DNA of 64,000 bases from Candidatus Nitrospira neomarina (lineage in GTDB: Bacteria; Nitrospirota; Nitrospiria; Nitrospirales; UBA8639): positions 310,001-374,000 of the forward strand of contig NZ_CP116968.1 of the NCBI RefSeq assembly GCF_032051675.1, in the 5' to 3' direction. The notes beneath the pieces are model-generated. The model was not told where the DNA came from and ran no database searches. It saw nothing but the letters and a program-made list of their open reading frames with translations. Shown here one piece after another: positions 1 through 64,000 of this stretch. The position numbers and the translations under genes were made by a program. Position 1 is the first letter of the stretch; the number at the start of each line of letters is the position of its first letter.

Positions 1-277
1 GGCTGAAGTGGCTTCGGCCAAGGATTTATTCAACGATCCAAAACATCCGTATACTCAGGCCCTGCTCTCCGCCAATCCGGTTCCCGACCCGACGGCCCCG
101 TCCAAGCGAATCATCATTCCCGGCGATGTTCCCTCGCCGCTCAATCCGCCCAGCGGATGCCGGTTTCATACACGTTGCCCGCACGTCATGGACGTTTGCA
201 AGACGGTGGAACCCCACCTGACCCAGATCGGCCCTCCCGAAAAAGGCCAACAAGTCTGGTGCCATCTGTATCCTTAA
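1..277 (+). CDS. Oligopeptide/dipeptide ABC transporter ATP-binding protein, C-terminal end (partial)
   Basis: Only the last 90 or so residues are present; the frame is open to the left edge of the window. The end of the nucleotide-binding domain ([18 protein letters not shown]) is followed by the oligo_HPY C-terminal region, with the family's Cys pattern ([14 protein letters not shown]) expected in OppD/OppF/DppD/DppF subunits. Such subunits hydrolyse ATP on the cytoplasmic face to drive peptide uptake through a two-permease channel fed by a periplasmic binding protein. The partner genes should lie upstream, outside the window. Whether it is the D-type or F-type subunit cannot be decided from this fragment. 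Confidence 0.9.
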
Positions 278-861
278 TCAGGCACCGGCTCAGTAGTTTC
301 CAGTCTACTCAACCTCCCGATGTGTGAAAATTTATACTTCAACACTCCGACATTGAACCCATACGTGATGACTCATTGAAGCCTTCTCCAAGTTGTCATC
401 CTGAGCTCATAGCGAAGGATCTGTGCCCAGGTAAAGCAGCCAGGATTATCTTTTTCATCATTCCCGACATTTTTATCGGGAATCTATCTGGGTTTTGGGG
501 GGATGGATCCCAATTACCAACCGGCGGGGATGACAACACCGAGAGGATGTCAGCCTATAACGCCGGCATGACACCTGATGTTCATTGGGCTTAGACACAA
601 TGTTATCTGACAATGTGTGGTAACGGATGCACGCGGTGTGACAATGTGGGATGAGCCTCCCGCCATCCGCTGCCCCAGGGACTCATCATTCTCAGCTAAC
701 ATGAAACTATGCCGTTCCGTATAGCACGCCGCCGCTGCGCAGTTGTTGATAGCGTTGACAATGCCAAAAATCAATACGACAATCAGACAGAAATTTGCAG
801 GTCGGGACCTGCAAGCAATGCGGATCCATATACTCAATAGTTTGACGGACAAAGAAGAGCT
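278..861. other. Intergenic region with a short hairpin; no gene seen
   Basis: No convincing reading frame was found here. Near 393-420 there is a stretch of the type TCATCCTGAGC...GAAGGATCT, which resembles dispersed intergenic repeats known from many bacterial genomes. At 461-482 two 7-base arms (TTCCCGA and TCGGGAA) enclose an 8-base loop. The remainder, up to the next start, shows nothing I can name. Confidence 0.4.
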
Positions 862-1503
862 ATGGCAGACGACCAGCAGCAGCGTGACAGGCTTCTCACG
901 CTTGGTTTCGTAGGTCCAATTAAACGTTCCACATTTCAGCTCCATGTACCAGACCTCGAAGCCGAGGCCCTTAACGATGTTTTCCATTGGTCATCGGCCA
1001 CCCGCTTCCAGGCCGACCGCCTGAGGAATGACGTAGCCGAGGAACTCGCCACCCTTGGTCGGAAACGGCGGCATGCTGCGCGCCGTATGTTCACTCTTAC
1101 TTCCACTGATGAGCATCTATTTTTAGTTGCAGGGGCTAACCTTCGTCGCGTTCTTATTAAGGTCCCCAGACACCTGCGAAAGCGGTTATGCGTCACCAAG
1201 GATTTCTATCGTGTCGTGGTGCTTCTTAGAAATATCTACGAGCACTGGAATGAATTAAGACCTCATATTCGGGCTGGCACCAACGACAGCAAGGGCACTA
1301 TTGCTAAGCTGCGCAAGGAGTTTCCGGCGGCGGAACCCTGGTCCTTCACCATTGATCGTGACCAGAACGAGATCATTCTTGCGAATGTCGTTAACCTCCG
1401 CTCCTTCACCCATGACCTGAGACGACTCGAATCGCGTGTACTCCGTATTGAGCGTTCCCGTGGTCGCGCCTCGACCACTATGACCTCCCAGAAACCTTTT
1501 TAG
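862..1503 (+). CDS. Hypothetical protein, possibly HEPN-like
   Basis: A 213-residue soluble, Arg-rich protein without signal peptide or membrane segment. I do not recognise the family. The most distinctive stretch is LLRNIYEHWNELR at about residues 121-133, which contains R123-x4-H128, the spacing of the RX4-6H motif of HEPN ribonucleases in a helical context. That is suggestive only, because such a short motif also arises by chance. The ATG at 862 has only a weak ribosome-binding site (AAAGAAGAG upstream). It stands alone, with a long empty upstream region and a secreted protein downstream. The gene call is fairly safe; the function is open. Confidence 0.6.
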   Translation: MADDQQQRDRLLTLGFVGPIKRSTFQLHVPDLEAEALNDVFHWSSATRFQADRLRNDVAEELATLGRKRRHAARRMFTLTSTDEHLFLVAGANLRRVLIKVPRHLRKRLCVTKDFYRVVVLLRNIYEHWNELRPHIRAGTNDSKGTIAKLRKEFPAAEPWSFTIDRDQNEIILANVVNLRSFTHDLRRLESRVLRIERSRGRASTTMTSQKPF

Positions 1504-1599
1504 GGCACAGAGGGATGAGTAAATCGCCTAAAAACTTGATCCGACTGCTCGGCATCGGCCACTCAGTCGCAGACTTAATAAATGGAAGGGAATGATGAG

Positions 1600-2007
1600 A
1601 TGAAAAAAGTCATTTTAACTACTTTTTGGGTCATCTTCTTTACGGGAACCGCGTTAGCACAATCAGTGGAAAGTCAAATTCGAGAGTTCGCCATACGGGA
1701 ACATCCTAACGACCCGAGCATGCAACAATTTACCTATGAAAGGCAGTTTGCGGCATACAGATTTATGCTTTCGGTCGAGGATGGGGATGTGAAACAAATA
1801 GCCATTCAAGAATATCCTAGTGATTATGCAATGCAAAAGTATACCTTCTCCAAACAGCTTTCGGCCAAGCATTATATGGAAGCCGTTACTGATCAGGAGG
1901 TGAAACAAATTGCCATTCGGGAATACCCGAATGATTACGCGATGCAAAAGTATACTTTCGACAAACAGCTTTCGGCCAAGCGCTATATGGATAATGTTAT
2001 TAAATAA
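1600..2007 (+). CDS. Exported protein of three 37-residue repeats
   Basis: A 135-residue protein with a clean Sec signal peptide (MKKVILTTFWVIFFTGTALA, then cleavage before QSVES). The start at 1600 is preferred over an in-frame ATG at 1582 because GGAAGGG sits about 9 bases before it and the signal peptide then begins properly. The mature part is three tandem repeats with a 37-residue period, each of the form AIxEYPxDYAMQKYTFxKQ followed by LSAKxYM; the first is the most diverged. The pattern is amphipathic and helical, with many aromatic and charged residues. Repeats of this type occur in bacterial exported proteins of unknown role. No function is assigned. Confidence 0.75.
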   Translation: MKKVILTTFWVIFFTGTALAQSVESQIREFAIREHPNDPSMQQFTYERQFAAYRFMLSVEDGDVKQIAIQEYPSDYAMQKYTFSKQLSAKHYMEAVTDQEVKQIAIREYPNDYAMQKYTFDKQLSAKRYMDNVIK

Positions 2008-2063
2008 GAAATGAAGAGATCGCCTTGAAATATTGGAAAATGCTAATTCTGCGAATGGTTTCA

Positions 2064-2091
2064 TTGAATGCTTGAACGGTTAATCTATAAT
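2064..2091 (+). promoter_or_regulatory. Candidate sigma70-type promoter for the decarboxylase gene
   Basis: TTGAAT (2064-2069) and a perfect TATAAT (2086-2091) are separated by 16 bases in an AT-rich intergenic stretch. This predicts a start of transcription near 2098 and a leader of roughly 90 bases before the coding sequence at 2187. Based on consensus match only. Confidence 0.5.
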
Positions 2092-2186
2092 GTTTTCATG
2101 GATTAAATATAAATTTCTTGTTCTCTGTTTATAACCTCTTTATCCGATATAATTAAATAGTTGAGAAAAGATTTGGACATCCTCCA

Positions 2187-3845
2187 TTGAATAACTCTTA
2201 CACTATTGGCACGCTTCTGCTGGACCGTCTGTACAAGCTGGGTCTGCATCATATTTTCGGCATTCCCGGCGATTATGTGCTGACACTTTTTAAGCTCATT
2301 GAAGAATCGCCTATCCGGCATATTGGAACGACGCGGGAAGATTGTGCGGGCTTTGCAGCGGATGCCTATGCACGTATACATGGGATTGGCGGCGCATGTG
2401 TGACCTATTGCGTCGGTGGTTTGAATATGGTCAATGCCGTTGCCTGTGCGTATGCCGAGCGGTCGCCGGTGGTGTTGATCTCCGGCTCACCCGGGTTGAA
2501 TGAACGAGTCAATAATCCCTTCCTGCATCACATGGTCCGTGATTTCTCGACCCAGCGTGATGTCTTTGAAAAGATTACCGTGGCTTCCGTCGTGTTGGAT
2601 GACCCCCATACTGCCGAACGGGAGATTGACCGGGCCTTGAAGGCGTTAATGCAATTCAAGCGACCCATCTATTTGGAGATTCCACGAGACCTCGTGATGA
2701 CTCCCGTGCAGGTGGCCTCAACAACACCACCGACAGTCACGACCTGCCAGAGTGATCAAGCGGCGCTCAAAGAAGCCGTTGCAGAAGTTCGCGGCATTCT
2801 GTCCGGTTCCGAACGTCCGGTTATTCTGGCCGGCGCTGAAATCCATCGATTCGGCCTTCAGGACCAATTGACTGAACTGGTCGAACATATGAATGTGCCT
2901 ATCGCCACCACCTTGCTGGGAAAGTCCGTCCTTCGCGAAGACCATCCATTGAATATCGGGGTGTATGGTGGACTGGTGGGGCGGGAAGAAATTCTCGAGT
3001 TCGTGGAAAATGCCGACTGTTTGCTGACCTTAGGAACACTGCTCACCGATGTTGAGGACGTCAAAGCGCATGCCACGCTTCTGGCGGCAGGCCGGACCGT
3101 TCATGCGACGGCGGACTCCATTGCTATCAAGCATCATAAATATGATGATGTCCGTTTTGAAGATTTTATCCAAGCCCTGGTGGCCTCCCCCTTGCCGTCA
3201 TTTCCTGCACGAGCGCTCCCGCCACGCGATAGCGTTCGTTTTGATCCACCTGGTCCGGAAGCGGCAGTGACCCTTCGCAATGTGTTCGGATATTTGGATG
3301 GGCTGTTAAATGAAAAGACGGTGGTGATTGCCGATGTCGGGGAGTCGCTGTTTGCCGCTGCGGATCTGCGTGTACGAAAAAGTGCGGAGTTCCTGTCTCC
3401 GGCCTATTACACCTCCATGGGTTTTAGTGTTCCGGCCGCTCTCGGTGCGGGGTTTGCTGATCCCGGACTGAGGCCACTTGTGTTAGTAGGTGACGGCGCA
3501 TTTCAAATGACCGGTACCGAATTGTCCACCTGCATTCGCTACGGGCAGGCCCCCATTGTGGTGGTGCTGAATAACCGCGGCTATGGGACGGAACGGGAAA
3601 TTCTCGAAGGTCCGTTCAATGACATCCATGAATGGCAGTACGAGAAGATTTGTGATGTGTTGGGCGGAGGCGTGGGGCATCGAGTGGGCACCTTCGGGCA
3701 GTTAGTCCAAGCGTTGAGTATTGCCGTTGATGACCAGAAGCAGGTCCATGTGCTGAATGTCCTGCTTGATTCTCGTGACCGATCCACCGCCATGAAACGC
3801 GTTGCCCAGCGATTGGCGAAACGGATGACGGGAAAAAAGCTTTGA
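2187..3845 (+). CDS. Thiamine diphosphate-dependent 2-oxoacid decarboxylase (indolepyruvate/pyruvate decarboxylase family)
   Basis: A 552-residue cytoplasmic enzyme of normal family length. It should decarboxylate a 2-oxoacid such as indolepyruvate, phenylpyruvate or pyruvate to the aldehyde, using ThDP and Mg2+. Visible features: the activating glutamate (REDCAGF, E51), the HH pair of this subfamily (PFLHHMV, H114-H115), and the ThDP/Mg motif starting GDGAFQMTG and ending VVLNNRGYG near residues 430-460. The TTG start at 2187 lacks a strong ribosome site, but an in-frame stop lies 30 bases upstream, so the start cannot be far off. The gene stands alone. A tryptophanase-family gene lies 60 kb away in this window, which does not by itself fix the substrate. 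Substrate specificity is unresolved. Confidence 0.88.
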   Translation: MNNSYTIGTLLLDRLYKLGLHHIFGIPGDYVLTLFKLIEESPIRHIGTTREDCAGFAADAYARIHGIGGACVTYCVGGLNMVNAVACAYAERSPVVLISGSPGLNERVNNPFLHHMVRDFSTQRDVFEKITVASVVLDDPHTAEREIDRALKALMQFKRPIYLEIPRDLVMTPVQVASTTPPTVTTCQSDQAALKEAVAEVRGILSGSERPVILAGAEIHRFGLQDQLTELVEHMNVPIATTLLGKSVLREDHPLNIGVYGGLVGREEILEFVENADCLLTLGTLLTDVEDVKAHATLLAAGRTVHATADSIAIKHHKYDDVRFEDFIQALVASPLPSFPARALPPRDSVRFDPPGPEAAVTLRNVFGYLDGLLNEKTVVIADVGESLFAAADLRVRKSAEFLSPAYYTSMGFSVPAALGAGFADPGLRPLVLVGDGAFQMTGTELSTCIRYGQAPIVVVLNNRGYGTEREILEGPFNDIHEWQYEKICDVLGGGVGHRVGTFGQLVQALSIAVDDQKQVHVLNVLLDSRDRSTAMKRVAQRLAKRMTGKKL

Positions 3846-4026
3846 TTTTCTCTGGATTCTGAGCCCTGCCTTATCATTACGAGCTGTTTAAACTCCTTTC
3901 ATTCTTCGCTTTCACGATAATCATCAAAACCCCTTGTCCTGATTGGTTGCGGGCTTGATTCATGCGCCCGTATAATGGTCTGGTTTGAGACAATTTTTTC
4001 CTTTCAGCCAGGATAGGACCCTTCAT

Positions 4027-5295
4027 ATGAGTACCGAGACCGTCGAAAAAGATTCCAAAAACTACCCGCTTTTGCGGAATTTGCAATATTCCCCGCTGAA
4101 GCAGGGGGAAGAGCAATACATTGTGTTGTGGGACCCTTCCGGCCTGTCTTCTGAAAAGCTGGTATTGCCTCTGAATTTTTTCTATCTGTTTCAATTTTTT
4201 GATGGAGAACATTCCCTGGAACAGGTTGGTGCCGAGTATCTCAAGAAGTATGGCGAATTTATGATGCCGGATCGCCTTACAAAATTGGTGAGCGATCTGG
4301 ACGAAAAATTGTTTTTGGAAGGGGACCGACTGAAGCAGGTGCAAGCGCAAGCCTTTGAGGCCTATAGAAAGCTTGACTCAAGGCCGATGGCGTTCGCAGG
4401 GCAGCAATATGAATCCGATCCGGCCAAATTACGAGTGCAAATCGATGGGTTTTATTCCTCCAAAGAAGGTCCGGAAAAAGGGAAAGCGGAATGTGCCGGT
4501 CAGACGATTAAAGGTCTTGTCGCCCCGAATTTTGAATTAAAAGATGCCGGGCCTATTTACGCCTGGGGTTATCAAGAGTTACGGGAAGGCCAGGTCCCGG
4601 ATGTGTTGGTGTTGATCGGCACCTGCCATGCCGGTCTCGAAGGGGGAATTGCCTTTACGGATAAAGATTTTGACACGCCGTTTGGGACCGTGCCGGTTAA
4701 CCGTGCGATTATCGACTTAATCCGCAAAGAAACCGGTGAAACTTTTTTTGTGGAGGATATTGCCCATCTTCGAGAGCATAGTCTGGAATTGCAACTGCCA
4801 TTTCTTAAGCATGCGCTGGGTGAAGGGCGGGAGATTTCCATTGTACCGATTCTCGTGGATTTTCCTCCTGAGACATTGACGGGTGGGGAGTATCAACAGC
4901 TCTTTCACCGCATTGATCAATTTCTCACGATTACTAAACGTGCGATCCAGGCCAGCGGGCAGCAGGTCTGTGTCATTGGCAGCGCCAATTTGGCGCATAT
5001 CGGGATTCGCTATGGAGATAAAACTCCTCCCACTGATTTTTCATTTCACCGATGTATGCAAATTGATTTGGAAATGTTGAAGAAGGTGGAAGAAGCGGAC
5101 CCGGAAGGGTTCGCAGAATTTATCTTGAAGGAGGGGAATCAGCGGCGCATTCTAGGATTTGGGGTTATTTTTTCCCTGATGAAACTGCTCAAGCGCGACG
5201 GGGAGGATTTCAAGGGGCAGGTGCTACGCTATGATCGGGGTATTACCGACCAGTTTAATTCGACGGTGACGTACGCCAGTATCGTGTTTGTCTAA
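4027..5295 (+). CDS. MEMO-like protein (AmmeMemoRadiSam system protein B family) with N-terminal extension
   Basis: A 422-residue protein. Residues 10-105 form a small domain resembling PqqD-type winged helices; residues 160-422 are a MEMO/LigB-like fold. Conserved family motifs are visible: VLIGTCHAG (H201), LREHSLELQLPFL (H251) and ANLAHIGIRYGD (H324). Two usual positions are changed. The first His of the family (normally APH or VPH) is N168 in LVAPNFEL, and the Asp of the DLaH motif is N321. The metal site may therefore be altered. The ATG at 4027 follows an AGGATAGGA site. No AMMECR1 or radical-SAM partner lies nearby. The reaction is unknown for the family in bacteria; only membership is claimed. 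Confidence 0.82.
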   Translation: MSTETVEKDSKNYPLLRNLQYSPLKQGEEQYIVLWDPSGLSSEKLVLPLNFFYLFQFFDGEHSLEQVGAEYLKKYGEFMMPDRLTKLVSDLDEKLFLEGDRLKQVQAQAFEAYRKLDSRPMAFAGQQYESDPAKLRVQIDGFYSSKEGPEKGKAECAGQTIKGLVAPNFELKDAGPIYAWGYQELREGQVPDVLVLIGTCHAGLEGGIAFTDKDFDTPFGTVPVNRAIIDLIRKETGETFFVEDIAHLREHSLELQLPFLKHALGEGREISIVPILVDFPPETLTGGEYQQLFHRIDQFLTITKRAIQASGQQVCVIGSANLAHIGIRYGDKTPPTDFSFHRCMQIDLEMLKKVEEADPEGFAEFILKEGNQRRILGFGVIFSLMKLLKRDGEDFKGQVLRYDRGITDQFNSTVTYASIVFV

Positions 5296-5568
5296 GACCC
5301 GCATCTCCTTTACAGGCCCTACGGCTGGATTACCAAGGCATGAGGCCAAACATCATTACTTTGGTTCATCAAACGGCGGCCAAAGGGGCAAATCCGTCCA
5401 TGTTCTCGTAAACTATGGCCCGGATGGAGATCATCCAAGTCAAATTCACAGGCCTCACAACCTAACCAGCCCTTTCGTTGTCGTCGCTCTGCCTTCGTGG
5501 TAGCATCTCAGTACGGATTGGAATCGTACCCTCAGTATCCTCTCTTGAGATCAGAGGAGGAGGTCTTT

Positions 5569-6297
5569 ATGCTCAACCGTTATTTCGCCCGATCACCTCT
5601 CTGGCTGACCGTAATCATGTTGGTCCCCGTAGCAGGCTGGGGAGCTGACTTTCCAAACGGACGTATCGAAATCAACGGTAACTATCGTTACGCCCAGCAC
5701 CATTCAGAGACACTTGCTGAAGCAAAATCGCTTGCCTGTCGTGAAGCTTGGCGACTGGCTGTTCTGAACTCGTCGCTCTATCGCGAACAGACCGTATCCG
5801 TGATTGACTCTCCACTTCTCCGAGATCTGGCCTATACCCTTGCCTCACGCTTTGTGCAAGACCAGCAAATAGTCGAGCAGACTGAACCGAAGCGCATTGT
5901 CTCATGCGGCGTCCGAGGCTTTCTCCCCCTTGAAGAAAGCAGACGCGTGATCCGGACACAACTAAGTGGGGACCCACCATCCTCGGATGCGTTCGATCAG
6001 AATCGCGCGTTGCGGATTCTCAGTGTGCGCGAGGAAGGTAGTGGCAGCCTCATCGTGCAATATCAGGCGTTGAAGCGCCTAGATTGGTTGGGCACACACT
6101 ACCAGGGAGGACTCAGAGAAACAGCCGACATCATGGTGGCCTTTTATGACCACCAGGACTTTTTGATTAAGACCGACCGATACCCGGCCAGAAAGACCCC
6201 GTCCGGGGATGACACCATGAACCCCTCTGCTGTGGGTGTGCTAAAAGTCGTTAAGCCCCCGGAAGCCAAGATCTATCGCGTTTGGCTGGTGAAGTAG
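5569..6297 (+). CDS. Exported hypothetical protein
   Basis: A 242-residue protein with a signal peptide at residues 1-26 (hydrophobic LTVIMLVPVAGWGA). The start at 5569 is fixed by a strong GAGGAGGAGG site at 5554-5563; an in-frame ATG further upstream lacks one. The mature N-terminus has a Tyr-containing strand followed by a helix rich in Ala (ETLAEAKSLACREAWRLAV), a layout resembling the N-terminal domains of LPP20/FlgT-type envelope proteins. That comparison is weak and no motif proves it. It ends before a convergent band-7 gene. Function unknown. Confidence 0.7.
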   Translation: MLNRYFARSPLWLTVIMLVPVAGWGADFPNGRIEINGNYRYAQHHSETLAEAKSLACREAWRLAVLNSSLYREQTVSVIDSPLLRDLAYTLASRFVQDQQIVEQTEPKRIVSCGVRGFLPLEESRRVIRTQLSGDPPSSDAFDQNRALRILSVREEGSGSLIVQYQALKRLDWLGTHYQGGLRETADIMVAFYDHQDFLIKTDRYPARKTPSGDDTMNPSAVGVLKVVKPPEAKIYRVWLVK

Positions 6298-6389
6298 GCA
6301 AGAAAGTCACCCTTCGAGAGAAGCAGGAGTGGTCCCTTATCATATGCCGACTTTTTAATTTACGTTCTCAAAAAAGAACCCTGCCGAAT

Positions 6390-7223
6390 TCACTGGCCAG
6401 CGAGCGGCGGTATGTTGATGCCTACGCGCTCGAGTCCCATGATAACCGTCAATGCTGTCGGGGCATGTTGGACTATTTCCTTCTGCACTTCGATGCGCCG
6501 CAGGTCGACAAACTCTGGGGCTGTGAGTCCAAGTGATTCCCGATAGGCCCGGTCGGCGATCCCCCGCTGCATTTCAGCTTTCTCACGCGCTTCCTCCGCC
6601 TTTTGGAATTCTACCATGGTAATCTTGCGTTGTTCCTGGATGATGGTCTGTGTCGTCTGCTCGACCACGCCTTTGGGAGGAAGGATGCTCCCGACGACAA
6701 CACGATTTAACCGCACAGGGAGGTCCTGCTCTTCAATTAGCTTTGTTTTGACCTCCTGTGCAATAGCATCCTGTAACTTGGCTCTTGTGGTCGGGTCGGT
6801 TGTCAACTGAAAGAGCGGGTATTTTTGCACTTCTTCTCGTACGAAGGTCCGGAAGGCTTCTTTAACGTTGTTCTGATACCAGTTGGGCCCATACTTTGAA
6901 ATCAATTCCGGCGAACGGCCTTGGACGACATTGGCGATTAGAAATGCATCAAAAGACACGGGGGCATTTTCGGCCGAAATGATATCGAAATGTTCCGAGT
7001 ATTGAATCGGACGGATGTCGACATTGATGACTTTCGTTGATGGTGAAACGGACACTCGGCCGGTTGTGGTTGGTACAGGATCCACGCCACCATGGCCGAA
7101 GAAAAATGGTTGCTCGACTAACACCCCTTCATGCCCTGCTTCGATCGCGACACATCCAATGCTCGAAAGTACTATCGAAAAGACTCCGACGATCCCCAAA
7201 ACACGACTCATGTTGCGGGTCAT
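6390..7223 (-). CDS. SPFH/band 7 (prohibitin-like) lipoprotein or membrane protein
   Basis: A 277-residue protein with an N-terminal hydrophobic segment ending in SSIGC, a plausible lipobox-like site, then a band-7/SPFH domain from about residue 30 to 180. A charged coiled-coil region follows (EFQKAEEAREKAEMQRGIADR). SPFH proteins form large rings or scaffolds on membranes, often helping FtsH-type proteases. An ftsH gene is present but 53 kb away, so no operon link exists. The start at 7223 follows AAAGGAGGGGG at good spacing. Family membership is confident; the client is unknown. Confidence 0.85.
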   Translation of the reverse strand: MTRNMSRVLGIVGVFSIVLSSIGCVAIEAGHEGVLVEQPFFFGHGGVDPVPTTTGRVSVSPSTKVINVDIRPIQYSEHFDIISAENAPVSFDAFLIANVVQGRSPELISKYGPNWYQNNVKEAFRTFVREEVQKYPLFQLTTDPTTRAKLQDAIAQEVKTKLIEEQDLPVRLNRVVVGSILPPKGVVEQTTQTIIQEQRKITMVEFQKAEEAREKAEMQRGIADRAYRESLGLTAPEFVDLRRIEVQKEIVQHAPTALTVIMGLERVGINIPPLAGQ

Positions 7224-7711
7224 AACCCCCTCCTTTCCTCACGCCATTCAGCCAGGGAAAGTCAGGTTGAATGGCCGGCGTCTATTGACGCCTGAGCTTC
7301 CGCACACATTCCAATGTCATATCTTAAGAAGCGGTCTGACGGAACGTCAAACCGAGGCTGCTAAAACATTCCAATGATTAAAAGGATTATGAAGGCGGGA
7401 GAATAGCGATCCAATGGAATGAAGTCTCCGGGGAAGGGATTTAGAAGGTATCGATTAATTTCTGGAAGACCAAGCAAATTTTGATTGGATGAATGTTTTC
7501 TGGTTTCCTTTCGCCCTGTCTACTGACTGCTGCGGCGCATCGATTCAGCACGATGAGACTGATTCAGATATTTCGAAGAGTTCTCGGGAGGTTATTTCGA
7601 GGGAAGACTGATCGTTGTTTGTCGGCAGTGTGAGGAAATTGTGGGCGGAAGATTGTCTCCGTGTGCCGCAGGGTGATCTCTCAAATAAATCCAGGCACGG
7701 ACTGGTGTCAA
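7224..7711. other. Intergenic region upstream of the band-7 gene; no gene seen
   Basis: About 490 bases between the band-7 start and the cyclophilin end, both on the minus strand. It must carry the band-7 promoter. An 11-base word, ACATTCCAATG, occurs twice near 7308 and 7366. No gene or RNA family was recognised. Confidence 0.4.
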
Positions 7712-7734
7712 CGAGTGACGGACTCCGTCACTCG
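7712..7734. terminator. Perfect stem-loop directly after the cyclophilin gene
   Basis: CGAGTGACGG (7712-7721) and CCGTCACTCG (7725-7734) are exact inverted repeats with a 3-base loop, abutting the cyclophilin stop codon on the minus strand. No clear T-run follows, so it may stabilise the 3' end rather than act as a classic intrinsic terminator. Confidence 0.5.
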
Positions 7735-8268
7735 CTACTCTTCGGAGCGTACCTTCATCTTCACTGGCTCAAGCGGATTGTCCCGGCTGTCGCATGGCAA
7801 GGCGGCGATCTGATCCACCACCTCCATACCTTTCACCACTCTGCCGAACACCGTATACATGCGATCAAGACTGCTGGTGTCCTCCACGATGATATAGAAC
7901 TGCGATCCGCTATCGGAGACATCACGGGTGGCATCCGGGTTTCGTGGAACTTTGGCCATGGCAACCGTCCCGCGACGGTGAGGTCGATCACTCGGTTCGG
8001 AAGGGAGGCTAAACCCCGGTCCCCCGGTGCCATGGAGTTCCCGGTCAGGATGTTTGCTTAATGGGTCGCCACCTTGGATCAGAAATTTCGGCACGACCCG
8101 GTGAAATGTCGTGTCATCATAAAATTTCAGCCTGACGAGATTGAGGAAGCTTTCCACATGTCGGGGCGCGTCGTCCGTAAAAAAGCGGATTTCTATATCC
8201 CCGAATTTCGTGGAGATAATGGCCTTGGGATTTTTCTTTTTGAATTGTAAGTGAGGTGGTGTGGTCAC
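7735..8268 (-). CDS. Peptidyl-prolyl cis-trans isomerase, cyclophilin type
   Basis: A 177-residue protein without signal peptide, so probably cytoplasmic. It catalyses cis-trans isomerisation of X-Pro bonds. Cyclophilin motifs are present: FYDDTTFHRVVPKFLIQGGDP (catalytic Arg in FHRV), a GTVAMAK strand, SGSQFYI and VFGRVVKGMEVVD. The loop between residues 75 and 105 (ELHGTGGPGFSLPSEPSD) is typical of bacterial single-domain cyclophilins. The only start giving the full first strand is a GTG at 8268, with a weak ribosome site. A perfect hairpin follows the stop codon. Confidence 0.9.
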   Translation of the reverse strand: MTTPPHLQFKKKNPKAIISTKFGDIEIRFFTDDAPRHVESFLNLVRLKFYDDTTFHRVVPKFLIQGGDPLSKHPDRELHGTGGPGFSLPSEPSDRPHRRGTVAMAKVPRNPDATRDVSDSGSQFYIIVEDTSSLDRMYTVFGRVVKGMEVVDQIAALPCDSRDNPLEPVKMKVRSEE

Positions 8269-8400
8269 AGTTCTGGCACTCTACCAAGGGTTTGCAAAGT
8301 TCATCAAGCATCACGAACGTTTGGGTGAAGAAGAAACTCAGAAATATGTGTTGACAAGAGACAATGTCCGCACTTCAGTCATGGTAAGGCTCTGAAAACG

Positions 8401-9654
8401 TCACATCATTCGGAATGTCGTTTCGAGCAGATGACAACTTTTTTCAAGGTGATCTTCTCCCGGAAAATAGTGCGTGAGGCTCAGGCACTGCCTTTTCACA
8501 TCAGAAGAGCTGAGCAGGGTCTGGAGCCCCGTGGCAATGTTGGAAGCTTTGAACCTTCGTTTTCGAATGATCCTGCCCACCCCTAATTTTTCAATCCGGG
8601 CGGCATTATCAAATTGGTCAAACGCCAGGGGTTGAATCACTTGCGGAATGCCTGCTCGTAAGGCCTGTGAACAGGTGCCGATGCCTCCATGGTGAATGAG
8701 GGCCGCGGCATGCGGGAGGAGCTGGCTGAGGGGCACATAGGAAAAGTGCGTGATCCCCTTCGGGAGAAACGGAGGAAGTTGTTCCGGGTATCGCGTCAGA
8801 AAAATCGCCGGCCGTCCCAGTTCCTGGCTGGCTTCGGCCGCCTCCTTAAAAAATGATCGGCCATGTTTATTGGCCGAGCCGGGGGTATAGATGAGGGGTT
8901 CCGGGTGTGCATCCAAAAAATTCTGTACGGTTGCAGGAAGGACACTGTCCGGAGCTTCATCATAGAGGGGAAAGCCGGTGACATGCGTTTCCGGAGGCCA
9001 GTCAGGTTGGGGAGCGGCAAACCACTCAGGAAACAGACCCAAGACCAGATCGGGTGAATGCAGCCAGTTGTGGAAGATCCGTGAGACTGGTGGCAGGCCG
9101 AGCTGACGGCGAAAATCATTGAGTTGGGGTTTCACCATAGGATCGATGAACGTGTGATCCAGAAATTTCCATATGCCGTCTTTGATTGCAACGGGCAACC
9201 AATCCGGAAGAGTCAGGCCGGGAATTTTGGGAGCTTGGTAGGCCGAGTGGAAGACACCTGGTGAAAAATGGACGGTGGCGTGAGGGATGTGGTGGGTTTC
9301 TTGAAGAAGACGAGCGGCAAACCCCAGGGTGGAACTGATCAAAAGGGTATTTCCCGGGATGATCTTTGACTTAAGGAGCGTATAGGTTTCTCCCAAGGCG
9401 CGCGAGACGATCTGTTTCATGAGGATCCGCCAGCCTTTGTGGGGATGCCACAAAGCAGGATTGTCGGCTATCGCGTCATAGTCATCTGCCGTTCCCAACG
9501 CGATAAATGCCACTCCCGCTTTGTGAACCAGTTCTTGGAAATGAGCACTGGTGAAGATTGTGACCCTATGCCCGCGTTGCAGGAGTTCTCTGGCCATCCC
9601 CACCAGGGGTAGGACATCCCCGTAACTTCCCACAGCCAGGATAAGAATCGTCAT
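8401..9654 (-). CDS. Glycosyltransferase, GT1/GT28 family (sterol or macrolide glycosyltransferase-like)
   Basis: A 417-residue two-domain GT-B enzyme. The N-terminal Rossmann domain opens with ILAVGSYGDVLPLVGMARELLQRGH, and the C-terminal donor-binding domain carries HHGGIGTCSQALRAGIPQV and PLAFDQFDNA, the nucleotide-sugar binding signature of this family. It should transfer a sugar from a UDP- or dTDP-sugar to a lipid or small-molecule acceptor. No cluster of sugar or lipid genes surrounds it; a small DUF898 membrane protein lies 16 bases upstream on the same strand, so the two may be cotranscribed. The acceptor is unknown. Confidence 0.87.
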   Translation of the reverse strand: MTILILAVGSYGDVLPLVGMARELLQRGHRVTIFTSAHFQELVHKAGVAFIALGTADDYDAIADNPALWHPHKGWRILMKQIVSRALGETYTLLKSKIIPGNTLLISSTLGFAARLLQETHHIPHATVHFSPGVFHSAYQAPKIPGLTLPDWLPVAIKDGIWKFLDHTFIDPMVKPQLNDFRRQLGLPPVSRIFHNWLHSPDLVLGLFPEWFAAPQPDWPPETHVTGFPLYDEAPDSVLPATVQNFLDAHPEPLIYTPGSANKHGRSFFKEAAEASQELGRPAIFLTRYPEQLPPFLPKGITHFSYVPLSQLLPHAAALIHHGGIGTCSQALRAGIPQVIQPLAFDQFDNAARIEKLGVGRIIRKRRFKASNIATGLQTLLSSSDVKRQCLSLTHYFPGEDHLEKSCHLLETTFRMM

Positions 9655-9670
9655 TGATGGTGACCTGGAG

Positions 9671-9997
9671 TTACCCTTGGAATTCCTCGTCTGCGAATGC
9701 GAGATTATTCGTCTGCCACCGTTTCAACCGGCAAAACCCCCAAGGCATATAGATTCCAAAGGTGATGATCGTGAGCACCATGATCAGGAGCCAGGTCCCA
9801 AAAAATCCTAAACCCGTTCCGTGAAAAACGAGTTGGCGATTCCCGATGAAGGTGTGTTCCGAAATCCACCGCTGTTGAGCAGAATAGGCCCACGGAAAAA
9901 ATAATCCAAATGTGATCACAGTCAACACCCACGTCCAGATAAATAACCATAAACAACTGAATCCTGTTCCGCGAAAATCAAAACGCTGATGATTCAT
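9671..9997 (-). CDS. DUF898 (YjgN-like) small membrane protein
   Basis: A 108-residue protein with two transmembrane segments, each followed by the same motif: VITFGLFFPWAYSAQQRW and IITFGIYMPWGFCRLKRW. This internal duplication of a TFG-x3-PW unit is the hallmark of the DUF898 family. The start at 9997 is preferred to a longer reading because GAGGGAGCCC precedes it at proper spacing. It lies just upstream of the glycosyltransferase on the same strand and is probably in one transcript. Role unknown; it sits in the inner membrane. Confidence 0.8.
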   Translation of the reverse strand: MNHQRFDFRGTGFSCLWLFIWTWVLTVITFGLFFPWAYSAQQRWISEHTFIGNRQLVFHGTGLGFFGTWLLIMVLTIITFGIYMPWGFCRLKRWQTNNLAFADEEFQG

Positions 9998-10310
9998 GGG
10001 CTCCCTCATAAAAATGTGGAGAATTCCCCACAGCCTACCATGGGAGGGCCCGATGGTGAATGAAAAAAATAAATACATACATAAGATTTTTCTGCCGGCG
10101 GGTTGGGAACTGAGAGCTTAGAGGAAGCGTGATGTGCTATGAGAGCATCCCAAGAAGTGGAGTGCACGGAACCTGAAGAGAAATTTAGAAGATCCAGAGA
10201 TTGACCTTCATCCCGGAGTCATACTAGCGTAACACCTATCACGAGATACCGGGACAGTCCGGGTTGGGAAGGCTGTCCTTTCTTCGGTCTTCAGGGAAAA
10301 GGAGGAAATT

Positions 10311-10964
10311 ATGAAAAAAGTCGCCGTGATTCTTTCAGGTTGTGGGTATTTAGATGGAGCTGAAATTACCGAAGCCATTAGCACGCTCATTGCCATCGGC
10401 CAAAACGGAGCGGCATATGAGGTGTTTGCCCCGAATAAAGATGTTGAGGAAACGAATCACCTCACTCAAAAACCCACCGGCCAGAAACGAAATGTCTTGC
10501 AGGAATCCGCCCGGATTGCTCGCGGCGAGATTCAGCCGTTAGAACAACTCAAGGCGAAAGATTTCGACGCTTTGGCCTTTCCTGGAGGTTTTGGAGCCGC
10601 GTTGCATCTCTGTGATTTTGGAGAAAAGGGAAGCGGTGGGCACATTGATCCACAGGTGGCCAGAATCGTGAAGGAATTCAGTGACAGCCAAAAACCTATC
10701 GCGGCCATTTGTATCGCGCCGGCGATCATGGCATTGGCTTTTGGAAAAAAAGGCGTCAATGTGACCATTGGAGATGACGCCGGAACCGCATCTGAGTTAG
10801 AAAAAACCGGTGCTAAACATCAGAATTGCGCGGTGGAACAATATGTGGTGGATCATAGCAATAAAGTCATCACCACACCCGCCTACATGTATGGATCAGC
10901 CAGGCCCCACCAGATTTTTGCCGGTGTCAGCGGGGCGATTGCTGAATTGATGAAGATGGCCTGA
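10311..10964 (+). CDS. elbB: ElbB/ES1 family glyoxalase-like protein (DJ-1/PfpI superfamily)
   Basis: A 217-residue DJ-1/PfpI-fold protein. Diagnostic stretches include VILSGCGYLDGAEITEA at the start, FPGGFGAALHLCDF, and the nucleophile elbow AAICIAPAIMA with the Cys in the strand-turn-helix. This fits ElbB (also called GATase1-like ES1), linked to isoprenoid biosynthesis or glyoxalase activity in Escherichia coli. A strong AAAGGAGGAAATT site precedes the ATG. Its last 69 bases overlap the 3' end of a convergent membrane protein gene. Confidence 0.92.
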   Translation: MKKVAVILSGCGYLDGAEITEAISTLIAIGQNGAAYEVFAPNKDVEETNHLTQKPTGQKRNVLQESARIARGEIQPLEQLKAKDFDALAFPGGFGAALHLCDFGEKGSGGHIDPQVARIVKEFSDSQKPIAAICIAPAIMALAFGKKGVNVTIGDDAGTASELEKTGAKHQNCAVEQYVVDHSNKVITTPAYMYGSARPHQIFAGVSGAIAELMKMA

Positions 10965-11333
10965 CGGCAGGGGTCGAGTCCAGATAAAACATAAAACTCC
11001 GGTGCCAATACAGACAAGAAAAATTGTGAGGAGAGTCGAAGTAGGAAAAAACAGGAGGGAGCACCCGAAAAATCCAATCATGAAAATCGTTGCCGTGACT
11101 TTCGTGTTCTGATTGATACTGCCTTCATGGTGCCAATTCTGAATCATCGGACCCAACAGGGGCTGACTGAGCAGCCATGAGTGCAGACGAGGGGAACTTT
11201 TGGAGAAGCACGAGGCGGCCAGCAGGATAAATGGCATGGTGGGCAGGAGTGGAAAAAATAATCCCAAAATCCCGAGAGCAAGACTGCCCCACCCTATGAC
11301 CAGCATGATAAATCTTACGGCCAAGGCTGGCAT
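10896..11333 (-). CDS. DUF454 (YbaN-like) inner membrane protein
   Basis: A 145-residue protein with three or four transmembrane segments. The start of the family is clear: GWGSLALGILGLFFPLLPTMPFILLAASCFSKSSPR, including the LLPTMPF signature, followed by HSWLLSQPLLGPMI. The last 23 residues, polar and Pro/Gly-rich, are encoded antisense to the end of elbB and may be a late extension after loss of an earlier stop. There is no good ribosome site before the ATG at 11333. Function of the family is unknown. Confidence 0.8.
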   Translation of the reverse strand: MPALAVRFIMLVIGWGSLALGILGLFFPLLPTMPFILLAASCFSKSSPRLHSWLLSQPLLGPMIQNWHHEGSINQNTKVTATIFMIGFFGCSLLFFPTSTLLTIFLVCIGTGVLCFIWTRPLPSGHLHQFSNRPADTGKNLVGPG

Positions 11334-11483
11334 GCTTGTGAACCCTAATGGGGATGAGTCATGACCGGCGAAATTTTCTTGTGATTCCTTGTGAATGTTA
11401 TCGGCCTATTCAGCGAAAAATTGAAAGAAGCATTTGGGAGGAACGAGACGGTCAGTCCACGATGATTTTGCTATGGGCTTGTA

Positions 11484-11507
11484 CGACCACAACACGAGTT
11501 GTGGTCG
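11484..11507. promoter_or_regulatory. Perfect 10-bp inverted repeat in the leader of the zinc-ribbon gene
   Basis: CGACCACAAC (11484-11493) and GTTGTGGTCG (11498-11507) form an exact inverted repeat with a 4-base loop, ending 52 bases before the ATG at 11560. It could be a repressor operator or a leader hairpin. No known consensus matches. Confidence 0.45.
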
Positions 11508-11559
11508 CAAGAGGCAACCTGATTTCCAAAGGGTGTGTTCACATGTAAAGGAGGTGAAG

Positions 11560-11919
11560 ATGGGACCTACAAAAGTCATTCCCAAGGAAGGTGCACTTTA
11601 CGAGGTTAAAACCGGCAAACTTGTTCAAGACGGTCTTCCGACGCGAACCGAGCAGGAGGCCTATGTGGCGCAACATTATCTGGTCCTACCGGTTATTGAT
11701 AAGGCGGGGAAGCCATGGGCTCTTGATGGCCAACCGGTGTTTTGCCTTCGCGGAACGCAATTCGAAACCGTCGACGATCAGAAGGTCCATTTAGCCCGAT
11801 GCCCGGATTGTGGGGGAATGGGGATCCGGGATGACGAACCGTTGGTAGAATCCGATTGTATCCGATGTGTCCAATGTGGGCATGAGTTCGATACCCGGCT
11901 CGAGATGATGGAGAACTGA
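11560..11919 (+). CDS. Small zinc-ribbon protein of unknown function
   Basis: A 119-residue cytoplasmic protein. The start is set by a near-perfect AAAGGAGGTG at 11548-11557. The C-terminal 40 residues hold a CPDC...CxRCVQC arrangement that looks like a zinc ribbon (CPDCGGMG then CIRCVQCGHEF). The N-terminal half is a mixed alpha/beta stretch without recognisable motif. A perfect inverted repeat lies in its leader. It stands alone between DUF454 and nirK and is not obviously part of either unit. Confidence 0.75.
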   Translation: MGPTKVIPKEGALYEVKTGKLVQDGLPTRTEQEAYVAQHYLVLPVIDKAGKPWALDGQPVFCLRGTQFETVDDQKVHLARCPDCGGMGIRDDEPLVESDCIRCVQCGHEFDTRLEMMEN

Positions 11920-12077
11920 AAAATGTAAGAAGTCCTCTCCGGGTCTAGAGCCAAAAGGCAGCTGGAAGAAAAGGTACGGGTTATTTCGGAGTAGCGTTCT
12001 CAGGGGACGCCATAACGGGCACCGTCATGTTGGCAGAAAAACAAAGAACGTGAATGGAGGATGAGGGAGAACACGGT

Positions 12078-12114
12078 TCTTCGTGGGAGGCGATGAGGAT
12101 GCCTCCCACGAAGA
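12078..12114 (-). terminator. Strong stem-loop downstream of nirK
   Basis: Two 14-base arms, TCTTCGTGGGAGGC (12078-12091) and GCCTCCCACGAAGA (12101-12114), are perfectly complementary with a 9-base loop. The element lies 30 bases after the nirK stop. There is no U-tract on the minus strand, so it may be an RNA-stabilising 3' hairpin or a Rho-assisted terminator. Confidence 0.6.
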
Positions 12115-12144
12115 GATGTTCGGGTCGAGTAGTATGCACTTGAC

Positions 12145-13119
12145 TTACTTTTGGGCAATTTTTTCCGTGGCTTTGGGACCCACCAAAGGCATCAGCGCCA
12201 GATCCTTGGCTTCATCACTCACTTCAAGAAGAGCAATGGCTCCCGTGAGCGCATCCTTCAGTGAGTGGGTGACGATCGGATAAACCCCTTTTTGTTCCAC
12301 CACGACATCCAGAATGGCTCCATCTGCCGCTCCGATCACCTGGGTCTGCACCCCTTGCAGGCGGTTAGCCGGATTTCCGCTGGGCCAGACATCATCCCAG
12401 ATTTCTGCAATCGGATGAAGTGAGGAAAAATTATTCGGCCCGATGTTGACGAAGTAAAACCGTACCCGGTCACCCGGCTTGGCGGTGAGAAACTCTCCTC
12501 CCTTTGCTGCATGAACGGGATCATACTTAAATATCCCGCCGTTGAAGACGACATGGTCATTTTTCGCGTCCATCATCGCCGCGACATCATCAGGATCTTT
12601 TGTGAATAACTCCGATTGCACCAGCACATATTCCCGGTCAGCCTTTGGCATCGCACTCGCATCTTTGGGATCCACAATAACGGCCCCGAACATGCCACGG
12701 GCAATATGTTGAATCATCGGAAACGCGCCGCAGTGATAGGCAAAGACGCCTGGCCGCTTCGCGTCCCAGACATATTCCAGAGACTCTCCGGGGTTCACGT
12801 CACGATAATTCGCAAGGAAATCCGTTTCCGCTGCATGAAAGTCCATGGAATGAGGGCGACTATTGTTCTCGTGGTTTTTGAGGATGAAATGCACCTGGTC
12901 ACCCTCAGTCACGCGGACGACGGGACCGGGAATCTGACCGTTAAAGGTCCATGCTTTATAAATGGTGCCTTTACCGTCAATAATGACTTCCGTTTCCACG
13001 GCGGTGAGTTCCACCTTCACCTTTTTAGCCTCGACTTGTGGCGTAAAGGTGAAAAGACTTCCGGTCATTGCCACTAGCGCAATTCCCAACCCTATTCGGC
13101 CTGAATGGCGATTCTTCAT
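12145..13119 (-). CDS. nirK: Copper-containing nitrite reductase NirK
   Basis: A 324-residue exported two-cupredoxin-domain enzyme that reduces nitrite to nitric oxide in the periplasm. The signal peptide runs to about residue 31 (TPQVEA then KKVKV). All copper ligands can be placed: type 1 copper H90, C130, H138, M143; type 2 copper H95, H129, H285; and the catalytic pair D93 and H235. The short motifs are RPHSMDFH, FAYHCGAFP, QHIARGM, SSLHPIAEIW and VTHSLK. The start at 13119 follows GGATGGAAG. A -24/-12 promoter lies about 100 bases upstream, and a sigma54 activator gene is divergent from it. In Nitrospira, NirK is common but its role during nitrite oxidation is unsettled. Confidence 0.93.
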   Translation of the reverse strand: MKNRHSGRIGLGIALVAMTGSLFTFTPQVEAKKVKVELTAVETEVIIDGKGTIYKAWTFNGQIPGPVVRVTEGDQVHFILKNHENNSRPHSMDFHAAETDFLANYRDVNPGESLEYVWDAKRPGVFAYHCGAFPMIQHIARGMFGAVIVDPKDASAMPKADREYVLVQSELFTKDPDDVAAMMDAKNDHVVFNGGIFKYDPVHAAKGGEFLTAKPGDRVRFYFVNIGPNNFSSLHPIAEIWDDVWPSGNPANRLQGVQTQVIGAADGAILDVVVEQKGVYPIVTHSLKDALTGAIALLEVSDEAKDLALMPLVGPKATEKIAQK

Positions 13120-13213
13120 TCTTCCATCCTTCCCAACGAATATAAATGTGATTAATGCGAGTGATGCCTGACTATATTTGCCAATAGATGCAACATATCC
13201 TGCTTGTGTTACT

Positions 13214-13229
13214 AGCATATACTGTGCCA
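13214..13229 (-). promoter_or_regulatory. Sigma54 (-24/-12) promoter of nirK
   Basis: Read on the minus strand the sequence is TGGCACAGTATATGCT, which matches TGGCAC-N5-TTGC with one change and has the exact GG-N10-GC spacing that RpoN promoters require. Transcription should start near 13203, giving a leader of about 85 bases. The adjacent gene encodes a sigma54 activator, which makes the match much more credible. Confidence 0.75.
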
Positions 13230-13296
13230 AATGCAATTAATATATAAGCCATTGATTTATAAATAATTATTTGCATGTATTACAATGTGTTATCAA

Positions 13297-13345
13297 CAAT
13301 ATTTTGTTTTACAGCAATATTTTGCTGCTATACAGCAAAATATTG
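13297..13345. promoter_or_regulatory. Palindromic upstream activating site between nirK and the sigma54 activator
   Basis: CAATATTTTGCTG (13315-13327) and CAGCAAAATATTG (13333-13345) are perfect inverted repeats with a 5-base spacer. A third copy of the core CAATATTTTG lies at 13297-13306, 18 bases from the next, about two helical turns. The site is roughly 95-140 bases upstream of the predicted nirK start of transcription, the usual range for an enhancer bound by a sigma54 activator. Confidence 0.65.
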
Positions 13346-13418
13346 TTTAATGTGAGAAGAAATCCAAATCCTGCATGTTTTTCCATTTTTCCACACTCTA
13401 ATACGGAAAATAGAACCG

Positions 13419-15245
13419 ATGAGCAATACCGATGGCAGTTATCTGGCGGAGATGCGGTTTCGGGCCGTAGCGCAATCATCGCACGATGCCATCATTATCG
13501 CGGATCAATCAGGGACCATCCTGTTTTGGAATAAGGGGGCCAAAGACATCTTTGGCTATGAAAGCGAGGAGACCGTCGGCCAGCCCCTTACTATGCTTAT
13601 GCCGGATCGCTACCGCCAGGCGCATCAAGCCGGGCTTGAGCGATACAGCACCAGGGGAGAAACGCGAATTCTCGGAGAGACCGTGGAACTAAATGGTTTG
13701 CGAAGAACGGGAGAAGAATTCCCTCTCGAGCTCACACTTTCGGCCTGGAAAGAAGAAGAGCGCCTCTTTTTCAGCGGAATCATTCGAGATATTTCTCAAC
13801 GAAAAGAAGCCGAAGAAGCCCTTCAGCGATCGGAAGAAAAATATCGCGCTATTTTTAATCAGGCGGTGGAAGGGATCTATCAGGCGACACCTGCCGGTGC
13901 CTTTCTCAATGCCAATGCGGCCCTGAGTCATTTGTTGGGGTACGACTCCCCTCAAGCCCTGATGGAAACCGTCAAGGATATCGGTTCCCAACTCTATGTC
14001 GAGCCAACGAAACGGGAGGAGTTTTGCCGGGTGCTGGAGCACCAGGATGTCATCACGGATTTTGAGTCCCAGGTCTATCGGGCGGACGGAACACCAATCT
14101 GGATTTCAGAAAATGCCCGTGTAATCCGCAACGCGGAAGGAGCGGTGCAGTGGTATCAAGGGTTTCTGGTTGATATTAGCGGGCGTAAACAGGCAGAAGC
14201 CCTCCTGGAACGGCAAAACCGCTTGCAAGCAGAAAACCGGTACTTACAGGAAGAAGTCCTCGAAGCCGGGGCTTTCGGGGATCTTGTGGGACAAAGCCCG
14301 GCCCTGCACAACGTGATCCGTCAAATCGCTCTCGTGGCACCCACGGAGGCAACTGTGCTGATTCTCGGTGAATCCGGAACGGGGAAAGAATTGGTTGCTA
14401 GGGAAATACATAAACGCAGTCAACGGAAAGACCGGCCGTTAATCCGCGTGAATTGTGCCTCCATTCCGCGGGACCTGTTTGAAAGTGAATTTTTCGGCCA
14501 CGTGAAAGGGGCATTTACCGGCGCGGTCAAAGATCGGGCCGGGCGATTTGGCGCGGCGGATGGGGGAACCTTGTTTCTGGATGAGGTCGGCGAAATTCCC
14601 CTGGACCTCCAAAGCAAATTCCTGCGGGTCCTGCAGGAGCAACAATTTGAACGCGTGGGCGAGGAACGCACTCGTCATGTGGATGTCAGAGTGATCGCTG
14701 CGACAAACAAGGACTTAAAACTGGAAGTTGAACACGGTCGGTTCCGGCAAGATCTGTATTATCGCCTCAATGTTTTCCCGCTTGAAATGGCCCCGCTGCG
14801 CGAACGGAAAGAAGATATTCCGCTCTTAGCCGAGTATCTTCTCGGGGTCACCTCAAAAAAGCTCCATTGTGCGCAACCGAAACTGACGAAAGCCCTCGTG
14901 GGGCAATTGCAACGTTATAATTGGCCGGGAAATGTCCGGGAATTGCAAAACGTCATCGAGCGGGGTCTGATTCTTTCCGAACGACAGGGATTAGCATTCG
15001 ATATCCCTAAGCCGGGAGGAGGACGAGCTTCTTCGCAGCCTCAGGAGTCCCATGCGTCTCTCATGGCACGGAGTGTGATGACAGAACGAGAAATGCGTCT
15101 TCGGGAACGGGAAAATATTTTAACGGCCCTTGAACAGGCTGAATGGAAAATTTATGGAAAAGGCGGCGCGGCCGAACGACTCGGTATTAAACCCACCACT
15201 TTGGTTGCCCGCATCAAAAAAATGGGAATCGTGAAGGCAAGGTGA
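13419..15245 (+). CDS. PAS-PAS sigma54-dependent transcriptional activator (Fis-type HTH)
   Basis: A 608-residue cytoplasmic regulator. Two PAS domains (about 12-128 and 142-258) sense an unknown signal; a coiled linker leads to an AAA+ domain with Walker A GESGTGKE (317-324), the GAFTGA loop that contacts sigma54 (364-369) and Walker [13 protein letters not shown] Fis-type helix-turn-helix ends the protein ([20 protein letters not shown]). There is no receiver domain, so it is probably controlled by ligand or redox at the PAS domains. Divergence from nirK, the palindromic site and the nirK -24/-12 promoter together argue that nirK is its target. The PAS sequences show no obvious heme- or flavin-specific residue. 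Confidence 0.92.
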
Positions 15246-15483
15246 ATGTCGGAACCTCGTTGCTGCGGATCGCCACGCAATAGACACCATTCTTTTACCT
15301 GTCCCTCCGCACCCTGATCGTAATATTCCTCTATCTCACATCAATGCTCAATCTTTACATTTGAGATGTGGAGTCGTGTGTCTGATCTCTGACCGCACAT
15401 CGAACAAACGCTGATTTGCCCGTGCTGTCTCGGCTAGACAAAGCTTCATGGTGGCTGGGAAGATACATGCGGAAACCTGACAT

Positions 15484-16926
15484 ATGAAACCATACTCGAT
15501 TTATCTGGTCATTGGCGGATGCGGTATGGCCGCGTTGATGATGGGCATCGTCCTTCCGGAGGTGTTGCCGGGGTGGCGTTGGGCCCATGAACCCCTCCAT
15601 TCCACATTGGAAACTGTCGGTGGATTGGCCGCCATTTCCATGGGAATTGTGCTACTTCAAAGGACCACTGACCCTACCAGGCAGAAATTCTTTCCCCTCG
15701 CCGGTGGCTTTCTCGGGATGGGTACTCTTGAAATTTTTCACGCCGTATCAGTACCAGGGAATGGATTCGTGTTATTGCGGGGCCTTGCGAGTTTGTTGGG
15801 AGGTTTGGGATTCGGGCTGATGTGGCTCTCTGCGTCGGGAAAACACCACCTAACGATTAAATGGATGCCGTGGGTGATGACCGGCGTAGCCCTTGCAATT
15901 GGCTTTTGGACGATTGGATTTCCGGAATATTTGCCGGTAATGGTGCGTGAAGGGGCATTCACGCCAACCGCCGTTGCTCCTAAAAGTTTTGCGAGCATGC
16001 TGTTTTTTGCCGGATCGCTTCGCTTCTTTTTGGATTATCGAACCACGGGTCGATCGGAAGATATCCTGTTTGCCTCATTGGCCCTTATGTTCGGATTTGC
16101 GGAATTGATGTTTACCTATTCCGTGATCTGGGGCAGTCGATGGTGGTTCTGGCATTTCCTCCGGTTGTTGGCGTATTTCTTCGTTCTGGGGTATATCGGG
16201 CGAGGGTATTTGGCCACCGTCTCGGAGTTACGGTCATCATTGATTCAGACGAAACAGGCCGAACAAGCCAGTCGGCAGAGTGAACAACAGCTTCGGACAG
16301 TCTTGGAAGCCCGGGAGCGTTTGGCCCAGGATCTTCATGACGGCGTCATTCAATCGACATTTGCTTTAAAGCTGAATTTGGAACGGTGCCAGCGACTCAT
16401 TCCACAGAATCCTCAAGAAGCTCTCACCGGCATCAGCGATGTCTTAATGGAACTCAAATTGGTGATTCAAGACCTGCGCAAACATATTAGCGGTCTTGAA
16501 CCGGAATGCCTGAATGGACGGCAATGGGTTGAAGAGATGCGCACCCTCGTGCATAGCGTAGAAAAATCACAGAAGCTGCCCTTTCACCTGCAGATCGATC
16601 AGGAGGCGGCCGACCTGCTCACGCCGGAGGAAGCCACCCATCTGCTGTATGTGGTGAAAGAATCCATCAGCAACAGTGTGCGACATTCACATGCCACGTC
16701 AGGCACGGTGTCGCTTCAAGTGCGCGAGGGGACGGTTTGTTTGGAAGTGATGGACGATGGTCTGGGATTTGATCTTGAAAATACCCATGAGGGAGTTCAC
16801 GGATTGAAAAATATGGCCGCACGCGCGAAGCGGTTGGGTGCGCACTTTCAAGTATGGTCGAAACCTCACCGTGGAACTCGAATTTTTTTTGAGATTGCAC
16901 AGAAAGGAAGCCATGCCCAGGCGTAA
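15484..16926 (+). CDS. Membrane sensor histidine kinase, NarX/LiaS-like (HisKA_3)
   Basis: A 480-residue protein. Residues 1-245 hold seven or so hydrophobic segments resembling a MASE-type membrane sensor domain, with short loops and no large periplasmic domain. A coiled coil follows, then the HisKA_3 dimerisation motif AQDLHDGVIQ with phospho-acceptor H285, and a HATPase domain with ESISNSVRHSHA (N box) and DDGLGFD (G1 box). The gene overlaps the next one by 14 bases, which pairs them as a two-component system. The signal is probably in or near the membrane. There is no clear ribosome site at 15484. Confidence 0.9.
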   Translation: MKPYSIYLVIGGCGMAALMMGIVLPEVLPGWRWAHEPLHSTLETVGGLAAISMGIVLLQRTTDPTRQKFFPLAGGFLGMGTLEIFHAVSVPGNGFVLLRGLASLLGGLGFGLMWLSASGKHHLTIKWMPWVMTGVALAIGFWTIGFPEYLPVMVREGAFTPTAVAPKSFASMLFFAGSLRFFLDYRTTGRSEDILFASLALMFGFAELMFTYSVIWGSRWWFWHFLRLLAYFFVLGYIGRGYLATVSELRSSLIQTKQAEQASRQSEQQLRTVLEARERLAQDLHDGVIQSTFALKLNLERCQRLIPQNPQEALTGISDVLMELKLVIQDLRKHISGLEPECLNGRQWVEEMRTLVHSVEKSQKLPFHLQIDQEAADLLTPEEATHLLYVVKESISNSVRHSHATSGTVSLQVREGTVCLEVMDDGLGFDLENTHEGVHGLKNMAARAKRLGAHFQVWSKPHRGTRIFFEIAQKGSHAQA

Positions 16927-17572
16927 CACAAACCCTATCCGTCTCTTACTGGTCGATGATCACGAGGTGCTTCGCCTGGGCCTGAAAACGCTGTTTACCG
17001 AAACCGCGAACATTCAGGTTGTGGGTGAAGCGGGTACCAGGGCCGCGGCGGAGTCCGAAGCTGACCGTCTTCAGCCTGATGTGGTGCTCATGGATGTCCG
17101 TCTTCCCGACGGGAGCGGTATTGAGGCCTGCCGTGAGATTCGGAATGCATCTCCTGAAATCCGGGTGTTGTTTTTGACGTCCTTTGCCGACGACGAGGCG
17201 GTGATGGCGACCATCATGGCAGGAGCCAAAGGCTTTCTGTTGAAAGAAATCAGCGGGGAGGAGTTGGTTCGTGCGGTAACAACGGTGGCTGCCGGTCAGT
17301 CTATTCTCGATCCTGCGATCACACAACGGGTTCTCACCAAAATGCAGCATCTCTCTACCTCTTCCGCTGATGGCAAAAAAGAATCGTTGGCTCCTCAGGA
17401 ATTGAAGGTGTTGACACTGGTGGCCGAAGGAAAAACCAATAAGGAAATTGCCGTAGCACTTGACCTGAGCGATAAAACTGTCGGCCATTACCTTGAAAAT
17501 ATTTTCCAGAAACTGCAGGTGACCCGCCGCTCTCAAGCTGCGGCAGAGTTCGTCCGCAGATTCACCTCATAG
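16913..17572 (+). CDS. NarL/FixJ-family response regulator
   Basis: A 219-residue protein: an N-terminal receiver domain (LLLVDDHEVLRLG; phospho-acceptor Asp in VVLMDVRLPDGSG; conserved Lys in FLLKEISG) and a C-terminal LuxR-type helix-turn-helix (LAPQELKVLTLVAEGKTNKEIA). The ATG at 16913 lies within the kinase gene, 14 bases before its stop is complete, and follows AAAGGAAG, so translation is coupled. The pair is next to the nirK activator on the same strand, but a 238-base gap separates them. A structured repeat element begins 81 bases after the stop. Confidence 0.93.
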   Translation: MPRRNTNPIRLLLVDDHEVLRLGLKTLFTETANIQVVGEAGTRAAAESEADRLQPDVVLMDVRLPDGSGIEACREIRNASPEIRVLFLTSFADDEAVMATIMAGAKGFLLKEISGEELVRAVTTVAAGQSILDPAITQRVLTKMQHLSTSSADGKKESLAPQELKVLTLVAEGKTNKEIAVALDLSDKTVGHYLENIFQKLQVTRRSQAAAEFVRRFTS

Positions 17573-17652
17573 CAAATGTTAAATATTTCAATGTACTGCC
17601 TTTTCATTAGCATATGAGTTCCTGAAACTTACACCGGAAAAAATGAGGGAGT

Positions 17653-17765
17653 GTTCAAAAAGGCTCGTCCAGCAAGGCCGCAGCCGATTGGACGGGCGAA
17701 GCGTACGGACGAGTACGTGAGCACGGCCAGGCGGCGAGAACGCCGCTGGCGGCATTTTTCAAAAC
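17653..17765. repeat. Structured intergenic repeat element, copy 1
   Basis: About 113 bases starting GTTCAAAAAGG and ending CATTTTTCAAAAC. Conserved with copy 2 at 62041: CGTCCAGCAAGGCCGCAGCC, the AGCGTACG region, AGTACGTGAGCACGG and GGCGAGAACGCCGCTGGCGG. Predicted pairs: CCAGC with GCTGG, GCCGATTGG (17683-17691) with CCAGGCGGC (17727-17735), and GCGTAC with GTACGT inside. The arms of the middle stem vary between the copies. No protein is encoded. Confidence 0.8.
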
Positions 17766-17931
17766 TCCCATTAGGGGCGATTACCCCTATTCGCATACGG
17801 GAAGAATAGTTGCCCGGCTCCTGGTGTTCGCACCTACCGCTTTCCTCTCAATTCATACACAATAGCCTCAGACGATGAAGACTCCCAAGCGGAGCCTGTT
17901 CTCATCCACTGTTCAATCCAAGGAGGCCGTC

Positions 17932-18408
17932 ATGCCCAATTTCATTTCTAAACGATCCCTGATGCTCTCGACACTGTTGTTTGCTTGTGTGTACGGACTT
18001 ATTTTGAGTCCCGGTTTGGTCCAGGCAGATAAGACATCGGGCCAGGACAAAGTAAAAGTGTTGTATCACCTAAATAGTAACGACCCGGCTCTCGCCAAAT
18101 ACACGATGGCCTTGATTAACAAACACATCGAAGCCGAAGGCGGACCGGACAAAATTGACCTGGTGCTGGTTGTGCATGGGCCGGCGCTGAAGTTGTTTGA
18201 AAGCGACACGGTCGATCAGGAGTTGAAGGATAAATTGAAGGCGGTGATTGACAAAGGGATCAAGGCTGAAATGTGTCAGGTCTCAATGAAACTATATGGG
18301 ACACCGCTGGAGAAATTAGTAGCGGGGTTCATACCCACCGAGCATCCGGTAGCCGTCAAGCGGATTGCCGATCTTCAACGCGCAGGATATGTGTATATCA
18401 AACCGTAA
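17932..18408 (+). CDS. Exported DsrE-family protein
   Basis: A 158-residue protein with a Sec signal peptide (hydrophobic LSTLLFACVYGLILS, cleavage near LVQA-DK), followed by a DsrE/DsrF-like domain: VKVLYHLNSND, a central LVLVVHGPALKLF strand and EMCQVSMKLYG, where the Cys matches the position often used by DsrE-type sulfur carriers. The start at 17932 follows AAGGAGG. The next gene begins 9 bases later, so it is cotranscribed with a TlpA-type thioredoxin and perhaps with CcdA. Most characterised DsrE proteins are cytoplasmic; an exported one next to thiol-redox proteins suggests periplasmic sulfur or thiol chemistry. This is inference. Confidence 0.82.
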   Translation: MPNFISKRSLMLSTLLFACVYGLILSPGLVQADKTSGQDKVKVLYHLNSNDPALAKYTMALINKHIEAEGGPDKIDLVLVVHGPALKLFESDTVDQELKDKLKAVIDKGIKAEMCQVSMKLYGTPLEKLVAGFIPTEHPVAVKRIADLQRAGYVYIKP

Positions 18409-18417
18409 GGAGAAAAT

Positions 18418-19008
18418 ATGCGGATGAGATTCTGTATCTCGATGAAAGAAGAAAATACCGCATCCAGTGGGAGCCTTCCAGGCTCCCACTGGGGACGGTG
18501 GTTCGGGACAATCAGAGGCGGGGTGGCCGGATTCATGATGGTCACCCTGAGTCTGCTCTTCGGAGCCTTGGCAGCTACCGCCGCTCCATCCGTGCCGGCT
18601 CCGAAATTTCAGCTCCAGGCATTTGACGGGCACACCTACAGCAAGGCTTCTTTAAAGGGTCGCCCCACCCTTATTGTTTTCTGGGCGCCATGGTGTCGGT
18701 ATTGCCAAATGGAATTACCGATACTCGCGAAATTTTATCAAGGCAACAAACCAGATCAGCTCCAAGTTTTGACCATTGCCTTCTCAGACAGTCTGGCCCA
18801 TGTGGAAGAATATGTCACATCCAACCCTGATACCTTTGTCTATCCCACGGCCTATGATCGAAACAACGTGGTGGCGCAAGCTTTCGGTGTCAATGCCACC
18901 CCGACATTCGTGGTGATGGACGCAGAAGGGAACATGATCCTTGCCCATCGTGGCGCAGGGATCAACCGGAATCCCCAGTACCAGGAGTTTCTCAACAGTT
19001 TGAAGTAA
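18418..19008 (+). CDS. TlpA/ResA-type thioredoxin-like protein, membrane-anchored or exported
   Basis: A 196-residue protein with an N-terminal hydrophobic segment (FMMVTLSLLFGALAATA) and a thioredoxin fold holding the active-site WAPWCRYC (C93 and C96) and the cis-Pro loop ATPTFVV. It should reduce or oxidise thiols outside the cytoplasm. The start at 18418 has a good AAGGAG site, but gives an unusually long 37-residue stretch before the membrane segment. A start at 18535 is possible; in that case the perfect hairpin at 18466-18490 would lie in the leader. CcdA follows and is the likely electron donor. Confidence 0.87.
   Translation: MRMRFCISMKEENTASSGSLPGSHWGRWFGTIRGGVAGFMMVTLSLLFGALAATAAPSVPAPKFQLQAFDGHTYSKASLKGRPTLIVFWAPWCRYCQMELPILAKFYQGNKPDQLQVLTIAFSDSLAHVEEYVTSNPDTFVYPTAYDRNNVVAQAFGVNATPTFVVMDAEGNMILAHRGAGINRNPQYQEFLNSLK
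18466..18490 (+). repeat. Perfect 10-bp stem-loop at the start of the tlpA-like gene
   Basis: AGTGGGAGCC (18466-18475) and GGCTCCCACT (18481-18490) pair exactly around the loop TTCCA. It is GC-rich and should fold in RNA. It lies 16 codons into the longer reading of the gene or in the leader of the shorter one. Confidence 0.6.
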
Positions 19009-19010
19009 GA

Positions 19011-19042
19011 AACCGGCCCGTTAGAGGGCCATTCGGTTTTTC
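19011..19042 (+). terminator. Candidate intrinsic terminator or attenuator between tlpA-like and ccdA-like genes
   Basis: AACCG...GCCC pairs with GGGC...CGGTT (19011-19038), with a short asymmetric bulge, followed by a T-run. It occupies most of the 49-base gap, so it could limit read-through into the CcdA gene or act as an attenuator. Confidence 0.5.
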
Positions 19043-19057
19043 ACGGACAGAACGCTC

Positions 19058-19813
19058 ATGATGGAATCCGTCACACATATTTCTCAGATCACCTTGTTGG
19101 CAGCATTTGGAGCCGGGCTCTTGTCATTCGTTTCCCCTTGCGTGCTTCCTCTGGTGCCGTCCTACGTCTCATATATCACGGGACTTTCCATTGACCAACT
19201 CAGAGCTCCCACGGGTCAGCACCACGTTCGGAAGACAATCATTGTCAATTCCCTGTTATTTATCGGAGGGTTTTCAGCCGTCTTCATCGCGTTTGGCCTC
19301 TCGGCCAGTCTGTTCGGCCAATGGCTGATCAATTATCAGGACCATCTGCGAAAGATCGGAGGAGGGCTAATTGTCCTGTTTGGTCTGTATGTGTTGGGGC
19401 TGTTCAATTTTGGTTTCTTGTCTCAAGAAAGGCGTCTCCATTTTCAGAGCCGCCCGGTAGGCTATTTGGGTTCTTTTCTCATCGGGGTCACCTTTGCCGT
19501 AGGCTGGACCCCCTGCGTGGGTCCTATACTCACGTCTATCTTACTGTATGCCGGCACCACGGATACCGCTGCTGATGGACTGGCCCTCCTCGTATTCTAC
19601 TCACTTGGGCTTGGACTTCCCCTGCTTGTCACCGCTGTATGGCTCGATCGGTTCTTAACTCATTTCCGGCAGATCCGGAACTATATTAGACCGCTCTCCA
19701 TCATGAGTGGATTGTTACTGGTGGCAGTCGGCGGTCTCCTCTATACCAATTCATTCTTTCTCCTGACGAGCTATTTGGAACGTTCGGGTATTGGATGGTA
19801 CATCGGCCAATAG
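19058..19813 (+). CDS. ccdA: CcdA/DsbD-type transmembrane thiol-electron transporter
   Basis: A 251-residue protein with six transmembrane segments. It has the two conserved membrane cysteines of CcdA: SPCVLPLVPSYVSYITG (C28) and GWTPCVGPILTSIL (C153). CcdA passes electrons from cytoplasmic thioredoxin across the membrane to periplasmic thioredoxin-like proteins, for cytochrome c maturation or repair of oxidised thiols. The TlpA-type protein just upstream is the expected partner, and the exported DsrE protein is a possible further acceptor. Length and motifs are typical. Confidence 0.92.
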   Translation: MMESVTHISQITLLAAFGAGLLSFVSPCVLPLVPSYVSYITGLSIDQLRAPTGQHHVRKTIIVNSLLFIGGFSAVFIAFGLSASLFGQWLINYQDHLRKIGGGLIVLFGLYVLGLFNFGFLSQERRLHFQSRPVGYLGSFLIGVTFAVGWTPCVGPILTSILLYAGTTDTAADGLALLVFYSLGLGLPLLVTAVWLDRFLTHFRQIRNYIRPLSIMSGLLLVAVGGLLYTNSFFLLTSYLERSGIGWYIGQ

Positions 19814-19994
19814 TTTCTATTCGGCTGTTGTCACTGGTCATCAATATCTCTCCTGCCAATGTGCGTACCCCGTTGCTCGTGCATCATGGTATCGTTTACC
19901 CTTGGGACAGATTGAAGGCGAGGTTCCGCCTTGCGGACCTGCGCAGGTGTCTTTCAAAAGTTTTGAAGATCCATTTAAAAAGGAGAATGACCGT

Positions 19995-21242
19995 ATGGCG
20001 ACAATTGCGCCCTTCCGAGCTGTGAGGCCCAAATCTGAATTAGCCAGTCAAGTGGCGGCCCCTCCCTATGATGTGGTCTCCTTGCAAGAGGCGCGTGATC
20101 TAGCGAATGGAAATCCCTATTGCTTCCTTCGCATTGGTCGGGCCGAACTTGAGCTTGGTGATGAAGTCGATCCATATTCCGCCGAGGTTTACCAACGAGG
20201 GGCCGATAATCTCCGGAAGCTCATGAAGGACGGGGTCTTGGCCCAAGAGCCACAACCACTCTTCGGTGTCTACCGACAAAAGTGGGGTCAGCATGAGCAG
20301 ACCGGCATCGTAGCGTTGGCATCGGTCGACGAATACGACCGGGGCATCATCAAAAAACATGAATATACCCGGCCGGTCAAGGAAGCTGACCGGGTGCGGA
20401 TTATCGAAACCCATGAATCGCAATCGGGGCCGGTTTTGCTCTTTTTTCGCCAGACGGCCAAAATTGATCAGTGGTTAAAAGGGGTGACGAGCACGAAGCC
20501 GGATGTACATTTTGTCGCTCATGATAAAATTGAGCATACGGTCTGGAGCGTGCGAGATCCATCCGCCATTCAAGAAGTCATGAAGAACTTTCAAGAACTC
20601 CCGGCCTTATATATCGCCGATGGGCATCATCGGTCGGCTGCGGCAAGTCGGGTTCGTTCCTCACGTGGCCCGGCCGGCGCACAACCTGCTGGAAAGCATG
20701 AAGAAGGTTTTTTGGCAGTCATCTTTCCACATGACCAACTACAAATCCTTCCCTACAATCGGGTTGTTCGGGATTTGAATGGGCTCACTCCCCAGGAATT
20801 GCTTGAAAAATTATCTCCACATTTTGAATTGGAGATGACCGCTCAACCAGGGGACCCACCTGCTGCCGGTTTCGATATGTATCTGGAAGGACAATGGCAT
20901 CGCGCGAAACCCAAAGAGAATCCGTCCCTGAACAGTCAGCAGGACCCGGTGCGTGCGCTAGCCGTTTCAGAATTGACGGAACGGGTCTTGGATCCGTTGT
21001 TAGGCATAAAAGACCAACGGTCAGATCCACGCATAGATTTTGTGGGCGGTATTCGCGGAACCCAACAACTTGCAGCGTTAGTGGACAGTGGGGACTGGGC
21101 TGTCGCCTTCTGGTTGTATCCGACCACGGTTGAGGAATTGATGGCGGTGGCTGATGCGGATCGTGTTATGCCCCCCAAAAGTACCTGGTTTGAACCCAAA
21201 CTCCGTGATGGCCTCTTCATCCACATGCTGCAGGACAAATAA
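19995..21242 (+). CDS. DUF1015 family protein
   Basis: A 415-residue cytoplasmic protein. Family landmarks: the opening ATIAPFRAVRP, then VAAPPYDVVS, NPYCFLRIGRAE, RGIIKKHEYTRPVKEADR, the central ALYIADGHHRSAAASR and the C-terminal VGGIRG. These fit DUF1015, an uncharacterised family found widely in bacteria. The DGHHR motif looks like an active or binding site. The start at 19995 follows AAAAAGGAG; 180 bases separate it from ccdA. The specific function is not known to me. Confidence 0.88.
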   Translation: MATIAPFRAVRPKSELASQVAAPPYDVVSLQEARDLANGNPYCFLRIGRAELELGDEVDPYSAEVYQRGADNLRKLMKDGVLAQEPQPLFGVYRQKWGQHEQTGIVALASVDEYDRGIIKKHEYTRPVKEADRVRIIETHESQSGPVLLFFRQTAKIDQWLKGVTSTKPDVHFVAHDKIEHTVWSVRDPSAIQEVMKNFQELPALYIADGHHRSAAASRVRSSRGPAGAQPAGKHEEGFLAVIFPHDQLQILPYNRVVRDLNGLTPQELLEKLSPHFELEMTAQPGDPPAAGFDMYLEGQWHRAKPKENPSLNSQQDPVRALAVSELTERVLDPLLGIKDQRSDPRIDFVGGIRGTQQLAALVDSGDWAVAFWLYPTTVEELMAVADADRVMPPKSTWFEPKLRDGLFIHMLQDK

Positions 21243-21331
21243 GGCACATTTTTCCACTAGCCAAAACCAATTTGTCTCCTAGCAAAAGGGAGAGGTAAGG
21301 CTCTAGATTTTTTTGTGTTGTTCTTCATGTC

Positions 21332-21793
21332 ATGACCGTCAGCAAGTGGGAAGTCACGACGTTTCAGCATTTGACTGTCCAACAGTTGTATGACGTATTG
21401 CAGTTGCGGGTGGATGTGTTTGTGGTGGAGCAACAATGTGCGTATCGGGAATTGGATGAGTATGACCGACATCCGGAGACTCAACATCTTTCCGGCCGCA
21501 ATGAGGGTGGAGAACTGATTGCTTATGCACGGATTCTCCCCCCTGGACTCTGTCATCCTGAGGTGAATCTTGGGCGGTTTGTGGTGAAGGCCGAGTTCCG
21601 TAAGCAGGGGATCGGGCATCAACTGTTACAAACCGCCTTGCAGGAAATAGCCGGTTGGTGGCCTGAGATGCCTATAAAAATGTCGGCACAAACGTACCTA
21701 CACAGATTTTATGCGCTGTATGGTTTTATTCAGGTGTCGGATGGCTATCTCGAAGATGGAATCCCTCATGTTGAAATGGTGAAAAAGGCTTAA
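21332..21793 (+). CDS. elaA: ElaA-type GNAT N-acetyltransferase
   Basis: A 153-residue GNAT-fold protein. ElaA family features are clear: LTVQQLYDVLQLRVDVFVVEQQC, then YRELDEYDRHPETQHL, the acetyl-CoA binding loop with RKQGIGHQLLQTAL, and YLEDGIPHVEM at the end. It should transfer acetyl from acetyl-CoA to an amine; the substrate of ElaA is not established. The start at 21332 has no strong ribosome site. It is followed by a hairpin and a RoxA-like gene. Confidence 0.9.
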   Translation: MTVSKWEVTTFQHLTVQQLYDVLQLRVDVFVVEQQCAYRELDEYDRHPETQHLSGRNEGGELIAYARILPPGLCHPEVNLGRFVVKAEFRKQGIGHQLLQTALQEIAGWWPEMPIKMSAQTYLHRFYALYGFIQVSDGYLEDGIPHVEMVKKA

Positions 21794-21859
21794 AATTTTT
21801 TGCGGGTCTTTTTTATTTTTATGTGTAGATGGTTTTCAACGTTTCTACCCCACCTTTAT

Positions 21860-21880
21860 CCTCCCCTTACAAAGGGGAGG
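21860..21880. repeat. Perfect 9-bp inverted repeat between elaA and the roxA-like gene
   Basis: CCTCCCCTT (21860-21868) and AAGGGGAGG (21872-21880) flank a 3-base loop. It ends 27 bases before the next ATG. It may terminate elaA transcription or serve as a leader hairpin; no T-run follows it on either strand. Similar CCTCCCCTT hairpins are common intergenic repeats. Confidence 0.5.
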
Positions 21881-21907
21881 GAATTTAGACAATAATTATA
21901 ATCCCTT

Positions 21908-23059
21908 ATGCAAAACTTACCGTTGGGCGATGTATCGCTTGAAACATTTTTAAGTGAATATTGGCAGAAGAAACCGTTGTTGATTCGGCAGGCCTTGCCC
22001 GGGATCAAGGCGCCGATTGCGGCTGATGAATTGGCCGGTCTCGCTTGCGAAGAGGAGGTCGAATCAAGGCTGATCATTCAAGATCCCGCAAGCGACCAAT
22101 GGGAACTTTTTCATGGTCCGTTTACGGAGGCAACATTTTCCACCCTGCCAACCGTGCATTGGACCTTGTTGGTTCAGGCTGTGGATCATTGGGTGCCGGC
22201 CGCCGCTGACTTTCTTGCGCAATTTTATTTTATCCCCAGTTGGCGTGTTGATGATTTGATGATCAGCTATTCCGCCGACAAAGGAGGCGTCGGGCCGCAT
22301 TATGATAATTATGATGTGTTTCTGGTGCAAGTCAGTGGCTGCCGTCAATGGGAAGTCGGGGGTATCTATGATGAAACGTCTCCTCGTCGTTCAGATGTTC
22401 CGGTCAAGATCCTGTCCGAATGGAAGCCGGAGCAACGGTGGATATTAGAGCCGGGCGATCTGCTGTATGTACCCCCGCGTGTCGGACATAACGGGATGGC
22501 CGTGGGTGAGGATTGCATGACCTGTTCGGTGGGATTTCGCGCGCCGTCTCATCGGGATATCTTGCTCGACTATTCCGAGTCTGTTGGAGAAGCGCTGAGC
22601 GAAGAGGTTCGCTATGCGGATCCGGATCTGGTTCCTCAAGCCAATCCCGGCCAGATTACTTCCGAGGCCGTTGAAAAAGTTCAAAAGATCTTCACCCGGT
22701 ATGTTGAGGATGATGACAAGCTGGCTCAATGGTTTGGTCGTTATATGACCTCTCCGAAATACCAGGATGAGGAGACGGCGCCGGAGGAACGACGTCTGGA
22801 AGATGTTCGTACTCATCTTTCGAAGGGAGGAAAACTTGTCAGAAATGAAGGCTCACGTTTTGCGTTTCATGAACATGGACAGAAAATCTGGCTATTTGTT
22901 GACGGACGTCAGTACACCTGCAGTGGGCTCATGACAGATCTGGTGAAAACCTTGTGCGCCGAGCGCCAAATCGGTTCGGAGCACTACGTTTCCTCGGAAG
23001 GTCATGATTCTTTACTCCTCGATTTGTTGAGCCATGGCAGCCTTTATCTTTCTGCCTGA
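21908..23059 (+). CDS. roxA: Ribosomal protein uL16 3-hydroxylase (RoxA/YcfD-type JmjC oxygenase)
   Basis: A 383-residue Fe(II)/2-oxoglutarate oxygenase with a cupin/JmjC core. The iron ligands are H131 and D133 in GVGPHYDNYDVFLVQ, and H194 in PPRVGHNG. The N-terminal segment (WQKKPLLIRQALPG) and a long C-terminal helical plus winged-helix part match the RoxA architecture. E. coli RoxA hydroxylates an arginine of ribosomal protein uL16. The start at 21908 lacks a close ribosome site. The family call is strong; the substrate is transferred from the family. Confidence 0.88.
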   Translation: MQNLPLGDVSLETFLSEYWQKKPLLIRQALPGIKAPIAADELAGLACEEEVESRLIIQDPASDQWELFHGPFTEATFSTLPTVHWTLLVQAVDHWVPAAADFLAQFYFIPSWRVDDLMISYSADKGGVGPHYDNYDVFLVQVSGCRQWEVGGIYDETSPRRSDVPVKILSEWKPEQRWILEPGDLLYVPPRVGHNGMAVGEDCMTCSVGFRAPSHRDILLDYSESVGEALSEEVRYADPDLVPQANPGQITSEAVEKVQKIFTRYVEDDDKLAQWFGRYMTSPKYQDEETAPEERRLEDVRTHLSKGGKLVRNEGSRFAFHEHGQKIWLFVDGRQYTCSGLMTDLVKTLCAERQIGSEHYVSSEGHDSLLLDLLSHGSLYLSA

Positions 23060-23153
23060 AAAACATGTGCCCCGCTTTCCTCGAAAGAGAGGCTCCCTTT
23101 CAGGCCAAAGGACCTGACCGGCCCCCTGTTTGATCGCCATCATCTGTGAAAAA

Positions 23154-23906
23154 TTAGAGTTGTGTGGCGCCTCCATCCACGGTGAGGTCAATCCCTGTAA
23201 TGTAAGATGAATCATCTGATGCGAGAAAAAGGGCGGCTGTGGCAACTTCATGTGAGCTTCCCATTCGTTTCATGGGGTTTTGGTCACCAAAGCTGGCTTT
23301 CATGCCTGGAACTTCTTCTGCAGGAACGCCCACTTTCTCAAAAATAGGGGTATCAATTGGTCCAGGAGCCAGAGCGTTCACCCGGATTTTTCTCTCAAGA
23401 AATTCAGTCGACAAGGTTCTGGCCAGATTCCGAACGGCCGCTTTGGTTGCGCCATAGACACTGGAATTGGGAAACCCTTTCTGGTCCGCGATGGACGAAT
23501 TGATAATGATCGAAGCTCCTTCATTCAGAAGCGGCGAGGCTTTTTGAATATTGAAGAACAGGCCTTTGAAATTGACATTGACCATCCTATCGAATGTGGC
23601 TTCGTCTACGGTGTCAAATGGGCCAAAGATCGCAATGCCGGCATTGAGGAAGAGAACATCGATCCTTCCCGCCGTCTTGTGTATCTGTTGATACAAATTC
23701 TTGATGTCATGGAGATTCCCGGTATCCGATACGAACCCGGCACTCGCTCCTCCGATCTCCTTCACTGCCGCTTCCACAGCCTCTTTCCTTCTTCCCGTGA
23801 TGATCACCCTGGCGCCTTCAGCCTGAAATAATTTGGCTGTGGCCAAACCAATCCCACTATTGCCACCCGTAATGACGGCCACTTTGTCCTTGAGTCTTTG
23901 AGACAT
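23154..23906 (-). CDS. Short-chain dehydrogenase/reductase (SDR)
   Basis: A 250-residue classical SDR. The cofactor loop is TGGNSGIGLA near residue 12, the NAG motif is LFLNAGIA, and the catalytic Ser-Tyr-Lys are in INSSIAD and SSVYGATKAAVRN. The basic residues after strand 2 (TGRRKEA) suggest NADPH preference. A typical C-terminal SDR end (SYITGIDLTVDGGATQL) is present. The start at 23906 follows AAAGGAAA; a longer reading adds 11 residues without support. The substrate cannot be told from sequence. Confidence 0.93.
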   Translation of the reverse strand: MSQRLKDKVAVITGGNSGIGLATAKLFQAEGARVIITGRRKEAVEAAVKEIGGASAGFVSDTGNLHDIKNLYQQIHKTAGRIDVLFLNAGIAIFGPFDTVDEATFDRMVNVNFKGLFFNIQKASPLLNEGASIIINSSIADQKGFPNSSVYGATKAAVRNLARTLSTEFLERKIRVNALAPGPIDTPIFEKVGVPAEEVPGMKASFGDQNPMKRMGSSHEVATAALFLASDDSSYITGIDLTVDGGATQL

Positions 23907-24045
23907 AGGAATTTTCCTTTCAAGATGGATAGAGAACATTGCAATCGTGTGTCACTCCAGTAAAACATTTTAGAATGAAATTTTCATCTCTCTTCCAACA
24001 ACGCATTGCTGAATGGTTTTGAGGTGTTGGTCGTGAGACAACCCA

Positions 24046-24990
24046 TCAGAGATCATTGTCATCTTCTTCCCATTCTCTCTTAATGGCTGCGGCTCGCTTC
24101 CTTTGCCTGGTAAACGCCCAAAAGGCCAGAAGGGTGATCGCGAGCCAGACCATTCCGGAACTGGTGGCCACAGGGATCCAGCGATTCCAGAGTGTCTGTC
24201 GACTCCAGAACTGCTCTTCTGCTTCTGTGAGTGTCATGAAGGTAGTTTGCGCAAAGGCTTCAGGAAAGGACATGCCTTGTTGGATTTTTGCCAGAATACG
24301 TTTGGGGGTATCCTGTCCTGTGTGCTCCAGGAGGTCTCGCGTAAAGGCGTAAGCCAGCACATAGGCCCGTCGGACCGAGGTCTCGTCTTTGCTGAAGAGG
24401 GTATTGAGTTCATTCAGGGAAACTTGCGTATCTGAGACCATTGCCCAGACTAATCGGGCTCGGTCCTCCAAATCCCACCTTCGGGCGGCCATCATCGCTA
24501 ATCCCTCATCAAACCATCGGGGCAAAGGCTGTTCTCCCGCCGCCCGATGGGCAAGGATATGGCTGATTTCATGCAGGAAGACTTCGTTGAGTGAATCATT
24601 CGGATAGGTCAAACTCCGGTCAGTGAGGAGCACAATTGCGGAAGTCTGACTGACTGCGTAACCAGACACCCATTCCGGCGCTTCCTGTGCGAGGGGCGAT
24701 TCCTTTGGCGCCAGGATGACTCGAATGGGAAGTCCGGGATGTTCGAGCCCCATAAAGTCCAGCATACGTTGAAGGGCTTGTGGGTTGCTGTCCTTCAAGT
24801 GGGCAGCTAAGGGTTCCAAGGATTCCGGGGCTTCAATGATGAATTGCGGGGAGACGGCTCCCATCATTAGTCCGGGGTGCGCCAGCATCACCATGATCGT
24901 CAGAAGCAGGAGTTGGAGTCCAATTTTTGCAAGCTTTGCAAAATGACACTTGGATTTGCGAAATCGTTGTTGGATTCTGCAAAAACGCAT
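24046..24990 (-). CDS. Membrane-anchored peptidase MA-like metallopeptidase
   Basis: A 314-residue protein with an N-terminal signal/anchor (LQLLLLTIMVMLAHPGL) and a C-terminal membrane segment (GMVWLAITLLAFWAF), with a gluzincin domain between. The zinc motif is FLHEISHILAH, followed by RWFDEGLAMMAAR, where the Glu is the third ligand. The catalytic domain should face the periplasm. A cluster of TTGCAAAA-like repeats covers its first codons, and there is no ribosome site at 24990, so the true start may be internal. It lies next to a toxin-antitoxin cassette on the same strand. Confidence 0.83.
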   Translation of the reverse strand: MRFCRIQQRFRKSKCHFAKLAKIGLQLLLLTIMVMLAHPGLMMGAVSPQFIIEAPESLEPLAAHLKDSNPQALQRMLDFMGLEHPGLPIRVILAPKESPLAQEAPEWVSGYAVSQTSAIVLLTDRSLTYPNDSLNEVFLHEISHILAHRAAGEQPLPRWFDEGLAMMAARRWDLEDRARLVWAMVSDTQVSLNELNTLFSKDETSVRRAYVLAYAFTRDLLEHTGQDTPKRILAKIQQGMSFPEAFAQTTFMTLTEAEEQFWSRQTLWNRWIPVATSSGMVWLAITLLAFWAFTRQRKRAAAIKREWEEDDNDL

Positions 24991-25058
24991 TGTTTAGCCG
25001 ATGTGTGAGGGTTTTCAGAGGAAGGCTTGAAGGCCTGGATGGTTCCCAATTCCTGGAT

Positions 25059-25400
25059 TCAAGTCTCTGCATTCAGGTGGTCAAGCAGGTAGTCAAGGAT
25101 GATGCGGGCGTCGGTGATGGGATCCGTGGTCATGGGCAATTCTGTCTGTTCCGTCACTTTGGTCAGAAGTCGTTGCGCGGCCGCTCGCACCGATGGTGGA
25201 AACGTGGGTTCTGCTTGGACCTGCCGAAGATGATGCATGGCATCTCCCTTCCAGGTTGCCAGATTTTGTTGCTCCGCCCACTGTTGAGAGGCCAATGCGA
25301 CGGCTCGTCGTGCGCATACTCTGGCCAAACCATCGTTCCCATTCTGGAGTCCCCTGGCGGCCTTGGTGAGTTCCTGTTCGATCTGTTCAGGCCGACTCAT
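25059..25400 (-). CDS. Small helical protein coupled to a RelE-type toxin, possibly HEPN-like
   Basis: A 113-residue, all-helical looking, cytoplasmic protein. Its ATG (25400-25398) overlaps the toxin stop codon as ATGA, so its translation is coupled to the toxin. The most conserved-looking part is GNDGLARVCARRAVALASQQW, followed near the end by DPITDARIILDYLLDHL. I recall similar small proteins with an ARVCARRA helix, and a HEPN-like fold is possible, but no RX4-6H motif is evident. It could be an accessory to the toxin-antitoxin pair or an unrelated passenger. Confidence 0.6.
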   Translation of the reverse strand: MSRPEQIEQELTKAARGLQNGNDGLARVCARRAVALASQQWAEQQNLATWKGDAMHHLRQVQAEPTFPPSVRAAAQRLLTKVTEQTELPMTTDPITDARIILDYLLDHLNAET

Positions 25401-25684
25401 GAATCCTGAGGTGCGGTGCGATTGGCATACAATTCTCGCCTGGTCGCAATTCGATGGATGTGGACGACATGCTCGTCCGGGTCGATGGAGTAGAGAATGC
25501 GCCAATCTCCCACGGCGTATTGGACGAGACCGGGAAGATCCTCGTGCAGGGGTTCATGTCGAAGGTTGGCGACATTCGAGGCCAACCACTTGGTCTTATC
25601 CAACAGGCGCTGGGCCATACCCTGGTCGGTTGATTGAAGGTCGTCCAGGATTGCAGGCTGATAGGTGACGCGATACCAGGCCAT
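25397..25684 (-). CDS. RelE/ParE-family toxin
   Basis: A 95-residue protein with the RelE/ParE fold: an N-terminal strand (YRVTYQPAILDDL), two helices, then GLVQYAVGDWRILYSID and the C-terminal VHIHRIATRRELY, which matches the basic catalytic end of RelE-type ribosome-dependent mRNA endonucleases. It starts 6 bases after the antitoxin stop and overlaps the next gene by 4 bases. The arginines and Tyr expected for RNA cleavage are present, so the toxin looks intact. Confidence 0.87.
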   Translation of the reverse strand: MAWYRVTYQPAILDDLQSTDQGMAQRLLDKTKWLASNVANLRHEPLHEDLPGLVQYAVGDWRILYSIDPDEHVVHIHRIATRRELYANRTAPQDS

Positions 25685-25690
25685 GTCATC

Positions 25691-25894
25691 TCACCACTTG
25701 AGATCTAGTCGTTCAGCGACGGTTTCTCCCGTCACCCGCTCCGGGGAATTCAAAACTTGTTTTAATTGCGCGCGCACCTTGTCATCCAGAGCCAGCCCAA
25801 GATCGGGGTCGCCCAGCAGTTCACACAACCGGTCATCCACCATGCTATTCACCAGTTCTTTAAATTCTTTCTGAGAGAGGTCGGAGATGTTCAT
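25691..25894 (-). CDS. Antitoxin of the RelE-type cassette
   Basis: A 67-residue acidic protein, first gene of the cassette. Its start at 25894 is set by GGAGG seven bases upstream; a longer in-frame reading lacks a ribosome site. The pattern LSQKEFKELVNSMVDDRLCELL, DPDLGLALDD and a C-terminal TVAERLDLKW is that of RelE-partner antitoxins common in cyanobacteria and Nitrospira. There is no obvious DNA-binding domain, unlike many antitoxins, so autoregulation may work another way. The 6-base gap to the toxin supports the pairing. Confidence 0.82.
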   Translation of the reverse strand: MNISDLSQKEFKELVNSMVDDRLCELLGDPDLGLALDDKVRAQLKQVLNSPERVTGETVAERLDLKW

Positions 25895-26103
25895 TGTGAA
25901 GCCTCCATGCGGATACGTACCTGATCCTGTAATGTGTGATAGTTCTTCTACCTCATTGATGAGGCTGAAGGGGATATAATGGCATGTTGGTCCTTTCGCT
26001 GCCACAAAATAATCATGCTCTTCAAGACGCATCAGGCAAATTCTCAATTTCCGGACTGAAGCCCGGTATCTCGTCCTTTCAAGGAAAATTTAGAAAACGA
26101 CGT

Positions 26104-27744
26104 TTAGAAACTTCCCGCTTCTACGACATCATCGAGGCTGTTAATGTCCAGCCAATGTCCGACGGTGTAGAGCACCCGAATCGGATAGTTTCGTCGTAAT
26201 AACTCCTGGAACAGGATGGCCATTCCTGCTTTCCTGTGATTCGGGTCGGCAAGAAGTTCGGTAAGGACCTCATGTAATTGTGTGACACCTTGAGCCGAGA
26301 CTTTAAAAAACCCCATCCATACGCCATGAATCATGTCCGAAGGCACTGCCCGGCCTAATTGCTTGAGATGAATCTGGGCGTTAAAGGCCTTTCGGGAATT
26401 TGGAGCGCTACATTCGGCAAATCCACCAAGCCTCGTGTAACTCGTTTTTTCCTGCCAGTGGCTATCCACAAAAATGACAAAGTCATCCTTTGTTTGCAGC
26501 AATGCCTGAGGAATGTACGTGTTAAACAAGACATCGCCATAGGATACGATGGTGTCGGGGAATCGGGCGTCTTTTGATTGAAGCGCTTTCAATAAGGAAT
26601 CCAATTCTCCCGTTTCCGCGAAGGCATCGTTATCGACATAGGTTAAATTGGGAAGATTGACGGCCTCTTTTCTATACCCCCGGACCACAAGAATTTCCTT
26701 GATGCCCACACTGTTGTATGCGTCAACGATATGAGCAAGGAGGGGGACGCCACGAATATTCACCATGGTTTTTGGTTTGTCTTCGGTGAGGTCCCCTAAC
26801 TCATCTCCACGGGAAGCGGCGAGGACAATAGCTGATGCGCGGTCGGCACTTTTAGGAAGGTAGCGTTGCTCGGCTTCCATGAGTTCATCTGCACCTTGCA
26901 GACGAAAAACCTCAGAGACCGGCACAATGTTATCCTCGATGAATAAAAGATTTTCCTGTTCCTTCAGAACGCGAGCGGTCGTTTGCATGGTGGCGACTGC
27001 GGCGCGGAGCATATGATTCGCCCAAATCACCATGGAAAAGCCATGCTGCCGGAATACATCGGTGGGAGTGGAGTAATATTTCGTCGGCACAATCACCACG
27101 GGGGAGCGATTGCTCCATTCCCGCTTAAACGCCAGAATCTCATCCGGCACCGCCAGCGCACTGTGAATCAGAATGCCATCCGCCCCGGCCTGGCGATACG
27201 CCTCTGCCCGTCTCAAGGCCTCCGTCAGTCCCCATCCGCAGATGAACGCTTCAACCCGGGCGATGATGCAGAAATCCGGATCGGATTGCGCATCTTTCCC
27301 GGCTTTGATTTTTCCACAAAATTCTTCCATGTCGGCCATGGGCTGTGTGTCACCCTTGAGAAAGCTATTCGTCTTCGGAAACAACTTGTCTTCAATGCAC
27401 ACGGCCGCGATATGCCGTTGTTCCAGTTTGCGAATGAGACGCTGCATATTATTGAAGTTGCCGTATCCTGTATCTCCGTCGAGGAGAATCGGAATGCGTG
27501 CCGCGTCAGACATAAATTCCAGATTGTCCAGGACCTGGGTCCAACTCGCCTCGTTGTTATCTCGCACGCCGAATTGAGCTGAGATCGAGAGTCCGCTGGC
27601 CCAGATGCCATGGAATCCTGCTTCTTCTACAATCTTGGCGCTCAATCCATTGTGAGCCTCGCAGATAAATTCAAGCTGGGAGGACAAGAGAAGCTTTTTG
27701 AATTGCGTTGATTTTGGCGGCTGGGGTTCGCTTGGCATAATCAA
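26104..27744 (-). CDS. Phosphoenolpyruvate mutase fused to a nucleotidyltransferase domain
   Basis: A 546-residue fusion. Residues 15-290 are a PEP mutase/isocitrate lyase barrel with [10 protein letters not shown] and the PEP-mutase signature [11 protein letters not shown] (E118, D119, K120, then N126-S127), so it should convert PEP to phosphonopyruvate, the first step to carbon-phosphorus bonds. Residues 305-546 are a sugar-phosphate nucleotidyltransferase-like domain: [13 protein letters not shown] and a [17 protein letters not shown] segment, [10 protein letters not shown] and VSYGDVLF. Such a domain might activate a phosphonate with CTP. A phosphonopyruvate decarboxylase, which normally pulls this unfavourable reaction forward, is absent nearby. 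An alternative start at 27738 is equally good. Confidence 0.88.
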
Positions 27745-27986
27745 TAAATGTAAAGTGTTTCAGATCGTTCAATGAAGTACTGAAGTCTACATCAAGGGGA
27801 ATCTTGCTGCCAAACCTTTCCGTATCTGATTGGGAGGCCGGGAAGACGTTTGGTTATGGAATCTGTCGGATGTATGAGTGGGAAGAATGATTGACCCCAA
27901 GGCTGGTGACAGGTTTTGAAAATGATGGGGTCAGGAAAAGGGCATAGCCACGAACCATGCCCTTGTCCATATGAACAGTGAACAAT

Positions 27987-28268
27987 TTATGGAGTGCGGC
28001 TGGTGATCTCAAGAAGATGATAACCGAACTGGGTTTTAACCGGGCCGTGGACCTTGCCGAGTTCCCCGCTAAACACAACCTCATCAAATTCTTTGACCAT
28101 TTGACCGGGGCCGAACTCGCCCAGATCGCCACCTTGTTTGCCTGATGGACAGGTGGAATGTTCCTTCGCAGCGGCAGCAAAATCTCCACCACCCTCAATT
28201 TGTGTTTTTAAGTTTTTGCATGCTTCTTCTGTTGAAACCAAAATGTGACGGGCGCGCGCTTTCGCCAT
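27987..28268 (-). CDS. Parvulin-type peptidyl-prolyl cis-trans isomerase (PpiC-like)
   Basis: A 93-residue single-domain parvulin. Motifs: ARHILVSTEEACKNLK at the start, then GGDFAAAAKEHSTCPSGKQGGDLGEFGPGQMV and VHGPVKTQFGYHLLEI. These cover the whole fold, including the catalytic His at each end and the usual Cys (STCPSG). There is no signal peptide, so it works in the cytoplasm. A good AAGGAG site precedes the ATG at 28268. It stands alone after a gap from the PEP mutase gene. Confidence 0.93.
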   Translation of the reverse strand: MAKARARHILVSTEEACKNLKTQIEGGGDFAAAAKEHSTCPSGKQGGDLGEFGPGQMVKEFDEVVFSGELGKVHGPVKTQFGYHLLEITSRTP

Positions 28269-28542
28269 GAGCAGTCTCCTTCTAAGCTAGAAAATTGGAC
28301 AATAGTTCTTTTCTCATGATTGACCAGTCAAGGTCAAATTTCATGAGAATCAGCCGGCGCAACCCGTGAAATCCTCTTGTTCGTAACGTATTGTGGAAGG
28401 ACGAAAGTTTTGGTGATCAGGAACGGGTCGGTTGGACGAAGCCCGTGTTCGTGTGGGACTGAAGGCCGGTGAAAGGAGGAAAGAGTCGTGGTAGAAGAGC
28501 GGGAGATTCGCCGGAACGAGAGGCGGGGATGGAGTTGATAAA

Positions 28543-28959
28543 CTAGTTGTCGGGATTCATCGCCAGGTAATCACAAATAAAATCCAAAACCAATTCGTCA
28601 AAATTGTTGAATATGGTTTTGACCCCACCCGCCGTCACGACGCCTTGTTCCCAGGTGATGGCGTGTCCTGTGGAGGAGTTATGAACAAGGGCGACCAGTT
28701 GGTGGACTTCAAGGTCGATCCGACAGGCGTAACGCTTTGGGCCCAAGGGAAGAGCCGCCATATTGACATATAAATACGGCTCTCCGGGCAATTTGGCAGC
28801 TTCGAGTTCTTTGACCAGACGAATCCCCGCCGTTTGCAATTGTGCCTCCACTCGTTTGCGCACCTCACTTCGGTTTAATACCCCCCTCAGCTCCGGACCT
28901 AAGTCCTCAACAACCACATAGATGCCATGTATCCCCCTTAGTGATTCTTTCCTCAGCAT
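28543..28959 (-). CDS. Conserved hypothetical protein
   Basis: A 138-residue protein without signal peptide or membrane segment. It shows alternating strands and helices: GIYVVVEDLGPELRG, a helix RVEAQLQTAGIRLVKELE, then LYVNMAALPL, YACRIDLEVHQLVALVHN and a C-terminal helix NNFDELVLDFICDYLAMNP. I recall comparable proteins in related genomes, sometimes with a signal peptide, but know no function. The start at 28959 lacks a clear ribosome site. Confidence 0.65.
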   Translation of the reverse strand: MLRKESLRGIHGIYVVVEDLGPELRGVLNRSEVRKRVEAQLQTAGIRLVKELEAAKLPGEPYLYVNMAALPLGPKRYACRIDLEVHQLVALVHNSSTGHAITWEQGVVTAGGVKTIFNNFDELVLDFICDYLAMNPDN

Positions 28960-29039
28960 AGGATCATCAACCTCTCCGTCAATTCGTACAAGACAATAAC
29001 ACGCGTTCTGCGTCTGCTCAGAGATTGTAGACTGATTCC

Positions 29040-29393
29040 CTAAGCCTTGTCCTCCTTCGCCTTGCGCAAATAATCACCGAGGATTCCCCGGCTGTGTTCA
29101 TCATCGTGGCAGTATACGCAGAGGTTCTCCCAGTTCGATCCGTCCGGTGGATTGTTGTGGTGATTGCCGTCCTTATGGTGCACCGTGAGCAGATGTCTGT
29201 TCTTGAGGTCGAATTCTCTGGCGCATTTGGCACAAATGAGCCCGTGAATCTTCAGTGACTGTTCCCGATAAGAGCTGTTGCTCGAGGCTGAAGGCTTGGG
29301 TCGCAGTCCTTTGAGGAGTTCGTCAATGGGTTTGTCGACAGCAGGTTTTTGGAGCCGTCGCAGTTTGTGACGACCCCGGTATGCATTCCCCAT
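29040..29393 (-). CDS. yajD: YajD-like HNH nuclease family protein
   Basis: A 117-residue protein with an HNH domain. CAKC and CVYC are the two zinc-binding pairs (ICAKCAREFDL, NLCVYCHDDEH) and the HNH core is TVHHKDGNHHNNPPDGSNWENL, with the His-His and Asn residues intact. Lys/Arg-rich ends suggest nucleic acid binding. GAAAGGACG precedes the ATG. Standalone HNH proteins of the YajD type are widespread; the target is unknown. It is divergent from the gene at 29713. Confidence 0.88.
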   Translation of the reverse strand: MGNAYRGRHKLRRLQKPAVDKPIDELLKGLRPKPSASSNSSYREQSLKIHGLICAKCAREFDLKNRHLLTVHHKDGNHHNNPPDGSNWENLCVYCHDDEHSRGILGDYLRKAKEDKA

Positions 29394-29672
29394 GATGTGC
29401 GTCCTTTCAAGTGATGGCGTCGTGATGGTGGCGCCAGCGATGAATAGCCGCGTGGATTCACTGCCAGGATTCTCAAAGTTTTTCCGGTCTTTGTCAATGC
29501 GATTTGGACGGATACCTGGTCGAGCATGCCTGATGTGGTGTCAACCCTTAGATGAGGCCTTCGCGATGGTTGGTAAGGAATCGTGTGGTGTGAGGCCTGC
29601 GAGCCCTATGAGGTAAGTGCTAGGATGATAATAGGTTCTGCGGATAGAGTTGGTCTGTCATTCCTTTTATAG

Positions 29673-29694
29673 GCACCCGCTTCGAGACGGGTGC
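29673..29694 (+). promoter_or_regulatory. Leader hairpin before the gene at 29713
   Basis: GCACCCG (29673-29679) pairs with CGGGTGC (29688-29694) around an 8-base loop, directly before the ribosome site AGGAGGG. It may influence translation start or be the end of an upstream transcript. The rest of the 319-base divergent region 29394-29712 shows nothing recognisable. Confidence 0.4.
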
Positions 29695-29712
29695 TCTTAC
29701 CAGGAGGGTGCC

Positions 29713-30105
29713 ATGTTTGGTCCTATAACACTTCCCTTTGGGGCGAAAATGTTGTTTAACACCGTCAAATTGAAGCCCGGGGTTTCCTTCGATCAGGTAG
29801 AGCTGGCCGTTGGAGAGATGTGCATGGTCGTCAAGGAAACCTATGGCGGAGACAAGGGCGGCTTCATTGCCGGGCAGGTGTTCAAATTTTCCGGTTTCGT
29901 CTCTGACGAAGGGTCCTTAAGTGAATCAAAAGCCGCAGATGACCATTACGCGATTGTGACCTATTGGAGTTCATTTGCGGATCACGAAAAATCTCATGCC
30001 GATGAACTGTTCAATAAGACATTCGCCGCTTTGGCTACCATGTGTTCTGAGACGAAAGAACTCGGCTACGATATGCTATGGCAAGGGGCGGCGAAGACGG
30101 CCTGA
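29713..30105 (+). CDS. Conserved hypothetical protein, ferredoxin-like fold possible
   Basis: A 130-residue cytoplasmic protein starting after CAGGAGGG. Notable stretches: MLFNTVKLKPGVSFDQVELAVGEMCMVVKETYG, then GGFIAGQVFKFSGFVSDEGS and DDHYAIVTYWSSFADHEKSHAD. The pattern of a strand, a helix with positional pairing and a strand ending in a clock-like YWSSFADHEKSH resembles dimeric alpha-beta barrel proteins such as antibiotic biosynthesis monooxygenases. I believe it is conserved among Nitrospira, but this is from memory. Function unknown. Confidence 0.72.
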   Translation: MFGPITLPFGAKMLFNTVKLKPGVSFDQVELAVGEMCMVVKETYGGDKGGFIAGQVFKFSGFVSDEGSLSESKAADDHYAIVTYWSSFADHEKSHADELFNKTFAALATMCSETKELGYDMLWQGAAKTA

Positions 30106-30238
30106 GCTTTTCGACAGAGAAAGATCTCCGTCGCCCATCTAGCCAGGCATCGGTCAGTTTGGCGCGTGTTTACAGAGAATGAGGTCATGCCGGGACAGGA
30201 GGGCGTCAAACGGACGCGATAGGGAGTCCCATGCTGAT

Positions 30239-30727
30239 TCAGGCGTTTCCACAGCATTTTTTATACTTTTTCCCGCTGCCGCAGGGGCACGGATCGTTCC
30301 GTCCAATTTTGGCCTCGCTACGCACGACGGTCTGAACTCCAGGACTTTTGCCGTCGGTGAAATACCAACTCCCCTTATGTTTCCGAAACTCGCTTAGCTC
30401 ATGATGGATTTGAGGGCCCTCTTCGGTCTCAAACGTGGCCTTGAATTCGACGAGGCCCGCTTCGTCCTCTATTCCGCCCTGTTTCGTCGACAGAATTTCT
30501 AACCCCGTCCATTTGGTAGTTTCTGCCCACTTGCGATTGGCCTCAAGGTCAATATCGTGTTTGGTTTTCGGGTCATGGGTCTTTTCGATGAAATCCATCT
30601 GGACTTGCGTATAGGCCGAATATCTGGCCCGCATAAGCTGTTCTGCAGTTTCTGCCTGTTTCGGTCCGGTGATGATGGGCTCACAGCATTGGTTGAAGGT
30701 TTTTCCGCTCTGACACGGACACTGCAT
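30239..30727 (-). CDS. YchJ-family protein with two SEC-C zinc motifs
   Basis: A 162-residue protein. SEC-C motifs sit at both ends: [13 protein letters not shown] at the start and [15 protein letters not shown] at the very end, each a compact zinc-binding motif. Between them is the YchJ domain ([23 protein letters not shown]), an NTF2-like fold. AAGGAG precedes the ATG. Role unknown; SEC-C domains often bind ribosomes or SecB-like partners. Confidence 0.9.
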
Positions 30728-31372
30728 ATGCGACTCCTTTTCTAAGTGAAGGCAAATGATGATTGACTCTTGTACGTCGCGAGTGACAGAAAAGTCAAAA
30801 GGCCCGGCATCTCATTCCTCTCGAAAAAAATTGGTGAGTCCCGGCTGCAGTCTTCCCGTTATTTAGCTCTTTTCGTCCCTCTCTTGAATAGCTGGTCCGT
30901 TTCTGTCGCTCAAGCCATGCCCGGGCGACATTTTTTAATGCCGCGTACCCAGATATCGGCACCCATATTGCGCATCATGCATGATTTCATCGGGAAACAG
31001 GTTCAATCAATTTTGATTGCTGTACGAATATCATTTCTAATTTTTACTGGATTTCGTGGTGTTGTGGGGGTGAAGCCAGATGAGCGAATTGGGTCATTGA
31101 GGAATGTGTGGAAGTTATTTGTCAGTTGAGTTAGGCTTTTTTTGCGAATCTGACTGTGCCTCGCTCCTGATAGAAAGAAGTTTTGCGTCAAAACGATGAA
31201 ATGGAGCAAGAATTGAGCAGGCCAGAGACTTTCTTTTCATGCGGATCCGGGTTCGGATCACCAGGAGAAATATTCTACACATGACGTGTTTCCCACTTGA
31301 TAAGGCGCAGCAGCAATCATTTCATAGATGGCTTTATTCCTAAAACTCATTCAGGGTTCTGGAGGAACACAC
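30728..31372. other. Long intergenic region; no gene seen
   Basis: About 640 bases upstream of a secreted repeat protein. A reading frame at 30770-31129 exists but has no ribosome site, no recognisable motif and poor codon character. The region probably holds the promoter of the secreted protein, which I could not locate. No riboswitch or RNA family was recognised. Confidence 0.4.
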
Positions 31373-33550
31373 ATGAAAATTTTCAACCAAATGGTCACTG
31401 CGGGCACAATCGTCCTCATGCTCGTATTCCTTGCACCCCCTACCTATGGAGCGGAGACGGCCCGAGTCAGTGTCAGCACCGGTAATCTGCAAGGCAATAA
31501 CAATAGTTTTCTTCCGGACCTTAATGAAAACGGCAGGTTTGTTACCTACTATTCCTTGTCGACTAATCTGGTGCCCGGTGATACCAACGGGGTACGAGAT
31601 ATATTCGTGTACGATCGGCAAAACCAACAAACTACGCGCGTGAGCGTGGCGACGGGTGGAGGGCAGGCCAATGGTGAGAGCCTTGAGCCTGCCATAAGCG
31701 CCAACGGGCGTTATGTGGCATTTCGGTCGGATGCCACGAACCTGGTTCCGGGGGATACAAATGGCACCACTGATGTGTTCGTCCATGATCGGCAGACAGG
31801 CATCACGAGCCGGGTCAGTGTTGCGACGGGTGGGGGACAGTCCAATAACAACAGTTTTACTCCAGCCCTGAGTGCTGACGGCAGGTTTGTGGCGTTCCAC
31901 TCCTTTGCGAACAATCTGGTGCCGGGTGACACCAATGGAGTGTTAGATGTGTTCGTTCATGATCGGCAAACAGGGGCGACGACACGCGTGAGTGTGGCCA
32001 CAGGCGCAATCCAGGGGAATAATACCAGTCGAGCGGGATTTCTCAGTGCGAATGGGGGGTTGGTGGCGTTTGAATCCGATGCGACTAACCTGGTCCCGGG
32101 CGATACCAATGGTGTGCGGGATCTGTTCATTCATGATCGGCAAACAGGGGTGACGACGCGTGTGAGTGTGGCCACAGGCGGAGGGCAGGTCAATGGTGAG
32201 AGTGTGGATGCCGAATTGAGTGCGGATGGTCGCTATGTCACATTTCAATCGGATGCAACGAATCTCGTCGCTGGCGATACCAATGGAGTGGGTGATGTGT
32301 TTGTCCATGACCGTCAAACGAACACCACCACGCGCGTCAGTGTGGCAAGTGGCGGTCTCCAAGGAGGAGGAGAGAGTTCAGAGGGGACCATCAGCGGGGA
32401 TGGACGTTTTGTGGCATTTCTTTCTTTTGCCACCAATCTCGTTCCGGACGATACGAATGGAGAGGGTGATGTGTTTGTGCATGATCGTCAGACCAACACG
32501 ACCACCAGGATGAGTGTGACGACCGGTGGAGTGCAAGGCAATGATTTTAGTTGTAATCCGGCAATCAGTCAGGATGGTCGGATTGTCGGATTTTTCTCAG
32601 ATTCAACCAACCTGGTTCCGGGTGATACGAATGGAATCCGGGATATCTTCATTCATAATCGCACGGCGAACTTTGATTTGGATGGAGATGGCAAGGCTGA
32701 CATCGTGTGGCGCAATATCAATAATGGCAGCACGGCGATCTGGTTTATGAATGGAACGGCAATTGCTTCCTCAAGTTTCCCGGGCGGTGTCCCTCCAGCT
32801 TGGGAGATTACCGGTATCGGCGATGTGAATGCGGATGGTCAGGCTGATGTGATTTGGCGCAATAGCACCAGTGGTACGGTGGCTGTGTGGTTAATGAATG
32901 GGAATACCATTGCATCGGTAGGCTTCCCGGGCACTGTCCCTACCGGTTGGGTGCTTGAGCAACTTGGAGATGTGGATGGGAATGGCACGGCAGACCTCGT
33001 TTGGCGAAATACCACTAGCAAGGTGGTTGTCGTGTGGCTGATGAGTGGAGCGACCATTGCCTCATCCAGATCGCTCGGTGGTGTCCCGGGTGAGTGGAAG
33101 ATTGTCGGAATGGGCGATGTCAATGCCGATCGCAAAGCCGATATCATCTGGCGGAATAGCAACAGCGGGGCGGTGGCCGTGTGGTTAATGAACGGCCTCT
33201 CGGTCCTGTCAATCGGAGTCCCAGGGAATGCCAGCTTGGTGTTTGAGGTGGCCGGGGTGGGGGATGTTGATGGGAATGGGACCGCTGACCTGATCTGGCG
33301 TAATACCGGCAGCGGTGCGGTGGCGTTCTGGCTCATGAATGGACTCACGATCGGGACCACGGGTGCCCTGGCAGGCAAGGCTTTGGAGTGGGACATTGCC
33401 CAGGTCAGTGATCGGGACGGTAGCGGGAAAGTAGATTTGACCTGGTTCAACACCGACACCGGTGAGGTCGAGGTGTGGCTGATGAATGGGGTCACTGTTG
33501 GTTCAACAGGTTCACCGGGGACCACCTCTTCGAGCTGGGAGATTCAATAG
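31373..33550 (+). CDS. Secreted protein: seven beta-propeller-like repeats plus six VCBS/FG-GAP-like repeats
   Basis: A 725-residue exported protein. The start at 31373 follows GGAGGAACACAC and gives a signal peptide ending near PPTYGAE. Residues 25-460 hold seven repeats of roughly 58 residues with GRYVxFxSxATNLVPGDTNG, then DVFVHDRQTxxTTRVSV, like the WD40/TolB-type propeller blades of PD40 proteins. The remainder holds six repeats with the calcium-binding-like DLDGDGKADIVWRN, closing with VAVWLMNG. Propellers with VCBS repeats usually sit outside the cell. No sorting signal or membrane anchor follows. DNA identity among repeats is high, so copy number may change by recombination. Confidence 0.87.
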   Translation: MKIFNQMVTAGTIVLMLVFLAPPTYGAETARVSVSTGNLQGNNNSFLPDLNENGRFVTYYSLSTNLVPGDTNGVRDIFVYDRQNQQTTRVSVATGGGQANGESLEPAISANGRYVAFRSDATNLVPGDTNGTTDVFVHDRQTGITSRVSVATGGGQSNNNSFTPALSADGRFVAFHSFANNLVPGDTNGVLDVFVHDRQTGATTRVSVATGAIQGNNTSRAGFLSANGGLVAFESDATNLVPGDTNGVRDLFIHDRQTGVTTRVSVATGGGQVNGESVDAELSADGRYVTFQSDATNLVAGDTNGVGDVFVHDRQTNTTTRVSVASGGLQGGGESSEGTISGDGRFVAFLSFATNLVPDDTNGEGDVFVHDRQTNTTTRMSVTTGGVQGNDFSCNPAISQDGRIVGFFSDSTNLVPGDTNGIRDIFIHNRTANFDLDGDGKADIVWRNINNGSTAIWFMNGTAIASSSFPGGVPPAWEITGIGDVNADGQADVIWRNSTSGTVAVWLMNGNTIASVGFPGTVPTGWVLEQLGDVDGNGTADLVWRNTTSKVVVVWLMSGATIASSRSLGGVPGEWKIVGMGDVNADRKADIIWRNSNSGAVAVWLMNGLSVLSIGVPGNASLVFEVAGVGDVDGNGTADLIWRNTGSGAVAFWLMNGLTIGTTGALAGKALEWDIAQVSDRDGSGKVDLTWFNTDTGEVEVWLMNGVTVGSTGSPGTTSSSWEIQ

Positions 33551-33687
33551 CAATGCCTTTGGCCTCTTTCCCGAAATTCAATCAGAGTTACAGGTTTGGC
33601 CAAGGACTGGGGAGAAGAGGTTTCTTAACTGACTGGGGCGGGGGAAAGGAACTCTACCTGAATGGTAGAAAGCTGTGGAAGATCACA

Positions 33688-33721
33688 GGGGGCTGGTTTT
33701 GTCAAAGACCAACCCCCTTCT
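33688..33721 (+). terminator. Intrinsic terminator of the secreted repeat protein gene
   Basis: GGGGG-C-TGGT (33688-33697) pairs with ACCA-A-CCCCC (33708-33717), with one mismatch and a 10-base loop, followed by TTCTTTC. It lies 138 bases after the stop codon, with no gene in between. Confidence 0.7.
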
Positions 33722-34004
33722 TTCGTCGAACAACAAAGGACCATCCTATCAGAGGAAACAGGCTTTTCATCGCAAAATGGTGGGAATGGGTATGGGTAAA
33801 TTAAAATGACTCATTTTTCCAGTGGCGGCAACACCACCTGTTTTTTGTAGAAACCGCTCCATGACTGTATATTTATTTCATTTTGGCAACTCATCCGTCT
33901 ATAACATTTCTGCGTCAGATCTGGTGAAATGAAGGCTAATCGGAATTTTCCTGATAGGATTATTGGATTTAATATTTTGCAGGAGTAAAAGGAACAAAAC
34001 CCCT

Positions 34005-34481
34005 ATGGTGCGACACTCCCGAAAATTTGAAATTGCCAAACATCTGGCGGAAATATTAGACCGGCGTTTTACGATTCCAGGAACCTCAATTCGTATCGGG
34101 TTAGATCCGATCCTGGGACTGATTCCAGGTGTGGGCGATGCCCTCGCAGGTCTGGCTGGATCAGTCATCCTTGTCGTGGCGGCTCAATCCCAACTTCCTA
34201 AAATCGTCCTCATCCGTATGAGTCTCAATATCGCGATTAACAGCGTGGTCGGTGCCATTCCCATTCTCGGTGATCTGTTCTCTGTCTGGTTTAAAAGTAA
34301 TGTGAAAAATGTTGAGTTGTTGGAGCGATATGCTGTTGGGGATCGTCCAAGGTCCACTACAGGGGATTGGGTTTTCGTAATAGGGTTATTGTTAGTCGTG
34401 GCTTTGGTGATCGCCGGAACGGTGGTAGGAATCCTTTGGCTTCTTATGCGTATCTGGGAAATCCTGCAAGGCATGCAATAA
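34005..34481 (+). CDS. DUF4112 membrane protein
   Basis: A 158-residue protein with family motifs IRIGLDPILGLIPGVGDALAGLAG, NIAINSVVGAIPILGDLFSVWFKSN and ELLERYAVGD, then a C-terminal transmembrane segment. The duplicated GLIPGVGD/GAIPILGD motif defines DUF4112. The chosen ATG at 34005 follows AAAAGGAA. A TTG upstream would add 14 Arg/Lys-rich residues without support. Function unknown; it is probably an integral inner membrane protein. Confidence 0.85.
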   Translation: MVRHSRKFEIAKHLAEILDRRFTIPGTSIRIGLDPILGLIPGVGDALAGLAGSVILVVAAQSQLPKIVLIRMSLNIAINSVVGAIPILGDLFSVWFKSNVKNVELLERYAVGDRPRSTTGDWVFVIGLLLVVALVIAGTVVGILWLLMRIWEILQGMQ

Positions 34482-34698
34482 ATCTTAAATCTAAGACCCT
34501 GCCGGAGAGAATGCTGATGATGGAGGAGCGACGGTTTATGGTGGATCTTGTGGAATCTGATCGGAAGTTTTAAGCGAACGGCTACAGAGATGGGGTCTAC
34601 CCTTTACGATATTCCCCCTTCCATCCATGCAAAAACTTTAATGTGTTTGTGAAAGCCACTCATTTTGACTCCCTCCCGAGATGCTTGTAGGGGACACA

Positions 34699-36069
34699 TT
34701 AATTGTTGAAATTGACTTCAAGTCGCGCGCCTACCACGACGGCGTTATTCCTGCCGGGAACCGTCCCGGGATTAATGACGTATTGAAAATCCGGTTGAAT
34801 GACGAGGTTTTGATTCACAAAGATGGAATACGTGCATTCCAGCGTGATCTCCGTATTCTCAACCCGTTGTCCTGCCCGCCGTTGGAACCGTTTATACTCA
34901 TGGCTATTCACTGCGGCTGCCACCCCGAACGCGGTTCGGTCAATGTTTCGCCCCGGAATTAATCCCTTATAGATGAACCCGCCGCCATAATACTGGGAAA
35001 TGCGGTTCACATTGGGGTCAGCCATTCCGGCTCGGCCAAAGAGAGTCAAACCTTGATCTTTGTCGTCTTTTTCATAATATACATCATATTCCGCTAAGCC
35101 ATATATCCCGTAAGTGCCATTTTGTTTTACAGGTTCTCCCGAACTATTGACCTTGTTGAGTTGATCCAGGGAAGTGGTGTACCCCCAGAATCCGAGGGCA
35201 ACTTTTGCTTCATACACGAGAGGAGCGGATCTTCCAATCCGGCGGAAGATCAGACGACGAGGGAGTTCATCGACCGTTTTTTCCTTTGTTTGTATTAAAT
35301 CAGCCGTGTTGTATTTGTAATATGCCAATTCCATGGAACCGAACAGGCCATCATCTTTTTTTAAACGAACATGAGTACCTCGAGCATTATTGGGATCCCC
35401 CGGAATGCCATCGGCGACCACGGCGCGAACCATGAGAGAATCGGTGAGGATGGCTTGCGTCCTGATTCCCAGAGAGGTTGCAGGAAAGGTGGACAGGTTG
35501 TTTCTGCCGCCCGCTCCAAGTTCCGCTCCAGTCCCGAAGGAGCTATTCAGAAAAAGTGTCGACGCGGATACAATGACATCAAACTCGGAGGTGATATCAT
35601 ACAGGCCGGCAAGCAGAGAAACGCGTTTAAAAATATTGTGCTGGTACCAGGCTTCGAACAGTTTCCATGTATCTGGTGCCGCAATGTTGCTCACCCCTTG
35701 GATGTCACCGACATTGTTGCTTGGATCGCCCCCATACAAGCCCAAGCCATACAGAAAAACCGTACCCCTCCAGCTAGGAACTAATTTTTTTATATCGACG
35801 GTGAGCAGGAGATCCAAATCGCCGGTGAGAGTGGTTTTTCGATGAACGCCGCCGGAGATATTGGAGAGGATATCCATCGTATTGGTGACTTCCAGGAGGA
35901 GTCCCTGATCTTTTAAACTTTTTTGGGCAGCCTTTGGTTTTTCGATGATCTTTTCCAATTGTTCAACGGCCTGACCTTCTTCGGAATGGGCTGGCACCGG
36001 AATCAACAATACCAAAAGGAAAAGTCCATACAAGGGTGAGAGAATCGTGCTTGTCGGGGAGAGTCTCAT
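34699..36069 (-). CDS. OprB-family carbohydrate-selective porin
   Basis: A 456-residue outer membrane protein with a signal peptide (LYGLFLLVLLIPVPAHS) and an alternating, amphipathic beta-barrel ending in a terminal aromatic/Asn-rich strand (ARLEVNFNN). OprB motifs are present: TVFLYGLGLYGGDPSNNVGDIQGVSNI, WYQHNIFKRVSLLAGLYDITSEFD, FLNSSFG and the ADGIPGDP segment. OprB-type porins admit sugars and other small solutes. The N-terminal 30 residues of the mature part form a short coiled coil that could contact peptidoglycan. The ribosome site is weak. Confidence 0.88.
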   Translation of the reverse strand: MRLSPTSTILSPLYGLFLLVLLIPVPAHSEEGQAVEQLEKIIEKPKAAQKSLKDQGLLLEVTNTMDILSNISGGVHRKTTLTGDLDLLLTVDIKKLVPSWRGTVFLYGLGLYGGDPSNNVGDIQGVSNIAAPDTWKLFEAWYQHNIFKRVSLLAGLYDITSEFDVIVSASTLFLNSSFGTGAELGAGGRNNLSTFPATSLGIRTQAILTDSLMVRAVVADGIPGDPNNARGTHVRLKKDDGLFGSMELAYYKYNTADLIQTKEKTVDELPRRLIFRRIGRSAPLVYEAKVALGFWGYTTSLDQLNKVNSSGEPVKQNGTYGIYGLAEYDVYYEKDDKDQGLTLFGRAGMADPNVNRISQYYGGGFIYKGLIPGRNIDRTAFGVAAAVNSHEYKRFQRRAGQRVENTEITLECTYSIFVNQNLVIQPDFQYVINPGTVPGRNNAVVVGARLEVNFNN

Positions 36070-36235
36070 GCTGGTTAATCAGGCCCCCTGGGTTTGGTTG
36101 TCCGGGGATTTTCCGGTGAGGGCAATGCGGGCAATATCGAATTTTTCGTCATGTCGCGCATCTCGTTCAGGAGATTAAACAGAGTCAGCACTGGTTTATG
36201 GGCTGCCACCATTCCCCATGTGTGGTTCCCGGTCT

Positions 36236-36703
36236 CTAGTCTTTTGCATCCTTCCGTTTGACCAGGGTCGTGAGATAGTAATCGAGGTGTTTGGCGAATA
36301 ATTGCCGATCCCGTTGACTCAAAGCCGACGGCCCTCCGGTCTCGACGCCACTGGCCCGGAGGGTCTCCATGAAATCCCGCATCATCAGACGGGCTTGAAT
36401 CGTATCGGAAGAATGCATCTCCCCGCGCGGATCAAGCGCATGGCCACCCTTCGCAATCACCTCAGCGGCAAGCGGAATGTCGGCGGTGATCACCAGGTCG
36501 CCGGCCTTGAGTCTTTTGACGATTTCGGAATCCGCGACATCAAATCCATCGGCGACTTGGATGGCCGAAATATAGGGCGAGGGCGGAGTATACAAAAGGC
36601 GATTGGCCACAAGCGTCACCTGCACTGCGGTCCGGTCTGCGGAGCGGAATAATATTTCCTTAATTACCTTGGGGCAGGCATCGGCATCAACCCAGATTGT
36701 CAC
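36236..36703 (-). CDS. YaiI/YqxD family (DUF188) protein, PIN-like
   Basis: A 155-residue protein. The family signature [20 protein letters not shown] opens it, with further conserved [32 protein letters not shown] and a GxxALDPRGE segment. The acidic residues (D6, D8, D57 region, D75) form a likely metal site, consistent with PIN-like nucleases. The start is a GTG at 36703 after AAAGGTCC. It stands alone. Function of the family is not settled. Confidence 0.92.
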
Positions 36704-36819
36704 GGTGGACCTTTATGGTTGAGGGATGAAAGAACCGTGTTCTTTGGATATTGTAGACGTCCATCTGGATTAAGAGAAGACGAGGGCGATCTTGTTTCAT
36801 AAGAACAAAAAGTAATGGT

Positions 36820-37674
36820 TCACTCACACTTTGTGACCCAGACCCCGACATGAAGCGTTGAGCCTGGGGGCCCCACGAACGATCCCTCGATGGGCGGTAC
36901 GGATTCGGGCAATCTGGCGACGGCCACGGCAATATGATCGGTTCCGGCCATGGTTCCACCAGTGGGATCAAACCCCTTCCACCCGGCCCCTGGCAGGTAG
37001 ACTTCGGCCCAGGCATGGGTGGCACCATAATCGGTGGCTGATGGTGGTGCGTGGAGATACCCACTGACAAATCGTGCGGCAAGACCCAAGCACCGTGCGG
37101 CTTCCATATAGAGCAAGGCAAAATCACGGCAGGAACCGGTGCCGTATTCCAGTGTCTGCCCCACCGTTTGAACGCCAGGTTCTTCCCGCACTCGATAGGA
37201 TAGGGTTTGGTTGATGTGGGTGCCTAAGCGCTGCAGGAGTGTATACGTCTGAATCGGTTCTTCCGGTTTCCAGAAATTTTTCATCCATTCAGTCAGTCGA
37301 TCTTTGGTGTTTTGCTCGGGATATGCCATGTAGGGCAACAGCATGATCCGGTCATCGGATTGATAGGTAAACGGGTACGCGACAGCGTAGTCGGCGACGA
37401 GAAAGTCGAGTGGAGCCTCATTGAATTGCTGGATGATGACTTCGCTTTCAACCGCTAGTTGGTTGGCGGGCACATCGAAGGTGGCTGTGGCCACCGAATT
37501 GCCTTCTACATCCCGATGCCATAGCAGGTTGGCCGGCGGTGTGAGCTTCAGGTCTAACGATTCAATGTGCAGGTCATAGTCTTCTCTCGGACGCAGGCGC
37601 AAGTGATGGGGTCCAAGTGTCACCGCACCCGAAAAATTATAATACGTCCGATGAAGAATTTTATAGCGCTGCAT
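36820..37674 (-). CDS. Transglutaminase-like cysteine protease family protein
   Basis: A 284-residue protein. An N-terminal beta domain (residues 1-90, RLRPREDYD and HRDVEGNSVA) precedes a transglutaminase-like core with the full catalytic triad: C182 in GTGSCRDFALLYMEAAR, H220 in YGATHAWAEVYLP and D236 in KGFDPT. There is no signal peptide. This domain order is common for bacterial members that process peptides or proteins. No proteasome-like or other partner gene is adjacent, so the target is unknown. Confidence 0.9.
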   Translation of the reverse strand: MQRYKILHRTYYNFSGAVTLGPHHLRLRPREDYDLHIESLDLKLTPPANLLWHRDVEGNSVATATFDVPANQLAVESEVIIQQFNEAPLDFLVADYAVAYPFTYQSDDRIMLLPYMAYPEQNTKDRLTEWMKNFWKPEEPIQTYTLLQRLGTHINQTLSYRVREEPGVQTVGQTLEYGTGSCRDFALLYMEAARCLGLAARFVSGYLHAPPSATDYGATHAWAEVYLPGAGWKGFDPTGGTMAGTDHIAVAVARLPESVPPIEGSFVGPPGSTLHVGVWVTKCE

Positions 37675-37792
37675 GGTGCATCCTACTTTTTAAGGAATGT
37701 CAAAAAAGTCAGGCCCCCTCAAAAAGGTTCTAATTAGAGGTCTAAACACAAGGGATTGTTTTGACCTTCTAAACGTCATAAAAATTTTTAAG

Positions 37793-39946
37793 TCAAGGGC
37801 AGGGATTCGGGCGTTTAATCCCAACCGGCAATTTTGTTTTCTCATCAACGCAAGCTTCATCAATTTGTGCTTGGGCGAGGCCCTGAGACCCACTTAGGTC
37901 AACATCGAAAAATTTAGTTTTGAAAAATTTTACCCCTTCTAAATTGGTCTTATTGAAATTCCCAAATCGAAAGACAGCATTGGAGAAATCGCTGGTACCC
38001 TCTTTCGTCTTCTCTATTACCAGGCTAATCCCAGGGCTTTCAATGCTTGCTTGGTTGTCAAAAATTGGGTAGGGGCCAGAGAAAATGGCCTGCTCAAAGT
38101 TTACGGCATCAAAAATCGCAGATTCGAAGGTTGTTCCTGCCAGAAAAGTTTGAGAAAAGTCAGCATTAATTATAAAGGCCTTCCCAAAGTTGGCCCCTCG
38201 AAAATCGGCCTTCTTATATTTACCGCCCATCCGAACATTTGCAAGGTTGGCCCCTAATAATTTTGCGTTTTCCAGTGTAGACAGCATAAGGGCACCAGTT
38301 AAATTTGACCGAGAAAAATCCGCCCCTCCCAAATAAACTGCCATCAAAAATGCATAGCTTAAGTCTGCTCCGTTGAAACGGGAGTTTGCCCAAAATCCCC
38401 CTTCGGCATAAAGGTGGCGAAGATTTTTACCCCTAAAATCGGCACCCTCAATCTTTGATATGTGCTCAAAATCTTGTGGCCAACTCTCGGGTGGCTGGGT
38501 AAGGTTTTCCCTATAAAATTTGGGATAAGTTCGAAGTCCAAGTTCTTGGAGAAATTCTAATAGTGCATAGTTAATTTTTTTGCTCCAGGCTAAGTTGCTG
38601 GATAAATATTGATCCATTGGGTGTCTTGGTTCAAGGGAGTATGCATCAGTTTTTAGATAGAATGGCCACCACTCAGAAGTTGTTGTTATGTTAACGGCTG
38701 CTCTTGAAACAAGAACAAGAATAAGCAAAGCAAAAAGGCATGCCGAAAAACTTATTCCAAAAATTCTTGGTCTTTTGAGGGATTTGTCAAGTGTTAGGCG
38801 AGCTAGAGAAAAAAAATAAATGCCAAATCCCAGGGAAATTGAAAATATGGAGGCCAATGTTAATATAAAAGTCTCATCATGTGTCGGGATAACTCGGACC
38901 CAAAACTCACTAAGAATAAAAGGTACAAGACCCCATGCAAGAACTAATGAGGCAATAAATTGTAGGCCAAACAAATCCGGGAGGTTTGTCTTTAATAGAG
39001 GGATATAGGCTCGAATAAAACCGCTAAGGAGCCATGGGAATACTTTTTGATCCAAAGCTTTCCCATCAGGGAAGATGGCTGGCAAAGCTGCCATTTCTTC
39101 CCATAGGCGTTGTAAATATAGGTGAAACCAAATGTAAATGCCTAACAATATTAGAGGTGCAACATAGAAGAAAGGAGTGATGGGAATTGCGGTTTGAATT
39201 ATGGGCAGATCATAATATTTTGAATCTAAAAACAATTGGGAGTCAGTAGTGGTGGCTATTGTGAGCCATGAATACAAACACCCTACCAACATTAATATAA
39301 AAAGTTTTCCAGCCTTTTTAGAGAGTTCTTCAATCCTAGCTAGGCCTTCAAATTTCCTGATATCCTCAGAAATTTTGGCACCAGAAAGATCAGTGCCAGC
39401 TAATTGGCTGCCAAGAAGTCCAGTAACTTTTTCGAAATTTGAGTCTTGAAAATTGGATTCATCAAGCTTCGTTCTTAGCAAATAGGCTTCTTCGAAATTA
39501 CTTTGGGGGAACTTCGAATTCTTTAAATCACTTCCGGCAAGTTTTGCCTTCTTAAATTGGCATTTTTCAAAAGTTGAATTGCTAAGGTCAGCGTCAAGTA
39601 TGAACGAATTATTGAAAGAACAGTCATAGCAATTTGCCTTCACAAGGGTTGATTTATTTAAAATGGCACTTTCAAAAGTCACTCTTTTGAGATCTGCCCC
39701 AATCAGCTTAACGCTCTCAAGATAACTGCCTGTGAAGTTGACATTTTCTATAAATGCCTTGGAAAGGTTTTTACCGTACAAAGAAAAAGAAATTCTATCC
39801 AGGTGGGTTTTTGTGAGATCAAGGTTTTCTAAGATGGCTGGATTACCCTCGTGGCCATTTGAATTTAGCCATTTCTCATGATTGTGGAATATGGCTTCAA
39901 GATCCGCTTTTAAGGGTTTTGTGTAGGAAGGCTCTTGCTCTGACAT
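37793..39946 (-). CDS. Polytopic membrane protein with two pentapeptide-repeat domains
   Basis: A 717-residue protein. Residues 40-195 and about 500-690 are pentapeptide repeats (A(D/N)Lxx units such as LKLIGADLKRVTF and GADFSRSNLTGALML), forming right-handed beta helices. Between them lie five or six transmembrane segments (YSWLTIAT, IIQTAIPITPFFYVAPLILLGIYIWF, LIASLVLAWGLVPFIL and so on). The DNA is visibly AT-richer than its neighbours, with many AAA/TTT codons, suggesting recent transfer. No ribosome site is evident at 39946. Pentapeptide helices flanking a membrane domain suggest a scaffold or sensor. Function unknown. Confidence 0.82.
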   Translation of the reverse strand: MSEQEPSYTKPLKADLEAIFHNHEKWLNSNGHEGNPAILENLDLTKTHLDRISFSLYGKNLSKAFIENVNFTGSYLESVKLIGADLKRVTFESAILNKSTLVKANCYDCSFNNSFILDADLSNSTFEKCQFKKAKLAGSDLKNSKFPQSNFEEAYLLRTKLDESNFQDSNFEKVTGLLGSQLAGTDLSGAKISEDIRKFEGLARIEELSKKAGKLFILMLVGCLYSWLTIATTTDSQLFLDSKYYDLPIIQTAIPITPFFYVAPLILLGIYIWFHLYLQRLWEEMAALPAIFPDGKALDQKVFPWLLSGFIRAYIPLLKTNLPDLFGLQFIASLVLAWGLVPFILSEFWVRVIPTHDETFILTLASIFSISLGFGIYFFSLARLTLDKSLKRPRIFGISFSACLFALLILVLVSRAAVNITTTSEWWPFYLKTDAYSLEPRHPMDQYLSSNLAWSKKINYALLEFLQELGLRTYPKFYRENLTQPPESWPQDFEHISKIEGADFRGKNLRHLYAEGGFWANSRFNGADLSYAFLMAVYLGGADFSRSNLTGALMLSTLENAKLLGANLANVRMGGKYKKADFRGANFGKAFIINADFSQTFLAGTTFESAIFDAVNFEQAIFSGPYPIFDNQASIESPGISLVIEKTKEGTSDFSNAVFRFGNFNKTNLEGVKFFKTKFFDVDLSGSQGLAQAQIDEACVDEKTKLPVGIKRPNPCP

Positions 39947-40037
39947 AACAATTGATAGGAGATAGAATGCGAGAAAATTATATTGGTTGCCGATTTGATT
40001 CTGTTCGTTGATGACTAGAGCTCATGTCTGAAGAATT

Positions 40038-40063
40038 GTGGGCTTCGCTTAGGCGAAGCCCAC
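40038..40063 (-). terminator. Stem-loop downstream of the Lys-rich microprotein gene
   Basis: GTGGGCTTCGC (40038-40048) and GCGAAGCCCAC (40053-40063) are perfect 11-base inverted repeats with a 4-base loop, 27 bases after the stop codon at 40090 on the minus strand. AATTCTTC follows on that strand. Confidence 0.6.
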
Positions 40064-40089
40064 CACTTCCCTTGAAGGAAATGCCTCAG

Positions 40090-40176
40090 CTATTTCTTTT
40101 TATCTTTCTTTTTCTGTTGGTCGGCTTTTTGCTTCTGAGCTTTGTCTTTATCCTTTTTTCCGCCTTTGTCTCCCAT
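40090..40176 (-). CDS. 28-residue Lys-rich microprotein
   Basis: A 29-codon reading frame: MGDKGGKKDKDKAQKQ continuing with KADQQKKKKDKKK. It is preceded by a near-perfect ribosome site, AAAGGAGGTACACC, and followed by a strong hairpin, which is what a real small gene looks like. Fourteen of 28 residues are Lys. It should be cytoplasmic, disordered and able to bind nucleic acid or the ribosome. I recall similar tiny Lys/Gln-rich proteins in other bacteria, from memory only. Below the length usually annotated. Confidence 0.7.
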   Translation of the reverse strand: MGDKGGKKDKDKAQKQKADQQKKKDKKK

Positions 40177-40288
40177 GGTGTACCTCCTTTCTCTTTAAAG
40201 TTGACTACCTTTCCTTGAAGGTTTTGTCCCGAATATTTCCGATTCCGTGACTGCCTATTTTCGTGACCCTCTGAATCAGCGATTTAGC

Positions 40289-40322
40289 TTACCATGATCC
40301 AGGGATAAGAGAACCGTTTAGA
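40289..40322. repeat. Direct repeat downstream of the protease-FGE gene
   Basis: TTACCATGATCCA-GGGATAAGAGAA-CCGTTTAGAC. The same words occur in the same order and orientation at 41919-41982, on the other side of the protease-FGE gene, with a 28-base insertion between the second and third blocks there. Confidence 0.55.
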
Positions 40323-40388
40323 CGTCCTTTCAATCCATTGTGCCGATTTTTAGACTATCCTTTCTTCCGTCATATCCCTCACCTTTTT

Positions 40389-41849
40389 TTATGGCTGCGT
40401 ATCCAGATTTTGAGCGCAGCGGAAACCAAGACCTAAATCTCTGTTGGTTGGTGAAGCATAAGAGCGCAATGCGGCTCTCAAATATTCGTCCATTGCGTTC
40501 CAAGTTCCACCCCGTATGACTTTGCGTGAACCCGCGGGTATTTCCTCCTCATTACGGTCTAAATTTCGTGATTCATTCCAGTTATCTGCCGTCCATTCAC
40601 TCACATTTCCGGCCAGGTCATACACTCCATAGGGACTTCTATCCTTTTCGAATGCTCCGACCGGAGAAAGTTTTGATAATTGAAAGTCACCAAATGTTGC
40701 AAAATTTGTGAATTCCCTCGTTGGTGGGTCATTGCCCCATGGATACATGCGTCCGTCTGTTCCTCGCGCGCTTTTCTCCCATTCATCCTCGGTAGGTAAT
40801 CTCTTCTTGGCCCAATGGCAGTAGGCTTTGGCCTCCGGCCAGGTCACCGCGACGACAGGGCGATTGGCATCCTGAGGCATTTTGATGTGATCCCAATATT
40901 CCGGCGCTGTTCGACCGGTGACGTGTAGAAATTTCTCATACCGTTCAATAGTAACTTCATATTTGTCGATGAAGAATTCTTCGACATAGACGGTATATCG
41001 ATTCCCTTCGGTCATGTTCCCGGTCCCTGAGCGTGATTCTATATTCGTTTCAAACTGCCCTGCAGGGATCCGAATCATCGGCGCACCGTCTGCACCTGAA
41101 ATCTCCAGTGATAATGAGTCGCTCCCCGATGGTTCCACATGCCATCCTTTCAACGCGATGGCCAAAACGGGTGTGGGTACTGCATACCCCAGGCGTCCCT
41201 GAGCGTCTGTCACGACGCCGATCACTTTGCCATCAAGCAAAAGGGGGCCTCCCGAATGACCTTCCTCCACTAACGCCTGAAACATCAGGTGTGGGCCTTT
41301 CCTCCCGCTGATACTTCCGGTTGAGACAGTCCATGGAGCCAGATTCGGTGGAAATCCGATGAAGGTAATGGATTCTCCCCCGGATGCCTGGGTGGTCTGA
41401 TCGAGCGGTAGCGCCACGAGTCCATCAGGAATGGGATGTGAAACACGCAAAGCGGCCAACCCATTCTCATTGGTGCCATCTAGCCCTAACACCTGTGAGG
41501 CAAACGATTGATGAGGAAGAGGAAAGAACCACACCTGTGGCTTGCTATCCCCAGAAATTACATGTGCGGCAGTTACGATATAGGCGGCGTCCTTGTCGAG
41601 CCTCACGATAAATCCCGTCCCGACATTGAGTTGCCCATTGACGAATGCAGTAATTTTGACGACGCCCTTTTTGAACTCTTTAATCTCCGTGGCACAAACA
41701 AGACCGGAAAAGAGCAGAAAAATAGAGAGGGACATGATGCCGCCGATAAACGGTACCCGTATCCATAAATGGCTCCGCACCCTATTGGACGATGTCAAGG
41801 TTCGGTGGTTCTCGTCTGTTTTGATTGTTGGGACAACCGTTGGGTTCAC
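40389..41849 (-). CDS. Exported trypsin-like protease domain fused to a formylglycine-generating-enzyme-like domain
   Basis: A 486-residue protein. A signal/anchor (MSLSIFLLFSGLVCA) lies at about residues 39-53 in this reading; a start at 41780 or 41735 is possible. Residues 55-225 are trypsin-like: IVTAAHVISG (His) and EEGHSGGPLLLDGKVIGV (Ser). The Asp usually found in DLALL is missing: the segment is TNENGLAALRV. Residues 255-482 are an FGE-sulfatase (SUMF1-like) domain: MIRIPAGQF, FFIDKYEVTIERYEKF, RLPTEDEWEKSARGTDGRMYPWGN, YDLAGNVSEWTADNW and RKVIRGGTW, GFRCA at the end. The paired cysteines of catalytic FGE are not evident, so it probably binds rather than oxidises. Direct repeats flank the gene. 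Confidence 0.85.
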   Translation of the reverse strand: MNPTVVPTIKTDENHRTLTSSNRVRSHLWIRVPFIGGIMSLSIFLLFSGLVCATEIKEFKKGVVKITAFVNGQLNVGTGFIVRLDKDAAYIVTAAHVISGDSKPQVWFFPLPHQSFASQVLGLDGTNENGLAALRVSHPIPDGLVALPLDQTTQASGGESITFIGFPPNLAPWTVSTGSISGRKGPHLMFQALVEEGHSGGPLLLDGKVIGVVTDAQGRLGYAVPTPVLAIALKGWHVEPSGSDSLSLEISGADGAPMIRIPAGQFETNIESRSGTGNMTEGNRYTVYVEEFFIDKYEVTIERYEKFLHVTGRTAPEYWDHIKMPQDANRPVVAVTWPEAKAYCHWAKKRLPTEDEWEKSARGTDGRMYPWGNDPPTREFTNFATFGDFQLSKLSPVGAFEKDRSPYGVYDLAGNVSEWTADNWNESRNLDRNEEEIPAGSRKVIRGGTWNAMDEYLRAALRSYASPTNRDLGLGFRCAQNLDTQP

Positions 41850-41918
41850 CGAAAATTTTCTCTTGAATCGGGAGTGCCTCGGCTACCTGCGCTCTTTTTT
41901 TCTCCTGCCGCACCGCAG

Positions 41919-41982
41919 TTTACCATGATCCAAAAATAATAGAATCATGTCGGTGTCCGTCTGTATTGTGGACCGTTTAGAC
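41919..41982. repeat. Direct repeat upstream of the protease-FGE gene
   Basis: TTACCATGATCCA-AAAATAATAGAA followed after 28 bases by CCGTTTAGAC. See the copy at 40289-40322. The blocks match in order and orientation; the 28 extra bases overlap the start of the MFS remnant region. Confidence 0.5.
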
Positions 41983-41986
41983 CCGC

Positions 41987-42095
41987 TCACGCTCGATCTC
42001 CCGGCTTGGGGATGTTGAGCCCATGTTCTGGTTGAATAAAAATCCAACAGAGTCCCCCGAGTAAGGCGATGCCGAGGGTTTACGGGCCAGCCGAC
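41987..42095 (-). pseudogene. Remnant of an MFS transporter C-terminus
   Basis: Read on the minus strand the segment LGIALLGGLCWIFIQPEHG matches the end of the intact MFS transporter upstream (GIALLGGLCWIRIRPGMG). Relative to it, 12 bases are missing and one base is inserted earlier (GGCTGGCCCGTAAACC against GGCTGGTCGGTCTCC), so the frame is broken. Nothing of the rest of the gene remains. The intact paralogue lies about 0.7 kb away on the same strand (42771-44264). Confidence 0.78.
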
Positions 42096-42153
42096 AGACA
42101 AGATCTACAATGAAATTGAAGTTTGCGGATAGGGACGGGTTGAGTTGCAAGGG

Positions 42154-42411
42154 TTAGACGGGATGTTTGACAGGTCGTGCGGGAAGGCCTTCGAGCATTC
42201 CGATAGCGCTAATGTCCTCATCAACATCAGGCCAATGCACTCCATGTCCATTTCCAATAATTTGGAAGTTCTTGCGTTGTTCAGGAGTAGCATTGGTTAA
42301 TCGCCATGACCATACCAAGGGCACACTGATCTTTCGTCCGTCGGTTAACTGCGCGGTGATGGTCTCATCTGAGACCTCTATCGTGGATATTCTGGGTTCA
42401 TTTGTGACCAC
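42154..42411 (-). CDS. DUF2442 protein
   Basis: An 85-residue protein. Family features: TDGRKISVPLVWSWRL, ATPEQRKNFQIIGNGHGVHWPDVDEDISAIGML. The start is a GTG at 42411, which overlaps the end of the (frameshifted) DUF4160 gene by 14 bases, the normal arrangement of this pair. DUF4160-DUF2442 pairs are thought by some to be toxin-antitoxin-like, but I know of no proof. The downstream partner has lost its frame, so this may be an orphan half. Confidence 0.85.
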   Translation of the reverse strand: MVTNEPRISTIEVSDETITAQLTDGRKISVPLVWSWRLTNATPEQRKNFQIIGNGHGVHWPDVDEDISAIGMLEGLPARPVKHPV

Positions 42412-42641
42412 AATGTTCCTCCCAGGCTTCGATCATTTTGTCTATCCGGTCGAGCAGGATTTTTCGGATTCGATTTAACTCATGTGGCGCAAATACATCA
42501 TTAACCTGCCAAGAAAATTGGTTCTAGCCAAAATTTGCAGATATGGCGCTCTCGTTGGACGTGAACATGTTTGGGTTCATTGCAGTCAAAACTATAAAAG
42601 AAAAATCGGTAAGGTCCTTCAATCCCTCGAACATATGGCAC
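42398..42641 (-). pseudogene. DUF4160 gene broken by a frameshift
   Basis: From a GTG at 42641 the first frame reads GPYRFFFYSFDCNEPKHVHVQ and KFWLEPIFLAG, then a stop at 42501-42503. The next frame continues as VNDVFAPHELNRIRKILLDRI, ending EAWEEHCGHK at 42398, which is the normal DUF4160 C-terminus. One extra base near 42504 explains both halves. The homology on either side is plain. It could also be a sequencing error; resequencing would tell. Confidence 0.82.
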
Positions 42642-42770
42642 GATACTTCCAATTTTCCTTATCGAACTGTTGTTGACTGACAGTATACGAAAAAAGTCAA
42701 TGAGACTCCACGAGGGGAGAGAAGAGAAGTACTAAGTGGTTATAGCAAGGCACCTGAGGTCTGACTGCTA

Positions 42771-44264
42771 TTAAGATCTTATTCCCATTCCCGGACGAAT
42801 GCGGATCCAGCACAGTCCACCGAGTAGGGCAATGCCGGCGGCGATGCCGAGGGAGACCGACCAGCCGAAGGTTTCGGCCAGCCAGGGCGTCAGTGTTGGC
42901 GAGAGGGTCCCACCCAGGTTGGCGCCCGTGTTCATGAGGCCCGAGAGCGTGCCGGCATAGGGTTTGGATAAGTCCGTGGTTGAAGACCAGAACGGGCCGA
43001 CGGTGAAATACAGCCACCCGGCACCGAGCGAGAGGAAGCCGATGGCGACATAGGGCGCTTCGATGTTGGCGCCGATGATGATAGAGAGCGCGGCCAGAAT
43101 CATTCCTGCTCCTCCCACGCTCGCGCGACCACGATTGATCCCGTATTGTTCGGTGAGACGATCGGTCACCCATCCTCCCAATGGGCAGAAGATAGCCATC
43201 GCGATAAATGGTGCCGAGGCGAAGAAGGCGCCTTGGAGGATGGCAAAGCCTCTCACGTTGACGAGGTAGAGATAGAACCAGGACATATAGACATAGGCGA
43301 CATAGCCGAGACAGGTGTAACTGAAGGTGAGCCACCAAACAGTAGGTGTGGTGAGAATGGCTTTCCAGGGAACGGTGGTCGTCTTTGACTTCAGAATGGG
43401 CGCTGGTTCGCTTTTCTTTCCTGTTCGTAGTGGAGTGGGGGAGTTGGGGTTGTCCTTCTTCCCACCGGTCCCGTTCCCCTTTGCCTGTGAAGCTGAAGGC
43501 CGTCCTTCACGTGTTTCGAGTTCGGTGAATACATCATGGACCGTTCCCCAGGCCTTACCGGATCGTCCTTCCAGGGGAGCAGGAGGGTCGGGAAGTGATT
43601 CCGAACCTTCGATCAATTCGGCCTCGGCGGTGTTGACGTGTGCATGTTGCCGGGGATGATCGGTTGCGTACCAGTACCATAAGAAGGCGATGCCAATACC
43701 CAATCCGCCTGCGACATAAAACGCCGTCTGCCAGCCATAATTGACCATGATCCAGGCGGTGATAGGTGGCGTGAGGGCTGAACCCAGGCCGATCCCTCCG
43801 ATGGTGATGCCAATGCCTAAGCCCCGTTCATTCGGGGGATGCCAGTTTGCGACGGCTCGATTGAAATTGGGCAGCGCGGCGGCTTCGCCGATGCCGATGA
43901 GAAAACGCACAACCATGAGTGAACCCATAATCCCGATCAGGTTGGCCAGTGGGATAGTGGGAGCGATGGCCGTCAGCGCTGTAAAGATCGACCACCAGAT
44001 GAGGGCGAAGGTCAATACGCGACGTGGTCCCCAGCGATCGCCCAACCAGCCACCGGGAACTTGAAAGAGGGCGTAGCCAAAGACAAAGGCCGAAAAGATC
44101 TGACCCATTTGCAGATCGGTGAGCCCGAGTGCGGGCATCATTTGGCGGGCGGTTACGGAAATATTCACCCGGTCGACATACGTGATGATGCTGATGAGGA
44201 GGAGCAGAAGAAGAATTCGCCAGCGAATTCGAGAGGGTTGGGGAGGCGATGAAGGCTGGTGCAT
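42771..44264 (-). CDS. MFS transporter, anion:cation symporter (ACS) type
   Basis: A 497-residue, 12-helix transporter. ACS motifs are visible: TYVDRVNISVTARQM in helix 1, then the helix 2-3 loop GWLGDRWGPRRVL, RFLIGIGEAAALPNFNRAVANW, NERGLGIGITIGGIGLGSALTPP, and in the second half YVAYVYMSWFYLYLVNVRG. ACS members move organic anions such as hexuronates, galactonate or phthalate. The central loop between helices 6 and 7 (about residues 212-295) is enlarged by a Gly/Pro/Ser/Lys-rich stretch. A decayed copy of its C-terminus lies downstream. The substrate cannot be inferred. Confidence 0.88.
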   Translation of the reverse strand: MHQPSSPPQPSRIRWRILLLLLLISIITYVDRVNISVTARQMMPALGLTDLQMGQIFSAFVFGYALFQVPGGWLGDRWGPRRVLTFALIWWSIFTALTAIAPTIPLANLIGIMGSLMVVRFLIGIGEAAALPNFNRAVANWHPPNERGLGIGITIGGIGLGSALTPPITAWIMVNYGWQTAFYVAGGLGIGIAFLWYWYATDHPRQHAHVNTAEAELIEGSESLPDPPAPLEGRSGKAWGTVHDVFTELETREGRPSASQAKGNGTGGKKDNPNSPTPLRTGKKSEPAPILKSKTTTVPWKAILTTPTVWWLTFSYTCLGYVAYVYMSWFYLYLVNVRGFAILQGAFFASAPFIAMAIFCPLGGWVTDRLTEQYGINRGRASVGGAGMILAALSIIIGANIEAPYVAIGFLSLGAGWLYFTVGPFWSSTTDLSKPYAGTLSGLMNTGANLGGTLSPTLTPWLAETFGWSVSLGIAAGIALLGGLCWIRIRPGMGIRS

Positions 44265-44306
44265 GGGGAATGAAGAGAATGCTTGCCGGGAGAACCAACC
44301 GGAAGG

Positions 44307-47045
44307 TTATCCACCGCCGCCTTTCCTTGCCGATGAAGGGGATTTGGAGCGGCTTCCTGAAGCGGTTTCTTGCGCAATGAAGGTTTTGGCCAGGCGATAT
44401 TCATCTTCCTGTGTGGTCACCAGGCGATCCAGTTTGGCTTTGAAGATGCGATCGAGCACCCGGCGATAGGCTGGACCTTTGGGAAGGCCCATGTCCTCCA
44501 GGTCGTGGCCGGTTAAGGTGATGGCGGTATGTTGGAACGTGGTGAGATAATCCCGGATCCGTTCCGTGGCCGCATGAATCGCCGGCTTGCTTTGCGCCTT
44601 GGCCATGAGAAATAACACGAGTTCCTTCGGCCATGGCGTGAGGAGATCGTAAATTTCTGACGGAGCCAGATGCTTTCGGTTGAGAGTCCTTATCAAGGTG
44701 GACTGGGCCTGTAAGAATTCTCCCACCGTTGCTGTGTTTCGTTGCGGGAATCCCAATCGTTTCCAGGTTTTGACCAATTCGGATTTGCCCAACGATTCGA
44801 ACCAGGCCAGGGCATAGAGCAGCCATCGCTCGGTTCCTGATCGGGTACTCTCCACCTCATGCCAGGCCAGAATTTTTTCTCCGGATGCAAAGAGCGTCGG
44901 AGCCGGTTCTTTCCATTGCAGCTTGGGATGAATAAAAGGAAAGAGTTTAAATTGATTCAATCGCTGAATGCCTTTGGCCGGCTCGGGTTCCTCTAGAATA
45001 TGGATCAGTTCATTCCCTAATCGTACGCCGGAAAGCCGGTGAAACAGTTCCATGGTTTGGGCTTGTTGAATGAAATGCTGGGTTTCTTTACTAATCTGGA
45101 AACCAAACCGTTGCTCGAAGCGAATGGCTCGAAAGACCCGGGTGGGATCTTCCACGAAGCTGAGGCTGTGAAGGACCCGCACGATTCTGTCCTTGATGTC
45201 TCGCCGCCCCCCGAAATAGTCCAGGAGTTCACCGGGCGTCCTGTTTAAGCGAATGGCCAGGGCATTGATGGTGAAATCCCGCCGGTAGAGGTCTTTTTTT
45301 ATTGAACTGCGTTCCACAGTCGGTAGTGCGGTGGGATATTCATAATATTCCGTTCGTGCCGTGGCAATGTCCAGATGTTGCATCTGTGGAATGTGGAGAG
45401 TCTTGGGGATGGCGATCGAGACGGTGCCAAATCGCTCATGGATGGTCCATTCGGCCTTGAGTTCCTGCGCTAACGCTTTGCCAAAACGAATGCCGTCTCC
45501 TTCGACCACCACATCCAAATCGAAATTGGGAATGTTCATAAGGAAATCCCGGACGAATCCGCCGACGAGAAACGCGGCCACCTCCTGGGTATCGGCGAGT
45601 GTTCTAATGGTCTGGAGGAGGGTGAGAAGTGGCGGAGGTAAACGGGTTGCCAATTGTTTGTGAAGGTTTGACGTACGCAAGGTTGGCGTGGGAACGACGG
45701 TAGCTGAAGGGGCTGCTCCGGCAGAGGGCTCGGCCTTTCCTTCCTGAGGCGGGAGTGCCTGGTGCATAGCCCGAAGCAAATCGGTCCGGCTGAAAATGCC
45801 AACGACTTGGTCGTGATCCAACACCGGGACGATCCGCTGATTCCGTTCGACCATATGCTGTTGGACCTCGTCAAATGGTGTGCCGGGTGTGGCCAGAAAG
45901 ATATCCCTGAGCATGATGTGCTCGATGGGGTGGGTGGTCAGTTTATGATAGAGGGCTTTTTGTACGGCTTCCCGCGTGGCTAACCCCATGAAACCGCCCT
46001 TAGCACTCACAACGGGTAGGGCGTTGACTTCGTATTGTGTCATGAGGCGTTCGGTCTGTTTGATCGTGGCGGTGGGTTCCACCGTCCTGACAGGTGTGGT
46101 CATGAGCCGTTGGATGGGGAGCCAGGTTTTGGCTTGTTCCTGCAAAAGAGCTTGGATTTTCTGTTCGACCTCGACGATGGTGAGTCCCTTAATGCTGGCG
46201 GCGGCAGCCATAGTGTGCCCTCCTCCGCCAAAGGCTTTGGTAATCTGATTCATATCCATGTCAGGATGGCGGCTGCGTCCGATAATTTGTACCTTGCCCT
46301 CCATGGCGACAGCGGCGATGACGGCATCGGCACCATGTAATTGCGCCAGTTGTTGAACAACCTGGGCCATGTCCTGCACATAATCCGGCCAGGTGAGGGT
46401 GGTGAGCAGAATCCTTCGATGTCCGAGGTTTAATGTTTGCGCCGCTTGCAACAGTGCATGGAATAATTCGAGTTGCGGCGGCGTCCAGTGCCGGGCAAGG
46501 TACTTCGTGACCAGGTTTAAATCGGCTCCAGTTTGCACAAGGACCCCGCCGATCTGGAAATCACGGTGCGTGGTATTCCGGTAGCCAAATTGACCGGTTT
46601 CCTCATAGAGGGCTATGGCAAAGAGTGTGGCTTCTTCGGGTGTCCATGTGAGTCCTCTGGCCTGAAGTTCTTCGCAGAGGAGTGTGATGGTGGCCCCGAC
46701 TGCATCCACTTTGCAATAGTCTGCCAATGGGAGCAGAGGATTGGTGGTTTCCAAAGGATGATGATCGTAAATATGGACAGAAATATGTTGATTTTTAAGA
46801 ACTTTTTCGAGTAAACCTAAGCGATCCTGATGTTGGGCATCGACTAAAATCAGACGGGTGATATCCGGAAAATTTAGTTCCGAGAGTGCCGTAAAGGAGA
46901 GGGGATATTCCGCGAGAAAGTCCCGCTCGCGGGATTGGACTCCCGCCGGGAGGACGAGGCGTGCCTCCGGGTAGAGCTTTTGAGCCGCCACCATTGAGGC
47001 GAGGCCATCGAAATCCGCCTCGAGATGCGTGGTAATAATTTCCAT
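44307..47045 (-). CDS. Fused DHH phosphoesterase-CBS-tRNA nucleotidyltransferase (CCA/A-adding enzyme)
   Basis: A 912-residue, three-part protein. Residues 1-310 are a DHH/DHHA1 phosphoesterase (HLEADFDGLASM, YDHHPLE, and DHHA1 GGGGHTMAAAASIKG). Residues 320-440 are two CBS domains. Residues 480-900 are a class II nucleotidyltransferase: FLVGGFVRDFLM and NFDLDVVVEGDG (the DxD metal site), RRDFTINALAIRLN and DIKDRIVRVLHSLSFVEDPTRVFRAIRFEQRFGF. Similar fusions occur in Aquifex and Deinococcus-type lineages, where the enzyme adds A or CCA to tRNA 3' ends. The DHH part may trim or proofread. The start at 47045 has no strong site. Specificity (A or CCA) is undetermined. Confidence 0.92.
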   Translation of the reverse strand: MEIITTHLEADFDGLASMVAAQKLYPEARLVLPAGVQSRERDFLAEYPLSFTALSELNFPDITRLILVDAQHQDRLGLLEKVLKNQHISVHIYDHHPLETTNPLLPLADYCKVDAVGATITLLCEELQARGLTWTPEEATLFAIALYEETGQFGYRNTTHRDFQIGGVLVQTGADLNLVTKYLARHWTPPQLELFHALLQAAQTLNLGHRRILLTTLTWPDYVQDMAQVVQQLAQLHGADAVIAAVAMEGKVQIIGRSRHPDMDMNQITKAFGGGGHTMAAAASIKGLTIVEVEQKIQALLQEQAKTWLPIQRLMTTPVRTVEPTATIKQTERLMTQYEVNALPVVSAKGGFMGLATREAVQKALYHKLTTHPIEHIMLRDIFLATPGTPFDEVQQHMVERNQRIVPVLDHDQVVGIFSRTDLLRAMHQALPPQEGKAEPSAGAAPSATVVPTPTLRTSNLHKQLATRLPPPLLTLLQTIRTLADTQEVAAFLVGGFVRDFLMNIPNFDLDVVVEGDGIRFGKALAQELKAEWTIHERFGTVSIAIPKTLHIPQMQHLDIATARTEYYEYPTALPTVERSSIKKDLYRRDFTINALAIRLNRTPGELLDYFGGRRDIKDRIVRVLHSLSFVEDPTRVFRAIRFEQRFGFQISKETQHFIQQAQTMELFHRLSGVRLGNELIHILEEPEPAKGIQRLNQFKLFPFIHPKLQWKEPAPTLFASGEKILAWHEVESTRSGTERWLLYALAWFESLGKSELVKTWKRLGFPQRNTATVGEFLQAQSTLIRTLNRKHLAPSEIYDLLTPWPKELVLFLMAKAQSKPAIHAATERIRDYLTTFQHTAITLTGHDLEDMGLPKGPAYRRVLDRIFKAKLDRLVTTQEDEYRLAKTFIAQETASGSRSKSPSSARKGGGG

Positions 47046-47224
47046 GGAGACCCGATTCTAACAGGGATGTTGAATGACCGGAAGTTAACTGAAAAGGCAA
47101 AGAATTTCCTTCTTGAAAATCTTCTGTTGCTTGAGAGGGTCTCTCCATGTTAGATGGGGGCAACTCAGGAGACGATCCATCACAGATGGATCATTTGTCG
47201 ATCACATAATCAGGAGGGTGACAC

Positions 47225-48088
47225 ATGGCTGCCATGGCTAAGCCCAAGTCAAAGGCCAAGCCCAAACAGAAGCCGGCGGGGAAGCGAACCACTCATGCGA
47301 AAGCTCAACCGAAGACAAAAGCCAAACCAAAGAAGTCTGTGAAGCCTCAACGATCACCGTCTACCAAAGCGAAGTCCAAGAATACGAAGGTCGGCTCCAA
47401 GGCTCGGACCAAGGGCCCCGTTAAGTCTCAAGCCAAAAAGAATAAGAAGGCTCGAGTAAAGGGGACATCCAAAACCGTGGCTCAAGCGCACCCACGATCA
47501 AAAGCGACGCCGAAAAAGGCGGTGAAAGGGAAAGAGAAGAAGTTGACTACATCTGACAATGTTTCGAAAGCGACAACTGCGGCGAAAACCGGGGCGAATC
47601 GTACCAAGTCTGCTCCCACCACCAAATCGGTGAAGAAGGCGGCGCCGTCTGAGGCCAAAAAGAAACCGGGAAGGCCTAAAAAAGAATCGCCTGTGGTAAA
47701 AGACCTTGATGCCAAAAAGAGAAAGAACGCCTTCCCCGTTGATGCGGATGCGGAGGATATTCTTATCCAGGGACCCGATACGGATAATGAGGATACGTCT
47801 CTACCGGACGATATTGATGCCGAATTGGATATTGAAGTGGAAACCGATACCGATATCACTCTGGATTCATTGACCACTGAACTCGATGATGTCACTGATC
47901 CCCTGGATGTGGATGACCTTGCGGATGATTTTGATGATGATGAGTTTTCCGAGGACTCCACCGATGATGCCGATGAGGATTTGGATTTGACGGAAGACTT
48001 ATCAGAAGAATTGGGCACAGATAAGTTTTTTCGGGATACCGAATCCAATCATGAGGATGATGAAGAGGAAATTCCTCGCTCCTGGTAA
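47225..48088 (+). CDS. Histone H1-like bipolar protein with AT-hook
   Basis: A 287-residue low-complexity protein in two halves. Residues 1-150 are Lys/Ala/Ser/Thr-rich, like a histone H1 tail (AKPKSKAKPKQKPAGKRTT and so on), and contain an AT-hook-like KKPGRPKKE near residue 150. Residues 165-287 are strongly acidic (DDIDAELDIEVETDTD, DDADEDLDLTEDLSE). GGAGGGTGACAC gives a good start. Basic H1-like halves bind DNA; the acid tail could compete with DNA or bind other proteins. It stands alone between cca and a peroxiredoxin. Role in nucleoid organisation is inference. Confidence 0.8.
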   Translation: MAAMAKPKSKAKPKQKPAGKRTTHAKAQPKTKAKPKKSVKPQRSPSTKAKSKNTKVGSKARTKGPVKSQAKKNKKARVKGTSKTVAQAHPRSKATPKKAVKGKEKKLTTSDNVSKATTAAKTGANRTKSAPTTKSVKKAAPSEAKKKPGRPKKESPVVKDLDAKKRKNAFPVDADAEDILIQGPDTDNEDTSLPDDIDAELDIEVETDTDITLDSLTTELDDVTDPLDVDDLADDFDDDEFSEDSTDDADEDLDLTEDLSEELGTDKFFRDTESNHEDDEEEIPRSW

Positions 48089-48242
48089 TTCTGGCCGGTT
48101 ATAGGGCAAGGTTGTGCCAGGGTTATTCACTTCACATCTCGATAGTTTTATTCGTATTCCCGGTTTTATTTAATAGATAAGCCGGGATTGCTTCCTTCGC
48201 CTGCGGCGGAGGGGGGTAGTCTTGCCAACTGAAGGAGGTTTC

Positions 48243-49007
48243 ATGTCGGAAGAACGAGGGTTGCCTCGCATAGGGGATCATGCACCGGACTTTTCCGCGG
48301 TGACGACGCAACAGACCGATTTTAATTTTAGCGTGTGGCAGGAGCAGCATTGGGTGGTATTGTTTTCTCACCCGGCGGATTTTACTCCGGTGTGTACGAC
48401 GGAATTGATGGCCTTTGCCCAAGCTAGTGAGCAATTTCGTCAGCGGGGGGTGAAGCTCATTGGTTTGAGTGTGGATAGTGTTCATGCTCATTTAGCCTGG
48501 CTTCGCAGTATTCACGAGAAAATGGGTGTCACGATTCCGTTTCCTATGATTGCCGATGTGGATATGCGTGTCGCGAAACTGTATGGCATGATCCATGCTA
48601 ATGCGAGTTCCACCGCGACGGTCCGTGCGGTGTTTGTTATTGACCCGAAGCGGGTGATTCGGGCCTTGCTGTATTACCCCCTCAATGCCGGACGCAATGT
48701 GGATGAAATCCTTCGGTTGGTCACTGCCCTGCAAACGACCGACCGCTTTGTTTGTGCGACGCCTGCCAATTGGCGGGAAGGGGACAAGGTGGTGGTGCCA
48801 CCCCCTAAGACCGTTCAGGAAGTTGATCAAGCCCTGGCTAAATCAGAATATGAACATCGGGATTTTTATTTAGCACTCAAAAATGTATCCCCGGTTGTGA
48901 CCCCGAAGCCTGTGGAAGTGAAGGAGCCTCAACCTGTGGAAGCCGAGGCTCCCAAGCCAGCTCAACCCGACCCAGCTCAACCTGCTGAGAATACCTCTTC
49001 CACCTAG
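48243..49007 (+). CDS. Peroxiredoxin, Prx6 type, with a Pro/Glu-rich tail
   Basis: A 254-residue enzyme reducing peroxides. The start at 48243 follows GAAGGAGG. The core holds the peroxidatic Cys in HPADFTPVCTTEL, and Prx6 landmarks such as GLSVDSVHAHLAW, RAVFVIDPKRVIRALLYYPLNAGRN and ATPANWREGDKVVVPPP. A further Cys at residue 175 or so (RFVCATPANW) is at the position of some resolving cysteines. The last 40 residues (VTPKPVEVKEPQPVEAEAPK and more) are a disordered Pro/Glu/Ala tail not usual in the family. It is soluble and cytoplasmic. Confidence 0.93.
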   Translation: MSEERGLPRIGDHAPDFSAVTTQQTDFNFSVWQEQHWVVLFSHPADFTPVCTTELMAFAQASEQFRQRGVKLIGLSVDSVHAHLAWLRSIHEKMGVTIPFPMIADVDMRVAKLYGMIHANASSTATVRAVFVIDPKRVIRALLYYPLNAGRNVDEILRLVTALQTTDRFVCATPANWREGDKVVVPPPKTVQEVDQALAKSEYEHRDFYLALKNVSPVVTPKPVEVKEPQPVEAEAPKPAQPDPAQPAENTSST

Positions 49008-49234
49008 GTGCTGTCCGAAATGAGACGGACGTATACGATTGTGCAGGATTTGGTCGGATTCCCTGGTCCTTTTGTTCAATAATTCCGCTCTCCCCAAACG
49101 ATCGAATAATTTGACGTAGTCCAACACAACCTCGTGATGATCGCCTACCTTCAACAGTCTCTTTGCACTTGCGCCCGAGCGGAGGCAGTTGGTTTACCTG
49201 TTTGCCATATCATGCTCATGTGACGTGGGCATAA

Positions 49235-50323
49235 ATGAAACTTTGGGGAGCAAAATATTCTCTGCAGCTCGGCGTGTTTGTCCTGCTGGGCCTGTCTTCT
49301 ATTCATGCCGAGGCTTGCCGTCTTCTGCCGACTCCTCCAGGAAGCGAAAATGTTTTCTGGGTGCATGTTGAGGGGCCCTGTTTGCCTGGAGAAGAGGCAG
49401 CCTTGGCCGTGAAGGGGGCTGATTTGCTGGAAGCGCTTGTGCAGGGCAAGCGGATTGATCTTGATCACGTGGTGGTGGTTGATCAGGTGATGCTTGATCT
49501 TCTGCCCCAACAGGCCATTTCGGAATATCCCTCCATTCCCCCGTCAGTGCTAAAACCCCTGAACGAGAAAGGGATCACTGCCGTTCGCGTCATCCCAGAG
49601 ACAATTTCCATCCGGCATTCTCGATTTGAAAAAGTGCTTGCCACCAATCTGGTTGAAGGGGCTCTCCTGATATTGGGGACGGTAGATTTCACGGGAACCG
49701 TCTTTCAACAATCAATTGATCTTTCTAAGACTGTGTTTGTGGGCCCGGTAAGGTTTGCAGACGCGCGGGTTGATTTTGAGGGGTTTTTTATTGGTTCTCA
49801 ATTTGCCCAAGGCGTGGATTTTTCTCACGTCAAATTTGGAACGCATTCCCGGTTTCACCAGGCTCAATTTCGTGATCGGGTCACCTTTTCGGACGCTCAT
49901 TTCACCGGAGTTGCTGAGTTTTTGGAGGTCGACTTCCAGCAGGCAGCAGATTTCTCCCGAACGGCTTTTGCCAGTGGGACAGGCTTTTCAGGGTCGTTGT
50001 TTAAAGGCCCTGCCGATTTTTCAGCCATCTCGGTCGTTCATGAAATCTATTTTCGGTTTACCGAATTTCGAGAGTCGGTGACGTTTGCCCAAGCACAATT
50101 TCATACGGTGGTCGATTTTTCGAACGCCAGGTTTGATGGAGCCAAGGATTTTTCCGGAACCGAGTTCCGCACCATGCCGGAATTAACCGGGAGTAACCTC
50201 CCGCTTGATGTGGTTTCGGTTCAGAATGGTCGGAGGCTCTATGGCCAGGTCGGGATCTTTTTGGGGCTGGTGATTCTGGTGCTGAGTTACCTCTGGCTTT
50301 CCAAAGGGAAGAAGAGGGCTTAG
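49235..50323 (+). CDS. Exported pentapeptide-repeat protein with C-terminal membrane anchor
   Basis: A 362-residue protein with a signal peptide (LGVFVLLGLSSIHAEA) and a C-terminal membrane segment followed by KGKKRA. The middle 150-330 has F-rich five-residue repeats (VDFTGTVFQQSIDLSKTVF, ADFSRTAFASGTGFSGSLF), the right-handed beta-helix pattern. So it is anchored in the inner membrane with the helix in the periplasm. The start ATG at 49235 has no clear ribosome site. The N-terminal 110 residues are unlike known domains. Role unknown. Confidence 0.82.
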   Translation: MKLWGAKYSLQLGVFVLLGLSSIHAEACRLLPTPPGSENVFWVHVEGPCLPGEEAALAVKGADLLEALVQGKRIDLDHVVVVDQVMLDLLPQQAISEYPSIPPSVLKPLNEKGITAVRVIPETISIRHSRFEKVLATNLVEGALLILGTVDFTGTVFQQSIDLSKTVFVGPVRFADARVDFEGFFIGSQFAQGVDFSHVKFGTHSRFHQAQFRDRVTFSDAHFTGVAEFLEVDFQQAADFSRTAFASGTGFSGSLFKGPADFSAISVVHEIYFRFTEFRESVTFAQAQFHTVVDFSNARFDGAKDFSGTEFRTMPELTGSNLPLDVVSVQNGRRLYGQVGIFLGLVILVLSYLWLSKGKKRA

Positions 50324-50428
50324 AGAGACCTCAACCACTATATTTGGTTAGGATATTGCGGCTTTACACAAAAGATGGTATACCAATTGAAATATCTGCA
50401 CTGTGGAACCCAGTCGAAAGGCACTTGA

Positions 50429-51247
50429 TTGGAATCCGTCCCCTCCCTGATTGTTTCTGACCTTGAAGATGACGATGCATATCAGGTCAAACTTGAGGCC
50501 TTTACCGGCCCCATGGATTTGCTTCTCCACTTGATTCGGAAACACCAAATCAACATTTATGATATTCCGGTGGCGCTGATTGCGCAGCAATATTTGGAAT
50601 ATTTGTCCATGATGAAGACGTTGAACCTGTCTCTGGCCGGGGAATTTCTGGTCATGGCAGCCACGCTGCTTTATATCAAATCCCGGATGCTCCTTCCCAA
50701 AGAGGAAAAACCGGAGACAGAAGATGAGGAAGGTCTGGATCCTCGTGCGGAATTGGTCCGGCAATTGGTCGAATATGAGCGTTTCAAGGAGGCAGCAGGG
50801 AGCCTGGTTATTCGCGAACGTCTTTGGCGGGAGTCCTTTACTCGTGATCCTCTCCCCTTGCCAACTGAGTCAGCGGTCGAGGAGGATATGGCTACGGAGG
50901 ATCTCCAATTATTTGATCTTCTGAGTGCATTCCAGGACGTTTTGGATCGAGCTCCAACTAATGAAATCGTGGAATTGTCAAGGGAAACTTGGACGATTCA
51001 GGACCGTATTCAGGTCATCCTGGAGCGGTTGGAAGCGGAGTCGACCGTTCCTTTTGAGGGTTTATTTGAACACCATTGGTCCAAGCCATTGGTCATTGCT
51101 ACATTTCTGGCTTTGTTGGAACTGGTCAGGATGAACCTGGTTCGATTGTTTCAAGGAGAATGGTTAGGTCCCATCCAGGTGACCAGGCGTTTCGTTCCAG
51201 CCGGAGGGGCTGGTTCTACTGGAAGTTTTCCTGTGGATCCATTGTGA
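50429..51247 (+). CDS. scpA: Segregation and condensation protein A (ScpA)
   Basis: A 272-residue kleisin subunit of the SMC-ScpAB complex, which compacts and segregates chromosomes. The N-terminus has YQVKLEAFTGPMDLLLHLIRKHQINIYDIPVALIAQQYLEYL, the domain binding the SMC neck, followed by LSLAGEFLVMAATLLYIKSRMLLP; the C-terminal winged helix has FLALLELVRMNLVRLFQ. The start is a TTG at 50429. scpB follows 124 bases later on the same strand, which supports the call. Confidence 0.94.
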   Translation: MESVPSLIVSDLEDDDAYQVKLEAFTGPMDLLLHLIRKHQINIYDIPVALIAQQYLEYLSMMKTLNLSLAGEFLVMAATLLYIKSRMLLPKEEKPETEDEEGLDPRAELVRQLVEYERFKEAAGSLVIRERLWRESFTRDPLPLPTESAVEEDMATEDLQLFDLLSAFQDVLDRAPTNEIVELSRETWTIQDRIQVILERLEAESTVPFEGLFEHHWSKPLVIATFLALLELVRMNLVRLFQGEWLGPIQVTRRFVPAGGAGSTGSFPVDPL

Positions 51248-51371
51248 CACGTATGTGCCGGATGATATTGATCGGAGGACGCATGGGGGGATGGAAGAAT
51301 GGCCTGCGGGAATTATGCATGGGGCCACGTGGGATGATCGGGTTCAGTCCGCAGAGGAGGACTCAATAATT

Positions 51372-52136
51372 ATGGATGCACTCTCCAATGGAGACCAACC
51401 TTCGGACACTTCCGATGCCGAGGTGACGGAAGACCTTACTTTAAGCGAGGCCTCAGAAGTCAAAGATGAAGGCCAGGACGCAGAAGAAGCAAAGGATTCC
51501 GGGATTGTAGACCAGGAACCGGCGTTGGACCTTGGTGAACTCAAAGCTGCATTTGAGGCCCTGCTTTTTGTTTCGCATGAGCCTCTGAGTCTTGAGAAGC
51601 TGGCGCTGGTTCTCGAAGGGGTCCCTAAATCTTCCGTTAAAAGCGCAATGCAGGATCTTCAAGCCGAGTATGAGACGTCAGGCCGTGGCTTGCAGATTTT
51701 GGAAGTGGCCGGCGGATATGTCATGGTCACGCGACCTGAGCAGAGTCTGTATATCAAACGATTGACCAGTAAGTCCAAACCGGCAGCCAAGGTTTCCCGG
51801 TCGGCACTGGAAGCCCTGGCAATTGTGAGTTATAAACAGCCCATTACCAGAGCAGATATTGAAAAAATTCGAGGCGTAGAAACCTCTGGTGTGTTGCGTA
51901 CCCTCCTGGATCAGAAGTTAATTCGAATCGTTGGACGGCAGGATATCCCGGGCCGACCGATTTTGTATGGAACCGGCAAACAGTTTCTTCAGCGTTTTGG
52001 ACTGCGGGACTTACGAGATTTACCTCCGCTGAAAGAACTCAAAGAGTTGGGTAGCCCGGAACAATTTCCTATGGAGCTTCCTTTTGCCCCTGAGGAACAG
52101 GAGGGAGAAGCCCGGGTGTCCGATCTTTCTGCTTAA
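51372..52136 (+). CDS. scpB: Segregation and condensation protein B (ScpB)
   Basis: A 254-residue partner of ScpA with two winged-helix domains: LKAAFEALLFVSHEPLSLEKLALVLEG and SALEALAIVSYKQPITRADIEKIRGVETSGVLRTLLDQKLIRIVGR, then DIPGRPILYGTGKQFLQRFGL. The start at 51372 is preferred because GAGGAGG sits 11 bases upstream; longer readings reach back toward the scpA stop. The N-terminal 50 residues are acidic and probably disordered, and may be lineage specific. Confidence 0.92.
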   Translation: MDALSNGDQPSDTSDAEVTEDLTLSEASEVKDEGQDAEEAKDSGIVDQEPALDLGELKAAFEALLFVSHEPLSLEKLALVLEGVPKSSVKSAMQDLQAEYETSGRGLQILEVAGGYVMVTRPEQSLYIKRLTSKSKPAAKVSRSALEALAIVSYKQPITRADIEKIRGVETSGVLRTLLDQKLIRIVGRQDIPGRPILYGTGKQFLQRFGLRDLRDLPPLKELKELGSPEQFPMELPFAPEEQEGEARVSDLSA

Positions 52137-52242
52137 ATCGACCGTGAGGCCACGCGTCCTGCTGTGGTCTGTGTGTTTTCCTTCCTGTGTTCTCTCTGAC
52201 AAGGGTTGTGCGTCATTCTCATAGGGAGCAGAATGAGTTCCT

Positions 52243-55050
52243 ATGCCGTTGTTGTTACCTGAAAAGAAATCTTCTTTGGGGCCCGATTTAGCCAAAAAAT
52301 TGGGCCAGGATAAAGTTCGGTGGGATTGGGCCACGCTGAAAGCCTATTCCGTCGATGCCAGTATCTACAAAATTCCGCCACAGGTTGTTGTGCTTCCTGA
52401 AACAGAGGAAGACATTGATGCCGTGATGGAGTATGCCGTCAAGGTTGGAGTTCCTCTGACTCCACGGGCCGCCGGAACGAATCTGACCGGATCAGCCATT
52501 GGAGCCGGCATTATCGTGGATATCTCCCGAATGAATCGATTGCTGGAAGTGAATCGCGACGAGCAGTGGGCGCGAGTGCAACCAGGCCTGGTGTTATCCG
52601 AATTCAATAAGCAGTTGGCCCCTATGGGGTTGATGTATGGGCCGGATCCTTCAAGCGGGGATATGTGCAAATTAGGTGGTATGTTGGGCAACAATTCGGC
52701 CGGTCCGCATACGCTTCGCTATGGATCGGTCAAGGACAACGTTCATTCTCTCCGGATTCGGCTGCTTACTGAGGGTTGGCTTGACGCTCAATCTGTTTCT
52801 ATTGGAGGCCCGGCTCATGCATCCTTGTTGAAAGGGTTTCCATCCCTAAAGGCGGTGTGGACCATGATGCAAGAGGACCAAGCGTTGATCCGCGCCAGGC
52901 GTCCGAAGGTGAGTAAAAACAGTTCCGGCTATAACATCTTTGATTTGGTCGATGGACTGGAACGGGGCGTATTGGACGTTCCAAAATTATTTATCGGGAG
53001 CGAGGGAACACTTGGCATTATGAGTGAAGCAACCGTCAAGTTGGTTAAACGCCCTGATGCCACCGTGACGGGTCTCATTCATTTTCGACATCTGGATGGT
53101 ATGGGCGAATCGGTTCCCCACTTATTGGAGTTGAACCCCAATGCCTTGGAGGTGATGGATGGAAATTCGTTAGATTTGATCGGGCGAAATCGCTATGGCA
53201 TTCCATCGGATGCAGCGGCGACACTGCTCATTGAATTTGATGAAGGCGGAGGCGCAGACCGTCGTCATCGTTTGATGGAGATGTGCCAAAGATTTCCGAT
53301 CACCGGGAAGGTGAGGTTGGCGTCTGATCCAGCCCAGCAAGGGGAATTGTGGAAAGCCCGCAAGGCATTGTTTCCGATGCTCTATCGATTTGATCCTCAA
53401 AAAAAGCCCATCAATTTTGTCGATGATGTGGTCGTGCCGGCCGCACGCACCGGTGAGTTGATCCGGTATCTGGAAGAGTACTTTGGAGGACGATCGGTGC
53501 CGGTCGCCATATTTGGACATGTGGGAAATGGCAATGCTCATATTGTGCCGCTGCTTGATTTGCACAATCAACATGATGTTGATGCCATGGTCGAGGCTCA
53601 CCGGGAGATTCACCAGACTGTCTTAGACCGGTTTGACGGATCAATTTGTGGAGAGCATGGAGACGGGCGTATTCGCGCCGAGACCGTTCGCTTGATGTAT
53701 GGAGAAGAGGTGTATCACATTTTTGTTCGAGTGAAGCAGGCGTTCGATCCACAGGGCATGATGAATCCCGGTGTGAAAATCAGTGATACCTCGTTTACGG
53801 AACATATTGATGTGGAGCGCATGGGCAAACCCTGTGCAACGTGCGCAAAATGTAATTCCGTGTGTCCGGTGTATGATGTGTTTCAGTCTGAAGATATGAG
53901 TGCGCGCGGATGGTTCGAGATTGTAACGGCTTCGGATTACTCGTATCTTCAATCGGAACGGGTCGTCGACGCCTGTTTGAATTGCAAGTCCTGCCGGACT
54001 ATTTGTCCGGCCGGTGTCGATGTGTCCGAACTGATTCTGCAACGACGGGCGGAGCATCCCAATGGGCTGGCCGCTTGGGTGTTTGCCCTCCATGCCCGTC
54101 AATGGATTTTTCATCCCCTGTTGAAATTTATGGCATGGACCCAATCTTTTTGGGATCGTCCGGTTCTTCGAGGCATGTTGGAAAAACTGACTGGCCCGGT
54201 ATTGCGAAAGTTGGCTCCCACGGCAAAGATTCCCCGAGATATGGTTCTGCCGACGTTTGCTAAACGGCATTTACGTGATCGGTATCCTGAACTGTGTCAT
54301 TCTGAACATCTCCGGCAGGCCTCAATCGCGTATTTTCACGGGTGTGCGGCCAACTATTTTGAGGATGGAGTGGGGGATGCGGTGATCGGGCTTTTGGCTG
54401 ACTACGGTGTGAAGGTCGCTCTTCCACCTCAACGATGCTCGGGGACGCCGATTGAAACCTACGGGTTACGGGATTTGGTAAAAGAAGGCGCGCGAGAAAA
54501 TCTGGCTCACCTGGCACCGTATGCCACCGTGATTACCAGTTGTGCATCGTGCACGTTAAGTCTGAAGGATTATGCCAGGCTGTTTTCTGGAGAGCCGGAG
54601 GAGGCCGCAGCTATAGATCTATCCAAACGGGTGAAGCATATCTCTGAATTTCTTGTTGAACAGGGGATGTCGTCACCCAATATGCACTCAGCCCGGGTAT
54701 CGGCCGATGGGAAGTTGGAGAAAGTGACGTACCATTCTTCGTGCCATCTTCGTGCCGCGGGTGTGTCCCAGGCTCCCAGGGACTTGTTAGCTTCTGTGGC
54801 TGACCTTGAATTTGTCGAAATGCAGGATGCCGATCGGTGCGCGGGCGGAGCGGGTACGTATATCGTCAAAAATTATGAAACCTCTCAGAAGATTTTCCAG
54901 CGTAAGAAGCGGGCTATTCAAGAGAGCGGGGCACAGGTGGTGGCAACGAGTTGCCCCGCATGTATGATTCAATTAAAAAATGGACTTCGTGGGATAGCGG
55001 AGGTTAAGCATATTGCGCAGGTCATGCGGGAGCATCCAGGGAGGAAGTAG
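52243..55050 (+). CDS. FAD-binding and Fe-S oxidoreductase, YdiJ/D-2-hydroxyacid dehydrogenase type
   Basis: A 935-residue fusion of an FAD-linked oxidase (PCMH domain with TPRAAGTNLTGSAIGAGIIVD, and NFVDDVVVPA, GHVGNGNAHIVPL, HGDGRIRAE in the C-terminal oxidase part) with two 4Fe-4S motifs (CATCAKCNSVCPVYD and CLNCKSCRTICPAGVD) and two CCG domains (FHGCAANYFEDG, SSCHLRAAG, CAGGAGTY, ATSCPACMIQL). This layout matches YdiJ and anaerobic D-lactate or glycolate dehydrogenases, which oxidise a D-2-hydroxyacid and pass electrons to the membrane quinone pool or a carrier. Substrate unknown. The start has a weak ribosome site. Confidence 0.88.
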   Translation: MPLLLPEKKSSLGPDLAKKLGQDKVRWDWATLKAYSVDASIYKIPPQVVVLPETEEDIDAVMEYAVKVGVPLTPRAAGTNLTGSAIGAGIIVDISRMNRLLEVNRDEQWARVQPGLVLSEFNKQLAPMGLMYGPDPSSGDMCKLGGMLGNNSAGPHTLRYGSVKDNVHSLRIRLLTEGWLDAQSVSIGGPAHASLLKGFPSLKAVWTMMQEDQALIRARRPKVSKNSSGYNIFDLVDGLERGVLDVPKLFIGSEGTLGIMSEATVKLVKRPDATVTGLIHFRHLDGMGESVPHLLELNPNALEVMDGNSLDLIGRNRYGIPSDAAATLLIEFDEGGGADRRHRLMEMCQRFPITGKVRLASDPAQQGELWKARKALFPMLYRFDPQKKPINFVDDVVVPAARTGELIRYLEEYFGGRSVPVAIFGHVGNGNAHIVPLLDLHNQHDVDAMVEAHREIHQTVLDRFDGSICGEHGDGRIRAETVRLMYGEEVYHIFVRVKQAFDPQGMMNPGVKISDTSFTEHIDVERMGKPCATCAKCNSVCPVYDVFQSEDMSARGWFEIVTASDYSYLQSERVVDACLNCKSCRTICPAGVDVSELILQRRAEHPNGLAAWVFALHARQWIFHPLLKFMAWTQSFWDRPVLRGMLEKLTGPVLRKLAPTAKIPRDMVLPTFAKRHLRDRYPELCHSEHLRQASIAYFHGCAANYFEDGVGDAVIGLLADYGVKVALPPQRCSGTPIETYGLRDLVKEGARENLAHLAPYATVITSCASCTLSLKDYARLFSGEPEEAAAIDLSKRVKHISEFLVEQGMSSPNMHSARVSADGKLEKVTYHSSCHLRAAGVSQAPRDLLASVADLEFVEMQDADRCAGGAGTYIVKNYETSQKIFQRKKRAIQESGAQVVATSCPACMIQLKNGLRGIAEVKHIAQVMREHPGRK

Positions 55051-55135
55051 AGGTATAAGATGGGGTGCTCTGGCGGGCTATCATTGTGATAGTTGGAACC
55101 GGGATGGATTTTCATTTTTGCATGAGGAACATCGA

Positions 55136-55417
55136 ATGGTAAAAGTATTGATATTTGGCCTTGCGCTTCGTGAAGCGGTTGAAGACCCGGAAGTTGAAAT
55201 CAGCTTGGAAAATGCCACCACAATTCGGCAATTGCTAGAGGATTTCCCCGATCACTTTCAAGGATTAATGCCTTTCCTCCAGGCCAATGAACTCATGTTG
55301 ACAATTAATCAGAAAATCTCCACGTTGGAAGCCAAAGTGAAAAATGGGGACACCCTGAAAATCACTCACCAGGGAGGAGACAACCTTGCGGACGGTGCGA
55401 TGTGGCAAAATCCTTAA
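55136..55417 (+). CDS. MoaD/ThiS-like ubiquitin-fold protein with a C-terminal tail after the GG
   Basis: A 93-residue protein with a beta-grasp pattern: VKVLIFGLALREAV, TTIRQLLEDFPDH, LMLTINQKIS and the loop GDTLKI. In MoaD and ThiS the chain ends at a GG that is adenylated and thiocarboxylated. Here the GG in THQGGDN is followed by 12 more residues (DNLADGAMWQNP), so it would need removal, or does not act as a sulfur carrier. GAGGAACATCGA precedes the ATG. It follows the dehydrogenase at 85 bases on the same strand. Confidence 0.65.
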   Translation: MVKVLIFGLALREAVEDPEVEISLENATTIRQLLEDFPDHFQGLMPFLQANELMLTINQKISTLEAKVKNGDTLKITHQGGDNLADGAMWQNP

Positions 55418-55485
55418 AAGAGCACGGTATGCGATGCATCCTTATGTCTGGCAGGAGGAAAGTTTATGGACGAGTGAAAGTGCGG

Positions 55486-55701
55486 TTAGGTTGTCTTTTG
55501 TGAAGGAAGGGATGCCTCCTCGTCACATTTTTTGCAATTGAGGATGGTTTTGAGATGGGCACGACGTCCTTCTGGTGTCTGAACCCATGGGCGATAACTT
55601 AGGGGAGGTTGGTGTCGAACGTGCTGACCATGGCCGCAGGCCAGATCTGCCACCCAATCATCCGCGTCATCTTGATGAAACCCGATAATGGGCTGGTTCA
55701 T
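55486..55701 (-). CDS. DUF3565 protein
   Basis: A 71-residue protein. The DUF3565 signature is visible: IIGFHQDDADDWVADLACGHGQHVRHQPPL, RPWVQTPEGRRAHL and NCKKC. The Cys/His pattern (CGHGQH, CKKC) suggests a small metal-binding fold. It is soluble and stands alone, convergent with the gene before it. Function unknown. Confidence 0.85.
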   Translation of the reverse strand: MNQPIIGFHQDDADDWVADLACGHGQHVRHQPPLSYRPWVQTPEGRRAHLKTILNCKKCDEEASLPSQKTT

Positions 55702-55745
55702 TTTTCTCTCAAGTTTTTATGATGGGGACTATGATGGATCGTAAA

Positions 55746-56468
55746 TTATTTGCCAAAGACATCCTTGAGTAAATCTGTAACGCGCGCTGCAGGGTTAGTC
55801 CTGATTTTTTGCTCTTCCTGGGCTAATGTGTGAAACAGCCCGTCCAAACTTTTTCCAACCACATAATCGTCCAGATCAAATGCCGGGACTTTGACAAACG
55901 GTAGCATCGTATATTGTCCCACCAATTCCTTGTATTGCGTGGTGACCCCGACTTGGCTCATTGTCTTCTCCACTTCAGGTTTAAACGCCTTGGCAAGTTG
56001 ATCGCGTGTTTTACCTTGGAAATAATCAGTCGCAGCGGTATCTCCTCCATCCAGAATTTTCTTGGCATCGTCAAAGCTCATGTTGGTGACCGCATCTTTG
56101 AATATGGGTTTGGCCAAGGGAGCGGCCTGCTCGGCGGCCCGGTTCATACTAACCACCAACTCATCAACTTGGGGCCCGAATCCGGCCAGTTGAAGCGCTT
56201 TATCCATGGATTGAAGTTTTTCGGGCAGTAAGATTTTTATAGCTTCATTTTTTAAAAAGCCGTCTGTGTTACCAGTGAGTTTCACCGTATTTTCCGTTCC
56301 GACGATCAGAGCTTCTTTAAGGCCAGAAATTATTTTGTCATCTTCGAGGGTTTTTGCACCAGGCAGAGACAATTTATCGATCTCATTCAGAAAGTCCCCA
56401 AATTGTGCGAAGGCGATCTGCGGAAGGAGCAAGAGGAGAACACTCATGATGACGGGAGAAATGATCAT
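55746..56468 (-). CDS. DUF4197 exported protein
   Basis: A 240-residue protein with a signal peptide (MSVLLLLLPQIAFA). DUF4197 landmarks: DDKIISGLKEALIVGTENTVKLTG, GFLKNEAIKILLPEKLQ, SFDDAKKILDGGDTAATDYFQGKT, VPAFDLDDYVVGKSLDGLFHTLAQEEQKIRTNPAARVTDLLKDVFG. It should be in the periplasm. AAGGAG-like bases precede the ATG at 56468. The role of the family is not known. Confidence 0.9.
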   Translation of the reverse strand: MIISPVIMSVLLLLLPQIAFAQFGDFLNEIDKLSLPGAKTLEDDKIISGLKEALIVGTENTVKLTGNTDGFLKNEAIKILLPEKLQSMDKALQLAGFGPQVDELVVSMNRAAEQAAPLAKPIFKDAVTNMSFDDAKKILDGGDTAATDYFQGKTRDQLAKAFKPEVEKTMSQVGVTTQYKELVGQYTMLPFVKVPAFDLDDYVVGKSLDGLFHTLAQEEQKIRTNPAARVTDLLKDVFGK

Positions 56469-56740
56469 TGTTCACTCCTTTTTTGAAAAAGGAAGAATGG
56501 ACTAGGAGGGTAAATGGAGTAAAACTGGAATCGGGGGTAAAGAATATCAGAAGCGATGCATCTCATTCTCTTCCTGTGAGATGGGACCCACAAGGAAGAG
56601 GGGAGACGCTTGCGCCCTGGGATTATCCTGGGGAGGATAGACTAAAAAAACATAAGCAGTCTTCAAATCTCAGAAGGCAAAGTCCAGCTCTTCCTCGTGG
56701 GTGGGTCAAAAGCACCCTAGGAGTGTGAGATGCCTTAAAG

Positions 56741-57106
56741 TTAGGCTATAGGAGTACAACTCATCCCGGATCCCCTGCCTTTATTTGATGATGCTAAGGG
56801 CCTAGAGAGGAGTGGACGGGTTTTCTTTTTCATCGCCTCCCGTTGAGGGTTGAGGCGATTTTCCAGAATTACGGGATCAATGACTTCACCGCATTGCAGG
56901 CACCGTTTGGTCAGGATTTCCATTCCACCGGCATCGTAATTCACATTCATGCACCAATGGGAGACCATAAATCCTCCACATCGTGTACAGGTGTCCGAAT
57001 GCCTTGGATCCACCGTTTTAGTGCTTGGAGCGGAGTGAGCTTCTTCTCGCTTAATGGGACTTTTCCCAAGTGTTGGGGTCTTTTTCTGTATTCCGAAATG
57101 TCCCAT
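56741..57106 (-). CDS. Small zinc-ribbon protein
   Basis: A 121-residue protein starting after AAGGAGATACAT. Two CxxC pairs (DTCTRCGGFM and KRCLQCGEVIDPVI) frame a beta hairpin, as in a zinc ribbon; the following ENRLNP is part of a recurring pattern I associate with small Nitrospira zinc-ribbon proteins. The N-terminus and the C-terminal tail are basic and disordered. Possible nucleic-acid or ribosome-associated protein. Function unknown. Confidence 0.72.
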   Translation of the reverse strand: MGHFGIQKKTPTLGKSPIKREEAHSAPSTKTVDPRHSDTCTRCGGFMVSHWCMNVNYDAGGMEILTKRCLQCGEVIDPVILENRLNPQREAMKKKTRPLLSRPLASSNKGRGSGMSCTPIA

Positions 57107-57448
57107 ATGTATCTCCTTTTTACTGTTTATCATAACATATGTATTAAAACGTCTTGTTGATAGATATAGCTCTTTGATCTTAAGTCAAGATTAATCCAAT
57201 ATTAAAAAATTCTCATAATTGTATAATGAGAAACATCACTAACTCCCATAAATGTGAATAAACCTTTAATAATTATAGAGATTGAATATTAATATAGTAC
57301 TAATTATTAAGTTAATTAATTTAAGTATAATTATCGTAAAGTAAAAATTTAATGAAGATGGTCCGAATGGGGCGTGGCTTTTAAAAGCCCCATAGGTGGG
57401 GGCCAAAAAACGTAAGATCAGGATGATTCCCAGATGAGAAAAACCGTC
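57107..57448. other. AT-rich intergenic region
   Basis: About 340 bases, of which 57140-57350 is strikingly AT-rich (runs of AATTATAAT-type bases). It lies upstream of the zinc-ribbon gene, whose promoter it must contain. Many TATAAT-like hexamers occur by composition alone, so no promoter is assigned. Such a stretch could be a site for an AT-binding nucleoid protein. No gene seen. Confidence 0.4.
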
Positions 57449-58018
57449 TTACCGCCAACGAATGTGAACAGGAGTGGTCTTTTCTCCAGATAGGGTAATG
57501 CTTTTTTCAATAGTGGTCCCACCTGAATCGGTTGCTTTGACAACATATTTGCCGGGAGAAAGATTGAGGAATAACCAAGGACCTTGTACCTCTTCACCTG
57601 GAATAGATACCACGGTCGTCTGATCGGAGTTGAGCACCTCAACTGCCACACCAGCTAAAAAAGCGCGTTCGCCTTTCACAAATATCAATTTAAGGGAATA
57701 GGGTGGGTAGGACAGGCTCCGTTCCTCCTTACCTAATCCGGCGCTGAAATATTGAACAGCATTCTGCTCATGGAGAGGGAACCTGAGTTTATCTGGGATG
57801 CTTCCGCCTTTCAGTGGAATTTCTAAAAACTTGGCGAGAGGTTCCGAGCCTTCACCTGCAGCGGCCCAGGTTGAGGTTGAAAGGGTTACCAAACTTAGGA
57901 TCATCAACAGACATGCACCCAATCCTAACGTCACAGACAACTCTTTGTTTTCTGCTTTTAAGCCTTTTTCCGAATCTGTTGTCGATCTGCCGGTAATTCC
58001 TGGTCTCACGGGCCACAC
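57449..58018 (-). CDS. Exported protein with a beta-sandwich (carboxypeptidase-regulatory-like) domain
   Basis: A 189-residue protein. A hydrophobic segment at 29-47 (TLGLGACLLMILSLVTL) followed by STWAAAGE is a signal peptide with a long N-region, or an anchor. The rest has a beta-strand pattern: FVKGERAFLAGVAVEVLNSDQ, VQGPWLFLNLSPGKYVVKATDSGGTTIEKSITL, like regulatory domains of carboxypeptidases and transthyretin folds. The start at 58018 is a GTG preceded by GAGG. Function unknown. Confidence 0.7.
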   Translation of the reverse strand: MWPVRPGITGRSTTDSEKGLKAENKELSVTLGLGACLLMILSLVTLSTSTWAAAGEGSEPLAKFLEIPLKGGSIPDKLRFPLHEQNAVQYFSAGLGKEERSLSYPPYSLKLIFVKGERAFLAGVAVEVLNSDQTTVVSIPGEEVQGPWLFLNLSPGKYVVKATDSGGTTIEKSITLSGEKTTPVHIRWR

Positions 58019-58246
58019 CTCATCATTTCCAATTAAAGGTTAATTCTTTAATCAAACCCTCGAATGACTATAGATAATAACAATTTTTGGGTATTTGAAA
58101 ATAGCGCTAATAAGAATTGATCAAACTTTGTCCCCAGGGGATACAGACAGGCAGTAGAACTGAGCACACCCGATTCAGGCATAATCCTTTTGTAAAGGAT
58201 TACCGAGGTCATTTGAAGAAAGCATGAGAGAAAATGTGCTCTCAAC

Positions 58247-59671
58247 TTATGACGAGGCGGGTGGAAGGTCTTCGGGGGTAGGTTCCATTTCCCCAGGCGG
58301 TCTTGGCATGTGCCCGACGGATTTGAGGTCCATGAGGTCTTTTTTGGGGCTGATTCCAAGGGATTTGAATTTTCTGGCCGTGGGCCAGATCCGATTCTCC
58401 AATGAGGTGACCGTCGCATTATAGGATTCGACGGTCCGACCTAACGCTTGCCCAATTCTCCCAAAATGTTCTGCCAGAGTGCCCAGTCGATCAGCGAGTT
58501 CTTGTCCGAGGATACTGATCCGTTGGGCCCCTTCCGCCACTTGTTCCTGGCGCCAGCCGTAGGCAATGGCCCGCAACAGGGCAATAAAGGTGGTGGGTGT
58601 GGCGATGACAACTTTTTTCGTTAAGGCCGACTCGACGAGGGAGGGGTCGCGTTCGGCCGCGGCAGCTAAAAACGAATCATTGGGTATAAATAAGACCACA
58701 AATTCCGGAGCGGCTGGAAATTGATCCCAATATTCTTTTGAGGCTAATTGGCTGATATGGCGTTTTACCTGGCCGAGATGTCGATTGAGGGCGGCTTCCC
58801 GGTCTTCGTTCGTGTGGGTTTCCAGGCTATCTAAAAACGCACTGAGCGGCACTTTGGAATCGACCACCACATCTCTTCCTGCCGGGAGTTTGACGATCAT
58901 GTCGGGACGCAAGCGCCCGGTTTCGGTGGAAACACTTTCCTGTTCAAAAAAATCGCAGTTTTCTGACATACCGGCCAATTCAGCGGTCCTTCGAAGCGCA
59001 ATTTCTCCCCAGCGTCCTCGAACCTGGGGTGATCGTAAGGCATTCACCAATTTGGATGTTTCGGCTTGGAGGGTGGTCTGGGCGAAAGCCAATTGGCGTA
59101 ACTGTTCGCCCACAACACTGAGTTCACGAAGTCGCTTATCTTCTAAGGCTTGCGATTCTTTTTGGTAGGTACGTAGGGATTCGGTCAGCGGCTGCAACAA
59201 GGATTCAATGGAGGTCTGGCGTTGGTCGAAGGAAGCCGTCGCTTCATCCTTCAGGGCTTTGAACTTTTCCTCGGCCAGGGTCAAAAACCCCCTATTGTTT
59301 CCCGCCAGGGCTTCCGAGGCTAAAGAGCGAAAGGTATCCGACAAGGTCAATTTCGCATCCTCCAGCAGGGCCCGCTGTTCGGCTAGGTGTCGTTGCGTAT
59401 TTTCGAGGTTCGTTTCGGCTGACACTTTGGCCACTTCCATCAGACGAAATTCTTGATAGACTCGTTCACGTTCCTGCTGCAGGGTGGCGAGTTGGGCGCG
59501 AAGTTCTCCTGCTTGGGCTTGGGCCGATGCCAATCGGGTGGTGGTCTCTTGTAAGGCTTGGATTTTCCTTCCTCGATAGACAATGGAACATATGGCCCAC
59601 GCGATGGTCCCTCCGACCAGCAGGCCGGCCAAGAGAATCCATAATAGCTGAGGGTCGTAAGAGGCGATCAT
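58247..59671 (-). CDS. rmuC: DNA recombination protein RmuC
   Basis: A 474-residue protein. An N-terminal membrane anchor (LLWILLAGLLVGGTIAWAICSIVY) is followed by a long coiled coil (about 30-180) and the RmuC nuclease-like domain with VRGRWGEIALRRTAELAGM, GRLRPDMIVKLPAGRDVVVDSKVPLSAFLD, and VLFIPNDSFLAAAAERDPSL, IATPTTFIALLRAIAYGWRQE. RmuC limits inversions between short repeats. Length and domain order are typical. Divergent from ftsH. Confidence 0.94.
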   Translation of the reverse strand: MIASYDPQLLWILLAGLLVGGTIAWAICSIVYRGRKIQALQETTTRLASAQAQAGELRAQLATLQQERERVYQEFRLMEVAKVSAETNLENTQRHLAEQRALLEDAKLTLSDTFRSLASEALAGNNRGFLTLAEEKFKALKDEATASFDQRQTSIESLLQPLTESLRTYQKESQALEDKRLRELSVVGEQLRQLAFAQTTLQAETSKLVNALRSPQVRGRWGEIALRRTAELAGMSENCDFFEQESVSTETGRLRPDMIVKLPAGRDVVVDSKVPLSAFLDSLETHTNEDREAALNRHLGQVKRHISQLASKEYWDQFPAAPEFVVLFIPNDSFLAAAAERDPSLVESALTKKVVIATPTTFIALLRAIAYGWRQEQVAEGAQRISILGQELADRLGTLAEHFGRIGQALGRTVESYNATVTSLENRIWPTARKFKSLGISPKKDLMDLKSVGHMPRPPGEMEPTPEDLPPASS

Positions 59672-59925
59672 GCTGGAGAAGAGAGAATTCAGACGGACTC
59701 CGAACGTGCCTTACAGCACATAGACTTGGAAGAGATCCTCACGGTTTTCAACCCCTGGCCGACATACGAACGGGGCGGATGGCAAGGTTTGCCGCCGGGA
59801 ATAATTGATCAGGGAAGAATTTTGACCCATTTCGATAGACGTATTTCTGATTCTTGGGTACAGTAGGATTATGTTCACTTCATGCGATTCAGGGTCACGC
59901 AGGAACAGAGGTTAGGATAGCAAAT

Positions 59926-61752
59926 ATGGAAAAAAAATATCGCGTCTCTATTTGGTATTTCATTATTGCATTCTGGGGACTCATTATTCTCCAGGAAATG
60001 TATTTTGCCGCCCAACATATGGATGAGGTGCCTTATAGTCAATTTAAAGCCTGGGTTCAAGAAGATAAGGTCGCCGAGATCTCCATAACTGACAAAGTCA
60101 TTCACGGAAAATTAAAATCTGAAAAAGGGGGAGAGGATCCCCACTGGTTTCAAACGGTGCGCGTCGATGATCCTGAGTTAGTGTCCTTACTGGAAGACAA
60201 ACATGTGGAATATGCCGGTGTGATCGTCAGCACGCTCTGGAAAGACGTGGCTTCCTGGGTCGTCCCTATTCTGGTTTTTGCCGGGATCTGGTTTTGGATT
60301 TTGCGAAAAATGGGACAAGGGGCGGGTGGCGGGTTTATGCGAATCGGGAAATCCAAGGCGAAAGTCTATATTGAAAGCGATATCAAGACTCGTATGAGTG
60401 ATGTGGCCGGAGTCGATGAAGCTAAAGTGGAACTCATGGAAGTTGTCGAGTTCTTAAAGACGCCGGAAAAATTTACGAGGATCGGGGGACGGATTCCCAA
60501 GGGTGTGCTCTTGGTGGGGCCGCCCGGCACAGGGAAAACCATGCTGGCGAAAGCGATTGCGGGAGAAGCCGGTGTGCCGTTTTTCTCCATTAGCGGATCG
60601 GAATTTGTGGAAATGTTTGTGGGAGTGGGAGCAGCCAGGGTGCGGGATTTGTTTGAACAGGCCATGGTTAAAGCACCCTGTATCATTTTCATTGATGAGT
60701 TGGATGCACTGGGAAAGGCTCGGGGAACAGGGCCCATGATGCACGAAGAACGGGAGCAAACCCTCAATCAATTGCTGGTGGAGATGGATGGGTTTGATCC
60801 TCGTGTGGGGGTCATTATGTTGGCCGCAACCAATCGTCCTGAAATTCTTGATCAGGCCTTGCTCCGTGCAGGCCGTTTTGATCGACAGGTCCTGGTTGAT
60901 CGCCCCGATCGACCTGGAAGAGCCGCTATCCTTGCCATACATGCCAAATCCATCAAGCTGGCTCCTGACGTCGATTTAGACAAAATTGCCGCCATGACTC
61001 CGGGAATGGTTGGGGCCGACCTAGCCAATGTGGTCAACGAAGCTGCGCTCCTGGCCATTCGACGAAGTCGGGAGACGGCCGAACACAGGGATTTTGAGGA
61101 AGCTGTGGAACGTGTCATTGCCGGTTTGGAAAAGAGAAACCGCGTCCTCAGTGTGGAAGAACGGAAACGAGTGGCTCATCATGAGGTCGGGCACGCGTTA
61201 GTGGCAATGTCCTTGCCCGGATGTGATCCCGTCCAAAAAATCTCGATCATTCCCCGTGGCATTGCAGCCTTGGGTTATACGCTACAGCTCCCGGTGGAAG
61301 ACCGGTACTTACTCACCCGGTCTGAATTAGAAAATCGCATTGCCGTGTTGTTAGGGGGGCGTATGGCGGAAGAGTTGGTCTTTGGAGAGGCCTCCACAGG
61401 AGCGGCTGATGATTTGCAAAAAGCCACTACCATCGCCAAACGGATGGTCAAAGATTATGGGATGAGCGATAAATTGGGAACGGTGGCCTTAGACGAATCC
61501 GTCCAGCCGACGTTTTTAAAAAATATGGAGTCACATGCGACCCCGACCTATTCGGAGCACACCGCTCAACAGGTCGATCAAGAGGTGCGCCGACTCATTG
61601 AAGAACAAGGCAATCGCGTCCGGGAATTGCTGACAAAGCTTCGGCCGGTCCTGTTGAACGGGGCTGAGACCTTGTTAAAGGCAGAAGTTATGACCGGAGA
61701 AGAGTTGATGGCGCTTCTTCACGTCAAGGAAGCAGAACCCATCCCAGGCTAG
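59926..61752 (+). CDS. ftsH: ATP-dependent zinc metalloprotease FtsH
   Basis: A 608-residue membrane protease. Two transmembrane helices ([19 protein letters not shown] and [14 protein letters not shown]) flank a short periplasmic domain. The AAA domain has Walker [10 protein letters not shown], Walker [13 protein letters not shown] and second region of homology ([20 protein letters not shown]). The peptidase domain has the zinc motif HHEVGHALV, with the third ligand in [12 protein letters not shown]. It degrades membrane and soluble proteins. The start at 59926 is preferred because of the AGGA site and normal N-terminus. Slightly short C-terminus, otherwise typical. Confidence 0.95.
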
Positions 61753-61813
61753 TTTCAATCGACAACATGAGGTTTTCGTTTCCGAATACCTCCACCCTGA
61801 CATTTCCAATTCA

Positions 61814-61848
61814 TTCCTGCCAGGTCTGACGTTCAGACCCGGCAGGAA
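61814..61848. repeat. Long stem-loop downstream of ftsH
   Basis: TTCCTGCCAGGTCTGA (61814-61829) pairs with TCAGACCCGGCAGGAA (61833-61848) with one mismatch and a 3-base loop, 62 bases after the stop. No T-run follows on the plus strand, so it may be a 3' stabiliser. The rest of 61753-62292 holds only the structured repeat copy 2. Confidence 0.6.
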
Positions 61849-62040
61849 AAACACCATTCCAAAACATCCCGCAGTGTCAATCTCCTCGTCTTGTTCGGGA
61901 GAAGATCAGGAATTCATCTCACCCAATTCCTCAAGAAAGCGGGTTAGCCTCAGTGTTTCATGAAAGGGAGTGTTGAATAATAAGGATGTTCAAGGGCAAA
62001 TTTGCGCAGGATTAGATTACCCATCAAAGGCTACGGGTCG

Positions 62041-62150
62041 GTTCAAAAAAGTCCGTCCAGCAAGGCCGCAGCCGTTTTAACGCGCGGAGCGTACGCGTAG
62101 TACGTGAGCACGGAAAAATGGCGAGAACGCCGCTGGCGGCTTTTTTCAAC
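62041..62150. repeat. Structured intergenic repeat element, copy 2
   Basis: Starts GTTCAAAAAAGTCCG and ends GGCTTTTTTCAAC. It shares the conserved blocks of copy 1 at 17653. The middle stem is GCCGTTTT (62071-62078) with AAAAATGGC (62114-62122). Outer pairing AAAAAAG with CTTTTTT and CCAGC with GCTGG is kept. It lies 143 bases upstream of the tryptophanase-like gene. Confidence 0.8.
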
Positions 62151-62292
62151 AGACCCTGAAATAGAGGCGGAAATCGTCAATTCATCAATAGTTCGATGTT
62201 TTTCTGGAAGATGATATGATTTCGGTGCCTGGGAGGGATGGGCTTTCCCCGGATCCTGAAATAAAGCGACCAGCATAACCGGAGGACTGAGG

Positions 62293-63672
62293 ATGTTTAA
62301 CACGATCATTGAACCCTTTCGTATCAAAATGGTCGAACGTATCCGGATGACGACAGAAACCGAACGTCGGGAATTAATTGCCAAAGCCGGTTACAACGTC
62401 TTTCGACTGCACTCTGAGGATGTTCTGATCGATCTCCTGACCGATAGTGGCACCGGGGCCATGAGTGCCAAGCAGTGGGCGGCTATCATGCGGGGGGATG
62501 AAAGTTATGCGGGAAGTCCATCGTTTTACCGGTTTGAATCTGCGGTACAGGAATTAATGGGATTTCCGCTCGTCATACCGACCCATCAGGGAAGGGCGGC
62601 GGAACGCATCTTGTTTTCTACCATCTGCAAGGCCGGGGACGTGGTTCCCAATAATACGCACTTCGATACCACCAGGGCCAACGTGGAATTTTGTGGAGCC
62701 CGGGCAGTAGATGTGCCCTGTCGCGAATTGGCCGATCTCTCCAGTGAGTTTCCCTTCAAGGGCAATATGGATGTTGAAAGTCTTCGCGCGGTTTTTCAAA
62801 AAGAAGGGCGCGAGCGTATTCCGTTGGTGATGATCACCGTCACCAATAATTCCGGTGGAGGGCAACCGGTCTCGATGGCCAACATGAGAGAGGTGGCCGA
62901 GGTCTGTCGCGCTTTTGACCGACCGTTATACCTGGATGCCTGCCGGATTGCAGAAAATGCCTATTTCATTAAACTGCGCGAACCGGGATATGGGGACAAA
63001 ATGGTCCGCGACATTGTTCGTGAAATGTGCGATCTGGCCGATGGCTGTACGATGTCCGCAAAAAAAGATGCCATTGTGAACATCGGCGGATTTCTCGCTA
63101 CACGCAACGCCGAGTTGGCCCAACAAGAGCAAAATCTGTTGATCTTAACCGAGGGGTTTCCCACTTATGGGGGATTGGCCGGACGTGATTTGGAAGCCAT
63201 GGCCGAAGGGTTAAAGGAAGGCGTGGAGGAAGATTATCTCCAGTATCGCATTACCTCCACTGGGTATCTGGGTAACCATTTGCATGAAGCCGGTGTGCCG
63301 ACCCTGCGGCCGCCCGGTGGACATGCCATCTACCTGGATGCGGCCCGCTTCGCACCGCATCTTCAACCGCTCGATCTGCCAGGTATTTCGCTCTGTGTGG
63401 AGTTATACGTGTTGGGAGGCATTCGAGCCGTGGAAATCGGCACCGCCATGTTTGGCAAGCGCAATGCCGAAACCGGGAAAGAAGAGGCGGGCCCTCGTGA
63501 ACTTGTTCGGTTGGCGATTCCCAGGCGGGTCTATACCCAAAGCCATGTAGATTATATCGTGGAAGTGGTGGAAGAAGCGTTCCGGCGGCGTGAGGGTTTG
63601 AAGCCGTTTCGATTTCTGGAACAAGCGCCCTTTCTCCGGCATTTCACTGCGCAATATGGAATGGTGAAATAA
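62293..63672 (+). CDS. Tryptophanase / tyrosine phenol-lyase family beta-eliminating lyase
   Basis: A 459-residue PLP enzyme of the tryptophanase and tyrosine phenol-lyase family. Motifs: NVFRLHSEDVLIDLLTDSGTGAMS, YAGSPSFYRFESAVQEL, IPTHQGRAAERIL, NNTHFDTTRANVE, TVTNNSGGGQPVSMAN, YLDACRIAENAYFI and the PLP lysine in TMSAKKDAIVNIGGF. SAKKDA is as in E. coli tryptophanase, whereas VNIGGF is as in tyrosine phenol-lyase, so substrate (tryptophan to indole or tyrosine to phenol) is undecided. A strong GGAGGACTGAGG site precedes the ATG. Confidence 0.88.
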   Translation: MFNTIIEPFRIKMVERIRMTTETERRELIAKAGYNVFRLHSEDVLIDLLTDSGTGAMSAKQWAAIMRGDESYAGSPSFYRFESAVQELMGFPLVIPTHQGRAAERILFSTICKAGDVVPNNTHFDTTRANVEFCGARAVDVPCRELADLSSEFPFKGNMDVESLRAVFQKEGRERIPLVMITVTNNSGGGQPVSMANMREVAEVCRAFDRPLYLDACRIAENAYFIKLREPGYGDKMVRDIVREMCDLADGCTMSAKKDAIVNIGGFLATRNAELAQQEQNLLILTEGFPTYGGLAGRDLEAMAEGLKEGVEEDYLQYRITSTGYLGNHLHEAGVPTLRPPGGHAIYLDAARFAPHLQPLDLPGISLCVELYVLGGIRAVEIGTAMFGKRNAETGKEEAGPRELVRLAIPRRVYTQSHVDYIVEVVEEAFRRREGLKPFRFLEQAPFLRHFTAQYGMVK

Positions 63673-63776
63673 CTTTACAAACGAACAATGCAGAAGTGGG
63701 GTAAGAGGCATAATTGCCAGTTGTTTCTTAGCGCTTTCGCCTGAGGTTTGATGCATCGCACAATTGACAGGTATTG

Positions 63777-64000
63777 GTGAAAGACGAATTGTTTCAGTGG
63801 GATCAAAGAGTTCTTTATTTTCCCGGGACGCCAGTCCGGGAGGAAATAAAAAGAAAGGAGTACGGAGATGCGTTCCTTCATTCGCATGACAAGTTTCCCA
63901 AAACGAACGGCTGGGAATTTTTCTTTTTGGAAGTCTCCAAAGAAGGCACCAAGATTGCGGATCGGGGAGACAGCGTCGTCAATGTCTCGCAAGGGGTCAC
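63777..64000 (+). CDS. Possible partial gene running off the right edge, c-type cytochrome-like
   Basis: A frame open from about 63768 to the edge ends with DKFPKTNGWEFFFLEV and SKEGTKIADRGDSVVNVSQG, which looks like coding sequence and is reminiscent of exported heme proteins such as cytochrome P460, although no heme motif lies inside the window. A start is uncertain: GTG at 63777 is possible, but the only good ribosome site (AAAGGAG before ATG at 63868) is in another frame. A partial hairpin lies at 63822-63840. The gene may be intact with an upstream start, or a truncated copy. Confidence 0.35.
   Translation, partial: MKDELFQWDQRVLYFPGTPVREEIKRKEYGDAFLHSHDKFPKTNGWEFFFLEVSKEGTKIADRGDSVVNVSQGV

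Follow-up and report, generated by a model that had tools for sequence, protein, structure and literature searches.

Introduction

Bacterial MITEs, non-autonomous transposable elements, are usually regarded as decaying passengers. Among the described families, ERIC/IRU sequences of enterobacteria are intergenic imperfect palindromes of 100-200 bp with terminal inverted repeats (TIRs) and target-site duplications (TSDs), present in tens to hundreds of copies and giving rise to a structured transcript (PMC2229807, PMC10969869). The NEMIS/Correia elements of Neisseria are MITEs with a stem-loop which, once transcribed, can act on neighbouring mRNAs via RNase III (PMC2229807, PMC10969869). RUP of Streptococcus pneumoniae is tied to an insertion sequence (IS), IS630-Spn1, by common ends (PMC2229807). 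Dispersed extragenic palindromes are also formed by REP/REPIN sequences, which are associated with RAYT transposases.

Here we describe a structured element of the order Nitrospirales, which includes the Nitrospira nitrite oxidisers. It resembles ERIC/IRU in size, intergenic position, imperfect palindromy, TIRs, TSDs and copy number. However, sequence and host phylum are unrelated, ERIC is listed with a TA-type end whereas the duplication here is 5 bp, and the Nitrospirales element has a left domain of its own and a candidate transposase whose IS has matching ends. With NEMIS/Correia it has in common that it is a MITE with a stem-loop; we know of no sequence relation between the two. As in RUP, a link to an IS is suggested by common ends, but RUP has a TA target, in contrast to the 5-bp TSD and the IS5/IS1182-like candidate partner found here. 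The IS5/IS1182 superfamily is matched by the ends and by the DUF772 plus DDE_Tnp_1 transposase of that candidate, although the MITE has no coding sequence and the partner, which scores under the NCBIfam cut-offs, has the terminal ~15-18 bp in common with it. Unlike REP/REPIN sequences with their RAYT, which are likewise dispersed extragenic palindromes, the element has other ends, another size, a TSD and a different candidate transposase. The likeness to ERIC and NEMIS is one of kind, that of a structured intergenic MITE, and membership of either family is not claimed.

The family combines genuine covariation, apparently lasting constraint at fixed sites and a candidate transposase with matching ends, which makes the old question of why structured bacterial MITEs persist directly testable. 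A covariance model is supplied for the annotation of Nitrospirales genomes.

Identity and extent of the element

The window, that is, the whole 64-kb stretch of DNA analysed, had been predicted to hold two look-alike stretches with ~110 bp in common (17653-17765 and 62041-62150). Both were found at these positions, and the pair is the sole long dispersed non-coding repeat within the window. Searching the genome of origin (G000, 4.80 Mb, one contig) with each copy extended the repeat leftward by ~70 bp, to a start at GGGAGTGTTGAATAATA. The repeat is real but its true unit is longer (~190 bp), the 110 bp being the hairpin half. A ~70-bp left domain is followed by a ~120-bp imperfect palindrome, with the following features in the window:

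~17572..17769, + strand: the whole of copy 1, from the older subfamily A; left end placed by alignment with copies of that subfamily
17572..17646, + strand: copy 1 left domain; weakly conserved
17647..17769, + strand: copy 1 hairpin domain; includes 17653-17765
61961..61965, no strand: target-site duplication TGAAA, left of copy 2
61966..62156, + strand: the whole of copy 2 (191 bp), from the young subfamily B; three relatives have the empty site
61966..61982, + strand: copy 2 left terminal repeat, GGGAGTGTTGAATAATA
61966..62034, + strand: copy 2 left domain
62035..62156, + strand: copy 2 hairpin domain; includes 62041-62150
62142..62156, - strand: copy 2 right terminal repeat, GGGTCTGTTGAAAAA read on the - strand
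62157..62161, no strand: target-site duplication TGAAA, right of copy 2

Copy 1 starts on the stop codon of a response-regulator gene that lies upstream (16838-17572). Orthologs of this copy are present in loci L138 and L121, and its left domain differs from that of the L138 ortholog at 18 of 75 bases. Subfamilies are told apart by the outer stem (GGGAGTG/CACTCCC, GGGTCGG/CAGACCC or GGGGCGG/CAGCCCC), and further forms occur in relatives.

Two unusual arrangements were seen elsewhere in the same genome. An 87-bp form (L071, G000:C1:16134-16220) has lost the entire hairpin and keeps both ends and a flanking CTTGTG repeat, and at L179 (G000:C1:4331532-4334005) two oppositely oriented copies lie ~2 kb apart, like a composite arrangement. 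The window itself also holds a 740-codon frame in which a 174-bp unit occurs five times and a 147-bp unit four times in tandem (31328-33550) and a pentapeptide-repeat frame of 717 codons (37793-39946).

Evidence for transposition

Copies are bounded by TIRs, GGGAGTGTTGAA…TTCAACAGACCC, with a left end of GGGAGTGTTGAATAA and a right end of GGGTCTGTTGAAAAA on the opposite strand; the 15-mer end pattern read backwards had only 5 matches in 4.8 Mb. For the 73 copies with both ends located, an exact 5-bp target duplication at the unshifted boundary was observed in 42, whereas 200 shuffles gave 0.8 on average and never more than 5. No comparable excess was found at that boundary for any other TSD length between 2 and 9 bp. 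When the flanks of copy 2, joined with one TGAAA, were used as a query, three collinear genomes of the same genus showed an empty site, with 86, 82 and 77% identity straight through; a single TGAAA stands in L229 and L231 and a single TAAAA in L228. At 191 bp the element is below the size of a transposase gene and has no coding capacity. The TIRs, the 5-bp TSDs and the empty sites of copy 2 mark the element as a MITE, and what had been read as a dispersed element has indeed transposed, as the target duplications and the empty sites in relatives demonstrate.

Copies from other genera frequently have YTAR-CAGG.TGTTGAAAAA at their ends. This suggests a 4-bp target, judged from few loci in which the flanking bases are possibly part of the end. 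We tentatively consider, as a possible but rather doubtful extension, that the hairpin is a self-standing, host-useful module that spread and persisted across the order by riding on at least two transposon end types: here GGG..TGTTGAA, which goes with 5-bp duplications, and in other genera CAGG.TGTTGAAAAA, flanked by YTAR-like 4-bp sites.

A candidate transposase

The combination of TIRs and 5-bp TSDs points to a DDE transposase. A search of the own genome for two families, DDE_Tnp_1 and Tn3, found no such transposase. Among the transposase loci of relatives, a ~1.2-kb IS was picked out in a genome of the same order (G035, locus L268). It runs from GGGACTGTTGAATAA to TTTTTTCAACAGCCCC, with ends given as GGGACTGTTGAATAA and GGGGCTGTTGAAAAAA, and encloses an open frame of 341 codons that encodes DUF772 and DDE_Tnp_1 domains. 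The MITE has the same asymmetry between its ends as this IS (left ...GAATAA, right ...GAAAAAA), and the final 18 bases of the IS are those of MITE subfamily C, the two elements sharing just the terminal ~15-18 bp. The IS sits at a contig end, so its TSD is unreadable. Since the transposase scores below the NCBIfam cut-offs (158.5 of 270 bits for IS1182, 127.8 of 140 bits for IS5_4), we name it only IS5/IS1182-like. The nearest plasmid relative, a Bandiella plasmid transposase, is 62% identical, with ends GGGAGTGTTGCAAGAT / GGGAGCGTTGAAAGAT. Judging from the matching ends, the G035 IS is the likely source of transposase for the MITE.

Two other kinds of candidate were rejected. A 1.4-kb copy in L063 resembled an autonomous form, but the gene that it carries is that of an IS110 transposase, which has inserted into the copy and split it, and pairs of ends 0.7-5 kb apart in the fetched loci enclose ordinary genes and no transposases. 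In the L063 copy (L063:1022-2452, G000:C1:1893521-1894951), the gene of the IS110 family (RNA-guided type) lies within a small nested palindrome, CATGCCCTGAG...CCGAAGG, which is apparently its target.

Copy number and distribution

Collecting all copies with a covariance model, as the original prediction had proposed, yielded ~81 copies in the own genome, the weaker opposite-strand matches being mirror images of the same places. The two copies noted in the window are both real but belong to a far larger set. The family is present in 40 of 41 genomes (the own genome and relatives of the order Nitrospirales). All 20 other genomes of the genus carry it, with 15 to at least 80 copies each; other genera of the same family have 3-57 copies per genome and other families of the order 0-66. 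Named records with the element are Nitrospirales or Nitrospirota MAGs, apart from three labelled Nitrospinota (two contigs of one MAG) and Deltaproteobacteria. The window had no match in Rfam at the gathering threshold, and a literature search on Nitrospira and MITE returned nothing relevant. The MITE family is new to the resources searched and apparently undescribed in Nitrospirales. In one relative (G030), a copy stands immediately upstream of an apparent tRNA gene (L107:1610-1660).

Folding and covariation

The variable parts of the two window copies had been read as the two arms of one stem, and this holds: GCCGATTGG/CCAGGCGGC in copy 1 corresponds to GCCGTTTT/AAAATGGC in copy 2, one pair changes on both sides from G-C (17690 G, 17728 C) to T-A (62078 T, 62115 A), and the stems CCAGC/GCTGG and GCGTAC/GTACGT are identical in both copies. 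Both copies fold better than their shuffles (z -5.3 and -6.4), with none of 200 shuffles as good.

When the structure of copy 2 is applied to 64 diverse sequences, pairing is kept in 94.6% of cells. Two-sided changes occur at 24 of the 44 pairs and in 212 cells, compared to 62.5 in shuffled alignments (none of 500 reaching this number) and 22-58 with partners slid, counts that are inflated by the relatedness of the sequences. A stricter tree-based test, in which substitutions were moved along the tree, left just two pairs that are significant on their own, each of them an outer-stem pair of the structure. A lack of covariation in other copies had been named beforehand as a possible refutation; these copies do covary (24/44 pairs). 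Together with the strongly conserved stems of vertically inherited copies, the two-sided changes across the 64 sequences uphold the proposed selection on a fold. The hairpin is under real pairing constraint.

Sequence is unevenly conserved within the fold. The hairpin loops CGCA and GAGAAC are conserved and differ between the left and right arms, and the loop and arm sequences AAGGCCGCAG and CGAGAACGCC are almost invariant, beyond what pairing alone demands. The central and outer stems vary freely in sequence with complementarity kept. Changes to G-T outnumber those to A-C by 98:58 on the broad tree and stand at 6:10 among young copies; on these patterns, RNA-level selection on the hairpin is possible.

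Many copies carry small palindromes akin to CCCTGAG...CGAAGGG, which recur within the hairpin at a few fixed positions (L024, L026, L064-L069, L072, L075, L078, L132, L138). The five sites that could be placed, a small number, all coincide with bulges, loops or helix junctions of the predicted fold, a pattern that loss of stem-disrupting insertions would produce.

Apparent constraint after insertion

Several older copies, including copy 1, are orthologous between species. Four orthologous pairs have diverged by 2.8% in the stem, 8.7% in the loop, 23.3% in the left domain and 13.1% in the flanks, the latter being partly coding. Because the partner loci had been located via a 26-base apical motif, we removed this motif from the comparison; the arms were still just 4.1% divergent (p 3e-14 vs the left domain), with some residual bias possible as the own copies were also found by similarity. 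In 26 young copies compared with their consensus, divergence was 1.5% in stems, 6.1% in loops and 5.4% in the left domain, and private changes in two subfamilies numbered 56/4513 in the hairpin vs 59/2543 in the left domain (p 0.0008). Considering the 2.8% divergence of orthologous stems against 23% in the left half and 13% in the flanks, the hairpin appears to be constrained after insertion.

Slow divergence could also come from ectopic gene conversion among the copies. More broadly, the covariation could stem from DNA mechanics, with template switching copying one arm onto the other and gene conversion keeping copies alike, and no selection on the fold. Paired changes do fall mostly in the blocks that separate subfamilies, and the ratio of G-T to A-C mismatches in young copies is what would be expected if no strand were read as RNA. 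However, the distinct conserved loops of the two arms have not been homogenised, G-T changes exceed A-C changes in the wider set, and orthologous copies change slowly yet retain subfamily-specific outer stems. We regard this explanation as unlikely.

Genomic context and possible role

Of the 66 copies that could be scored by simple gene calling, 64 lie between genes. They are oriented at random relative to their neighbours: 19 sit in tandem in the direction of the element, 18 in tandem against it, 18 between convergent and 9 between divergent genes, and the excess of convergent sites falls short of significance (p 0.12). The hairpin is bordered by A5-6 at one flank and by T5-6 at the opposite one, and a terminator scan yielded a single weak match, in copy 2, with nothing in copy 1. 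Given the random orientation and the non-significant excess, a terminator role is only a guess. Random orientation speaks against a leader or riboswitch tied to one strand, and a hairpin that works both ways would be in keeping with it. At its site, the hairpin may act as a two-way transcript end, an RNA structure or a protein site.

The reading that we consider probable is that of a MITE moved in trans by an IS5/IS1182-like DDE transposase, with a pairing-constrained hairpin that is useful after insertion, most likely as a transcribed two-way hairpin. The element inserted by transposition, duplicating 5 bp, with the transposase presumably recognising the GGG..TGTTGAA-type ends. Matched changes preserve the pairing of the palindrome, which in vertically inherited copies evolves at a rate several-fold below that of the remaining element and the flanking DNA. 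Since pairing is kept and change is slow in such copies, the hairpin may well serve the host after insertion, most likely once transcribed, as a two-way transcript end or insulating RNA hairpin in any orientation between genes.

Selection could instead act on DNA, on a double-stranded palindrome bound by protein (a nucleoid protein, a gyrase-type site or a subterminal site of the transposase). The near invariance of AAGGCCGCAG and CGAGAACGCC and the indifference to orientation would fit such a site, but the central and outer stems are free to change as long as they stay complementary, unlike a binding site of fixed sequence, and we find this improbable. A functional non-coding or cis-regulatory RNA that is merely repeated, its mobility incidental, would account for the deep conservation over the order, the covariation and the conserved loops. 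This seems quite improbable, as Rfam has no match, there is no strand preference relative to flanking genes, and the TSD-bounded duplicated unit takes in the poorly conserved left domain.

Compared with the trans-mobilised MITE that we favour, the suggested REP/REPIN-type element moved by a TnpA_REP (RAYT) transposase is highly implausible: a RAYT gene does exist in the genome, ~0.8 kb away from one element copy, but it has its own REP (GTAGGGTGGGC...GCCCACC), and the element is far longer than REPs, with TIRs and 5-bp TSDs. The proposed search for a TnpA_REP gene thus succeeded in finding one, whose REP is unlike the element, and RAYT was rejected as the mobiliser. This gene (L032:1462-2061; own REP GTAGGGTGGGCATCGCCCACC) is the sole intact RAYT gene of the genome, a second Y1_Tnp match carrying two in-frame stops. 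The MITE copy that lies downstream of it stands beside a group II intron maturase-like fragment.
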